Assembly: GCA_000310025.1 (NCBI GenBank)
Contig: FN649735.1
Location: forward strand, 3,320,028 to 3,384,027
Direction of reading: 5' to 3'
Source: Ectocarpus siliculosus
Taxonomy: Eukaryota > Sar > Phaeophyceae > Ectocarpales > Ectocarpaceae
Length of the DNA: 64,000 bases
Positions 1-64,000 of this stretch are shown piece after piece. The position numbers were made by a program, and so were the translations under genes. Below the pieces are notes generated by a model that saw nothing but the letters and a program-made list of their open reading frames with translations, was not told the DNA's origin and searched no databases. Position 1 is the first letter of the stretch; each line of letters begins with the position of its first letter.

Positions 1-2480
1 AATCGAGTTGCTACTCCACATGCGGTGACCGGTGCCAAGCTAGCAGTTGCTACACTCCGCTTGCCGTGTTGCTATACACACTGTTTACAACCTCTCCATC
101 GGTGCAGAAATCGAGTTGCTATACTCCACATACATGCGGTGGCCGGTGACAAGCTAGCAGTTGCTACACTCCCCCCCCCCCACCGAACGAGGCCGAAATC
201 GAGTTGCTACACACAAACTTCTGGGACGGTTGCAAGCTAGCAGTTGCTATACTCTGCTTGCCGTGTTGCTACACACACCGTTTAAAACCCCCATCGGTGC
301 AGAAATCGAGTTGCTACTCCACATGCGGTGACCGGTGCCAAGCTAGCAGTTGCTACACTCCGCTTGCCGTGTTGCTATACACACTGTTTACAACCTCTCC
401 ATCGGTGCAGAAATCGAGTTGCTATACTCCACATACATGCGGTGGCCGGTGACAAGCTAGCAGTTGCTACACTCCGCTTGCCGTGTTGCTATACACCCCG
501 TTTACCGCCACCCCCCCCCACTGATGCCGAAATTGAGTTGCAAAACTCAACTTGCTGCGACGGGTGATAAGCAGGCAATTTAATTGCTCCGCTCGCCGTG
601 TTGCTATTCACCCCGCGTACCACTTCCGTCGCCGACAGTGAAGTTGCTATACTCCGCCTGCTGTAATGTATTGCTCGGATTGGCAGGTTGCTGTACTGCT
701 ATGCAAATGCAGAAATTGCATGGTGTTTGTAGTCAATCTATTTGCGCAAGTCAGAAGTTGCTTGCTGCATTGCTGCGTGTTGACATACACCCCGTCTACA
801 ACATCCATGGGCGCAGACATCGAGTTGCTATACTCTACCTGCCGCGACGGGGATAAGCTAGCAGTTGTTACACTCCGCTGGCCGTGTTGGTATACACCCC
901 ACTCCCCACCCTCCGTCGCAGACATCGAAGTGCTATACTCCGCGTTCTGTGATGTTACGCAAGTCAGAGGTTGCTATACTTCCCATTGCTGCGCGCTAGG
1001 GCGACGTAGCGCAGTGCTTACCGCCCGTCGGTTTGACCAGTTGGATGTTACGATATTCTAATTGCTGTGTTGCTATTCCCCCGTCTACTCGCGCCCTGTA
1101 CTCCGGGTGCTGTGTTGCTATACACCCACCCCGCTCGCAAAAGAGGCAGATATGCATGGTGCTTGCCGTCAATCTATCTGTCAGAAGTTGCTATACTTCC
1201 CCTCGGTCCATGAAAAATCGGAGTTGCTATAACTCACCTGCTACGGTGTTGGTGCCAGTCAGCAGTCGGTATTCTCTGCATGCGGTGTTGCTGTTCACCC
1301 CGCTTACACTCTCCGTCTATGGCAATTCGGAGTTTCCATACTCCAACTAATACGACGTTGTGGCAAGTCAGAAGTCGCTCTGTTATGCTTGCCGTGTTGC
1401 TCGAACACCCCGCGTACACGCGTCCGTCTATGCACAATCGAAGTCGCTAGATGCCAACTGCTCCGGCGTTGAGGCAAGTCAGAAGTCGCTATACTCTGCT
1501 TGCCGTGTTGCTATGCGCCCCGCTTTCATCACCCGAGTCAGCAGTTGCCCCAATCCAATTGCGGTGTCGCCATACACCCGGAGTAGGGGAGCCGCTTCCA
1601 GCCCTCCTTCGCATAGTAGACTATGGACGTACAGTATTGCTTTCGGCGTAGCCAGATGTGGTGAATTAAGGTGCTGGCCACCCGTCTCAACTTATGCAAG
1701 TCAGAAGTTGCTGTGCTTCTGGTTGCTGCGGGGCGTTCGGTATCTCGTGTGCATTACCCAATTCAAATAATCAGTTGCGGTACTTCGGATCGCTGCGGTG
1801 CTGACCGCAAATAAATGTTGCACGGTGTTTGCCGTCAATCCATCTTGCAAGCCAGAAGTTGCTGTACTGTCGTGCTGCGTTGTTAGTCTACACATCCGAC
1901 CGTTAGCTAGCGGTGGGTCGCTACTACGGTAGATCTATGCCTCACTCCGTATATGCAAGTCGGAGGTAGCTGTGCATCCGTGCTGGGTTGCCAGGTGTAC
2001 AATCGGCTGCTAGCCGTTGTGGTGACGGTGCTTGCTGTCCATCTCAATAATCGTAATTCCGAACACTGTGTTGACACCCGGCCTCTGTAAGCCGACTTCC
2101 AACCGTTGTGACCCCGGTTTCTTCAGTCTGGGCCGTAACTGTTGGCCGCTGCACACCAAGATCGGGGTTGCGACACGCGGGGCCGTTGGACAGACGTGCC
2201 ATGCATCCGGCTGCTAGGCCGCCGCTCGTCGCTACATAGTCCGATGTTGGGCGGCGCTTGTCGTCGACCCATGTACGCCAGCCAGAAGTGGCTGTTCATC
2301 CGATTGCCGTGTTGCCCTACACCCGACCGCTTCCCAGACATGGCGGCGGTTCTGCCGTCCCATCTCAATTGACGCAGGTCAGCGGTGGTTATGCATCTGA
2401 TTGCTGTGTCGCTATACATCCGGCCGCGGCCCAGGCGCTCGCCAAGAACCAGACATGGTGCGGTGCTTACCGCCAATCCA
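1..2480. repeat. Decaying satellite: ~108-bp unit, 303-bp higher-order repeat
   Basis: Units starting AAATCGAGTTGCTA recur at about 1, 108, 196, 303, 411 and 530. The block from 1 to about 170 is repeated almost exactly from 304, so the first 600 bases show a 303-bp higher-order period made of three units of 88-119 bp. Each unit carries two forms of a GTTGCTATAC core and a GCTAGCAG core. After 600 the same cores persist with increasing divergence to about 2480, as expected for an unconverted array edge. Homopolymer C runs (near 171 and 516) differ between units. Short open frames here arise from the repeat and show no protein-like features. Confidence 0.85.
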
Positions 2481-2554
2481 TCCGCTCGTCGGTTCACCGG
2501 TGTGGGGTTCCCCCCGAATGTTTCAGGTATCCCAGCGGCATGTGCCTTAACACC

Positions 2555-3490
2555 CGATGCTCGGCAGTTCTATGTACATCGGGCGCGGGTTTTCCCGACT
2601 TTTCGCATCGATTGACGCACACTGCACAAGCGCACACGCAGCAGCAGTGCGGCCTACTCCCTCACGTAGGAACAACAGCTCCGTTTGTCGTAGGTAGTAG
2701 TGGGCCCGGCGCTGCGTTGCGAGTGTCTGTGCTGTGCCATGTTTTCTCGGCTCCCAGCCTGGATAGTTGCATCGTACCGACGATTGCCTTAGCATCCAAT
2801 GCCCGGAAATACATAAATCGGGCGCGGGTTCCGAATCTTTCCCATCGATTAACGCACACTGCACAGGCGCACCCGCAATAGCAGTGCGGCCTACTCCCTC
2901 ACGTAGGAACAACAGCTCCATGGTTGCAAGTAGTAGTGGGCCCGGCGCTGCGTTGCGAGTGTCTGTGCTGTGCCATGTTTTCTCGGCTCTCAGCCTGGAT
3001 AGTTGCATCGTACCGACGATTGCCTTAGCACCCGATGCTCGGATATACATAAATCGGGTGCGGGTTCCGAATCTTTCCAATCGATTAACGCACACTGCAC
3101 AGGCGCACCCGCAATAGCAGTGCGGCCTACTCCCTCACGTAGGAACAACAGCTCCATTTTGCATGTAGTAGTGGGCCCGGCGCTGCGTTGCGAGTGTCTG
3201 TTCTGTGCTATGTTTTCTCGGCTCTCAGCCTGGATAGTTGCATCGTACCGGCGATTGCCTTAGCACCCGATGCTCGGAAATACATAAATCGGGCGAGGTT
3301 CCGATCCTTTCCCATCGATTGACGCACACTGCACAGGCGCACCCGCAATAGCAGTGCGGCCTACTCCCTCACGTAGGAACAACGACTCCGTCGTCGTAGG
3401 TAGTAGTGGGCCCGGCGCTGCGTTGCGCGTGTCTTTTCCTGGGCATGGTTTGTTTGCTCCAGTCTGGATAGTTGCATCGTTTCGGCATTC
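2555..3490. repeat. 236-bp tandem repeat, about four copies
   Basis: The motif GCGGCCTACTCCCTCACGTA begins at 2649, 2886, 3122 and 3356, giving periods of 237, 236 and 234 bp. Copies are highly similar; the last diverges after about 3430. Several antisense and sense frames stay open through the array only because the period is near a multiple of three and copies are alike. No coding function is apparent. Confidence 0.9.
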
Positions 3491-5098
3491 ATTTGCCCCG
3501 AAACCTGCTCATCTGAAACTCGTTGGTGATCATGATATCTCGGGGTATACATGCGCTGTGTACACAGTACGCCCGACCTGCCTCGCCCCAGTCGCCACAT
3601 CGAAAGACTGGCCTGGGCGGCACGATGCCAGCAAAGGGAGCACCGTGGATGCTCGAACCGTCACCGCATGCAGACATGGCTCGCCGGTGTATGCGCCGTC
3701 TTTGAACCGCCAACCACTCCCGAATCATCTCCGACGCACCGAGTCCTGTTCGACGCCGGCATCCAGTCGGTAGTAGACTCCTTCAATTGCGAGTGGCGAC
3801 GAACCGCACCATGCACAATTTGCAGGTTTTCCCCCGTGTACAACTAGCGACAGCCCGCTCCGTCGAGGTCGCGCACATGGCAGAGGTCGGAGTGTTGTTT
3901 GGCTTGGCATCCTCAAGCGTGGGCGATATCCTGCCTGGGCGATGATTGCGTGCGAAGTCAGAAGTCACGTTCCTCTTGACCCATACACTTATGTCGGTAG
4001 ATGGATACCCGCCCGTATGTGGATTTCCCGTGTTGGTGCAGAGTGCACTTGTTGGCGGGGTGGCCCCCGTCCGTGCATATATTAGCGCATGCGGTCGAAA
4101 GGGCGTCTAACATTATTCGGGCGCACACCGTCGAACTTGTGTTGAGGATTGCCAGAGGACATCCCCCAACCACGTGGAGCAAAACACCGTTGTCGTCGTC
4201 ACTGATGTGGTCAGATGCGCGCTTTGTTTGAACGGCATCGGTTGGATTCACGCCTCCCGGAACAAGGCGGTAGGTTGATTACTTGGTCGATTCTCCGGGG
4301 AAGGTGACAAGATCGGGGCATGATGTCACGTGCGTGAAAGTGGGGTCGCCCGGTTGCCTGTTTTGTTCTTCCGGCACCACGTGGGCAAAACAATCTGCCG
4401 CCGTGTCGCTCTCCAAGGACTCTTTCTGTAAGTTGAACATGGCGTGTAACGAGCAACTTGGCAGAGGGGACGACTTTAACTCTACGTCGGGGCTCAGAAC
4501 CTTTGGTGCCAGTCCGACGGTGAACACGAGCCTCACATTCACCACCAGCACTGCAGCTGTTGGTCGGGATCACCGCTAGGGACATTTGTGCAGTCAGAGC
4601 CAAAGCGGGCTACATCCACGCGGGCCAAGCTGTGGCGTGGAGCTTATCCTCCGCCAGCTTGCGTCTGCGGTGCTCGATGATGATAGCAGCAGTGGATCTT
4701 GAAGCGCTGCGGCGCAGGATACGGTGGCTCTTCAGGCGCAACTGTGGCCTGTCGACCAGCCCTCTTTTTCCATGCAACATTTCAGGGTAAGGAGGGCTTT
4801 GACCAGACCCACGCCCGGCTTAGCGTGAAAGGAGATGTGCCGATGGGGGTTAGAGACCGGAACTGATGGTGAAGAACTACAAAACATTGGGCCGTCCTTC
4901 ACACGGCGGGGGGGCGGCGAACTATACGGCTCTCCACGAGGAGCCGTTGTCTCTGGCATTGGGAGCCGCCTTTGCAGCGTATGCCCCCCCCGTACGCCGG
5001 TTTAATCCCATAGCTGAATATACGAAAGTTTGGGTGGCTCAACCACGCTCCAGGTCAGTGGTCGCGAAGAAGACGGGACAAGGAAAGTATGGGTGGGA
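3491..5098. other. Unassigned intergenic stretch
   Basis: No recognisable gene. Open frames of 60-130 codons occur on both strands around 4211-4603, but neither strand shows a known domain, and overlapping frames are open to similar lengths, as expected by chance in this GC-moderate DNA. Confidence 0.4.
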
Positions 5099-5527
5099 CC
5101 ACAGGCCGGAGCTGGAGGCCTCATCCAAAATCCAATACTTAGATTAAATGATCCTAGGCCACGAGCAATAATACAACAGTAAAATCGGGTCTGCAAACGA
5201 ATTCAAATTCGGCACGAAAATGGATGTAGGCGTCTATCCCGGTAACATGTTGAAATTTGCATACAGCCGATCATTGTCTTTCTCCCTACCGTGAATACGC
5301 GAGAACACAGGGTAGAAAAGAAATAATTTCGAGACCATCCCACCCACCCTGCAGCTAATGTTGTATTGAGGCTCAAAGCCTCAGGATCATTTACAGATTC
5401 ATTGCCGCGCCAACTGCAGTCGGCGCGGCAGTGCATCCGTGGGACCGCCGGCCTCAGAGCTGGAGGCCTCATCCAAAATCCAATACTTAGATTAAATGAT
5501 CCTAGGCCACGAGCAATAATACAACAG
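5099..5527 (+). repeat. Direct repeat pair, ~75 bp each
   Basis: A block reading GGAGGCCTCATCCAAAATCC, followed by TTAGATTAAATGATCCTAGG, ends at 5180 and recurs ending at 5527. The two copies start near 5108 and 5455 and are essentially identical. The 270 bp between them hold no gene. The second copy is also the left arm of an inverted repeat whose partner lies at 9911-9965. Confidence 0.85.
5463..5527 (+). repeat. Left arm of inverted repeat around FEA1-like copy A
   Basis: Read on the opposite strand, this 65-bp stretch matches 9911-9965: CTGTTGTA, GGATCATTTA, TTGGATTTTGGAT and AGGCCTC occur in the same order, with a few mismatches and a gap of about 10 bases. The arms enclose the whole pseudogene copy A. 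Confidence 0.65.
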
Positions 5528-7460
5528 AAATGTATCTTGTGCGACTTGTTTTATTCCGCCGCACCTTTCGTCCCGCTCTGTCTCTCCCTCTCCCCCCACC
5601 CCTCTCTTTCTCGACAGCAAGGTATGGTACTGCTTCTGCCTCTTAGCTGTTTCTGAACAGAAGTAATATCTCTGTCTCCGCTGCTTGCTGCAGTTCTTCG
5701 ACGAGAACTAGACGCTCATCGTGGACCTGCCGCCGCGGTGGGCAACCCGTTTTCGCACACCTACCTGTTGTTCTGACGTCTCGATAAGAATTTCATACTT
5801 GCGGAGCAACCTAAAGAGTTGGCGCGTGCCCCACACCAGACGCAACGGCCCTTTGTTGTTCCGGGCGCGTGGCTATGTTGTTGGCAGATAAACCTGATGT
5901 CATGCAACTCCGGATCCTCGCACGCAATCGATTACACACCACAGCACCATCAACGATGGCTTTGGCCTTCTCGTTGATGCTTTTGGCGGGTAGTGCGTAC
6001 CCATACTACTCTGCTGCGGCGACATCGACTCCTCTTACATACGTCCCCATCCACGGTGGACGCCGGTCGGCGTCCGATGTATGTACATAGTGGAGCACTC
6101 GAAACTCGACCTCGACGCGCTGGCGATGGAGACAAACGCCGATCTTCAGACCGACGAGGGATTCTCGGCTGCGTATGAAGCATACTCCTTCAGGGCGATT
6201 AGCCGGTAGGTTTGTGAGAGAGACGTCATCCTGACAGTAGCAGTTGCATAGGTTCCCAGGTCTGCTGAGCGTGCACTGCCGTGGGGGTACATAATATCGG
6301 TGAATGAGATCCGAACCGTCCTCTCAGGTGCGTCTCAAAGATATCGATGGACAGAAGAAGCAAGTTTGCGCAAGGATTTATTTCTGAACAGGCACGTGAG
6401 AGATCCGTGGGCTCATGAGAGGACATCTCAGTGTCATCACGGGGTGATGCAAGAAGATGGAGATAAAAGCAGGAGCAGGGCCAACCTGAGTAGTTTTGTC
6501 ATGATGAGCGCTACAGGAACCAGGTGTAGATGCAGAGGATTGATCCGTACCTTGAATTTCTATATTCTTCGCATTGTTGCGTTCCGACAAAGTGCACAGA
6601 CTGACACACACAATGCATTTATTTCCAGCTGTGTGTAGATACAGTAACATCAATGGTCCAATTGAATTATTTTTATTGCGTGCTCCAGCCCGGAAATTAT
6701 CTTAAAAAAACGTCTTGAGGTTTGTGCGGCTAAATGTGTTGGCTCGCATTTGTCGTCCGATGGTTGGGACTGCATGGCACAGACAAGTGTAATGTTGTAA
6801 TTTTGTTGGTTTCCCGGCGTGCAGGCAAGAAGATCGGCGGGCAGGGACGGAAAAACACGTTCCAGCCGGAACGCAGATGACGCACAGCCCGCCAAACGGT
6901 CTGGCTTTCTTTGCACCATGCATACCAAAGTTAATGAGAGACGTAAAACGTATACGAAGTGGGAAGCTCGCGTAGCGAAATAAGACACACGCAACACAGC
7001 ACACACAAAACGCAAAAACACCGATGGACCAAAGGGGGGGGGCAGAAAGAACGAAGGAAGAGCTTCCTACTTCGCAACACAGCAGTTACTACGTATTCGC
7101 ACGGGCAAGAATAAAGTATTGAATCTGACAATACGTTGATTGATGATCTGATGGGTGACGGACAGATCTCTGTTCACGCACCAGATTTTCGTAATACGTA
7201 CTCGTTCGGCGCGTCTGAGATATGAGATGATGTATGTGTAGTAAGGACGGGTGTGGGTCAAAGAATACACACAGTGAGTGGCGGTGTGCAAGAAGGCTGG
7301 ATGGAAGACACGCACCACAACATCAAAGCTCACGCATCGAAAGGAAGAAAGTAATAAAAGCAGTAAAAGATGTTGGTTCGGAGCGGAACACCACATGTAT
7401 GTCTCGTCCAATTACCGTCGACGCGAATCTTACCCGTGTCAGAATGTGTCAGATGTAGCA

Positions 7461-7655
7461 ATGCGAACGACTCCGTTTGCAGCACTTTTCACGATTTTGG
7501 CGGTGCGGATGGCCGTGCACGCGGCGCGCCCTGAGCCCGCGACGGCGAGGTCTTGCGGGGAAAGGGCGTCACGCGGCCTCCGCGAAGTGGAAGACCGAAC
7601 GGGGTCCGGTGGGGGGCTAGCCGCGCCCCCGTGGAGTTTTCCGTCTCGATTATAG
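7461..7655 (+). CDS. Small ORF with signal-peptide-like start, copy A
   Basis: A 64-codon ORF inside what would be intron 1 of pseudogene copy A. The N-terminus (MRTTPFAALFTILAV...) has the basic-then-hydrophobic pattern of a signal peptide, followed by an Arg/Gly-rich tail. It aligns with the ORF at 15440-15622: two length differences, both multiples of three (6 and 3 bases), and the frame is kept throughout. A CCAAT element (TCGTCCAATTACC) lies about 50 bp upstream. It may be an alternative first exon or a nested small gene. Identity unknown. Confidence 0.35.
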   Translation: MRTTPFAALFTILAVRMAVHAARPEPATARSCGERASRGLREVEDRTGSGGGLAAPPWSFPSRL

Positions 7656-9625
7656 AGGGAGCCTTGTTCCTCCGCTGCACTGAGCGGCGTCGAGCTTCAG
7701 CTTGAGCGAGTACTACTTAATACTACCATGACCAAGCACATGTTTTACGTCGACACGCTGTATTTCAGTCAAAATATTGAAATCGGTCGCACCAAGAGAA
7801 CACCGGCCGTGTGTTTTGCTCTGCAGCCCCCGCCCTTGCCAAGTCTTCTCCCCCGAAAATCACCTCTGCCACACCCGCCTCCTACTGCCCTGCCACCTCC
7901 AACCGAAGGGCCAAGCATCTTTCTCTCAACACACATCAATGAGAAACGACAATTAAGTTTCGGCCCGGAAATTTTTCGGCAACTTCTCCCTGTCGCCAGA
8001 TGATACGTTTATCCGAGCCGTGCGCGTATGCCAGCCGCAGCTCGCATCTCTTCTCCTTTTGGTGCGTAATTCCTCAACCTTGACTTTCTTTGTGGAGTAC
8101 CCCCCCTCCCCCTACCTTCTCTACCACTTAATTCTGTACACAGTTTGCACACAAGATTTAAGTGCACACAAGATATTTCGAAAAACTCAACACACCACAA
8201 CCGAGCCCCACAATTGAAGCCCCGTATTTCTCTTTCGTCCTCGCTTAGCGTACCACAGCAAGATGTATGCTCTGCCTCCCTCTCGTCGAATCCAACGTCT
8301 GTCTCGCGTACGCCCTACACTGCCTCCTGACCAACTGTTCTACCCTCGTGAACAACGTGTCGGCGGCACTTGGCGCAGACTACGGGGCTTCTGACGGAGG
8401 CCCCCACCACTGGGACGATTCTCGTACCCTCTTGCTATGTTTCGTTTCGCCAATTGATGTTTCGCGGAACCTAGCACCGATTCCGACGATGGCGTCCACG
8501 ATTTCGTGTAGTTATCCCTCAATGATTGGCGGACGGCCTGCTCTGCTCGACCCGATTGCTCCAAGCACGCGTTTATCTCTGTGTTTCTGTCTGTGTCATG
8601 GAAAAAATGCTGTACGCCCTAGCGCAGAAGAGGTGCGGCACCGTCGGGACTTGCGGCGGCGCGACGGTGTCACCGAGACGGCCGCCATCAACGACGACGT
8701 TCTGGAGTTGATCGTTGCTGGCTCCGGCTACCTATTGGAAGGCAAGTGCGCCGAGGCGGAGGATGCGCAGGGGAGGATCGTCCAGCTGATGGCTGTCTTG
8801 CTGCTCCAGGGCACCCTGAGGTATGCATGCCAACAACAGGTTTCACAATAATATCTCCATTGTCTTACTGTCTCACTCCCTCTACATGGATACCCGTGTA
8901 TGGTAGAGCTACGTATGGTAGAGTTACGTAAAACATGCACAAAAGCTAGGTCACCAACCTCGACGGCCGGGATGCATTGGCTAGACGGAGACCAAGGCGT
9001 CGAACGGTTACGTGGCTGCCGTGATATTTCGGTTTCGGCACAATCGTTTTCGTTGCTGTCCTGCCCGCATCACCAACCTTGACCTACACACCCGACATGG
9101 CCACCGCCACCGCAGATACCTCTACCGGGCGGACCCAGCCAGCGACTACGACGGCGACGCCAAGCATTGGGCCGAGCTCTGGGCGTTCGCCGCGGCTATC
9201 CTGCCGCTCATCGACGAATGTTCGGCGGACGTGGCCCACACCGTCAGGTCCAACTCGGACATCGACAGCGAACACGCCCCGGTGTCCGCCGGCTTGGTCG
9301 CCGTGAAGAAGGAGCTCGAGAGCATCTACTCTTGCTTAGGCATGACGTGCGACCAGGTGCGGCTGGAAACAACGGGGTGGGGCGGGGGAGATACTGCGTG
9401 GTTATGTGTTTCTTGGGTGTATTTTTCGGGCAGCTGCAGGCATCTTCGTTTTCGAAGACGTCGGGTTGTGTTTCGTCCACGTCTTGACCATGGCCTCCCC
9501 AACAATATGCACCTCGTCACCAACTGCTGTGCAGGTCGTTGGCCTGTTGGCCGGCGATATGTAGTACGGCGGACTATGTCCCAGGCCTGGAGCCGTGCGT
9601 CGGGTCAGAGGAACCTCTGTCAGAT

Positions 9626-10420
9626 GCCTAAACGGACGTTCAAGAAGTTGACGCTGGCACCAGATGAGTTTGGCCACCGGAACCCTACATGGATAGATGC
9701 AGAACGTGTTCATGTAGGCAAGGCTCGTCACGTGTCATGGGCTCCTTGCATCATCAGCTGCTGTACGAAAGACGCTTGCGCGTTTCAGACTATGCCCCCG
9801 GCCCTTTTGTCGCTTGGTTGCTTCGAGATGGTGTGAAGCCGCTCCCGTATGCGACCACAACCCAGCAGAGAAGCAAGAGAGGGAGAGTGGGAGGCACCAC
9901 TTCCATAGTTGACTGTTGTACTCTGTGGGATCATTTAGCGTAAGTTGGATTTTGGATAAGGCCTCCTTTGCCGGGCAGAGTCCTCTCCTGGTATTACACC
10001 TTCCATAAATCTGCTTGTGTACTACATACCAGTCATAGAATATATCGAAAGGCCGGAGAAAGGAACGAAAGTTGGATTGGAACGGAGCCGCTATTCTGCA
10101 CAGCGGTCGGATTAGCTTCACGGCAAGACTCATTCTCGATACGTGTGGCGTCGTCGACAGGACTTGCTTGGTTTTGTTTTGCTTTGAGATTCGTCGAACA
10201 TGCATCACCGCCCCTACAGCCTTTGCTTCTGGCGTCGTTTTCTTTCCGACCTGCCCTCTTTTGTTTTGCGATGACGCTGCCGCTTTCTTCCCCTTCGTAT
10301 GTTTGTTGCGCTCTCTGACCGTATACAGCGTGTCGTAGCAGCCTTGCTTTCATGTTTTGAAATAAAGCGCATTTCTGTTATGGGATGTGTGCAGTGATAT
10401 AGATGCAGAATGTGAAAAAT
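9626..10420 (+). repeat. 3' flank shared with 23310-24100
   Basis: GCCTAAACGGACGTTCAAGA at 9626 recurs near 23322, CATGGGCTCCTTGCATCATC at 9738 recurs near 23419, and the stretch ending TTGAAATAA.GCGCATTTCTG at about 10375 recurs near 24060. Similarity is broken by small indels. This dates the duplication of the whole locus, including downstream DNA, as older than the internal FEA1-domain duplication in copy B. Confidence 0.8.
9911..9965 (-). repeat. Right arm of inverted repeat around FEA1-like copy A
   Basis: Inverted match to 5463-5527, ending GGATTTTGGATAAGGCCTCC. Lies between exon-7 remnants and the 3' flank that copies A and B share. No equivalent is seen at the corresponding place in copy B. 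Confidence 0.6.
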
Positions 10421-10429
10421 TGATTGCTG

Positions 10430-13400
10430 CATTGTTTACGTAGATGCGGCGGTAGCTTTGGGTTAATCAGTCTAACGTTTGGTAGAACGTTTGTTCGTTT
10501 TTTCCGACATATTTGGTCGTGCTGAATGTTCCGCGTCTTCGTTGTTCGGGCCACGCCCAAACAACGTTTCGTTTGGCAGAACTTAGACAGGTCTCTGGCT
10601 ATGCACTCTCACATGATGCTGATAGATGGTTGGAAATATGGTCAACATATATGTATAAAAGGAAGAAGATGATACAAAAGGTTCATGTGCTGCGAGATCG
10701 ACAAGAAGCTCTCAAAATACGAACATTTATTTATGGTGTCTTTCGCAGGACCAGAATAATAGATAGGGCGGTAGATGAGGGGAGCGGAACATACGATACC
10801 GGCGATGTCATGTTTGAAATTGCCACGCGACACGCATTGTCGATTGGGCGCTATGGTGCTTCTGCTCCCCTCTCTCTCTACAGCAGTGAGTATGTGTGTC
10901 CGCCACAATTACAGTAATTGTCCATTCACCCCGGCGGTAGCGCTGTTGGGCGCATCGTCTGGCGGTACTGCTGACGCAGCAGGGCGGAGTGTGTCGCCCG
11001 TTGGTGCTCTAGTTGAGGGCGGGCACAGCAGGGGCTGAAGTGTCCTACTCCCATGATATGATTGAGAAGGAAGATCCTACTGGTATTTTTTGCGAACATA
11101 GTACGGGAGTATTCTTGTGACATGTCAAAACTCGATTCAGGAGTTCCTCGAGATAAAGGCATCCATCACCAGGAAGCCCGAGTTTGCAATGTCGTGGGGG
11201 GGGAGGGAGAGGAGACGAAGAAAACTACGCGGGATGATCCGCTTGTATCGATCTGGTAAGCACAGCGTCCATGACAGGGATGACAACCCCAGGGGGCGTC
11301 TTGTACTTCCATGGAGTTTCCATGGAGCTTCACGGAGACTCCACGGAGACAATTACGAGATGTATTGACTGCCTGGGGGGGCGTGTTCGTGGCTTGAAAG
11401 AAAACTTGACGGACTCGGCCATTAGCTATTTTTAAGAAGCACGATGATCGCTACATGAACGAACCCGGTCTTCGCACCCAGAGCCACTTCATTCACGTTT
11501 ATTTGACTCGGGGGGCGGGGGTGTACTCATAGTCGTGCATGCCGTAGTCGTTAGACCATTGACCTCGCATCCCTATAAAGCCGGGACGGAGCACGCCGGG
11601 TTCTCACCGGACCAGGCTCTCTCATCACCAAGCGCTGAACGCCGTGAGGTATTCGGCGAGTCGCATGAAGGGTGCGCTGCATCCTGCTTAGTTAGGGTGT
11701 TCGGCATCTTGTGTTTACTTCCTTGCGTACGGATGACAGCTGCGTATGACTTCGTGTATTTTCTGGTGCTTTCACGTCCAGAGACAGTTGTAAGCACTGT
11801 GTAAACTGTCTCGAGGATGCTTGGCCATTTTAACACAACGTGGTGCGATCATTCCCCTTGCGCGGAGTGAGGGCTCTCGACCCCGCACAACATGATCTAC
11901 TCAAGGGGGGTGACTTTTCTGTTGTATCCTGAGTTCAATCCAAGGACCACTCAGCGTACGTTTTGTATTGGATGAATTCCTGCGCCGGACTGCTGCTGCT
12001 ATGGTCCCGCTCATCTTTGCAATCGCCGTTCACTTGACCCAGCGAGACGTGTTTCACCCTACACACAACTTTCTTTCATCCGTCGCTGTACCGACTCCTC
12101 CGATGCACGCAGTCCCGCACATGTGGCAAGCTGTTGTTGGAATGCGGGGGGCAGGGGCAGATATGACTATCGTCAGCATAGCTCTGCCCGCAATCGCGAC
12201 AGCTCACTGGTGTACGGAGTGAAAAAAGGGAGTGACCTCTATTGCGCTTACAAATTCCAAGATAAAACCGATATGACCCGTTGATCAATTATGAGTTGTT
12301 CCAAATTTGGATCCATCGGGTATGATCGGAATGATAGTCTTGCCTGCACTAAAACTCGCTGTCTGTGGTATCCCCAGTGTTGCTTTGAAATCCACCCAAG
12401 GAGACCAAAGACCTGCTGTGTGCTTGGCATGGATGGGGCGCAAGCGATGTACTGTGTTGAAACAAGGACAAATTAGAACTTGCAGAATGAGAGCATCGCT
12501 CGGTTTGAGGCAAACGACAAGCGTCGAACCTCAAGCAAAATGACCGGTTCTCAAGTGAGTGGTGGCCCGCATATGGGCAAATGCATGCTGCGGAAACGAC
12601 TGCGTACTGCTATGTCGTTGCAATCGGAAGGCTTTAAAACTTGTCTTGCTGAATGATATGCATGTGGGGCACGACAAGAACCACCAGTGTTCCGTCTTGG
12701 TCGGTGTGCAACAAGGACGTACAAGTAGCGCACACCACCTTTTCTCTATTGAACTAGATTATGCGCCCGCATGTACGCGTTGCATGCATGCATGCGTTGC
12801 CTTCGACGCTCACGGCAGTCGCATCGCGCATAAGTCCGCCACGAGAGCACTCACGGAGACAGTTTCCCCAGAGGCCTGATGTGAAAGTGGACGATGCCGT
12901 TGAGCGCCTTGAGGAAGCGCTGTGCCGCCGATGACGATGCGGGCACAGCACACCATCCTTCGTGGCCTTGCCTTCCCTATTCTCCTAGACTGCTTCGTAG
13001 ATTCACCGAGAGCCGCAGCAATCACAGAAAACATTATGTACTGTAGTAGCAGGAGGAACAGCAGCGCGCGCTGGTTGTGAGTGGTCATCATCATGTTGTC
13101 TGTTTCCGAGGATATGTCATATTCTAGTCGAGCTCGTCGTTGGCGGAAAAACGCTCATGATACCACTTGCGGCGGGTCATCGCGAGGTAGAACACAGTGT
13201 ACAGAAGCACGGTGGAAGCTAAGAAGCTTAGCTCACAAGGGCGACGCTGGTTGCCGTTGGGGCGCCCATGGGCAACAGCACCGCTGTGTGTGCTCTGAGA
13301 AATTCAAATTCTGTGTGCAATTTTTTTAGAGGTCAGGGGGTCAAGAGATCTTCGAGTATAGTTCAAGCATGAACATGGTGCGTGCTCTACACCGAAAAGC

Positions 13401-13540
13401 GTGTGCTTCCCGTAAGGCTGCTGACGGTGTGCGGCGTGTGAAAGTGCACACAGGTTGCTTGCTGGTTGTACTGCTGTGCTGTATGAACACATGATGGATA
13501 TGTTTATTCTGAGAAGATAGACCCCAACCGAAATATTTCT
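10430..13540. other. Intergenic DNA, no gene seen
   Basis: Open frames here are short and lack domains or consistent splice signals. The only structured element noticed is the CCATGGA cluster at 11308-11352. Confidence 0.4.
11308..11352. repeat. Short CCATGGA/CCACGGAG repeat
   Basis: About 45 bases made of TTCCATGGAG, TTTCCATGGAG, CTTCACGGAG and ACTCCACGGAG. The same motif family builds the long minisatellite at 62776-63020, 51 kb away. Confidence 0.7.
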
Positions 13541-13559
13541 TGAAAATGCGACATGTTTT

Positions 13560-13984
13560 CTTCGTTCATCACTTTTTCGCCAGCACCCTTCGTTCTGCGC
13601 TCTCTCTCCCTCTCCCCCCTCGCCTCTCGTCCTCTGCAGCGGAACCATTGCTATTTCTGCCTATTAGCTGTTTCTGCACAGCAGTGTCTCACTCTCTGTC
13701 TTTGCTTCTTACTGCTGTTGCTGTTCTTCGACGAGGACCAGATCGCACCTGCTGCTGCGATGGGCAACGACGCTGTTTCGAACAATCGTTCTGACCTCCC
13801 GAAAAGAACTCGAAATAATCTTTTTACGGAAAAACCTTCAAAGAGTTGGCGCGTGCCAACCGACGCAACGGCCCTTTGTTGTTCCGCGGGCGCGTGGCCA
13901 TCTTGTTTAGAAGAGATTGTCGTGATGCCCACGCAGCATATTCCGCACCCCCTCGATCCATTTTACACCACGACACCATCAACT
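13560..13984 (+). promoter_or_regulatory. 5' flank / probable leader of the FEA1-WSC gene
   Basis: A CT-rich tract (CTCTCTCCCTCTCCCCCCTC) followed by about 350 bases shared with 5542-5955 upstream of copy A. Conservation of this block before both exon-1 sequences suggests it holds promoter and 5' UTR. The frame of exon 1 is open back to 13553, so a longer N-terminus cannot be excluded; the ATG at 13985 is preferred because it starts a signal peptide. Confidence 0.4.
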
Positions 13985-16900
13985 ATGGCTTCGGCCATCT
14001 CGTTGATGCTTTTGGCGGGTGTGTACCCATACTACTCTGCGGCGACATCTACTCCCTCTTATGACCCCATCGCAGGATGGACGCCCGTGTCCGATGTGGT
14101 GGAGCACTCGAAACTCGACCTCGACACGCTGGCGATGGAAACAAACGCCGATCTCCAAACCGACGAGGGATTCACCGTTGCGTATGAAGCATACTCCCTC
14201 GGGGGAAACAGGTGTGTGTGTGAGAGAGAGACGTAATCCTTACAGCAGTTGCATGGATACCCAGGCTTTGCTGAGCGTGCAGTGTTGGATATCGGTGAAT
14301 GATCGAACCATCCTCTCACTTGCCTCTAAGATATGGCTGCATGCACAGAATATGCTTTCTTTTGTTCGGCCTTCTTCTTCTTGTTGTGTGACCCCGGCTA
14401 CATAATACGTCAGGTAAATACGCCGGCCTGTAACCCGGCACCAGAATAGATAGATGGAACATCACATACACACATGATTTTACCGGATAACACTGACGGA
14501 ACGACGTCTTTTCAGGCAGTCAGCCGGTTTGCGGGGTCGATGCTAATCATAAATAGAACCGAAAACACACACACGTGCTTCCCAGCAGATTGAACACATT
14601 GGATTTTACGGATTTACAGACATGTGTGAACTCATTGGTTGCAATTGCAAATTGTAAGAAAAAAAGGCAACCGGGAATTCCTTCCAGATCTTTGCTCGAC
14701 ATGATAGCATTCTTCGAACTTACTGATGTAGTTACACTACGTACAAGGGCTCCGGAGGCACGGGGCTACCGCCCCCCCGTACTGCGTTTGTTCCACCGCT
14801 CTCCGTGTAGGGTGGACATGGAAGTTTATGAGACACGTGTGCATAAAACGCATACATGTACGAAGCGGGAAGCTCATCTTGACCTGAGCGAAACGACACA
14901 GTAGCACAGCGGTAGTAGTGAAAATCAGGCCGACGTTTCATTGTGCGATGATAACTGTGACGCCTTCTTCCACAGTAACACCGATGGAACAAGGGGGGGG
15001 AACAGAAACAAACGTAAAGAATGGACTGAATATAAATTGTATCACTTCGTACTTGTTCACACAGGCAACAATCAAAACTTATTTATTCGTTCAAAACTTA
15101 TGACAGCGAAAGATGATGGATGACGAATAAAACTCTCTTGACGCAATAAAAAACACCCACAGATTGTACAAAATAATGGCTCTCGAGCGTCGAACATATT
15201 GAATGCATGTATGTGAGGATGAATGTGGGTAGATGAAACACAACCCACATTAACTATTGAGTGGCGGTGCATGCAGGCTGGATGGAAGACACGCACCACA
15301 ACACCACTGCTCACGCAAAACCCCGACACGAAGAAAGAAAGTACAAGTATGACGTTCGTTCGGAGCGGAACACCGCAGTGTCTCGTCCAATCAGCGTCGC
15401 GAATCTTAACCAACCGTGTCAGAACACACAGAAGTACAGATGAAGGTGCGGACGACTCAGTTTGTAGCGCTTTTCACGCCTTTGGCGATCGATGCGGGCA
15501 AATCGCCATCCACGGCGGGCCCTGAGCCCGCGACGGCTAGGTCGTGCGGAGAAAGGGCGTCACGCCGGCTCCGCGAAGTGGGAGGCCGCACGGGGTCCGG
15601 CGGGAGGCTAGCCGCCCCGTGAAGTTGTTCGTCTCGATGTTCGAGTAGGCGTTATTCCCCCTCTGCACCGAAAGGCGAGCTTCAGCAAAATACATTTGAC
15701 ATACGTTCTTACCTCTCTCTACGAACAAGCACGTGTTGTAGGTTTAAGCTGCCGCGAGCGTTTTTCGGCGCGGGAAGGTCACACCAAGAGAATAACACCC
15801 GCCGTGGTTTATTCACTGCAGCCCCCCCCCCGTGCCGAGCCTTCTCCCGGATAATCACCTCTACCACACCCGTTTCTTACTGCCCCGCAACCTCCAACCG
15901 AAGGGTCAACTATCTTCCTCTCAACACAATCAATTCAACACAACAAACACAGCTTACGGCCCAGAACATTTTAGGCCACTTATCCCTGTATGTCGCCAAA
16001 TGATACTTGCGGTTCTCCGAGCCATGCGCGTATGCAACCCTCAGCTCGCACCTCTCGTCCTTGGTGCGTCATTCTTTAACCCTTACTTGGTGGAGTACTC
16101 TCCCCCCCCCCCCCTCTCTACTATTTCGTTCTGTATACAAGTTTTCTTGACCACTACTGTACGGCTAATGGCGGATTTTGGCCCCACACATACTTTCGAC
16201 GTCCACAACACTGATCAGAAATGACAACCTTTGCCTTTACGCCACAACCCGACCCTGAACAACTCACAATCAAATCGCAGCATGTACAGCGAGGACGGGT
16301 TCCGCACCATCCAAGCATTCTGGACCGACGCCGAAGAGAAGCTAGGTGGGGAGAAGTGGTTCGAGGTGTACCAGGCTTACTGGGGGGCACCCGACTACGC
16401 CGACCGGTTCACCTCGGCGGCCTGTACCGGGACCGGCAGTTACGAGACCGTCGAGCCCGTCGTCAGGGCCGAGGCTTGCACCAAGGGAGCACAGTGAGTC
16501 GTAACGGCCTTCAGTAAACAACACATACACGTCGCAATAAGAACGGAAAAGAATACATTCTCCTCGAGTACGTACTGTGAGAGAACATTGACAAGCAAGA
16601 GTAAATCATGCACCAGGTGCAAGTACATGGTCTGTTACGAGAGTGAGTAGTGTCGAATCTATTGCAATCCAGAACACAGCAGAGTTAAAAACCTGTGTTG
16701 TGGTTGGTGAGCGTGCTGCTCACGTGGTGTGCCGCTGACCCATCAGACTGAGGTAGAAATACTCACGGTGGTCCTTGAAAACTGAAATTCCGTGTGCCTT
16801 GAGCAAAACCTCAACTACTCTTTCGTCCTGCAAGGTTCTGCCTCTAAACTAGACCGGTCACCCCTCCCTCCAACAGGTACCAGAACGTGTGGATGTACGT

Positions 16901-18456
16901 CATCCATGAGATGGAGAACGCCGTCGGCGCCTGCAACCGCGGGGGTGAGACACGTTCTAGTATTCTTCCCCTACGTCGACGACGAAAGCAGGAGCACAAG
17001 AGAGTTAGAAAGGCCCAGATTTCTCCTTCTTCCTCGCTTAGCGTGCCGGACAGCCCAACGCTTACCCTGCCTTCTTCTCGTCGAATACACCGTCTTTCTC
17101 GCATACGCCCTACACTCTCTCATGACCGCCCGTCGTACTCTCGTGAACACACTGCCGGCGACACTTGGCGCAGACAACGGTGCTGCTGACGGAGGCCCCC
17201 ACTACTGGGACGAAGCCTGGGCGTTCTACGCCGGCTCTCTCGAGGGCGAGTCGGGCAACGCCGACGGGGATGTGAGTATTAACAATGGACGGATTCGTGT
17301 ATCCTCTCGCCTTGTTTTGCTTCACCAATTGTTGTTTCACGGATCCTATCACCGATTACTGACTATGGCGTCCACGTTTCGTTTAAAAATCCGTCAATAA
17401 TTGGAGGCTTTCTGCTCCACCCGATTGCTCTGCGCACGCGTTTTTCTCTGTGTTTCTGTGTGTGTCAGGGCAAAATGCTGTACGCCCTGGCGCAGAAGAG
17501 GTGCGGCAACTTCGGGACTTGCGGCGGCGCGGACGGTATCACCGGGACGGCCGCCATCAACGACGACATTCTGGAGTTGATCGGTGCTGGCTCGGGCTAC
17601 CTACTGGAGGGCAAGTGCGCCGAAGCGGAGGAGGCGAAGGAGAGCATTGTCCAGCTGATGACTGTCCCGCTGGTCCAGGCCACCCTGAGGTATGCATGCC
17701 GAGAACAGGTTCTACAAAGAATTAGACATCGTATCGCGACGCCAATGCCTTGCTACGTCTACCTGGATACCTGTTTATTCTAGAGTTAATACATGCAAAA
17801 AAAATCAGTCCACCTGACTCATTAGCTAGACCGAGACCAAGGCTTCGAACGGTTTTCATTTGTTCTTTGTTTGTCGGTACAATCGTTTTGATCGCTCTTT
17901 CCCTTTTGCCTGCAATTTCAACCTTCACCTACACACCCGAAATGACCACCGCCACCGCAGATACCTTTACCGGGCGGACCCAGCCAGCGACTACGACGGC
18001 GACGCCAAGCATTGGGCCGAGCTCTGGGCATTCGCCGCGGCTATCCTGCCCCTCATCGACGAGTGTTCGGCGGACGTGGCCCACACCGTCAGGTCCAACT
18101 CGGACATCGACAGCGAACATGCCCCGGTGTCCGCCGGCTTCGTCGCCGTGAAGGAGGAGCTCGAGAGCATCTACTCTTGCTTGGGCATGACGTGCGACCA
18201 GGTGCGGCTAGAAAGAACGGGGTGGGGGCGAGGCGGTATTGCATGGTTATGTAGTTCTTGGGTTAATTGTTTTGGCAGCTGCAGGCATATGTGTTATCGA
18301 AGAAGTATGGATGTGTTTCGTCCACGTCTTGACCATGGCCTCTCCAACAATATGCACCTCGTCACCAACTGTTGTCCAGGTCGGTGGCCTGTTGGCCGGC
18401 GACAGTACGACGGACTATGTCCCAGGGCTGGAGCCGTGTGGCGGTGAAGAGGAACC
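13985..18456 (+). other. FEA1-like domain 1 (exons 1 to 7a)
   Basis: Spans the signal peptide, the segment PIAGWTPVSDVVEHSKLDLD, exon 2 (TIQAFWTDAEEKLGGEKWFE), exon 3 (YQNVWMYVIHEMENAV), exon 4 (WDEAWAFYAGSLEGESG), exon 5 (TAAINDDILELIGAG, GKCAEAEEAKES) and exon 6 (WAELWAFAAAILPLIDE). Exon 7 ends this domain and starts the next: after EPCGGEEEPTD the PIAGWTPVSDVV segment returns, so the module boundary is inside an exon. Confidence 0.7.
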
Positions 18457-21400
18457 TACCGATTCCTCTTTCGACCCCATCGCCGGATGGACGCCGGTGT
18501 CCGATGTGGTGGAGCACTCGAAAATCGACCTCGACACGCTGGCGATGGAGACGAACGCCGACCTTCAAACCGAAGAGGGGTTCACCGCTGCGTATGAAGC
18601 ATACTCCCTCGGGGGAAACAGGTGTGGGAGACGCAACCCTGATAGTTGGCTGGATACGCAGGCTCGCTTAGCGTGCACTCTGTTGGATGTCTGTGAATGA
18701 TCGAACCATCTCTCGTCTCATGCCGACGCATTCACACAAGAAGGATATTTTTTGAGTTGTGAAAAGCAACAAGTTAGTTATCCATCCGGAGTGGGCTCAT
18801 GAGAGCACAGCAATGTCATAACAAAGTGATGCAGGATGAGCTTCGGAGTAGGCGGCAGGATCCAACCGCAGCTGAGTATTGCCATGAGCGCTACAGGCAC
18901 CAGGTACACGTGGATGCAACGAACTGTTGATGAAAACCTTTGCCTTCACGCCACAACCCGACCCTGATCAATTCACTACCAAATCGCAGCATGTACGGCG
19001 AGGAAGGGTTCCGCACCATCCAAGCATTCTCGACCGACGCCGAAGAGAAGCTAGGTGGGGAGAAGTGGTTCGAGGTGTACCAGGCTTACTGGGGGGCGCC
19101 CGACTACGCCGACCGGTTCACCTCGGCGGCCTGTACCGGGACCGGCAGTTACGAGACCGTCGAGCCCGTCGTCAGGGCCGAGGCTTGCACCAAGGGAGCA
19201 CAGTGAGTCGTAACGGCGTTCAGTAAACAACACATACACGTCGCAATAAGAACGGAAAAGAATACATTCTCCTCGAGTACATACTGTGAGAGAACATTGA
19301 CAAGCAAGAGTAAATCATGCACCAGGTGCAAGTACATGGTCTGTTACGAGAGTGAGTAGTGTCGAATCTATTGCAATCCAGCACACAGCAGAGTTAAAAA
19401 CCTGTGTTGTGGTTGGTGAGCGTGCTGCTCACGTGGTGTGCCGCTGACCCATCAGACTGAGGTAGAAATACTCACGGTGGTCCTTGAAAACTGAAATTCC
19501 GTGTGCCTTGAGCAAAACCTCAACTACTCTTTCGTCCTGCAAGGTTCTGCCTCTAAACTAGACCGGTCACCCCTCCCTCCAACAGGTACCAGAACGTGTG
19601 GATGTACGTCATCCATGAGATGGAGAACGCCGTCGGCGCCTGCAACCGCGGGGGTGAGACACGTTCTAGTATTCTTCCCCTACGTCGACGACGAAAGCAG
19701 GAGCACAAGAGAGTTAGAAAGGCCCAGATTTCTCCTTCTTCCTCGCTTAGCGTGCCGGACAGCCTAACGCTTACCCTGCCTTCTTCTCGTCGAATACACC
19801 GTCTTTCTCGCGTACACCCTACACTGCCTCCTGACCAATTGTTCTACCCTCACGAACGTGTCGGCGACACTTGGCACAGACAACGGTGCTGCTGACGGAG
19901 GCCCCCACCACTGGGACGAAGCCTGGGCGTTCTACGCCGGCTCTCTCGAGGGCGAGTCGGGCAACGCCGACGGGGATGTGAGTATTAACAATGGACGGAT
20001 TCGTGTATCCTCTTGCTTTGTTTTGTTTTACCAATTGGATTGCCATGAAACCTCGCACCAAATGCCGACGATGGCGTCCACGATACTGTGTCATGATATC
20101 TCTGCTCGACCCGATTGTCCCGCGCACGCGGTTCTCTCTGTGTTTCTGTGTTGTCAGGGCAAAATGCTGTACGCCCTGGCGCAGAAGAGGTGCGGCAACT
20201 TCGGGACTTGCGGCGGCGCGGACGGTATCACCGGGACGGCCGCCATCAACGACGACATTCTGGAGTTGATCGGTGCTGGCTCGGGCTACCTACTGGAGGG
20301 CAAGTGCGCCGAAGCGGAGGAGGCGAAGGAGAGCATTGTCCAGCTGATGACTGTCCCGCTGGTCCAGGCCACCCTGAGGTATGCATGCCGAGAACAGGTT
20401 CTACAAAGAATTAGACATCGTATCGTCCTTGACAGACGTTGGGGAGATTGTACCCCAACTGAAGGGGATCTCTGCATTGCTTTTAATTGGTCAGACTACA
20501 GCGGATACTCTGAGCTTGTACTCCGAGACCAAGGCGTCGAATTTTGAGATTGCGTTGTTTTTCGGCGTCGGTACAACGGTTTTCATCGCTATCCCCCTCC
20601 CTCCCGCAGTACCAACCTTCACCTACACACCCAATATGACCACCGCCACCGCAGATACCTTTACCGGGCGGACCCAGCCAGCGACTACGACGGCGACGCC
20701 AAGCATTGGGCCGAGCTCTGGGCATTCGCCGCGGCTATCCTGCCCCTCATCGACGAGTGTTCGGCGGACGTGGCCCACACCGTCAGGTCCAACTCGGACA
20801 TCGACAGCGAACATGCCCCGGTGTCCGCCGGCTTCGTCGCCGTGAAGGAGGAGCTCGAGAGCATCTACTCTTGCTTGGGCATGACGTGCGACCAGGTGCG
20901 ACTAGAAAGAACGGGGTGGGGGCGAGGCGGTATTGCATGGTTATGTAGTTCTTGGGTTAATTGTTTTGGCAGCTGCAGGCATATGTGTTACCGAAGACGT
21001 CGGGAGGTGTTTTGTCCACGCCTTGACCATGGCCTCCCCAACAATATGCACCTCGTCACCAACTGCTGTCCAGGTCGGTGGCCTGTTGGCCGGCGACAGT
21101 ACGACGGACTATGTCCCAGGGCTGGAGCCGTGTGGCGGTGAAGAAGAACCTACCGAACCCGCGGCCTCGGGGTGCTACCGGGACGCCAAGGACGACCGCC
21201 GTTTGGCCATGGGCCCAATGAGCAGCCGCGACATGACCCCAACCGTGAGCATCCTCTCGCCTGTTGCTTGCGGCTGGCAGCAACCAGAAGGCTGGACCCA
21301 AGACGTTTGACGCTGCTCCTTCGCTCCCAGGGACGCCCAATGGATGACTCGCCTGAAACCTGATGTTGATTTTGCAACCGCTGTGGTCGGGAAGCTGAAT

Positions 21401-23125
21401 AGCTTTCGACTAGGCGAAGCCTTGGTGTACACCACTTCACCCTTGCAGCGTCGATGCATTTTACTCACGTCGTCTTCTGTATGCTCCAGACGGTCACCTC
21501 GCGCCCCTCTCTCTTGTTGTTGTCGTCCTCGTCGCAGCTGTGCAACGAGTACTGCGCCGGCCAGTACGCGTCGTTCTACGCCGTCCAGTACGGGCGAGAG
21601 TGAGTACCTGCCCCCCCCCCTCCTCGTGGTTGTGTTGTCTTGTTTCTTTATGCGTCGTTGGCGGGTATGGATTTTCGGCGGAGGGTAGGGTAACCTTGTC
21701 AAACAGTGAAAAACGTTGTTGACGTGGCCGACGTTTCCCCACGTTATTTAGTTGTTCGTTTTGCCCGTGGTTTATGGCGTCCGTATTCCACAACACTCTG
21801 TCGATCAGTGGGTGTAGGCGTTCGACTGCAGTAGTGTCGTACCATCGCCAGCGTCGCCGAAGAAACGCCTAAGTTATTCTTTCAACCAGGTGGGAGATGT
21901 CGCTATAGATGTGACTGCGACCGGTACGTATATGGACAGTGATGGCGCTGGGTGCCGCTGACATCTATCGTGAATACCGAAATCCCTGGATTATACGTGT
22001 CCGTTTGTCGACGAAACACGCGCTTTTCATGGCAGATTTTCATACGCAATCGTGAGTTACTTGATTTCGACCACGTTTTTTTCATACTTCCTTCTCGAAC
22101 TGCATGTTGTCCCTGCCGAAAACTGTGCCCGCAGGTGCTGGTGTGGAGACGACTCCACCGACTACGCCAAGCTCGGCGCGCTTGACATGACGGAATGCGC
22201 ATACCCCTGCACGGGAGACGGTGATCTGACCTGCGGCGGCTTCGACTCCTTCGAGATCTTCTCGCTGCCGGCAGAGACGTCTCAGGGGCACCTCGGCTGC
22301 TACGCTGACGAGCAGGACGACCGCCTGTTCAGGGCCGACAAGATCAGGCTCGACGAAAACGGCGTGGAGGTAAAGCAACGTTCGGCGATAAATATCTGGA
22401 CGAAAACATCTTTAATCGGAAAAGGCTCGAGTGATCGTACCTTGTTGTATTATGCCGTCCTTGCATAAATGGCCGCCAGATGCCTTTGTCGAGATTGCGT
22501 TTGGCATCAAAACCCGGAAGACGCTCCGAAATGCGGCAAACGAGGTCCTCATTCTCTTGCGCCGTCTGCATCTGATGATGTTGGCAAGTATTCTCGCTCT
22601 TTGCGTACACGATAACGCGGCCACCATCGTCATTATTCCACTCCGGGCCGGCGCTTACCGCAAATGCCCGTCAATGGTGTTGATTGATGTCTCGTCCAGC
22701 AAAGGTGGTGAGAACCCGCCGAAGAGAGCACCTTCTCAGTTTACGTTGTAGTGCTCCTCGTTGTGATCGTCGATAACCTCTTCTATTTTATAGTCGTTAA
22801 CCAGTTTCATCCCACGTTGGTTCGTTCATCTCGCCCGACAGGCCTGCCGGGCCGCCTGCAGCGGCTCCCCGCTCTTCGGCCTGCAATACGGACGCGAGTG
22901 CTGGTGCGGCACGGAAGACGAGGACTACACTAAGCACGGCGCCTCTACCGACTGCGACTACCCCTGTAGGGGCAACGAAGACTACACCTGCGGTGGATTC
23001 GACGCCATGAACATCTTCGGTGAGCACACCTTGTATATAAGACTCGACGCGCGTGTCACACAGCCACACCCAAGTAACCAGTACATCGCATGCCGAGCAC
23101 GCTCCTGTTTGGCGTGGGTTCATGA
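13985..23125 (+). CDS. Two FEA1-like domains fused to two WSC domains, 17 exons
   Basis: Exons: 13985-14211, 16281-16493, 16877-16944, 17174-17271, 17469-17689, 17961-18201, 18380-18621, 18990-19202, 19586-19653, 19880-19977, 20158-20378, 20655-20895, 21074-21244, 21538-21599, 22135-22369, 22842-23019, 23082-23125. All introns are GT-AG, every phase agrees, and the total is 2841 nt (946 residues). The product starts with a signal peptide (hydrophobic ISLMLLAGVYPYYSA). Two FEA1-like domains follow, each with motifs such as VWMYVIHEMENAVGAC, HYWDEAWAFYAG, LYALAQKRCGNFGTC and LMTVPLVQATLRY; then two Cys-rich WSC domains. FEA1 (H43) relatives are secreted algal proteins induced by low iron or high CO2; WSC domains bind polysaccharide. 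Inference: a wall-associated secreted protein, perhaps for iron assimilation. The last exon is the least certain, and intron 1 (2.07 kb) carries another small ORF. FEA1 assignment is from remembered family motifs, not a search. Confidence 0.75.
15440..15622 (+). CDS. Small signal-peptide ORF inside intron 1 of copy B
   Basis: 60-codon ORF starting MKVRTTQFVALFTPLAIDAG, with a hydrophobic stretch typical of secretion signals, then an Arg/Gly-rich tail. Its counterpart in copy A (7461-7655) keeps the frame with only 3-base-multiple indels. A GT at the end of the ORF (CC|GTGAAG, near 15620) would splice to exon 2 at 16281 in the correct phase, which would make this an alternative first exon of the FEA1-WSC gene with its own CCAAT box (TCGTCCAATCAGC, about 50 bp upstream). 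It could equally be an unrelated nested small gene or a non-coding conserved block. Confidence 0.4.
   Translation: MKVRTTQFVALFTPLAIDAGKSPSTAGPEPATARSCGERASRRLREVGGRTGSGGRLAAP
18457..21160 (+). other. FEA1-like domain 2 (exons 7b to 13a)
   Basis: Repeats the complete architecture of domain 1 with the same exon lengths (213, 68, 98, 221 and 241 nt). Exons 11 and 12 are identical or nearly so to exons 5 and 6, including third codon positions. Intron 7 (368 bp) is much shorter than the equivalent intron 1 (2069 bp) because it lacks about 1.6 kb that carries the small signal-peptide ORF. Confidence 0.7.
21170..23019 (+). other. Two WSC domains (exons 13b to 16)
   Basis: WSC 1 starts GCYRDAKDDRRLAMG in exon 13, continues with CNEYCAGQYASFYAVQYG (exon 14) and ECWCGDDSTDYAKLG...CPYPC-type spacing...TCGGFDSFEIF (exon 15). 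WSC 2 starts GCYADEQDDRLF at the end of exon 15 and ends in exon 16 with QYGRECWCGTEDEDY and YTCGGFDAMNIF. The eight-cysteine pattern and the QYGRECWCG and TCGG motifs are diagnostic of the family. These exons have no counterpart in pseudogene copy A. Confidence 0.9.
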
Positions 23126-23309
23126 ACAATGTTTTATTGAACCCCGATGCATCCGATCAATGCCCCTCATTCCTAGCTATCTCTTCATCGGGATGTGTTT
23201 TCTTGAACGCGACAGTGATTCAGTGCTTATCTGCTCTCGCTCTCTGCCCTGACCACTCCAACCTACCGGGAAATCCCTTGTTTGCTTGCACTTGCCACGA
23301 TCCATGCCT

Positions 23310-24100
23310 TTATCAGAGGCCTAAACGGACGTTCAAGATGTTGAAGCTGAACTTGGCCACGGGGAGCCTACATGGATAGACGCACAACGTGTTCAAGTAG
23401 GCAACGCCCACCACGCGTCATGGGCTCCTTGCATCATCAGCTGCTGTGCGAAAGACGCTTGCGCGTCATAGACTTCATATGCCCCCGGCCCTTTTGTTGC
23501 TTAGTTGCTTTGAGATGGTTTGAAGTTGCTCCCATGCGACCACAAGCCAACAGAGAAGCAAGAGACGGAGAGTGGGACAGGGCACCATTTCTTTTTTGAC
23601 TGATGATGGACGTTCCATAGGTTCTACTTGTATCACCAGCGGTAGGATATGTATTCCAAAGAGGCGGGAGAAGCTTCACGGCGAGATTATCGCTGAAGTA
23701 CTGTCGACGACGACAGGACTTGTCTCGTTATGTTTTTTTCCTTAGGTATTTGTCGAACACGCATCACGGCTCCTACAGCCTTTGGTTGTGGTGCCGTTTT
23801 CTTTTCGGCCTGCCACATCGTGTACAGAGGCGCTGCCGCTTTCTCCCACTGCGTAGCACGCATTCCTCACAAAGCGCACGTTTGAGCTTTCGAAGGATAC
23901 GCTTTTCGGTCCGTGGTCGTGCCCCCCGCCCGCCCCCGGACTTTTTTTTTCTGTCTTCAGCGTCTGCCTGGACAATCGCCGTGTGTTTTGTTGGGCTCTA
24001 TGGCCGTACACAGCATGTTATGGCGGCCTTGCTTCATCGTGTTGAAATAACGCGCATTTCTGCAGCAGGGATGTGTGTAGTAATAATGTAGATGCAGCAG
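23310..24100 (+). repeat. 3' flank shared with copy A
   Basis: Matches 9626-10420 in order and orientation (see that entry). Holds no ORF with a recognisable product. It probably contains the 3' UTR or downstream flank of the FEA1-WSC gene. Confidence 0.75.
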
Positions 24101-24764
24101 CTGTATGATTGATTGCTTTGGTATGCAATGATACGTGGATGCGGCGATAGTTTTCCAGTGTTGAGGTTGAGGTAACGTTTGGTAGAACGCAGACATACGA
24201 CGAGTTTATAGCGAGGAGCTCGTGAACGAATAGTTGATCGTAGGAAACTGTAATTGTAGCGAGAGATCACGAGGTGTTGCGAGCCCCACGAGGCTGGCTC
24301 CCAACTATCCCTCAACATCTCAAAACTCCGCAAGCTGTTATGCGAAGAAGACTGAAATGAAGTACAAGTCCCAGAAGCGGCATATTGCAACAACATCGAC
24401 TTCGGTCACTACCTCAATAGACTTGGGTATCTGGAACAACTGCGAAAGGCCAAACCGCGTGTAGACGACCCGTGGGTACAGGGCACTTCGACACTACACA
24501 TTTCTACATCATGGTATCACTCCTGCTGCGCAACTAGCCTGTCTCTTTTGTTGGGAGTGTTTGCTTCTGGATAGCTGTTTTTCTTCTGTTCTGAGTGGTT
24601 GCATTATGATCCTGAGACGGGGGGAGAGAGAGAGAAAAACAGAGAGCGACCATGTGAAGAGGTCATACCTGAACGAAAACTTCTTTGTGAGTTTCTACAG
24701 AAACGGCGATTCGTTATTTTACAGTGAAGAGCACAGGAAAACGCCCACCGACTTATGAACCGAC
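24101..24764. other. Intergenic, no gene seen
   Basis: No conserved domain or repeat recognised. Confidence 0.35.
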
Positions 24765-24942
24765 CCGTGACTGTACAACAAGGTGACACGTGCGTGCGTA
24801 TCCACTCTGATCCATCTTGAGTGATCGTGAGTTGCACACATTTCTTAGGGGAGCCGTGACTGTACAACAAGGTGACACGTGCGTGCGTATCCACTCTGAT
24901 CCATCTTAAGTGATCGTGAGTTGCACACATTTCTTAGGGGAG
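24765..24942. repeat. 89-bp perfect-period tandem duplication
   Basis: CCGTGACTGTACAACAAGGT starts at 24765 and again at 24854. The two 89-bp units differ at one or two positions (TTGAG versus TTAAG). Confidence 0.95.
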
Positions 24943-24995
24943 ACAGTTCACTGGGGCTAAAGCCAAATGTAGCAGTGAAGCCAACAACTACAGCT

Positions 24996-25045
24996 TGTAA
25001 CACTGCTGTAGTGTATACAATGTAACACTGCTGTAGTGTATACAA
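24996..25045. repeat. 25-bp tandem duplication with hairpin potential
   Basis: Two copies of a 25-bp unit (24996-25020 and 25021-25045). Each contains ACACT-GCTGT-AGTGT flanked by TTGTA and TATACAA, so each can fold into a short stem-loop. Confidence 0.9.
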
Positions 25046-25094
25046 AACCGTATTCTAGTCTACACAAGTAGTTAGAAATCAGGTTCGTTTTTTG

Positions 25095-25445
25095 AAGGGT
25101 TTACTCGGTAACGATTATTTAGGCGGACACGTTTTCGGCGGTAATGCCATTTGCCGGTTTTCGTTTTTTTTCCGGACGGCAATGAGTATTTCGGCGGTGA
25201 TGACTTCTTTGTGGAGGAGGCGTTAAAACCAAAAAAAGGCGGAGTTTTTGGGCGGTAACGCCATATAGCGGTAATTTTTTTGGCGGACGGCGCGTTTTTC
25301 GGCGGTAATGACCTTGGAGGAGGCGGTAATTTTTCGGCGGTAAAGCCATACGGCGGTAAGTTTTTTGGCGGGCGGCGGTAATGCGTTTTTCGGCGGTAAC
25401 GACCATGGCGGAGGCAGTAAAACAAAAAAACGGCGGTGAAACCGC
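25095..25445. repeat. Diverged GGCGGTAA minisatellite
   Basis: About fifteen occurrences of GGCGGTAA or close variants, spaced 15-35 bp and separated by T-runs (TTTTTCGGCGGTAATG, TTTTTTTGGCGG). Strong strand asymmetry: the plus strand is G+T rich throughout. On the minus strand it reads as a low-complexity frame (repeated Tyr-Arg-Arg/Pro-Pro), which is not evidence of a gene. Confidence 0.85.
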
Positions 25446-25781
25446 GGATGACCGGGACCGCCCATCAGGGCGGTAATTTGACGGCGGTCATGAGGGCTAT
25501 TGTCACATCTATATGGCCACAACTTCAAGCGACACCAAACAAGGCCGTAAGTGTGGTGCTGAGTTACGGCGCCAGAACAGATGGCAAACCTCCTTCCCGC
25601 CGAAGATTGATCAAAAACTACCGTTGATTTTTTGTCGTTCTCACCAGCTTTCACATTTCAGAGTCAGTCCGACCTAAAAACATGAAAACATAAAAACACG
25701 GAAACACGTTACTACAGCGTAAAACGAAAGTTACATTGCCTGCGCGACACGACCCACACGATCATTCATTCGTGGTATCTC

Positions 25782-25785
25782 ATTG
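25782..25785. repeat. Target-site duplication ATTG (left copy)
   Basis: ATTG directly abuts the LTR; its partner is at 39214-39217. Four bases is within the range for this group, where five is commonest. Intact duplications show the element still sits at its original insertion site. Confidence 0.8.
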
Positions 25786-26086
25786 TGTTATGGAGGAACA
25801 GAGAAATAAAAGAGGGAAGGGAACAAGCTCGTTGCTCCTGGCTTCGGGTACTCACAGTTGTTGTTTGATCTCTTGTTTAGCCTTCTTAGACCACGTCCGC
25901 TCAGCGCCCACTCGGAGAGTGAGGGAGCGGGGCTGGGAATTCGATCTTCCTTCAAGCTACTTCAATACCCCTCAACGTCGCCAAATATCCATATCCAAAG
26001 AAAATTCAAAATATCCAATAAGCGCTCATACAACGTTCGTTCATGAAATGCTCGTGCAATGCAAATACACTAGTTGCTCCATTACA
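25786..26086 (-). repeat. 3' LTR (301 bp)
   Basis: Minus-strand downstream LTR. The sequence just before it on the coding strand (CCCAGGGTGGGCTAA) is only weakly purine-rich, so the polypurine tract is not clear. Confidence 0.95.
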
Positions 26087-26552
26087 TTAGCCCACCCTGG
26101 GAAGTCGTAGATGCAGATACTTTATCTTCAATCCAATACTCAACCTCAAATAAAGATCGAAGATGCGACTTTCCAAATCAGACAAAATAAGATAAAATAA
26201 AAGCAACTAGGGTCGGAGGAAATAATAGTTCATCCCCGACAAATACTCCAAACCATCCCCACACCACGCAGTGATGACTACTGAGAATCACATCGCCAAC
26301 GACGGAACCAATCTGAATCAAAATGGGGTTCGGTCGCGTTGGGCACGCAAAGGTCGGGGTGACTATTGCAACAATGGAAGAAGCTCACACCACCCAAACA
26401 CGCGCTATTAGCATACCACTGCATACGATGTAGAACAAAACAAAAAAAAACATGTAGCGGCCCGTAGGCGGCATTATATCAAAGCACAGATAGATCCAGA
26501 TGGGGCAACAGCCAGCTGTGCCACAACGCCTGGTGTTCGCGACGTAACGCCA

Positions 26553-28580
26553 TCATCCGTGGAGGGATTGGTCAAACCACGAGTACGGTGTTTTTGCAAG
26601 CACCAAGAACCACAAGGAGCATCCAAAAACAAACGTGGAGTAACTATACTCGGGAGAGAAAGCTTTCGAGGGCCGGGGGTGTCCGAAAATCGAACAATGT
26701 ATGTACTGGCCTGTCACGAAATTACTAATCTGCCCAAGCCACCAAAGTCCATCCAAAGCTTTGTACCAAACGTGGGCTCCGACGGGCAAAACAGAAACAG
26801 AGAAGCGAGCCAACCAAATGTCACGCGAAACCAACTCGTACCCAGGAGCAATGAAACGTTCGGCCTGATTCCGAGCAAGTTCTCGGTCGGCCGAAGCTAT
26901 CCGAGCATTGCGATAAGCTCGGTTTCCTTGTACGCGCTGACTAGCGTTATCAGACCAGTAAAGCAGAATGTGTTTTCTGTATTCCTGCAAATCAGACTCC
27001 CTTTCCCACGACGGTGTCAACAAACCAATCCAATGAGTCAGGTACAAGACAGCTACGACACCACCGCGTCCACGTACAATTTGGTGTCCTGAAATATTCT
27101 CAACATCCAGACGACTAGACTCCGCTAAAATATCATCAGCAGTCAAATTATACGGGGGAGACTTGTTACTATACGAGTGCAAAACATATTTTGACAGATT
27201 GGCCGGCCTATACTTAGGCAGGTCATCCGTGTCGTATGGGTTGGTACACGGTTTGCACCGCAAGACGGAGACACGGTTGCGGGATTCTGGTCCCAGCATG
27301 TCTGACGGCAGGTCCAGGTAGAGAAAATTGCGCTCCACAGGTTTTCCATCCGGGGAATCCTCCGCTTTGCCCGGGCCAACAGCAAGAATTTTATACGGTC
27401 CGGTGTAGTTGAGCGAAAGCTTCGCTTTGAGCACCGAATCATCGGTGTGTTTCCGCACACCCTGCCGAATAGTAGCGGCAGAGTTGTAGACCCAAGCCCA
27501 ACCACCAACTTCGTACTTCGGGATCTGACGCAGACCGTCCAACAGTGCAGAGTTACGACGTTCGACGCGCGACACCGTAATCGCATGTTGTTCCCGCACC
27601 AACGCATAAGCTCGCCTCTGGCGTTCAACCGCAAGATTGCAGAAAGCGAGCTGGTCTCGATCCAAACTTTGATGGCCACCCACGCTAGGGTGGTCCAAAA
27701 CAGAAAACGGAAGACGGGGCAACCGTCCAATATGCACTTCATTTGGCGCCAAACCTGTGGCGGTGTTTACCGAGTTGTTGTATGCAAACTCGACATGGGG
27801 AAGATGGACGTCCCAATCGTCCTGACGCTCATTGACCACAACAGCAAGCATTTGAGCGATGGTGTGGTTAACACGCTCGGCTCCACCGTTAGTTTGGGGG
27901 TGGTACGAACTGGTGGTGACTTTCTTGATCTTCATCAGCCCGTAAATAGCCATGGACAACTTGGAACAAAATTTCATACCGTTATCCGAAAGAAGAGTCA
28001 CCGGACAACCCCACAACGCCATGTAGCGGTTGACGAAAATGTTAGCCGTTCCCTTAGCGGTAAATTCCGCCTTGGTAGTGGCATACATATCCGCCCGTCG
28101 ACTGAAACGGTCCGTAAACAAAAGTATATATGCATTCCCACGGGACGTGACCGGCAATGGCCCAAAAAAATCGACGCTCACTACAATACCCGGCGCATTA
28201 GGGAGGGGCAGAGTGAGCGTAGGCCAACGATACGTTTGCCGGGAAGTTTTGCGCGCTTGGCAAATTAAACAACGCCGAAGCCACCAACGAACGGACAAAT
28301 CCATCCCAATCCACCAGAAAAATCGCTCCAACATGCGTAAAGTCCGAGCGGTGCCCAGGTGAAAAGACGCGGTGGCGTGACATGCTTGTAGGACCCAAGG
28401 TCGCAATAGCATAGGCACGTATATGCGCGGAGTCTTCGAAGGCGGGAGGCGAGTGATACGCCCGCCCGAACTACCGAGAGGCAGTGGGGCAGAGTTTCGC
28501 ACCAGCAATCGCGTGCCATCGTCTGAGCGCTTATTTAGATGCGAGGGCGACAACATCAGACAACGCCGGCCGTCGCGCAC
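26553..28580 (-). CDS. pol: Pol: integrase with chromodomain and Tudor-like tail
   Basis: 675 codons open without a stop, though cut off from RNase H by a frameshift. The zinc-binding HHCC is at residues H68, H74, C104 and C107 (CHATASFHLG...CLICQ). Catalytic D137 (VVSVDFFGPLP), D199 (TLLSDNG) and E235 (NGGAERVN) give the exact D,D-35-E spacing of retroviral-type integrases. A GPYKIL motif near residue 395 marks the C-terminal IN domain. Residues 492-545 resemble a chromodomain (HQIVRGRGGVVAVLYLTHW, TPSWERESDL). Residues 599-648 (PVGAHVWYKALDGLWWLGQI) look like a Tudor/SH3-type barrel. Both would help choose insertion sites through histone marks. The last 25 residues are of unknown role. Confidence 0.9.
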   Translation of the reverse strand: MRDGRRCLMLSPSHLNKRSDDGTRLLVRNSAPLPLGSSGGRITRLPPSKTPRIYVPMLLRPWVLQACHATASFHLGTARTLRMLERFFWWIGMDLSVRWWLRRCLICQARKTSRQTYRWPTLTLPLPNAPGIVVSVDFFGPLPVTSRGNAYILLFTDRFSRRADMYATTKAEFTAKGTANIFVNRYMALWGCPVTLLSDNGMKFCSKLSMAIYGLMKIKKVTTSSYHPQTNGGAERVNHTIAQMLAVVVNERQDDWDVHLPHVEFAYNNSVNTATGLAPNEVHIGRLPRLPFSVLDHPSVGGHQSLDRDQLAFCNLAVERQRRAYALVREQHAITVSRVERRNSALLDGLRQIPKYEVGGWAWVYNSAATIRQGVRKHTDDSVLKAKLSLNYTGPYKILAVGPGKAEDSPDGKPVERNFLYLDLPSDMLGPESRNRVSVLRCKPCTNPYDTDDLPKYRPANLSKYVLHSYSNKSPPYNLTADDILAESSRLDVENISGHQIVRGRGGVVAVLYLTHWIGLLTPSWERESDLQEYRKHILLYWSDNASQRVQGNRAYRNARIASADRELARNQAERFIAPGYELVSRDIWLARFSVSVLPVGAHVWYKALDGLWWLGQISNFVTGQYIHCSIFGHPRPSKAFSPEYSYSTFVFGCSLWFLVLAKTPYSWFDQSLHG
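26637..26786 (-). other. Tudor/SH3-like module after the chromodomain
   Basis: The pattern VW.K..DG.WWLG.I....TGQY followed by HPRP resembles Tudor- or PWWP-type barrels. Assignment is from motif shape only. Confidence 0.4.
26945..27107 (-). other. Chromodomain at the integrase C-terminus
   Basis: Contains an aromatic-rich core (VLYLTHWIG, TPSWERE, LLYW), with the W...PSWE arrangement of chromodomains. In chromoviruses this module directs integration to particular chromatin. One of the usual three cage aromatics is not obvious. Confidence 0.65.
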
Positions 28581-29964
28581 AGGGCAAGCAATCCCAGAAT
28601 GTATCCGGCAAAACCGCCGGGGATCCCAAAGACAAAAAATGTATAGCCGCTACACACTCACTTTCTGACAGCTGTTCTCGGGCCCAATCGGCATGCGAGA
28701 ATGTATGCACACAGTCGCGGAGGTGGGCTTCCTCAGCGGCCGTGGGCGGCACCACAGAAGTCGCAGGGCTAGTACCCGCGGGCAACAACACTGGCGGCAT
28801 GGGCGCCGCGGGCGGCGGTGGCGCCGGGGTGGCGGCAGCAGGCGCGGGCGGGGGCGGCTGCAATTCAGCCGGCGCCGAAGAAGGCAGCGGGCCAGAAGTA
28901 GGGCTACCCACGGTTCTCGTAGACCGCGCGGCACGGCTTGACCGGGCCGGCGTTCGAGGAGGTCGCGGCGGTCTGGCCACCACAACGGCCCGTGGTTGTT
29001 TCGGAAAATAATTGGGACGGCTGTGAGCCATGCCCGAGGCCGAATTCGTTCTCGCCCGGGTACGAGAAGAAATCAGAGGGCCACGCGAAAGCGACAGGGC
29101 AGCCGAGGAGGTTCCGACGGTGGACGAGGGAGCGACGTCTGGCTCCGCAGAAACGGAAGCCGGAGGAGGTCCATCGGGCACAGAACCCTCGGGGGCTGCA
29201 TCGCAAACGACAGCGAAAACACCAGGCGGCGAAAATTTCGACGAATCAACTACGGAGGACGGCGACAGAGCCAGCAGGACCATTTGTGGCCCAAAACGGC
29301 GGAAGTCCCCAAAGTCATCCTCCGTCAGGGGCGCGTGTGCCAACGCGTCTCGTTGATCGTCAATGTCAAGCCCACCCAAGCCGATGTTCGGCGTCGAAGT
29401 AGAGTGATAACTCCGTCGGCACGCACGAATGAGATACACGCCCGCGGCGTCATCGACTGCGATACTGGTGTCACCGTGTCTATCCGGGTCGGTTGCCGGC
29501 AAGGGCAACCGCGAAAGAAAATCCGCATTGGCGTTGGCAGTGCCTTTGCGGTAGACAAGGGTGTAATTGAACGAGGAAAGGAACTCGAGCCAACGTTGGA
29601 CGCGGGCGTTGTGTTCACCCACCTTGACGATGCTCTCCAAAGCCTTGTGATCCGAATAAATCAGAAAGTGCGTGGACCAAAAATAACCGCGTAAGCGTTT
29701 AATTGCCCACACGATACTTCCAGCTTCCAAGTCGAGTACTGTCCAGTTGCGCTCGGATTCGAGCGTAGCGCGGCTAACGAACAGAATGGGACGGATGGAA
29801 CCATCGGCCTGTTCCTGTTCAAGGGCCGCACCAAAACCATCGATACAGGCATCACAGCAAAGCCGGAGAGGGCGGCTGCCATCTGCGACAGCGTCCCAAT
29901 CCGGGAAAGCCAAAACCGGAGGTTCTGACAGTTTCGCCAAGAGTTCTTTGACGGTATCCGCCAT
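28531..29964 (-). pseudogene. pol: Pol: RNase H and Pro/Ala-rich linker
   Basis: The first 155 residues are the RNase H domain of Ty3/gypsy type: LAFPDWDAVADGSRPLRL, CDACIDGFGAALEQEQADG (first Asp), TVLDLEAGSIVWAIKRLRGY (Glu) and IYSDHKALESIV (Asp), ending ANADFLSRLPLP. A long low-complexity region with many Pro, Ala and Ser (about 28650-29300) follows, an unusual insert between RNase H and integrase. The frame ends at 28531, about 50 nt past the integrase frame's start; one extra base near 28585 explains the shift. Confidence 0.85.
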
Positions 29965-32235
29965 AGCCGGCGTAAAAACAAAACTTCGCGTCCTTACGCA
30001 AAAGGTCTGTGAGTGGTTTCACTCGCATGGCCAAACCCTTGATGAATTTGCGGTAATACGAAAGCCCACCCAGCAAGGAACGCAGCTTTTTGACGTTGTT
30101 AGGCAGCGGCATTTTTGTGAGGGCTTCGACCTTATCGGCTCGAGGACTAACACCCGCGGGGGAGATTGTGTGACCTAAATAAACAGCCTCCTTAGCGCCG
30201 ACGCGACTCTTGAAAGGAGAAAGCTTGAGGTTGTACTTGCGCAAACGCTCCAAAAACAACCGTATGTTGGCGACATGGTGGGTGGGGTCGGCGTCAAACA
30301 CAATCACATCGTCCAGGTATGCAAGCACATGGTCCAGACCTTTAACCACTTCGTTGATGACCATGGTGAACCACGACGGTGCCACGGAGCTTCCCTGAGG
30401 CATACGGAGCCACTCGAAAAGTTGCGTGGGCGTACAAAACGCCGTAAGCTGAACCGTGTCCTCTTCGACGGTGATTTGGTGGAAAGCGGAGTTAAGATCG
30501 AAAATGGAAAATACCTTGCCCTTGTGCAAGGAATCGATGATGTGGTCAACTCGCGGCTGCGGTTGTTGACCAAGGCTGCACAATTTGTTAAGCTTTTTGT
30601 AGTTCACGGTCAAACGCAGATTGCCGTCCTTCTTAGGCATGACAACCAGAGGGCTCGCCCACGGCGATTGCGAGTGCTGAATAAGACCCGCAGCGAGGTA
30701 TTGATCGAGAATTGCATCGACCTTTTTCTCCACCAGAGGGTTGAGCCTATAGGGACGCGAGGCCAACGGTTTCGTGCCCGGGGGCACTTCCAAACGAAAC
30801 GGTTTCACGGAACAGCAACCGAAATCGGACGGTGACCGCGAAAACACATCCGAAAAGTCACACAGCACATCCGCCAGGCTGTCGATGGCTTCCGGGGTCC
30901 AACCCGAGTCATGTAAATCAAAAGTCACATCGTGCAAATGTGCAGGCAAACGTTGCCACAACTCGCGAAAACTCATTCGCTGCGCTTCTGAGAGGCGTTT
31001 CAACAGATCCGGTGGCGGCGGTTTCGGCGGCAGTGAGGCCGCGGGAGAATCCGAAATCTTCGGATCCGCAACCGGGATGTTTGAATGCAAAGAATTCACG
31101 CGAAACGGCGGCCCATCCGCGGAACGGGCTGGCGGCGGACGGTCACTCAACCCAACGCCCTCGGCCGTCTGTGGTGTAGGATCAATCGACGCAAGCGGAA
31201 TCTGCACAAGTGGGGCAGTCGCCACTCCAAGCACCTCACCTGGTTCCAACTCGGCGCACCCTGTCAATGGGATGTGTTGAGGCCCGTCCGAAACAAACGC
31301 GTCCGACGCCGAGAGGGCGCCGTGTTTCGGTAAAAACGTGACAAGATAGTTGCCGGTGAGAGCGGGGGTGCCAGAGTTGCGATTGAGGTTCACCCTCGTC
31401 AAAGTGGGTTTATCGGAAAGGGAGACACCCTTCCTGCCGGCGTACCGCAGGAAGTAAGATGCCCCGGGGGCGGAGGGTCCAGCGACATACGCGGAAGCTC
31501 CCGCCGCGAAATCCGATGACAGAGAAAGTTTCTCCATAATGCGTCCACTTGCCGACCGCGTGGGCAAAGTAGTGGACAAACAAGAGTTAAAACGCATCCA
31601 GCTATCACGTCTAAGAAGGAGGGCGCGACCCATGGCGGCAGCTGGGACAACATACACCCAGACCGCTAACGAAGCGGTGGCACTATCACCATAAAAAAAT
31701 TGAACGGACAGCCGCACGGATGAGGTGGTTTCAAGGGCATTGCCAGAGCCAAAACCACCCCACTGCCGAACGGGCACCGAACGACGACTATGGACGGATG
31801 CAGCTCCTGACGCCTCCATGGCTTCAAGGAAAGCATCACTAATGAAAGATGAAGGTGAGCCCGAGTCCAACAGGGCTACACCAGGCGCTGTACACACGGC
31901 TCCGGTACCACTATGCACGCGGACTCGCGTCGTAGAGGTATCGCAATCAACTAAAACATCACCGCTCACCAAATCTGGGCCGTGTTCCGCCAATAGCGGC
32001 GGTGGGGAAGCGGCGGCTTCGCGAAATGCAGTCGAGGCAATATGCAGCACCTGTTTCGAGTGGTCCGCGGGCGTGTTGGCTGGCACGTCCAGCGGGCCAC
32101 GCGTGTCCTCGGGCGAGGAATCATTGGCCGAAGAGTCCTCACCTGGGGGCGCAATTTCGTGGATGGTGGGACACACGGGGGCAGGTTGCCCCGAGTGTTC
32201 AGGGCGTAAAGGCTTATTGGGTTCGACCGGGCGCA
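29964..32235 (-). pseudogene. pol: Pol: aspartic protease and reverse transcriptase
   Basis: Continues in the NADAR frame with no stop to 29852. The protease active site is LLDSGSPSSFIS (31861-31875), the DSG signature of retropepsins; a Pro/Ser spacer precedes it. The RT domain runs from about 30810 (FRLEVPPGTKPLASRPYRLN) with AILDQYLAAGLIQHSQSPWA, SPLVVMPKKDGNLRL, FSIFDLNSAF (first catalytic Asp), RMPQGSSVAPSWFTMVINEV and YLDD (30308-30319, catalytic). LGHTISPAGV and LGGLSYYRKFIKGLA are typical Ty3/gypsy motifs. The frame is lost near 29985, where a T run appears one base longer than the coding frame needs; RNase H continues one frame over. All RT catalytic residues are present. Confidence 0.9.
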
Positions 32236-32794
32236 CACGCAGAAGCGTGCGCGTCGCAACAAGCGCTTTGCCCAAAAGGTTTTTACCAGTCCACTTGGAG
32301 GACGACGCCGCACGCGGATCGAAGGCATCAACACCAATGCCCCACAATCCGTCATAAGGACTGGCCTCCGCTATCTGTCTATCGCCTCTAGCCAACAAAC
32401 GTTCACGCGCGTCAGCATTTTGGGCGAATTTTGCACACAAAAGCGAAAAGACAACATTCTCGCGCCGGAATTACCATAGAGCATGATCAAAACCGCGTAC
32501 CTTGCGACCAAGGGACTTGTGTTCTCTCGGGTCGGAGGTAGCCATGATTTTGGCATAAGCGGCATCATCGCCGAAAATGCGGGCTTTCTCCGCCATCATG
32601 AACTGTTCGCCGCACACGTAGCGAATGCCATGAACCGAGAACTCACAGGGCGTCCAGTTAGACAGAAAGGACGGCGGTTTCCAAAAGAGGAAAACCTCAT
32701 CGTTATAGTATTCCCGACAACCGTCAAAAACAGGGGCCTGCCGCGCGGGTGCGCTTACCATCAAGAGAAATGGCACTGGCAACCGGCAGGACAA
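32236..32794 (-). pseudogene. NADAR (YbiA-like) domain in the polyprotein, one stop
   Basis: Lies between Gag and the protease, in the frame of the protease/RT. It covers about 165 residues with NADAR landmarks in order: FWKPPSFLSNW, GEQFMMAEKARIFGD, DPREHKSLGRKVRGFD, a Trp, then after one TAA (32471-32473) KFAQNADARERLLARGD, AEASPYDGLWGIG and WTGKNLLGKALVATR. The acidic residue in GEQFMM and the Asp in ASPYDGLWG sit where the family has conserved active-site residues. NADAR proteins act on ADP-ribose-like N-glycosides: YbiA/RibX in riboflavin pathways, and antitoxin-linked members that remove ADP-ribose from guanine in nucleic acid. The frame overlaps the end of Gag by more than 100 nt in +1 register, so it would be expressed by frameshift as the first part of Pol. 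Apart from the stop, the domain is collinear and unfragmented. Substrate unknown. Confidence 0.85.
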
Positions 32795-35700
32795 TCTGGG
32801 TGCCGCCCGAAGGCGGGCCGGATTGTGGGTGACGAGGAGAGGCAGGCAAGAGCGGTGAACCAGCCGCAGAAGCGTGCGAAACCAAGCGGTCTACGCGGGC
32901 GTTTTCGCGCAAAACGTCGGCGTAGGCCTGTTCATTAAAAGCGGCCTTCATCGCGGGCGCTCGACCAACATGTTCAGCGGCCGCGGGAGGCTCAGGACCG
33001 CTATTTCGTGACAAAGAACATGAACCTTCCGAATTGGGGGAACCGTTACTTGCGCTCGGCAACGACGGTGCAGTCAGCACCGTGCGACGTTGGTGCTCCG
33101 TAGAGGAACGTCGCGAGGGGTCCGGAGGGGGCGCGGTGGGTACAAGCGTACTCGAGCCACCGCGGCGGGCCTGCGGTTGTCCCGAAGGTTCCTGTGCTCC
33201 AACGTGGTTGAGGAGACCACCCGGAGCCGCCGAAACGGTGGGAGAAGCCGGAGCCATGCCTCCGGGGGGCGTAGACATCGAGGCGAGCGTCCGTGAGATA
33301 CCCGAAGTCTGGTCGGCCCCTCGCCCACACCACAAGACTGTATTCGGCGCCGACGAGTCACGTCGGTCATCCAAAACAGGCTGTGATGAGGCGTGAGGCG
33401 ACATCTGAGAAATGAAAGGTTAGGAAACTAACATAGGCGAGCCCGAAGGCGTCTGTGTGATACGAACATCTTGGGAACTAGTCGTACAGCGCACACCCGG
33501 TGCTGTTGACGGCGATGTGTGCAAAAGGCCGTCACCGGCGTGTCAGTTACCCCGCGAGTGCGGGGTTCCGGAACTTCGAGTGTACGGAGTTCCAGGGACG
33601 GCGGCGGGCACCGGGGTCGCGGTGGCGCCTACGGCCGGCGCCGGAGGTGGTGCGTGTGTAGTTGAGTTACGTTTCCCAGAGCGGCGGCCGTCGCCCTGTG
33701 TATGGCCGCTGCTCTTACCCGGGCCATTTTTATTGTGTACACGCGGGCGGTGCGACTTCATGCGGCTTTGCCAACGTTGAAAAACCTGAACGCTATCAGC
33801 ATGCGAAGCAATGGCCGGGTTTAAGAGGCCGGTGTAATTGGTGGAAGCATACGGGCAAGTTTTGAGGCTGTGGCCCGCCTGCCCGCAGTTGAGACATTGG
33901 CCAGAAAATCGCCGCAGAGCTTGCGCTCGGTCGGCAGGGGTCAACAGCGGTGTAAATAAAGGGGGGTCCATCTTAGCCATACTTGCCACAACGCTGTACA
34001 CAAAGCCGTAGTGACCACGCAACGGCCAGCAGTCGTAGTCCTGCTCGAATGGACATGTGTTATCGGACGGCACAGGGTCGATAGCCATCACCCCGGCGGG
34101 AAATTGTGTTCCCGGCGACCACGCGGACGGCTGCAGCGGCAGCGGCGGTGGCGGCCGCTGCTACCCCACGGTCGCAGTCATGGCTCGTGTGGGCGCCGAT
34201 GAAAACCCAGAGGTGACAGTGGTAAAATAACGGTCGCCGTTGCAGGCGGGCGAGTGTTTTAGTGCTTCCTCCGACGACAAAGCATCCCAAAGCTCATCCT
34301 GATCACTAAACACCACGTTGTGAAGAATCTTCTCTTTCAACGGCAAAGACGAGAGAACATTCGGGTACTGCTCCAACAAAGCGTCCCGAAGCGCACGCTG
34401 TACCACGCGCAGATCCGGCGCGAAAGCCCTATGCGAGGCCAACTCCGACATTGCTAACGCCTTAAACTTCGTTACGAATTTGCTGTACGGCGTGCCGTTG
34501 GGCACACCAAAATCCTGCAGCTTGTCGATGCCCCGGTTGAAACCTTTCGGTTCCCACTCATCCGCGAGCAGTTTGAGCAGCCGACGGTATGCCGAAGGCC
34601 CCGTCTTGTCCTTCGTCTCCAAGAAACGTTTCACCTGAGAAAACGAAGAATCCACCAATTCGCGGGTTGCGGCATTGGCGCCTTGAGGGTTCGAAATGGC
34701 CATGAGGACACGCTTGTGAAAGGGGGCATACCATCCAGCCACCCATGAGGGCGACTTGATGGTCTGCTTGCCGGAGGGATCGGCGGCCGACAGGATTTCA
34801 GCCAACACACTTTCGGTCGAACGAGCGAAGGCAGAAAATTCTGCCGGGGGAAGCGGCACTACCGCATACAATTCGTTCACTTTAAGCTTGCCGTATCCTT
34901 TGCGCACGCTGAGGGCGTACGCCTCTGCGGCGGCAACGGCGTTTGCATCAAGCTGTGCCTGCGCGGTGCGTGCACCGGCAGACGACAGGGGCGGTGCCCG
35001 GTCATCAGCGGAATCGCTTGCGGCCGCGTGCACAGCCGGAAGCGGTGGCCTCGCTACCGACACCGCGATAGCCGAGACCGGTGGTTCCTGTGGCAAAACA
35101 CGTTGGGAGAGCGTCGGTACCACCCCAGAAACCTGTGTCGTCTCCGTTTTCACAACGGAGGCGGGGGGCGGTACCTCTGTTTTCACAGCGGCAGATGGTG
35201 TATGCGATGGCAAAGTGGAGGCTACTGACGGTGACTCTGACTTCATTAATGGCACTGGCTGTTGTGGCATCACCGGCGGCTGCGGCACCGGCGGCACCGG
35301 CGGCACCGGCGGCACCAGCGGTACCGGCGGGTGCAGCACCGAGGGCGGCGGCGGCGGCAGCTGCTGCTGCGGCGGCGGCTGCGGCACCGGCGGCCTCGGC
35401 ACCGGTGGCGGCGGCACCGACGATTGCGGCTGCGGCGGCTGCGGCACCGGCGGCTGCGGTACCTGCGGCATCGGCACCGACGGCTGCAGCACCGGCCGCG
35501 GTGGCATCTGCAACGGCGGTACCGGCGGCGACGGCACCGACAGCGGCGACATCGGCGACGGCAGTCTCGACGACGGAACGTCAAAAGCCGCTACCGACGG
35601 CGACGCCGTCGCCGACGGTTGCCGCTGCTGGGGAAAACTCGACAAAGACATGTGATGCAATAGCTGTCGTGCACGTTCTAGCTCAGGCTCGGGGTGGTCA

Positions 35701-38043
35701 ACGATGGGTTGGGTCGCTTTGACCGACGTTTCAGCGATGTGAGGCGGCAAAGAACTGACCGGGGGCATGGCGGCCGCAGACATTTGGGCAGAAGCGACAG
35801 TAATCGGGTCCTGCATTGTCACCGGCCACTGTTGACCCCCAGGACCCATGAACGGCGGCTGCAACGGGTACGGGGTTCCAAGCGCATCTACGACCTACGG
35901 CTGCTGGAAAAACAGTACATTGTGTCCTGCGATACCATACTGTACTTGCCTGCTATTAGTCGGACCATAGTAGGAGAGATGAGTGTGCCCGCCACGGTCA
36001 GAAGCGCCCCCCTCCCCGGCATTCCGGCGGCTACCTCCCCCGTCATTCCGGTGGCTACCCCCGCCGGCACCCGGATGAGCATCCGTGCGTCCGCGGGAGT
36101 CATATCCTCGCGAACAGCCTGCATCCTGCCTGAGGTATTTCTGTGTATGCGGGCGGTCGTGAGTACGAGAGGAATGGTAGGACCCAGCAGACGCAGAAGT
36201 GCCCCACCCGGAATGTTCCGAGGGTTGCCCCCCCATTTGGGAGCGGCGACCCCCCGAGCCCGCCGAACCAGACCTCGAACGTGCAGAAGTGTCCACATCC
36301 TCCCTCGAACGAGCGGAGATGCCCACATCCGCCGCCCGCACACCACGCAGATCAATCACCAGCCGCTCAAGCCGCCGACGTTTCTTGGACGACCAAAGGG
36401 GGCTGTAAAGCAGACATCTAACCGTCTCATCACGCAGAGAAGCTAAATCGAACGAGATCTTGTACACTAGCGCAAGGCCAGCATCCTTCGCTTCAGACGT
36501 CGCAAAGATGCTGGTGTTGACGAACTCGATTAATCCGTCAATGGTGAGACCTAGATGTCTAGTGTCTAGAGAACGAGCCTGGAAATCACCTGCTTCAGAA
36601 GACGATGAAGACGAAGAAGACGAGCTGGACGAAGAGGTGCTCGAAGAGGACGAGCTTGACGAGTTTTTGCGAGGTTTACGCCGTTTCCTGACACGTCCCA
36701 CTGGTCCACCGGCCGAGATGGTAGTGATCTCTGAGGAACTCCGACTGCGAGTCTCCGTGCCTCCCTCTTCAACAGGCATGGTGTTGGTCGCAACCGCAGC
36801 AGCATCACCGTCGAAACCAGTCGTATCGGCCGTATCCACAGCAGCAGAGGCTACTGCAGCCGCAGCAGCATCAGCACTAACAGGCGCAGCATCAGTTGCA
36901 ACAGGCGCGGCAACAAATACAGGATTTGCAACAGCAGACGCATCAGCTACACCTGTCGCAACAGAAGCGGCAACAGGTGCAGCCGCAACAACAGGTGGCG
37001 CGGCAGCTACAGCAGTAGCTGCAGCAGGAGCAGCGGCAGCTGCAACAGGAGCTGCAACGGCAGCAGCAGGAGTTGCAGCAGCAGGAGCTGCAGCAGGAGC
37101 AGCGACAGCTGCAACAGGAGCTGCAACAGCGGCAGCAGTGGCAGCGGCGGCAGCAGCAGAAACTGCAACGGTACCGTCAGAAAGTTCAGGGAAATTTTCT
37201 GCGGCTTGCAAACGTGCTATCTGCTTTTCGAGATCACGGGCCGTCCCAGAGGCAGATGCCATCCATGCCGTGTGCTCACGCTATGCTTCCGCGTCTTCTG
37301 CCAACAACGCGGTGTATCGCTGAGCCTCCAGCCGTTCCTCTTCTTCCCGTGCTTTGCGCAGACGCTCCGATCTGGCACGCGCAGCCGCCTCTGCCAAGGC
37401 AATTGCTTGTTCCAGACGAGCATGGTGCTCGCGAGCTTTTTGTTGGTCAGTCTCTCTGCGAGACGCACGTGCCTCGAGTTCGGCGGTTGAAAGCCGAGGG
37501 ACAGCCACAGCGGCGGGCGGTCTCCTGAGAGACAGCAGCAATCTGACGGGGGATGCCGCCGGAACTAGTACCCTCACTGGCTCCAGGCGACACCGCGGTA
37601 CTCTTACTCGGTGTTCCGAATGGACCCCCAGCGGAGAGAGACAAAGTAGGTGTGCCACCACCATCATTCGTCTCCCTCGGCGCCGGGAGCGTGCCTGCAG
37701 CAGGAGAGCTCCCCTGCTCTCCTGCCGTGACCGGGCTGACAGGCGTGTCAGCCTGAAGGTCCTCCTTCAGTTTCGCCATCGCAGCGGGATCTGCGGTGGT
37801 GTCGAGATCAACCGACATGCGTGCACCCTGTGTTGCGATGGGTGACACATGTGTGTTGTCCCCAGGGGGAAAAGCAGACGACAGAACAGCAGCAGCGGCA
37901 TCGTCCGCAATAGGAAAAGAGGACGGCGATACAACATCATCAGCGGGCGAGTCACTGATCGAGTGACTGGTCGAGACCCAATCGAGTAGAGAGTGCCGGC
38001 CCTTGCCATCCAAACTCTTCAAAGCAGCGAGGGCAAAAGGCAT
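32724..38043 (-). pseudogene. gag: Gag region of the gypsy element, interrupted
   Basis: Begins with Met at 38043 (MPFALAALKSLDGKGRHSLL). A frame change near 37500 leads into a frame that stays open to 32724 except for single stops at 37281 (TAG), 35895 (TAG), 34161 (TAG), 33543 (TGA) and 33420 (TAA). In order: acidic Ser/Pro N-terminus; a charged coiled coil (37290-37460, with KAREHHARLEQAIALAEAAA); a long Ala/Val/Pro tract (36810-37180); a poly-Ser run (36595-36665); an Arg/Gly/Ser-rich part; a Pro-Gln tract (35250-35600); a capsid-like helical region (34170-34950, including FVTKFKALAMSELASHRAFA); a zinc knuckle CLNCGQAGHSLKTC (C-X2-C-X4-H-X4-C, about 33885-33930); and a basic Pro/Ser tail. 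The capsid and knuckle fit a nucleocapsid role. The size is exceptional for Gag. Confidence 0.8.
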
Positions 38044-38884
38044 GAGCTGATCTTGAAAACACCAAATGCACGATGCAGCAGAAACAAAATCCAGAAAGAA
38101 AAATCGTGATGCGAATGCGAAGAGCGAATTTTTTCGCCCGACAAAGTGGCCGTGCGCGGCCTTCTCTTCGATCGACCGGCCTTAACAAAACCGCGGTTCA
38201 GCAGACGTAACACACGGTCCGAAACCGGTGCCGGCAGAATGTCCTCCGGCCACAAATCGGTGGAGACAAGCCCCCGATCGAAATGCTCAATACGTCACCT
38301 TTTTCGCGAATTTCTGAAATCCCTGTGAACGATTGTGCAAACGAGCGCAACCCACTACAACCAGACGGCAGCAGATCATGCCAACAAAGCGGCCATTCAG
38401 CAGCCTGTCGCCGCCATGCGGGGGGGTAGCCAAGCGCGTGAGAAGCGTAAGGATTTCCCCCGAAAGCAGGCAGAAAGGTGTCGTCTTGGGAGCAAAGGGG
38501 CATGCCTTTTGTAACATGCACGTCATGCACAAGGTCGAAGCATTCATGGATGGAGAGCAATCCTACGCGAGCATGCTTGCCGAGCAAATGAGGAAAGAAA
38601 GGCCAGCGTCCACCAAGCCGTCCCTTGGTGAACACAAAGCCATGCAAGGGGAAGCCCTCGCGCATGAGGCCTGTACGCCCGTCGCGCGCACAACCGGAGC
38701 AAACACCCGTCGCGCACACGACCGGAGCAAACGCCCACACGTCAAAACAAAAAGTGCCCCACCGAGTGAGTCAGAGAGAGCAAAAACCGTGCCCTCTCTA
38801 AAACCAGGTAACTAAAAAAAATCGAGAGGACTAAAATGCGAGACGTTCACGCGAACGATGAGCACCGAAGCGAAGGACCGGTGT
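38044..38884 (-). other. Leader of the gypsy element
   Basis: About 840 bp between the primer-binding site and the first Gag Met. Contains short tandem repeats at 38670-38735 (CCCGTCGCGC...ACCGGAGCAAAC, two to three copies). Frames of 160-180 codons are open on both strands here; neither shows a recognisable domain, so they are left unannotated. Confidence 0.5.
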
Positions 38885-38904
38885 CCAAATGCCAGACGAC
38901 GCCA
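38885..38904 (-). promoter_or_regulatory. Putative tRNA primer-binding site
   Basis: Starts TGGCGTCGTCTGGC three bases inside the 5' LTR on the coding strand. The leading TGG pairs with a tRNA CCA end. The primer tRNA could not be identified by eye. Confidence 0.5.
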
Positions 38905-38907
38905 CAA

Positions 38908-39213
38908 TGTTATGGAGGAACAGAGAAATAAAAGAGAGAAGGGAACAAGCTCGTTGCTCCTGGCTTCGGGTACTCACAGTTGTTGTTTGATCTCTTGTTT
39001 AGCCTTCTTAGACCAGGTCCGCTCAGCGCCCACTCGGAGAGTGAGGGAGCGGGGCTGGGAATTCGATCTTCCTTCAAGCTACTTCAATACCCCTCAACGT
39101 CGCCAAATATCCATATCCAAAGAAAATTCAAAATATCCAATACGCGCTCATACAACGTTCGTTCATGAAACGCTCGTACAATGCAAATACACTATAATAG
39201 TTGCTCCATTACA
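38908..39213 (-). repeat. 5' LTR (306 bp)
   Basis: Minus-strand upstream LTR. Matches 25786-26086 except for five substitutions and a 5-bp TAATA insertion near 39195. The inner edge ends ...CCATAACA and the outer edge begins TGTAATGG on the coding strand. Confidence 0.95.
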
Positions 39214-39217
39214 ATTG
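39214..39217. repeat. Target-site duplication ATTG (right copy)
   Basis: Immediately follows the outer LTR end and matches 25782-25785. Confidence 0.8.
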
Positions 39218-39225
39218 GCTAAAGG

Positions 39226-39290
39226 CTAGTCTGGTTTTTAATGTGAAGACAACAACAACAACAACAACAACAACAACGACGACGACGACG
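39226..39290 (+). repeat. (CAA)n-tailed repeat end, copy 1
   Basis: GGTTTTTAATGTGAAGA followed by (CAA)9 and (CGA)4. The same end occurs in the opposite orientation at 39487-39560 and 39932-40004. Lies 12 bp outside the gypsy element. Confidence 0.75.
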
Positions 39291-39486
39291 TGTTTCCACT
39301 CTTGTCATGCTCCTCCACGGATATCTGCGCACTCTTCCTACAGCAGCAGTACCTCCTAGCATTGCCCGCACTCCGTAGTGCTCATTGTTCTGCTGGACCA
39401 CGCTGGGCGTGGATCAGGTGTGTGTGTGGTGTGGGCGGTGTGCTGTGTGTGCGCGCCTCGTTTCCCTGTCCACTCAATATAATCAA

Positions 39487-39560
39487 CTGTTGTTGTTGTT
39501 GTTGTTGTTGTCTTCACATTAAAAACCGTTCCGATCTCTCTCTACCCAGTACCTTCGTAT
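39487..39560 (-). repeat. (CAA)n-tailed repeat end, copy 2
   Basis: On the minus strand: ACTGGGTAGAGAGAGATCGG, then AACGGTTTTTAATGTGAAGA, then (CAA)8. A unique-sequence body ending in a trinucleotide tail is typical of some SINE/LINE 3' ends. Confidence 0.75.
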
Positions 39561-39931
39561 GTCCGTACTGATCCAACACTCGACGCGGTCGCTTCCCGTG
39601 GTCACAGGTTAACTTACCCTAAAAAGGTACACTCAAATAAACTGGCCCCGAGGGGTCCGCAAGTCAATAGACATCAACGACAGATATTCTGGGATCCTCC
39701 GCTCCCTCTTCGCGCTATGCGAGGTATCAACTGAGACTAGCAGTCACTATCTATCATGGGCCGGAGAGAAAGAGGTACACCCCCCTGGTTCAATCTTTGG
39801 TACTTCACAACGCAAGCAGAGACAAGGCGATCTGGCACAGAAAAAAGGAGAGAAAAAAAGAGAGAAAATGGGTTCTTCCGAAACCGAACCCGAACCAACC
39901 TTCAGAACCAAAGAGGAGATAGAGGATAGAG

Positions 39932-40004
39932 ATTGTTGTTGTTGTTGTTGTTGTCTTCACATTAAAAAACCGTTCCGATCTCTCTCTACCCAGTACCTTC
40001 GTAT
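39932..40004 (-). repeat. (CAA)n-tailed repeat end, copy 3
   Basis: Nearly identical to copy 2 (one extra A in the A run), 445 bp away in the same orientation. Confidence 0.75.
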
Positions 40005-40630
40005 AGAGATAGACCAGATAGACACAGATGAAACAAACTTTGAAAAAATTAAGGAATAATAAAAACACACACAGAAAGACTACCCATTCGAGATATTACT
40101 GTTTGGGAAAAAAATAAGCAAGTTTTACGTCGCATTTTAATGCGGTTTGGGCGCCTTATTCTCATTGGCCAACGGATGACAGCACCGCTTGTAGCACACA
40201 CACACACAGCGTGCCATTGCATGATGCGCACAGCAGTCACCCGTAGCAGGACGCCCGCAATGGGGCCTCTTTGGATTCTTGGAAGAGTAGGGGGGAAGGA
40301 AGTAAACGAACTTCTTCCTCGGCCATCTGCTGGGTGCTTGCTTGTGCCGCAAGTACATGCTGCTGCTGATGGACAAAGCGACCATCTCCGGAACGGCAAG
40401 CTCCGCTGGTACAGGAAAGTGCAAGCAGTGTAACGAGCTTCATCGTGCAGCGTGCGGAAGGTATGTCATTTCTACGTATGTACATTTGCACGTGTAGGGC
40501 GTTGGTCGTTGGTCGGCATTTGATTTGTTCGGTCTACCCTCGCCTGCCGATCCCGACTTGCTACAATAACCACGAGGTACGAGCAGCAGTAGTTGTAGTA
40601 AATACAAGGTTTTGGGGGCTGCGCGCCCCC

Positions 40631-40960
40631 GCTTTATTTGAAGCGATTCCAAGGCAATGATTTCTCTGAAAGTGGGTGTAGGATGTTGTTCAAATGAAGG
40701 TAGGCACCGATGGCAGTTAAAGTTTCCGTGAAGGTGGAGTTCCCATGATGGAGGTTCATGTGTGATTTAAGGAGATAGAAACGTCCTTTTTTTGTTTCCC
40801 ATCGCCGTGCCCAGTACCTCTTCATTATCTGATACACATCCAGAACTCAGAGCTGCAGAAAATAGAAAAATTGTCGGCTGAACTGCGAATGAAGAAAGAC
40901 CGCTTTATTTGAAGCGATTCCAAGGCAATGTTTTCTCTGAAAGTGGGTGTAGGATGTAGT
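40631..40960. repeat. 59-bp direct repeat, two copies
   Basis: GCTTTATTTGAAGCGATTCC through GTGGGTGTAGGATGT occurs at 40631-40689 and 40902-40960 with about two mismatches. Confidence 0.9.
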
Positions 40961-41482
40961 GGGAGGAGTGGGCCGGGGTAGCCATCGAGAGTGGAGGTAT
41001 AGTCCGTGCACAACAAAAATCCAGAAATTTCCCGGCACAAATGACAACTTTTCCCTGCACACAGGTGGTTGTTCCGACATCTGAAAGTACCCGCAAACGC
41101 CTTGTTTCCAGGCGCATGGAGTGACGGAAAGTTTTTTTTTTTCTTGAGTTCTTATCGGCACGACACCGGGAAAACTTGAATTCTTTTTCCAGGGGTGTGT
41201 TATTTGCCGATTTACAAAAAACTCTATGGATTTGAACGCGCTCGCAATTTGCCAGGTCGTTTTTTGTTTTTTTTTTCGAAATTTTGTGAATTGACGGAGG
41301 TATCGCTCAAAAATCGACTATCGAGCATCATTTTTGAATTTGATAACTAACCGACCGATGTCAAAATAAACAGCGGCAATCGATTCCTCTCCTCAGTATC
41401 TAGGTCGGTATTGCTGGGTTTTGTTGGGGAAAATCTGGCTTCCGAGATATTCCACATTTTGTTGCGCCGTCCCAACGGGAGA

Positions 41483-41536
41483 TTTTTTTTTCTTCTTCTT
41501 AATATGACACAACGAATCCATCTCCATCATAGAAAA
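41483..41536 (-). repeat. Poly-A-linked retroelement 3' tail (truncated copy)
   Basis: On the minus strand, TTTTCTATGATGGAGATGGA, then TTCGTTGTGTCATATTAAGA, then an A run. The same roughly 40-bp end with an A run occurs at 45519-45572, the 3' end of the inserted element at 45519-48205. Similarity stops beyond it, so this is a very short or diverged copy. Confidence 0.7.
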
Positions 41537-41618
41537 TAGTTTTTGGATGGGGCAACACGCACGCACACACAGCACGCACACGTTGGGGCCCAAAACACGA
41601 AACACGCACGCAAGCACC

Positions 41619-41676
41619 ATGGGGAAGCCTAGGGGACGGGCTAAGAAGAAGAAGTTCGGCAGCCGCGGAGCCGATG
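41619..41676 (+). CDS. Possible first exon, basic N-terminus
   Basis: ATG in a good context (AAGCACCATGG) starts MGKPRGRAKKKKFGSRGAD, ending at a GT donor (GTAGGG). Highly basic, as in nucleolar or ribosome-biogenesis proteins. No downstream exon could be found, so it may be a gene fragment or chance. Confidence 0.2.
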
Positions 41677-42395
41677 GTAGGGGATTTCGAAGAAGCCGAA
41701 GCCGGCATTGCGACATGATCTTCATCTCCCGGCGCTGATGACGCGTTCTCGGATGGCCACGATGGCGCATTTTTGATGGACGTGGCCGAGAACGCTGCGT
41801 CGTGATGTGTGTGTTTTTTAAGTTCGTGGTAGCTTTGCCGGATTGTTGTGCGCCTTGTGCATGTTTCCGTTTCTTTCATGTTGGCCTTCTACTTTTTTTC
41901 AGCACTCACTCCCTTACGATTGACTGCCCCCGAGTGTTTGTATAGGTTTATGTACATGTATAGGCCCATCAATGCTCATAGTTTGTGCCTTTTAACGTCC
42001 AAGGGTGTTGTCGATCATGCGTCTGCGTGGTATCTGTACAAATGCTAGCATGTGGTGTCCGTAATGTAGAGGGTGAGGGGGGGCTTCGGGGGTGCGGTCG
42101 AGGGTTCTGTGAATGCAGAGGGGATGTATGTCGTGTTCAGGGGGTTCCGTGTATGATTTTTGTCAAAATTGTTGCATATTGTCAGAACAAAAACACTCTC
42201 CAGCTATCGACGGATCTCGACGAGGCGGTCACGACCATCGTTGTTTCACGTTCCAATTATTTTTCAATAAAATTGTTATCACACAAAACGTGAATGCACA
42301 AATTGTTGTGCACGGACCGTAGAAAGGAGTGTATTTTCGTTTTTTCCGGACCTTTAGAAGGGATTATCGGAACCGGAGCACACAACACCGTTGCC

Positions 42396-42700
42396 GGAAT
42401 CGGAACACACAACAGACCATTCCGACGCGAGACCGGTGAGAGAAAAGCAAAACATTTTAAGACAACGTGGATACACAGACACACACACACCGAGAGGAGA
42501 GAGAGAGAGAACACGGTACCAAGGTGATAATAGGAGGTGTGAGTGCATACCGTGTGAAGGTGTTGGAAGAAAAAAACAAAATGTACAGCAGTAGCACACG
42601 GAATCGGAACAAACAACAGACCATTCCGACGCGAGAGCGGTCAAGAGAGAAGGCGAAAATGAAAAGAGAATGTGGATAGACAGACCGTCAGAGACATAGA
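42396..42700. repeat. Two copies of a ~95-bp block, 204 bp apart
   Basis: GGAATCGGAAC.CACAACAGA followed by CCATTCCGACGCGAG starts at 42396 and 42600; both continue into GAGA- and CACA-rich sequence. Confidence 0.8.
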
Positions 42701-43775
42701 GAGACGGAGGAACGGAGGAGAAGGAGGCACACACAGAGAGGGCTTTACTTCGAGTGGAATGGGTGGTATGATGGTACAGAGCGGGGTGACAGCAGCAGGC
42801 GAGAGAGATGAAAGCGGAAGATAAAAGTGGAAAGTCCACCAAAGTGCCAAATTTCCAGAGGAAATGCTGCTCTGTGAGAGCCCGAGAAGACCGGAATAGA
42901 GCGCTCACAGAAGCCGAAAGAAGCGAAATGAAGCGTTCTCAGACAAAACTTAAATTGTAAGAAGATTACAAGGGCGCTTCGCGGACGACCGCTATCGGGG
43001 GCCGACGCTGCGCTCGTAGGTTGCATGGCCATGGCAAGTGTGTGCAGGTTGAGTTTTGAAAGGAGAGGAACGAAGCCGTACTGTAATTGTTGTTTAGAAA
43101 AATATATACTTCGACGAACGAACATGGTACTTGTTTGAAGGGTTTGCACCCTCCTCTACAAGGGGGCACAATCCTCTAGACTACACCCGAGGCGCGTAGA
43201 AGACAGCAAGCTACTTGTATATACTAACGTCGAAGAGCATGTGCTTTTATGGCAAGCTTTACAAATAAATGTGGAAGACGCGCACGGGCGGCAACATCGG
43301 TACGACAATGCCGCAGATTGATAGATCTGGTAGGGTGTGGCAGCAAAAGCTACATATCTGTGTGTTCGTCCCATCTATTCTGGCGCCGGTATACCAAGGT
43401 ATTCAGGCCTTTCCGCGTAATGATATGAAGGTACGAAGAATACAGACCCTGGTAACGGAAAATGTGTGCACACTGCTACCGACGCAGCGATAGCGTGAGA
43501 AATGAGAAGGAAAAGACGCGAAGGAAAACTATCTTCGGACGGCGGCATTGATGGATGGGCTCATTTTCTATGCCGAAACTTGAGTCATCGTCATGAAAAG
43601 GCGAAGATCTTGAACGTGTATCTCGTTTGTTTGTTTTTTTCTATAGCGATGGCCAGAGGTCGGTCAAAGAAAGAGGAAAACATACATGCAGATGGTGTGG
43701 CAAAATAAACAACACCGCTGAAAAAAAAAGAACAACGTCGTCTAGACTATGGTCTAGTACATCGTTAGTTGCATG

Positions 43776-45085
43776 CATATTCTGAAGCTTTAGCTTCAGT
43801 TTCATCTTTCAATATCCGTGGGTTGGTGAAACTTTTATTCGAATAGCCCACCCCTTGCCCGACCCCGTCTCAAATGCCGATCTCAAGCTACAGTGTAAAT
43901 CTCGTGGCGCCCGAAGTATGGTTCGGCAGGCAATCGCAAACCATTACCCCTCCCCGTGTTTCAGCAGCTTCCACATGCTGTGGCCGACACGACTCGGCAT
44001 GGACTGTTCCTTGTCTGGGTCGCCATGGGAACGGCCGGTTGAACAGCGAAAGAGGGTCCTGCATGCTGCGCGCCACAATCTTTTTTTTTTTTTGTGATTT
44101 TCTTCGTGAGTGACCATGCGCTGTTGCTGAATTGCTTCAGTCTCTCTCGCTTTGGGCTGCACGCGTTGCTCGCGTAGGCGTTGCTCGCGTAGTAGGTGAT
44201 GCGCGTCACTTACTTTTCGCCTGTTGGAACAGCAACACAACAGTTGAAGAGACAGACAACAGCAGGCCTTTTTTTTCTGTTGCTGCATATGCATGGGTGG
44301 TATGTATCGCACATTATAAGCGGTATATGCATGTGGTGTGGAATACATCGTATAAGCGTGTTACCTTTTTGGAGTCACTGCGTAGTCAGTCGTAACTTGA
44401 GGCATAAGGTAGATGGCAGTACAATCTTATTTACGAAAGTGAGGTGTGTGGCAACGGACAGTTCCCTCCTTCGTGCACCGGTGCACATCTATCGCGGACG
44501 GACTTGATACTACTGTAGTTCGTCCGTGTACAGCAGTGGTCATGTTCTTTTTTGTTCTCACTTCGTCACAGGAGATGAAAGTCCGCACTGTTCTTTAGTT
44601 GTGTTGCTGAGAGCCCACATCGGATACCGCCGTCCGTTACACATGTCTGACAGCCTGCGGTGGGCCAAAGGGACGAGAGTGAGTGGGTGTCTTTTCGAGA
44701 GTGGATCCCTTGTCTGCTCTCCGCTCTCTTCTTTGTTGTCTACCTACAGTACTTGTCTCTCTCTCGCCTTTCGCCGGTTGGTGGGGTCCCAACAACATCG
44801 AACTACATCGACCGCAGGTGGTTTCGCTTCTTGCTCAGTAAGAGCCTACCCGTGCACCCGGCTGCTGCATGTGAGGCGATTTGCGCTACCTGTTTATGTC
44901 AAGCGATGGGCTTGGGCCCTACTTAATACTGGCCATGCAGTGCTAAATGACATATTCCAACGGCCCAGAGCGAGCAACGAACAGGTTGGGTTTTCTATGC
45001 TTCTTTTGCCTCCTCCCCCAAGCCCGTCGCGCCTGGCTCACTTGTTGTCTTGATCTTTTTCGTTGTTCATGCTTTGTTTTTTTGG
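43776..45085 (+). repeat. ~1.2-kb tandem repeat, unit 1 (complete)
   Basis: Non-coding unit with landmarks in fixed order: TATGGTTCGG, GAACGGCCGGTTGAACAGCG, AGAGGGTCCTGC, a poly-T tract, GGCTGCACGCGTTGCTCGCG, CATGGGTGGTATG, AGCCTGCGGTGGGCC, GGGTCCCAACAACATCGAAC, CCGGCTGCTGCATG, CTATGCT, GCTTTGTTTTTTTGGGG. Unit 2 starts directly after. No ORF is conserved between units. Confidence 0.85.
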
Positions 45086-45518
45086 GGCTACAGTGCAAAC
45101 CTCGTGGCGCCTCAAGTATGGTTCGGTAGGGAATCACAAACCATGTCCCCTCCCCGAGTTTGAGCAGCTTGCCCCTCCTGTGGCCGACATGACTCGGCCT
45201 TGACTGTCCGTTGTCTGTTTCGCCATGGGAACGGCCGGTTGAACAGCGAAAGAGGGTCCTGCGTGCTGCGCGCCGCAACTTTGTTTTGTTTTCGTTTGTG
45301 ATTTTCTTCCTGAGTGAACGTTGTACACATGCGGTTGCTGCTGTTATGCTCGGAATATGCTGCAAAGGTCGTAAGGTTATCGTCTCTGCGCTTGGGCTGC
45401 ACGCTGTGCTCGCGTAGGAGATGCGCTTTCCTCATTTTTTTCTCTATGCCAATATCCATGAACAAAAACAACGACAGCACGGTTGAAGATACAGACAACA
45501 ACCGACGGTCCGCCTTCG
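45086..45518 (+). repeat. ~1.2-kb tandem repeat, unit 2, 5' part
   Basis: Same landmarks as the first third of unit 1, up to the T-run after CCGCCTTCG, where the retroelement at 45519-48205 is inserted. The 3' part resumes at about 48206. Confidence 0.85.
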
Positions 45519-48205
45519 TTTTTTTTTTTTTTTCTTAATATGACACAACGAATCCATCTCTATCATAGAAAAGAGTCGGAGACAGATTACCAATGAATTC
45601 ATAACGTCAGAAAGTACCTGTATGTCTACGATTTCCCAGACAGCATATAGGGACATCTCCCCTGCGGGTAGCAGGCTCAACAAAACAGTTTGGTAGCTGT
45701 CTTGTGTGTCTCATACTCCATACTCATAGGAGTATATGTTATGTTGGGAAGGTGCAGAAGAAATGTGTTAGGTACTGTTGGGCAGTCGGGCGTTTCGTGT
45801 GGCACTCTTTTAGTCGTAGGGCATGCAATCTCCCTCAGTTTCCAAACGTATTTTCAATGTGGTACGCGTATGTACCGGGTATGCATATGTGCGGACACAT
45901 TTCGGAGTATGTGCGGACACACGGGAGTGGTCTCACCATTTTCTTACCGTTTTGTGTAATTTCGTGTCGGTAAATGTGCAAATGGCACGGGAGAACATTC
46001 TCTCATTATTGCCTCCTGACGTGGTCGCCGATAGAAGCGTGTGGTTGAGGTTTCATCGCCGGCATGTGGGTGTGTGTTCAATGCAGTGGGTATGGTTACC
46101 TATCTCGCCCGTTTGTAGGCAGAAGGTATGGCTACCTCTCCCATTAGTAGGCAGCGCGGACCACAAGTAAAGACAGGGTCTATCATTTCATGCATGCTAC
46201 ATCATTTGTATTTGGTATGGGAGGAATGAGAGGTTGTTCTAGTTTGTATGCAATTTCGACGGTGTATGGGCAGGGGGAGTACTCCCTGTGTCCGTGTTGT
46301 GCCCAGATGTTGTCGCATCAGTTGGCAGCATGTGTCATGGACAGGTAGACGTGGAAGGGCGGCGACAGGTGAAGGCAGCAACAGTATGTTGTGCATGGTG
46401 GCATGTTGGGCTTGTACATAGCGCAGTCCATCCTTCGACCACACACAAAGGGGCGCAGTCCATCCTTCGACCACACATGAAAGAGTTTGTTCGTACCTGT
46501 GGGGATTTTTCGGAGTCCTGGGTCAGCCAAGAGCAGCAGCAAGAAGCAGACGCAGTGCAGTATACTACTACATACAGCTTTACAGTCCGTCCTCCTCAAG
46601 TCCTATCGGAGATGATTAGTATCGCACAACGGCTGGATCCGAAATGCCGGCTAGCTCCGCAATCCAAGAGAGGTGGGTGGCTGAGCTAAAAACGGAATGA
46701 CTACATGCGCGCTCCTCTCAGCAGATAGATGTGGTTGGCTGGCTCTTTGAAGTGCAGATTTCTGGTTCAGCGGAATTTGTCCGAATTCCCAATTTTTCCG
46801 TTGTCACCTGGGTGTATGGGAATTTTTCATGAAAGGTGCACAGAAATCGATTATCCTAATTGCAAGGGACACGTTTCATTTTCAGTGTTCCCCCTTGCGG
46901 TTTCGACGGTCAAATATGCGGTTGCCCACACATTTTCGCATCGCTATAAGCTACAAGTATGAAGCTGCTAGTGAAGTATGTGTGTGCAGGTTTGGTAGCG
47001 CAAAAAGCAATTTAAACGGGATTTTACGTCGTCATTAATTACATACCAGCGTTCTTATTTATCACATAGACATTACGGTGTACGAACATAAAATAACAAC
47101 ACTTCAGGAATTGGTGAACGAACGAATGAAACACTTCCTAGTAAAGAAAAACATAATCAAAACAAAAACAACACATGATAGCACGCAAGCTAATCTAACA
47201 AGAAAAGTCCTTCGTATCTATTTGCTTCCAAATACCCAGCTCCACTTTCTTCCATATGAATTCCGCACCGTAGGTGCATTTATACCCACAATGTTTGCAG
47301 TCACTGGCGAGGTACGAAAAAGTGTACACATGCAATTGGGTAAAGTATAAGTATTACGTATGAGTCGACTAGAATAGTAACGTGCAAGCATGTCAGCCAT
47401 CAATCTGGTTGTGGCAGCTTGACAAAATCGAATATCAGTACATCTAATAGCAAATCGGCATATTTGACGGTGTAACGTCGACATTTTACACCTAGTAGAT
47501 AACACTGTTTCCCAATGCGGAAATGCCCGATGTTGCTTCAGCGTAGTCATATGTTGGCACTTATTATACATACCAATACAAGTCTTACCAGGAATGTCTT
47601 GCCCTATTTGCATATCCAGAAAGTGTGCTGATTCCCCACACTGTTCTAGCGTAATGCGAACGGGGTTTTCTATCTCATCACCATCCATATCTAGCACCAT
47701 TGTTGGGTACATACCACCATATTGATTACCCTCCTTATGTAATATCTTCAAATGTTGGTCCAGTCTGGTTACGATATCGCACTGTAAATATGTCATCTAT
47801 ATACCGTTTTGTACCAATGCTATACTGCTCAATAATTCAAATGGATACAACGGTGTAGTCCCAGCTTGTTTAGCAATTAAATACTCCACCATTTCCTTAA
47901 AAAAAATCGAATTCATGCATAAACGCAAAAATATTCGCTAGTTCGGGAGCTGGTGCCGTTCCCATAAAGATACCAGAGGCTTGTTGGTACATGCCGTTCT
48001 CAAATTGTACAAATCCTTCATCCAAAATAAAATCTATCAATTTACAGACCCGTTCCCATCCAATGTGATTCGGTCGACCTCTACTAGACGTTACGTTGCT
48101 CGGGTTTTCCTTCGACCAGCCAATGTCTCTAACAAATGGTGTCTTATTATCAGGCCCAATACCCCGTCTCAACTGCATAGATTTAAACCCTTTTTATCTT
48201 CTTGC
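45519..48205 (-). mobile_element. 2.7-kb poly-A retroelement inserted in unit 2
   Basis: On the minus strand it ends in ATATTAAG and a 15-base A run at 45519, the mark of target-primed retroposition, and carries a reverse transcriptase near its other end. The insertion sits in the T-run that units 1 and 3 have at the same place. Beyond about 48206 the repeat resumes (GCTGCAATGGATGGG versus GCTGCATGCATGGATGGG in unit 3). A target duplication could not be resolved because of the T-run. The part from 45600 to 47200 shows no coding sequence. Confidence 0.7.
47218..48178 (-). pseudogene. Degenerate reverse transcriptase
   Basis: Two minus-strand frames (47897-48178 and 47218-47796) plus a short bridge. 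The first has FVQFENGMYQQASGIFMGTA and PELANIFAFMHEFDFF, the RT palm region upstream of the catalytic loop. The catalytic YIDDI is encoded at 47788-47803. The second has GGMYPTMVLDMDGDEI and HFLDMQIGQ, matching the F-L-D motif after the active site. At least two indels (one in a T8 run near 47895) break the frame. The GIxMGT...AN...E, YIDD and FLDxxI combination resembles Penelope-like and related poly-A retroelements; the clade is uncertain and no endonuclease was found. Confidence 0.7.
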
Positions 48206-49085
48206 TGCAATGGATGGGTGATAAAGCATCTGAACCGTGTTGCTGCCTTACCTTGTGTGCTGCGTAGTCGTAATTTGAGCGATAAGGGGTAGATGGCAGC
48301 ACAATCGTTTTTGCGTAGTGAGGTTTGACAACTGGTCGTTCGTGTAGCGTTGCGCGTCTATCGCGACGGCAAGCAAGCGTGTTGAGATAATAATAGTTCG
48401 TCCGTAGTGCGTATACAGTAGTCGTCATTTTGTTGTAGCTTCATAAATCATACCAAAAATAAATGATGAAAGAGAGTCTCCACAGTTCGGAAACGTCGAC
48501 TATATTTGTTATGTTTGTTGCTGCTGAGCGGACGTCGGATGTCGCCGTTCGTTGCAGCCTGCGGTGGGCCACAGGGACGAGAGTGAGTGTCTTCTCGAGA
48601 GTTAATTGATGCCTTCTCGACGCTCTCTTCTTTTGGTCTTTGGTCTGTACAGTAGTACCTGTCTCTCTCTCGCCCATCGCCGTTGGGGTCCCAACAACAT
48701 CGAACGTCAACCGCAATCGTTTTGCTTCTTGCTGAGTAAGAGGCTAACCGTGTCCCCGGCTGCTGCATGTGAGGCGATGGGCGCTGCCTCTTTGCTTGAA
48801 GCAATGGGCATGTCCCCTACTGTTTGCTGCATGCAGTGCTATGTGACAGCTTCCAGCGGTTCAGAGCGGCGACGGTGGCTTTTCTATGCTCTCTTTTGCC
48901 ACCTCCCTGAAGCCTGTCGCGTCTGGCTCACTTGTCTTTGTTCTCCCTTCTTTCTATAATTATTTTTCATGCTTTGTTTTTTGGGGTCCGCCGGTCACCC
49001 ACCCACCCATTAGTTCAGTTTTAGTTTTTTTACTTGCCATGTCTGTGACTGGGCCCCGCAAGTTTCGCAATTAATTCTGAAGCTT
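48206..49085 (+). repeat. ~1.2-kb tandem repeat, unit 2, 3' part
   Basis: Resumes with ATGGATGGGTGATA and carries the landmarks TTGCTGCCTTACCTTG, AGCCTGCGGTGGGCC, GGGTCCCAACAACATCGAAC and GCTTTGTTTTTTGGGG in order. Confidence 0.85.
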
Positions 49086-50370
49086 TTCTGAAGCTAATTG
49101 AAACAGTCTCATCGTTCGATATCCGTTCGGTGGGGAATCAATCGCAAATCATGACCCGTCCCCGAGTTTGAGCAGCTTCCGCCTCCTATGGCCGGCAAGA
49201 GTCGGCCTTCACTGTACCTTGTCTGTTTCGCCGTGGGAACGGCCGGTTGAACTGCGAAAGAGGGTCCTGCGTGCTGCGCGCCACACCTTTTTTTTTGCGT
49301 TTGTTTGTGATTTTCTTCCTGAGTGACCATTGTACACATACATTCATTGCTGCTGTGCTGCTGTACACATACATGCGGTTGCTGCAGTATACACTCGGAA
49401 TGTGCTGCAAAGGTCGTAAGGTTGTCGTCTCTGTTGTTTTTGGCTGCACGCGTTGCTCGCGTAGGCGATGCGCGTCTCCTACCTTTTCCAATGTCGTTAC
49501 CTATCAAGAGCAACGGCAGCACAGTTGAAGAGACAAACAACAACATACGGTCCGCCTTCGTTTTTTTTTGTTTTGCTGCATGCATGGATGGGTGGTATGC
49601 ATCGGTATAAGCGTGCTGCTGCCTTACCTTGAGTCTGCTGCGTAGTCTTAATTTCAGCGATAAGGTATTGTAGATTGCAGCGCAATCTTATTTACTACGT
49701 AGTGAGGTATGATAACCAACAGTCTTGCTCCTTCGTGCAGTGGTGCGCATCCATCGCGGACGGCAAGCGTATTGAGATAACAGTTCGTCCGTGGTGCTAT
49801 GTAGTCATGTTCTCTTTAGTTCTCACTTCCTACAACAAGATAGTCCACAGTTCGCACACGGCGACGATATTTGTTTGTTATGTTTGTTTGTTGTTGCTGA
49901 GCCGACATCGGATATCACCGTTCGATACTCTATGTGACATCATGTCTGACAGCCTGCGGTGAGCCAGAGGGACACGAGTGAGTGTCCTCTCGAGAGTTAA
50001 TGCCTTGTCTTCTCTCCGCTCTATTTTTCAAGTCTACCACTCTCTCTCTCTCTCTCGCCTTTCGCCGGTGGGGTCCCAACAACATCGAACGTCAACCAAC
50101 CGCAGTCGTTTTGCTTCTTGCCGTGTAAGAGGCTACCCGTGCATCCGGCTGCTGCATGAGAAGCGATGGGCGTTATGCCAAGCAATGGACTTGGGCCCTA
50201 CCTAACGTTTGCGCATATGCAGTGCTTTGTGAGAGTTTCCAGCGGTCCAGAGCGAGCGGCGACCGTGGTTTTTCTATGCTCTCTTTTGCCTTCTCCCTGA
50301 AGCCTGTCGCGCCTGGCTCTGTTGTTCTCGCTTCTTTCGTTCTTATTTATGCTTTGTTTTTTGGGGTCCC
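49086..50370 (+). repeat. ~1.2-kb tandem repeat, unit 3 (complete)
   Basis: All landmarks of unit 1 in order, uninterrupted. Starts with TTCTGAAGCTT-type sequence also found just before unit 1. Confidence 0.85.
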
Positions 50371-53300
50371 CCGGTTCCCCCGTGTGCTCATCGGGCGTCT
50401 TCTTGGTGCCTACCCTGATTGTTACCCGCTGAAAAATCGAAAGCTTCAGACACGCAACGCGACGATACTCGTCGAGTTGCCATACACAATAGAGACCATG
50501 CACCGAAATGGATGTGGTATATGTATCTGCCCCATCACCACCGAAAAATATAGATATGTCGTAGTCTATGTGTGAGGAGAAAGATAACATCTCTTCTTTC
50601 TCGACCATTCCGGCCAGCAACTACCACACGCATGTATATGTTGCTGTGGTATGCATGTCAGGAAGGCAAAAACCCACAGGCAGTAAGCACTCGTCCCGCA
50701 GCAGTAGTACTGATGCTATACTGCTGTATGATCTGCCAGAGGAAACAAAAGAGGACGCCCGACGGGGTGGCGGTGGAAGGTATTTACCCCTCGATGGATG
50801 CACGCTATTGACTACTGATCTGGTTCCGAACCGTATGCATAGTATGTTCCGCAGTACACCTTGTACACAGAATCTTTAGTTACTATCCGGCCGCAACCCC
50901 CTCCCCCACTTGGCGCCGGGATCGAAAGGGAGACTCACTACAGCAGTAGGGTGCTTGGTGTCATGTCATACGGAGACGTGCTTGCTTGGTTGTCGCGTTT
51001 GGCGAAGGTGAGGTGCACCACGTCAGCAGCTTATTGCCGAATCTATTAATGGCCTGCACTGTCAATAAACCGGGCCGTAATTGGTGGAGTCATCGTAGAT
51101 ATCGGAGACCCGACTTTCTGCCCTCGCTAGCGCTGAACGCACGCCGCTCCGAGAGCGCGCGGCACGGCCGGAGGGCCCTCGCAACACAGGGCTATACGTA
51201 GGTGCAAGTCCCACTGTGTGGCGAGGTCTACGGGTGGAGAAACTGCAAAAACAAAAGGCTCTAGGCTCACGAGAGCATCAGGATTGCAAATTCTGTAATC
51301 TCGTGAGCTCTCAGCCCCGAGGAAATCCGTCTATTGGTCTATAGCGCACTCCTCTCTGTTTGATGCTGCTGTTTCTGCTGCTGCAATCCTTCGTCGGAAA
51401 TTTTGTTGATTTCCCCTCCCATGTTTGCGCGACCTGCTTAATACAATGGTTTTGCTGAAGGGCTCGCTGCCATGGAGGAGTACGACGAGTGCTTCGATGC
51501 TTCCGGCCCGCAGCCCTTTCGGCAGCACAAAACACGGCGGTTACAAACACCTTAGGAGGAGGGCTTGGAGAACCGCCTGTGGCTGAACCACTTGCACCGG
51601 TCGTAGCCTCACCCCCTGAAGGAGCTATGCCACTAGCACCGCTGGCATGTGACCCCGTGGCAGTGCTTCCCGCCGCCGAGCGTGAGCGAGAGAGAGGGGG
51701 AGGGGTGCCAGAGGGGGAGGTACGTACCTGTTGCTACTGATGCCGGAACCGGGGCGGGGGGGCAGGGGTGCGCACCGTTTTGGTGCTGGTGCTGGATTCG
51801 TGGTTGGAGTTGGGGCTGGGGCGGGGGCAGGGGCAGGTATTGGGAACAAGGGCGGGGTCGTGTGGCGGTGCGAGTGCCCCGTTTCATGGGCGTTGAACAA
51901 GGGAGCGGTCGAGCGGCCGTGCGAGTAGCCTGTTTCATGGGCATTGACGTTGGCGACGCAGCACGGCAAGGCCTACAGCGCAGGTGTGCGGTCATGTAGA
52001 GTATCGCTCTATTGTTCCAATTACAGTACGCCGGACTCCTCAGCAGGGCGTCTCTCTGCAGTGATCCTTCAGTGATCTCTGCCTCTAAGTTCTCTGTTTT
52101 GTCGGTGACTCGCCGCCTGTCGCGAATCCTGTCCCCGTGCGACACACGTATATTTTCGTGCGTTGTCTCTGCAAGGTGCGGTTGTTCCTCATCGACGTAG
52201 CAAAGCAACCCCTGGGCAAGGCACGGGAATCCAGTGTTTTGATTCCCAAACTGGCACAACGGCTGATGAGGCCATTACCAACAAGGGCGATATCGAGGCG
52301 CGAAATTCTCCCTTCACTTGGAAGAAGTGTCAATCACCGACACCGCTTGGTATCCGAGGGGTGAAACGTTCAAGCGTCCCAATAATGGACCCGGTGAATA
52401 CGAAGCTCTACAGTAGTAGAGTTTGTTGTTGTTGTTGTTGTTGTTTCTCGCATTAGATCTATAGTCCACAAAAATGGGGAGCTCGTGGTCGGAAAAACCC
52501 GGCACATGAGACGCCGCGGGGAAACAAACAAAAAAATAGGGTACAAACCACTCGGAAGAGAGAAGAAAATGATAGAAAGAAAAGAACAGCTACCGCACCG
52601 GTCGAGAAAAGAGCCCTAGAAGACCGATTAAAAATTGTGCGACCTTGAAACAATGAAGGGCTGGGAGATGACCCTAGAGGAGTGTGCACAAGAATGAGGG
52701 ACGAACGACCTTAACTATGTTAGCGCTTGTATGCCTGGCTGGCAATGAACGGTGGTGTTTGTTGGTTTGGGGGTGAACAGTTGCCGCAGACGTTCCGTTG
52801 CATATGCTGTTGTTGCGCAAGTCGATTTACATGGGCATATTCGCATGTTGATATGGACGACGTAGCGAAAGTAACAGCAGCACATGTATGCGCATGTATG
52901 TGCTGTTTTTCTTCGCAAGTGGGGTGACTCCTCTAGGCCGTTTCGCTTTGTATGTATATCTTGTTTTGGGGTAGCGTGTGGCCGAAGAAGATCGTATTGT
53001 TGACTTTGTTTTTGAGGCAATTGGCCATTTGCCTTTGGATATAGAGTACAGATGTGTCGGAGGAGGACATAGCCGAGGTCATAGGGGTTTAGAACAGTCT
53101 TGAAACCATAGGCGCAAGACGCGTGCGTGAGTGGGGTTCAGGCGATTCCCTCTCGCAAATTAACGCCGCTCCGTGTTACACGCATATTATTGAAAATTGT
53201 CTCATAGGTATGATCACCGACACACACCAGAGATGGAACAAAGAGAAGGTGACAACTCGAAATAAATGCTGTGTCGTACTGGCAACATGCATGCCTTGAA

Positions 53301-53376
53301 GAAGAACGTTTGGTCATCTCACTAATGGGCACACCACCCTTGATTCCTGTGTGCCCTGCCCTGCATTGCGTTGCAG
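50371..53376. other. No gene recognised; one (GTT)n tract
   Basis: A G-rich stretch at 51690-51920 keeps several frames open on both strands by composition alone. (GTT)7 lies at 52424-52445, followed by TTCTCGCATTA, similar to the (CAA)-tail junctions at 39.2-40.0 kb. ACACAGGGCT...GTGCAAGTCCCACTGTGT at 51182-51218 could form a hairpin. Nothing else stands out. Confidence 0.35.
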
Positions 53377-53517
53377 CTCTTCCACGAGTGGAAACAGAAG
53401 CAGAATCAAGGTTCGGGGGTCAAGGAGGAGGACCTGCCTTACACGGGTGACTACAACGCCGACGGGGATCCTCGGGTGCAGCTGCTCATGTCGCAGAAGG
53501 ACCAGTCCGTCGGCTAG
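53377..53517 (+). CDS. Probable terminal exon, unknown protein
   Basis: Follows a good acceptor (TTGCGTTGCAG) and reads 46 residues to TAG: starts LFHEWKQKQNQGSGVKEEDL and ends LLMSQKDQSVG. The composition is protein-like, unlike the surrounding frames. It would be the last exon of a gene whose upstream exons were not found in the 2.5 kb before it. An AATAAA lies near 53977. Family not recognised. Confidence 0.35.
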   Translation, partial: LFHEWKQKQNQGSGVKEEDLPYTGDYNADGDPRVQLLMSQKDQSVG

Positions 53518-54489
53518 ACGTACATCGAACAAGCGCCGGAAGCGAGGCCCACCCTACCGCTGCCAGCGGCCGCAAAATTAGCGGCGGCCGCCCTTGGTAC
53601 TCAGTTCGACGTCCCTTCCTCCTGCGCGGGCGAGAGTTTCCCGCGGGCCCCCCATCTTTGCGACGTGGGTATTTTTTTTTTTATTGCGAGGAATCCTTGT
53701 GCGTTCGTCCCTACTCCACCCCGCCCACCCCTCTCTTCCCCATGCACAAACTCAACAATTGCGTCCACGCCCTCACTCGTGGACATTTCAGGAGGACAAT
53801 TTACGGCTGTTTTCGAAGCAGTCCCTGGCGCCCCCGTACTTCCGAGGAAACCCGTGCATCATGCCGCATGAGGATGCGCCCCACCACGGGCAGGCTACAC
53901 GACAACAACGACTATTATAGGACGACGCATTCATCAGGTGTGGTACTATGAAATCGCGCTGAATAGCACGGATCCAAATAAAAGGAGAGGAGGGAGGGGG
54001 GAGGGTTGGCATGTCTTTTACTAGATAGGGCAGGGTAATGAGCCGCGGGGTAGCCGACTCAATACCTTTCAGTAGTCTATGTCTGCGATGGTTTTGTGGC
54101 GGGTGCAGTCAATCATATTGAATTTATGAGTCATCAGAGTCATCCAATAACAAGAAATGTTCCTGTAACGAACGGCCGTCGGCGTACGCATTTAGCAGTC
54201 CGTAGGCGACATGAAATACCACACACCCTGGACCAATGTCAACTCTCGGTTGCTCCACACCACAAAGAGTGGCGGTGCCGATGTTGGCGATGCGGAAACC
54301 GTCCCGTCGAGAGCTTTCCGACATCGCCTCGCTGGGTTTACGTATCCTCTTCGTCGTGGAAAACTCGAGCTTTAATAATCGGTACAGGGGGTGTGGTATC
54401 TTGTGTCACCTACGGTGTACACGTCATACATATGCAAACGTTCCCCCACCGATTTGGGTTTTCGTTGGTTGCTCTTCACAGAGTGACGC

Positions 54490-55000
54490 AACAGCAATTG
54501 CAAAGCTATTCCCCGCGAGCTGTGTGTATGCAACGTCTTGTGTGGCGGGCGATCGAGGGAACGGGGCCATAGGGCCCACGGAAGCTGAGGTGGCGAGAGT
54601 TTGCAAGATGCATGCATGCGAAAAATAACACCCGCGGCCAATAAAAGAAGACCTCTTTCCCCCGTGGCACTGGTTTGTTTCCAGGTGACCCCTTCGCACA
54701 CACCAAAGCAGCAGCAATAACAAAGGTATCCGCCACGAGCTGTGTCAATGCTCCGTCTTGTGTGGTATTGATGCAGACAAAAATGTAGGACGTTCAAAAA
54801 TCGGGAGCGCGAGGGTCTGGGACAGCCTAAAAGAAACACGTTCGGATCAGTTTAGTACGTAGCAATTTCGCCCCCGGTGCAGATATGTTGGTTTTACGAC
54901 GACCGCTCCCCACACACCGAATCAACAGCAATGACGACGGCATCTGCCACGAGCTGTGTATATGGCTCTCTTCGCCTGGCAGAGCTGTCTTGCCCCTCCC
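54490..55000. repeat. ~210-bp diverged tandem repeat, three copies
   Basis: Copies centred on CGCGAGCTGTGTGTATG (54515), GCCACGAGCTGTGTCAATG (54732) and GCCACGAGCTGTGTATATG (54945), each preceded by a CA- and CAGCAAT-rich stretch. The 213-217 bp spacing is regular though the copies are diverged. Confidence 0.6.
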
Positions 55001-55889
55001 AGCGGCGTTGCGTTTAGGAGTGCTTCTCCTGCTGTTCCAACTGCGACACTGCGTGTGTCTGTGGGAGATCTACGTTTGATTTGGCTTGCATTTCCTCTAC
55101 AACGCCCCGGGGATCGGGGTGAGTATCTCCTACAAATGCCGGTGAAACACGGCCATCTGCTATCGGAGCACGACCTAACTGGTGCGGTGAAGAGTGCCCA
55201 ATCTTTCTTCTTCTTCACAAGCCAGCAGATCGTAAATCCGTGCTCTATTGGCCTCGTTCTAGATGAAAAGGAGCTACATTTGGCGGTCGCTTATAGAAAC
55301 TTGGGCTCCTGGTAGATAGAGCTTGTTTTCCCCTCCTGGACGGAGGGAGAAGAACTGTCGCGCTTCGCGCTCCGCGGCTCATTACAACAACCCGCTGTAA
55401 AACCCCACGGTTTGAAGCAAGAATGTTTTCATTGGGGACCATTACACATCAATTCGTATACCTTGCGCATCTTCTATCCTGCCCCCTGAAGTAGGGTAGG
55501 TGGTGGTTGTGTCGTCCATCATGGTTGTATGCAGTCCAACTCTATTTCGCGAGCACTGCGACAACGCTGGGTTGTTCTTTGGATACTTCCGACCCCCATT
55601 CATTAGAGTGACCTTTGCCAGTGTGGTGCCAATGGAAGGAATTCATAATGCTTGTTAATGCTGATTTGTCGTTCCAATCACTTTTCGTGTCATGTCGACC
55701 AAAGGTAAATGGTTCTTGGTAATTTATAACAATAGATATAGTTTCCCGACCTAAGGGGAGGGTTCGGGGGTCCCCAAAAATCTTTTATCACCCCCGCGGG
55801 GTCGACTATTGCTCAAACGCCTATGGAAAACCAGCGGATGATAAATCTACTTCCATTTCCCCGCTCTTAGTCGTGTCTACTGTTGGCAG

Positions 55890-56447
55890 ATGGACGTGCC
55901 TATGCAGGTTGAGCCCACGGCCTCTACGTTCCTTCCACCGGCACCACCAGTCCCGGCTGAGGCAGCCGCGGAACCAGTAACTACGCCGCCGACCCCACCT
56001 GTCCCGCCGTGTGAGAATTCCCTATTTTTTTTCATCGTTTGGGATTCCCCGCTACCCCCACCTCCCCGCCGAGCGTTGAGCTTACCGTGCATGTACATGT
56101 TGATAGCGGGCAATCTCGACCGACCCGCCCCGTGAACGTAGTCACTTCAAGTGTAGACGTTTCTGGAGACTTGCTGAAAACCTTGTTTTTACATGATACC
56201 TAGGCAAATCAAAGCCCCTTGTCGTGTGGTTATGAGTCGTGTACCTGGTGACTACGCTGAGCATGACTTGTTTGCACCACCTTGGAATCTAAAATTTTCG
56301 AGGCAAACCCGCCCAGGGTAGGACGAAGTGAAATTTATACACCGAGGCGTACTGCCCCCCCGCCTGATATTAAGGTGTACGCAGATAGGCAGGGTTTCGT
56401 GCATCCTACAAAGGTTACCGCACGCAAGAGAGACAGCGTGCACGCAC

Positions 56448-56504
<57 letters not shown>

Positions 56505-59500
56505 TGTCCGGTTGTACCACTATTTCATTACGTTGGTGTACACACATTATGTACGAAATGTCGTTCACTGCTTGATACTTTGCCGATGATTGCCGGATTG
56601 TAGTTTCCAGCAGCAATAGAGTTATTATTAGAGGGAATCCACGTGTTGTTGAAATGACGTGAAAGATTGACATTTCAGGAAGTTTTGACGTAAAGAGGTT
56701 GCGCCGCTTTTTTGGGGGCAAACTCTGACGGCGAAATTTTTGTGAGGAAGCGTCAAAATTAAATTTCACCCAAACATAAAACGACGCGAAAAGATTGACG
56801 CTTCAAACATCGCCAGACTGTGGCTCACACACGCTTGCTCTGCTGCGGTCTGCTGTGCGCGGTCAGCAGCGAACACATTGGCCATGCCTATACTGATTGC
56901 TCCTAGCGGTCCTGCACCCACGCGTCTCGGCAGTTCTCACGGCGGCCAAGTGGCCAGACGCGCGTGTTCGGCGCGCGCGTTCGGTAGATGTGCTGTCGCG
57001 ATTGCGCACGGGCTTTCAGCAGCAAAAAGGGGCATAGGCAGGGGAGTGATTGGGGGAGTCTCGCCCTCGAAGGCAGCACATGGAGAGGAGTAAGGGAGGG
57101 TACACGGACTTTGCCAGTCAGTAGGTGCATTTCGCCCGCCCCCTCACGGGGTTCGGTGCTCTGCTGCCGCAGTGACATCGGTATATACACAGCAGTGCAG
57201 CGAGCAGCTGCCTTACTCATCAGCAACGAACGGCAGTTTGCCGCCTGGGAAGTCGCAGTTTGACGCCTGGGAAAAGTCGCCGCGGCAAAGGAGGGAAGGT
57301 CGGCGGGATGAGGCGAAGGGGTACACCTAGTCTCCTGGGAGCCTGGGGGTGTGAGTCTTCGCTTCGGAATGTCGACCCTGGGTGGCAGCCCGAACCAACC
57401 TTGAACTCTACCTCCACCATTTTTTTTTTTTCACCTCTCACGTGTCAACGGGCACACGCGGTGCGAATTTTTTCCCGTCAAAACCCTCAACCGTCACTTT
57501 ATGTTGGCGTCAATCCTCAAAGGTCAAAATTCCGCGTCAATCCATAGTGGATACCCTATATTTAAAACTCGAAAAAATGCATGAAACCAGTGGAAGAGCC
57601 CGGAAAGTGGATGAATGGAGTTTTATATCCGAGGGGACTTTTGGGCAAAAATGCATGAATCGTGAGCAAAGACATGTTTGGGGCTCCAGAGCTCCAAGTA
57701 TATATTTGTGTTCCGAGACGAACAGACTGCTCTCTCTATCTCCCTCTCTCCCTCTCCTCTCTCCTCGCTTTTGCAGCAAACATCACCGCCGTCACAACAG
57801 CAAAGTCACAGCACACAGTCATAGCAACGCCGCCACCACCGCCAGCCCCCAACCAAGCTTTCGGGCACTGCCCGAACGATTTTTTGTTGTGTTCCGTGCG
57901 TATCAACGCGTACGTGAGGTTGGTTGCTGCATGCTGCTTCACCCTATCTTTTCCCCTCTGCCCTCCTCTCTCGTCGTGCTCCTTTTTCTTTCTCGCTTTT
58001 TCTCTGGCGCCGCCATCGCACGCAAGCACAGACGAACTAACGAACAGACACAGTTCCACAAGGCTCGCCGCGTAGCTTATAGGCTGCCCCGTTATTTTTT
58101 GGGGGGGAGGGCGGCCCTTCCTAGTCGGCATGGTGGGGAGGCTGGAGGTTGTTGTTGCCGTTGATGCACAGGGTGTGCGTATATGCCTGTCTGCCTGTGT
58201 TTTTTAACTGCCTGCCTGTCTTTTCTAACACCCCTCTCTCGTTTTCTCTTTTTGTCACAAAAAAAAAAGAAGGATCAACGGTTAGTTATCATCAACGTGC
58301 CCGCGTGCCAACATACAGAGTATCAGCTAGCGTGGGTTGGGGGCGCTCTTGGCAAAGAGGAACGCGCCTTGTCCGCTATTCGTTTAGTACGTTAGGGTGT
58401 GCATAGTCGTATTACCTTGAAAAAAGGCACTCTAACTTCGCATGCTGCTTGTTTCCGGTTTATCAAATTTGGCTGCACCACAACGGCAGCCAACCTGCCC
58501 AACACCAGCTGTCCGAGGATGTATTGGCGCAGGCTAACAGTCCTGTGTTTTTATCCTGTGAAGATCTATTCTCGAGTTTTATATCACGAGAGTTTTTCAG
58601 CAAAAATGTACAAAGCAGCGAAAGGCCCAAAAAAGTCTCGCCGGTCGAGTTTTGAATAACTCTAGTGCAACACATTGTAGGTTTGGGTCGACACCACGAG
58701 CGCTGGGGGACCCCCCCTCTCTTCAAAGGGCCCCTTTGTTTCTTATGTTAAAGCAGTCCGTCGTATGCTGCGTTACAGAACAGGAGCATAGACGGGGGCG
58801 GGTAACCCTCACCCAACCCCCCCCGCGAGGGGCCGCGGCGCTAGCTTGTGTATTAAAAGGTTAAACCCGGACCTAAGAATAAGTTATTCTGTCGGTGGAA
58901 GATATCCCCCTGCACTTCGTTCCCGAACACACATCTATTATCTGCAGCGGACCCGGAATTGGACCAGTATGATGCCTGCATCGAAGCTATGGGAGCGAAT
59001 CGCTATCCCACCATAGGCACGCTCATCAAATTCGCGGATGCACGCGAGCGTGTGAAGGCCTCGAGACTTCGTGGTCTTGGTCGTATCTCCCTGGCTGCCA
59101 CCAACCCCCACGAAGGGTGCTCCGGGGTAGCGTCAACAAGGTGCGCTTACCGTAGTTACCTCTGTCATTGACCCGTGGGGGGGATCGGGTGTTTCTATAA
59201 AATACACACAGCCCGGGGCTGGGATTAAACACAGCGGTAGAGGGGCCGACACTCGCCGGGGCCGTTGTTTCTTTTGGGCTGTGATGCACCTCATATCGAG
59301 CACGAGGTGTGTGTCTGGTGCAGATGTGTACCACGAAATGTCGGCAATACAAATATCGCACAACCAAGGGCCGTTTGCGGGGACTCGTGCTCAGTCGACC
59401 ATCATAACCACTGTGCGAAGGGCAGTGCTCACGGAATGTCCGTGCGTGTCTTGCCAGCTTTACCCCTCGCCCGCATCACAATAAAACGTGTGCATTGTGA

Positions 59501-59952
59501 AGCCCCAGTGCGCGCTCGATATTCGCGACTGTGGATACGTATTACCGAGTGCGGGAAATACGCTTCGTATGAAATTACGCCGTTACCCTGCAACCTCAGG
59601 CTCCCCACCCTACACGAATACTGTAAGACGGAAGGGGGGTGGGGGAGCACGAGCGTGATTTGTGTGAAGCCCGGTGCAACTTTTTGTCTGGTGTGTTGAC
59701 AATTTTGTTGCAGGGTGCTACTCCCAAAGGGGCGTAAACCTCACGGATAGGCCCGTGTTCCAGTACAATCGTTTTGACAAGTAGGAGGAACAAAACAACA
59801 AACTTGGGTCCTTCTCGTCCACGCTTGCCGTGCACGTTCAAATGTTGTCGGATACAACCAGGTGGTTGAATGAGCTGAAATTCTACCGCGAACGCAACCT
59901 TCAGGACGCGACCACGCTTGCCGAAGCACGACGTACCCTGAAGATGGCATGA
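55890..59952 (+). pseudogene. Possible three-exon gene with an in-frame stop
   Basis: Three exon-like pieces. 55890-56010 follows TTGGCAG, encodes MDVPMQVEPTASTFLPPAPP with a Pro-rich tail and ends at GTGAGA. 58948 to about 59119 follows ATCTGCAG and encodes LDQYDACIEAMGANRYPTIG and KFADARERVKASRLRGLGRI; its phase fits the first piece. 59714-59952 follows GTTGCAG and encodes VFQYNRFDK, a TAG (59780-59782), then in the same frame LAVHVQMLSDTTRWLNELKF and EARRTLKMA to TGA. The second junction is unresolved: the nearest donor in the right phase is near 59154. The continuing frame beyond the TAG suggests either a recently inactivated gene or an unnoticed intron. Intron 1 (2.9 kb) holds a GA repeat. 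No family recognised. Confidence 0.3.
56451..56503. repeat. (GA)n microsatellite
   Basis: About 53 bases of GA with one AAA interruption. Confidence 0.95.
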
Positions 59953-60389
59953 ACTCCTTCGGGGGTTCGTGTTTTTCCTTGTGCGAGTTGGTTGCTTCCT
60001 GTTCAACTGGTTAGTGGTGCGTTGAATGAACTTCCTTGCTTTTTCTTGGCTTGTTCGGTTTATGTTTCGTTACAATTGGCAACGTGCATATTGCTTTCAT
60101 GTCTCGAGGCGGTCTTGTGTTGTCAGCCACCGTTTTCCTACTGGTTGAAACTATTTGACTTAGTTTTCACGTGCTTCTTTTACTTGCTGCCTCCGGCCCC
60201 GTTGAAAGGTGAATGTTTGCCATACAGGGTCGGTAACCCAGGTTGATCTAGACTCCGGATGCCGCCCTTTAAAAGGGGGATCTCCGTAGAGTACATACCA
60301 TCTCATGGTCATAGGTGACAGGTGTTTATTTATTGACCACCCAAGGAAAATGAAGTATCCTGCGAGGGAAGTTGTTGCGGTCTTTCGGT

Positions 60390-61640
60390 TTGAGGTTAAT
60401 GTGTTGGGAAAGTGGTGGGATTTTTACCTTTGATGTTGGGTGCATGATCAGGCCATGTGCACTGGTTTTATGTTTTGGGTGCTCGACACATATTCTACAA
60501 CGTGGGTAGCATTATGTAGTTCATCATGAAGTGGATGTTTGGGTGAGGATTGTTGTTTGAGTGCTTGATGGATACATGGTACAAGGCGTTGCAGCGGCGG
60601 TTAGTGGCTACACAGCACAGATGACCCGGGAGAGGTCTGTCTCGATGTTGATGCATTCCTCGGGTGTACATTTTGTGCCGTGAATGAGGGGGTACGCATG
60701 CACAGCTTACCATCCCTTGCCGTTTACTTGAGGCAAGTGGCAATAAGGTACAACTGAAGCAAAGGGGAATCCATGCTTGGAGGCGTGCGGATGGCGAGCG
60801 AACCCCACAGGGTAAACAAAAATGTGGGAAACAACACATATATTGTCTACGTTGGGCGTGAAAAAACAGAGGTCAACATTATGTGTTGGTTTGCAACAAT
60901 TGTTGCGTCGAGTAGAGGTATGGAATGCAGTTTAAGAACAACGAAAACTTGTGACGGAATTGGCTACACCGATAACTTTGAGGAAAACTGTGTCCGGGTG
61001 TTCGATGCATGAACACACGCCAGAGGTATTACCCACACTGACTACCCGAAGGAGTTTAGGTTTGCTGGGTACGCTGTTCCAGCCTTTTGACTTCGGGGTG
61101 ATGTGTTCGGAAGGCAGTAGGATACTGACGTTGGTGTTGTGGGCATGAAGGCACTGTCCATGGCTTCATGTTTTGTGTGCGGAAAAATCCACGTCTACGT
61201 GGGTGGCCCTATGTAATTGATCATGACGAATGATTGTTTGTGTGCTTGGTGGATATATGGTACAAGGTGTGTGTTTCTCGCGTTTTTTTGTTGGACAGCA
61301 CAGATGACTCAAGAAGTGTCCCTCGATGTTGTTGCAATCGTTCGGTGTACATTGCGTGCTTTGAATGTGCGTGGAGGGGGCACAAGTGACTCAAAGCGGA
61401 TTCCATGCTTGGAGACGTGCCGATGGCGCTTGAGCTCCACAGGGCCAATACCAAACGGGAAACGTACATATATATATATATGTTGGGCGTGAAAACAAGG
61501 GGTCATCGGTGACATTTCCTGTGTTGAGTGAAGGAAAACAATGCAGTTCAAGAAAGAAAATGGTGACGGTATTGGCTTCACCGACAACCCAAAGGAATAG
61601 CTTGTCCGGGAGTTTGTAGCATACTATTCTTGAATGTGTC
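60390..61640. repeat. ~0.65-kb tandem duplication, diverged
   Basis: Matching landmarks in order: ATGTTTTGGGTGC/ATGTTTTGTGTGC, CTACAACGTGGGTAGC/CTACGTGGGTGGCC, GGATACATGGTACAAGG (60570) and GGATATATGGTACAAGG (61251), CACAGCACAGATGAC, CCATGCTTGGAG (60771 and 61403), TTGGGCGTGAAAA, and GTGACGG.ATTGGC. Spacing falls from 681 to 632 bp because of indels. No conserved ORF. Confidence 0.8.
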
Positions 61641-62569
61641 AGGTGCATATGTTTCGCTCGTGCTCACTGGAAATACACCCAAGGCTGATCAAAACACGGG
61701 TCAGAGGTGAAGGGAGATGTTTGCTTGAGAACTCTGACGGGGCGAGGGGCAGAGGATTCGTATTTTGCTGACTGTAAATTAATAGAGTAGTCTACTAGTG
61801 GAGGGGAATGTAGAGCCTGGCATTTCTTCGTCTTTCTTTTGAGACTCGGGGAAAGTAAAGGGTACACCAAGTTTGAAAAGGCGGGGAGGGAAAAGAGCTT
61901 TACACCATTTTCCCTGGGTTTCTCGAGAGTGACCAAGGCTGGGCGGGGTGCTACTTGGTACATACGTGTCTTTAGCCTTTCTGTATGATTGCTAGCGCGT
62001 GTATTTTTCTAGTCACCAACAGGGCTTTCATGTATTCATCTTGTCATCATATTGGGTATATTCCTAGCTTTGTTTCAGTACCTTCGTCACACAGGTAGTT
62101 TTCTAGTCATGGACAAGCCCATTGTTGGTTGCAGATAAGAAAGGCGTGGCGTTCTATTTGAGGTGATTCCACCTGGTTCTAACCATGACTTCGATATTCA
62201 CGATCGGAACTTCGTTTTGGGTGGGAAGGTTGATAACTATGTTAAACTTCTTGCCGCGCTCAAGTGACCCTATCGGTCGGTGTCTGAGGCGTTTCTGACT
62301 TTTTTATATTTTCGCAGTAGATGCTGTCTTTGTTGCGCTTTGGTGGCGGCACCGAAAATTCAAGTGGCTCCAAACAACACTTAGAATCGATTTCGTGGTC
62401 TTTTGACCGGGTGGAGACGAGAGAAACAAGCGAGGGAGAACCACAAAAATAATCAGAACCGTGGGAACAACAAAAACAAAAAATCGTAAGATTTTTCGTT
62501 ATACAGCTTTGGCTTGGGGGCAGTATGGTGATAATTCAAGGAGGAGTAATTGAGAAATTTTCGGAACGA
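61641..62569. other. Intergenic, no gene seen
   Basis: AT-rich, with no domain or repeat recognised. Confidence 0.35.
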
Positions 62570-64000
62570 TTACAAGGGAAAATAACCATGAGCGCTACAT
62601 ATATAAAGGCAAATACTGTGCATCAAGCAACAACTGTTCGGCGACATGTAGCCCACATCGTCGGATACTGACGAGGTGCGCCCGAGGTCGCCGGTTGGAA
62701 TCCCCCGTCCGCACTGTGATTTGTTCCTTATTTTCCTGGTTTTCGACATGTTTTTTATGCATGTTGTATTCTTTTCAACTCCACGGAATTTCCAGGGAAT
62801 TCCATGGAATACCACGGAGGTTCCATGGAGTTCCACAGTATTCCATGGAAACCATGGCAAGCCATGAAATGCCACAGAATATTCTATGGCAAATTCCACG
62901 GCAAGTCCCCTGGCAAATTCCACGGAATATTCCGTGGACTCCACCGCCACGGAACTCCATGGAGGTCCATGGAACTCCACGGAATATTCTATGGCATTCC
63001 ATGGAGTTCCATGGAATTGACAAATATTGTAGGGCACCCCCAGCGTATTATTCCAAGTACGACTGGCTGTGCGTAAACCGTAAACTGCTTGTTTCAGTTT
63101 CATGACTAGAGGGTTGCCTGGGCTTGGCCCTGGTACTTCATAGCCGCCAGCCTGTATGCAAAACGTTGGCTGGTCGATGGGGCTTTGGAGAAAAGCACTG
63201 CGTACGTAACACATGGGGACATCCCAATCGAATTGGGTCGCAATGGCTAGTAGTACCCGTATGTTCTCGACGCGACATACTGGTGCGAAGGTGGCTCCGC
63301 AGTCAATTCCTGGCCGTTGGCTCCAACCTTGACATACTATTCTGGCTTTAAAAGTGTAATCACTTTTGACTTTGAACACCCATCGGGTTCCGATCACTTT
63401 ACGGGTTGAAGGAACAGCGGATCTTGGAATGAGATCATACACTTCATTTTCTTTCAATCGTTCCATTTCTTTATCCATGACTTTCGCCCACATTTTTGCT
63501 TTTGGGGATGCTTGCGCTTCTGCGAACGTGTTCGGCAGCGATATGCTAGCTGGATCTGGATTCGATTGAACTTCCGTCTGGGATGTATATGTGTATGAAA
63601 CGATCTGTGGATACAGTGTCTCGTGTGCATAGTCAGCGCTTGGTGATGGATTGTAACTTCGCAGACTTTGTAGTTCCCGCGATGTTCTGTCGTTTACGCT
63701 TGTTCTGATGTTTTCTTGGGCTGGTCCGGATGATCTTGTTCGTCTTGGTATACCGGCGTACTGCCGTTGTTCTGGAGTTGGCGATTGAGTCCGTAATGAA
63801 CTTGGCGGAATATCAGCATCATCTTGTAAGGAATTGCCAAAAGAGTAATCAGATGGGGTTGTAGGCGGACTACTTTCCCTTTCTGAATTTGGTGATGGTT
63901 CGGAGTTTCGAATGTCGACCAAATGATTCGGAATGTTTGGTGATTGTTGAATATCGTCGCTCGATTTAGCGTGAAATATGGAGAGATGATCAAGGACATC
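62570..64000 (-). pseudogene. pol: Ty1/copia pol, RT region, truncated (runs off window)
   Basis: Minus-strand frame open from the window edge (64000) to 62570. A Ser/Pro-rich part is followed by the copia RT N-terminus: AKVMDKEMERLKENEVYDLI (about 63480), VIGTRWVFKVK, FKARIVCQGWSQRPGIDC, TFAPVCRVENIRVLLAIATQ, SAFLQSPID, KLKQAVYGLRTASRTWN. The catalytic DD motif that should follow is missing: at about 63020 the frame passes directly into the CCATGG minisatellite, read as repeated FHG.PW units. So the RT is truncated and this copy is inactive. RNase H and LTR are not in the window, and the protease and integrase would lie beyond 64000. Confidence 0.85.
62776..63020. repeat. CCATGG-based palindromic minisatellite
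   Basis: About 245 bases built from 10-12-bp variants of ATTCCATGGAAT, such as GGAATTCCATGGAATACC, GAGTTCCACGG and GGAATATTCTATGGC. The core is self-complementary, so both strands carry the same motif and stay open in several frames. Confidence 0.9.

Follow-up and report, generated by a model that had tools for sequence, protein, structure and literature searches.

NADAR domains have been described in retrotransposon proteins before, and since a NADAR-Gypsy fusion was reported in 2025 by Dinatale et al. (PMC12477816) we treat the fusion itself as already known. That report describes Gypsy-12_Ec32, a Ty3/gypsy element whose Pol opens with a YbiA-type NADAR and which has several families in one genome, as well as a Tx1 LINE of Crassostrea gigas that likewise places NADAR in a retrotransposon protein, its ORF1, although this is a non-LTR element. 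Among the papers listed in literature searches, no other title or abstract opening dealt with a fusion between NADAR, DUF1768 or YbiA and a retroelement. The closest solved relative of the NADAR studied here, from Phytophthora nicotianae (8bau), is reported to hydrolyse guanine-ADP-ribose in DNA (PMC11543638), and the DarT1-NADAR toxin-antitoxin systems of the BC4488 subfamily would have their chemistry on ADP-ribosylated guanine in common with our element, if its NADAR is active (PMC11543638). There are also precedents for the arrangement. Beta-retroviruses carry a dUTPase, another small enzyme in the slot from nucleocapsid to protease, although enzyme and substrate are unrelated and it is described as a trans-frame protein (PMC4531489). 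Dinoflagellate and charophyte retrotransposons are reported to carry DNA methyltransferases, a different host-type nucleic-acid enzyme in the coding regions of different elements (PMC5890265).

The window, by which we mean the whole 64,000-nucleotide stretch of Ectocarpus siliculosus DNA analysed here (G000:C10:3320028-3384027), contains a 13.4 kb Ty3/gypsy LTR element on the minus strand at 25786..39213, recognized from an LTR pair found by self-BLAST, its ends and target duplication, and its Gypsy domain order. A 5' LTR of 306 bp (38908..39213) is 96.7% identical to a 3' LTR of 301 bp (25786..26086); both have TG..CA ends, and ATTG is duplicated on either side (25782..25785 and 39214..39217), confirming the LTRs and target duplications that a first-pass annotation of this DNA had placed around the NADAR. 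All coding features lie on the minus strand. They begin with a Gag-like ORF (34161..35864), assigned by position and without a Pfam match, and a Gag C-terminal ORF (33543..34091) in which a CX2CX4HX4C zinc-knuckle can be read from the sequence, the zf-CCHC match of 13.3 bits being below cut-off. This second ORF ends in a UGA followed by C (33543..33545), the proposed readthrough site, and a low-complexity linker (32741..33542) leads from there to the NADAR (32237..32686). Next come an aspartic protease (31820..31939), whose DSG motif lies within ORF 29852-32440 and whose RVP_2 match of 14.9 bits is below the cut-off of 20.3, a reverse transcriptase (30164..30637; RVT_1, 109.6 bits), an RNase H (29569..29877; RT_RNaseH, 100.5 bits) and an integrase with H2C2 zinc finger and rve core (27897..28418; 54.7 and 33.7 bits). 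The TG..CA ends, the short target duplication and the order protease, reverse transcriptase, RNase H, integrase, in which the protease profile match is sub-threshold, are those of Ty3/gypsy, and the NADAR lies in the protease/reverse transcriptase frame, as the first pass had it. By description, the element resembles Gypsy-12_Ec32 in being a Ty3/gypsy element with NADAR at the start of Pol and several families. Gypsy-12_Ec32 has a chromodomain at its integrase end, whereas the window element has only a possible one at the integrase C-terminus (26955..27104; Chromo 12.2 bits, E 0.18, below the cut-off of 25.1). Elsewhere the window holds a Copia-type reverse transcriptase fragment on the minus strand at 62570-63922 (RVT_2, 103.6 bits) and, at 2543-3480, a tandem repeat of four copies of a 236 bp unit with 90% matches.

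The identity of the domain is clear. PF08719 matches window positions 32237-32686 (minus strand, G000:C10:3352264-3352713) with 154.7 bits and E 3.1e-43 over profile positions 2-163, well beyond the curated cut-off of 35.1, and a confident fold model predicts a NADAR fold. The domain had been called full-length from the sequence; the profile match is indeed near-complete, but one in-frame TAA interrupts the window copy, and each ORF half scores 64.7 bits. With residue roles taken from published work on other NADARs (PMC11543638), the E125 position is glutamate in 41/41 copies, together with E43 and K50. The DarT1-linked antitoxins differ at this position, where the element copies have glutamate and not aspartate, and an exon-by-exon search of the genome gave no DarT match, so that the element NADAR lacks both marks of those antitoxins. 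It is 30-32% identical to 8bau, and both 8bau and E. coli YbiA (2b3w), unlike the element NADAR, lie outside any retroelement polyprotein. Several positions count against a working enzyme of this type: Y84 is F in 41/41 copies, the D86 position varies among the 41, and in 17 retroelement NADAR rows, four public proteins included, E43 is once replaced by D and R93 once by H. K75 gives no specific pointer to DNA, because it is K in 126/129 other NADARs compared.

The fusion is widespread in this genome. Profile searches of the 189-Mb assembly (492 contigs) gave at least 150 NADAR matches, 150 having been scored among 230 candidates, and the best 40 places by score were retrieved for family analysis; the window copy brings the set to 41, and L001-L008, duplicates of retrieved copies, are excluded from all counts. 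NADAR is followed by protease in 40/40 retrieved places, and reverse transcriptase is present in 38/40 pieces (the exceptions are L034 and L041). The 41 copies make up five families, with 4, 11, 12, 8 and 6 members, whose representatives are 53-67% identical to one another in amino acids, excluding the one-off capture that the first-pass annotation had named among the outcomes that would refute it. Approached from the other side, with a set of 157 NADAR places, 126 of the 150 listed matches to the window's reverse transcriptase (of 427 candidates) have an upstream NADAR on the same strand, spaced 1.8-2.4 kb away in 122 of the 126 pairs, and at two control positions zero NADARs accompanied the 150. 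The other 24 have no NADAR among the matches listed, two further searches included; truncation, a nearby contig end or genuine loss may account for them, one of them sits in a 1,802-aa open frame, and some relatives of the element may lack NADAR, which would count against the interpretation given below. So do the 31/157 NADAR places without a reverse transcriptase among the matches listed. In Ectocarpus sp. CCAP 1310/34, two element proteins, P0122 and P0121, have NADARs that share 91% and 94% identity with that of copy L042. NADAR matches also lie at C3:3913787-3914242 and C489:435177-435536 of the same assembly (G000); the open frames around them, 10,887 and 6,365 aa long, far exceed Gag-Pol length.

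Selection has kept NADAR inside Gag-Pol between copies so distant that their silent sites are saturated. Active-site, pN and linker comparisons support the first-pass reading of the domain as a part of Gag-Pol, present across families, and show it to be under selection. For the pN comparison, the stop-free rows of sufficient length numbered 38/40 for NADAR, 32 for protease, 33 for reverse transcriptase, 31 for RNase H and 29 for integrase; the comparison with the linker rests on 20 in-frame copies from families 1-4. The catalytic residues are invariant (41/41), whereas the linker drifts. Two results count against the preferred reading: RNase H and integrase, with pN of 0.16-0.24 and 0.14-0.27 respectively, evolve more slowly than NADAR, and in family 2 the contrast between NADAR and linker is absent, with ratios of 0.76 and 0.56.

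The junction between Gag and Pol bears on how much of the domain would be made. Gag and Pol share one frame in all five families, separated by TGA then C. Probes cut from five of the copies aligned to 36 junctions of the 41 copies examined (the 5 without an alignable junction were left out), and all 36 have TGA then C. The frame to NADAR is kept in 25/36, with 20/25 free of any additional stop, and is shifted in 11. The window copy equals its family probe at 57/57 bases, reading TGA then CACGCCGGT, and its Gag stop and NADAR are in different frames. NADAR starts 274-430 codons beyond the TGA in the five reference copies, and in-frame Met is absent after the stop for 220 codons in family 3 and 353-386 in family 4. 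In families 1-4 an SQDxR motif lies 23-24 codons past the stop, and in three of these (1, 3 and 4) it precedes every in-frame Met; family 0 has the SQDxR letters ahead of the stop. Codon statistics from stop to first Met are mixed, and 15 pseudoknot-free folds of the RNA downstream of the UGA gave no convincing structure (z -2.1 to +0.8). UGA followed by C is a leaky stop context. Because Gag ends at such a codon in the frame of Pol, a minority of ribosomes probably continue, and Gag-Pol is probably made by stop-codon readthrough, which the junction pattern fits; NADAR would therefore be made at the level of Pol. Murine leukaemia virus is reported to use readthrough of this kind (PMC5009743); the case of Tca2, whose in-frame UGA is reported not to be read through in yeast (PMC2194720), counts against it. 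The words 'readthrough', 'stop codon' and 'frameshift' are absent from the main text of the report on Gypsy-12_Ec32 (PMC12477816), and the papers listed in literature searches named no brown-algal case.

We suggest that NADAR is a selected and likely working part of Gag-Pol that acts as a packaged sanitising hydrolase, a proposal to which we give an even chance. Gag would terminate at UGA-C, and the few ribosomes reading on in the same frame would produce Gag, low-complexity linker, NADAR, protease, reverse transcriptase, RNase H and integrase as one chain. NADAR would enter the particle like the other Pol enzymes, be released by the protease, and serve as a YbiA-type N-glycosidase that strips the bases of the element's RNA or cDNA, chiefly guanine, of ADP-ribose or a related NAD-derived group, or that clears such compounds around reverse transcription. 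Action on ADP-ribosylated nucleic acid is plausible from sequence kinship: other members of the family are reported to hydrolyse guanine ADP-ribose (PMC11543638, PMC11125620), and NADARs within RNA-virus polyproteins have been proposed to act mainly on macromolecules (PMC9503650).

Where the domain came from can be approached through the alga's own NADAR gene. Compared with 5.8 billion proteins, the NADAR of copy L042 has 287 matches, and among the 120 listed are free-standing proteins of 227-252 aa named Ectocarpus, Pylaiella and Scytosiphon. The genome holds a cellular NADAR gene in four exon-sized pieces at C24:2125206-2127066, three of its exon matches being 84%, 90% and 95% identical to P0004 (Ectocarpus sp. 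13 AM-2016). This gene (L055, G000:C24:2125100-2127120) has an N-terminal Cys/His-rich motif, CKLPGCSRPC..HDYCGVTH, perhaps a zinc finger to judge by its residues, that is common in similar form to P0004, P0005, P0007 and P0009. A stress-induced Ectocarpus protein with a NADAR domain, Esi0017_0056 (PMC7922944), may be the cellular gene or element-derived. From 154 proteins, the 146 with most of the domain present were retained; three trees had 95, 34 and 87 rows. In all three, the cellular clade and two retroelement clades form one group, with support of 94 SH-aLRT (95 rows), 86/92 bootstrap/SH-aLRT (34 rows) and 92 SH-aLRT (87 rows); four unnamed metagenome proteins fall inside it, no row named bacterial, fungal or viral does in any of the three trees, and the nearest named bacteria are Myxococcota. 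As to the retroelement monophyly raised by the first pass, these NADARs group with the cellular clade, and the branching of the three clades is an open fork in which a single retroelement clade is not rejected (p-AU 0.445). Because of this grouping, the immediate kin of the element NADAR is the algae's own gene, whichever way the transfer ran, and any bacterial transfer, as suggested from blastp hits by Dinatale et al. (PMC12477816), is pushed earlier in time. The open clade order leaves room for domestication of the host gene from the element in place of capture of a host-type gene by the element, but the cellular gene has introns within its NADAR and other Ectocarpales genera have similar free-standing proteins, and we regard domestication as the somewhat unlikely direction.

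Other retroelements also carry the domain. Three metagenomic proteins, P0129, P0132 and P0133 (924, 1066 and 1177 aa), carry, downstream of NADAR, a reverse transcriptase/RNase H that differs from that of Gypsy, gives weak Pfam RVT_1 or RT_RNaseH matches and looks DIRS/Ngaro-like by eye; P0134, of the same kind, begins inside the NADAR domain. Since the NADARs of these three form a separate, strongly supported group in the 95-row tree, NADAR seems to have been acquired by retroelements more than once. Further NADAR fusions, among P0154, P0151-P0153, P0140 and P0147, are to a viral RNA polymerase, fungal HET, PARG with ADP-ribosylglycohydrolase, and ASCH.

If the element's enzyme works, its substrate could still differ from the one we propose. 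It is conceivable, though unlikely, that it performs small-molecule house-cleaning near the particle, hydrolysing soluble ADP-ribose derivatives, NAD products or riboflavin intermediates and leaving nucleic acid untouched. Bacterial and plant relatives are described as using riboflavin intermediates (PMC11543638, PMC11125620) and for phage NADARs low-molecular ADP-ribose derivatives have been put forward as substrates (PMC9503650); the proposal of macromolecular targets for RNA-virus polyprotein NADARs points the other way, and the host's own NADAR gene could handle free metabolites. An action on the cap region of the genomic RNA or on NAD-derived caps, ahead of reverse transcription, we consider improbable, although RNA processing was likewise suggested by Dinatale et al. 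(PMC12477816) and the nematode NADAR protein SNA-3 is reported to interact with the cap-binding complex (PMC9303266). The clusters of P0128 (1,167 aa) and P0130 (1,165 aa), with precomputed domains and, for P0128, a profile scan, also join a C-terminal NADAR to mRNA guanylyltransferase and cap methyltransferase domains, but such support is by association, and in the 95-row tree the NADARs of these capping enzymes branch at another place. We judge P0128 and P0130 giant-virus-like by architecture; they had no match in viral_contigs. That the fold serves for binding or spacing and has no catalytic role is very improbable given invariant catalytic residues beside a drifting linker, even though the activity of the element NADAR is itself a prediction.

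From a sanitising hydrolase to a host defence is a weaker step. The first-pass annotation had read the domain as implying nucleic-acid ADP-ribosylation by the host, and the genome does not bear this out: an exon-by-exon search, in which misses are possible, gave no match to DarT (PF14487) or KptA, four exon-sized matches to PARP and one to Macro. We consider it unlikely that brown algae use ADP-ribose or another NAD-derived group to mark guanine in the RNA or cDNA of retroelements as an intracellular defence, that an entire Gypsy lineage survives it by packaging an eraser akin to the host's NADAR, and that the NADARs in replication proteins of viruses and of unrelated retroelements are convergent answers to this defence.

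To the published fusion, this work adds selection on the domain, its close kinship with the alga's own gene and an apparent leaky stop codon. A fusion whose meaning was open becomes a testable case, in which a domain of known chemistry is selected within Gag-Pol and is kin to a host gene, and the in-frame UGA that separates Gag from Pol is a candidate stramenopile readthrough signal. If NADAR does erase ADP-ribose from the element's nucleic acid, some eukaryote must add it, and nucleic-acid ADP-ribosylation would then join the known controls of transposons.
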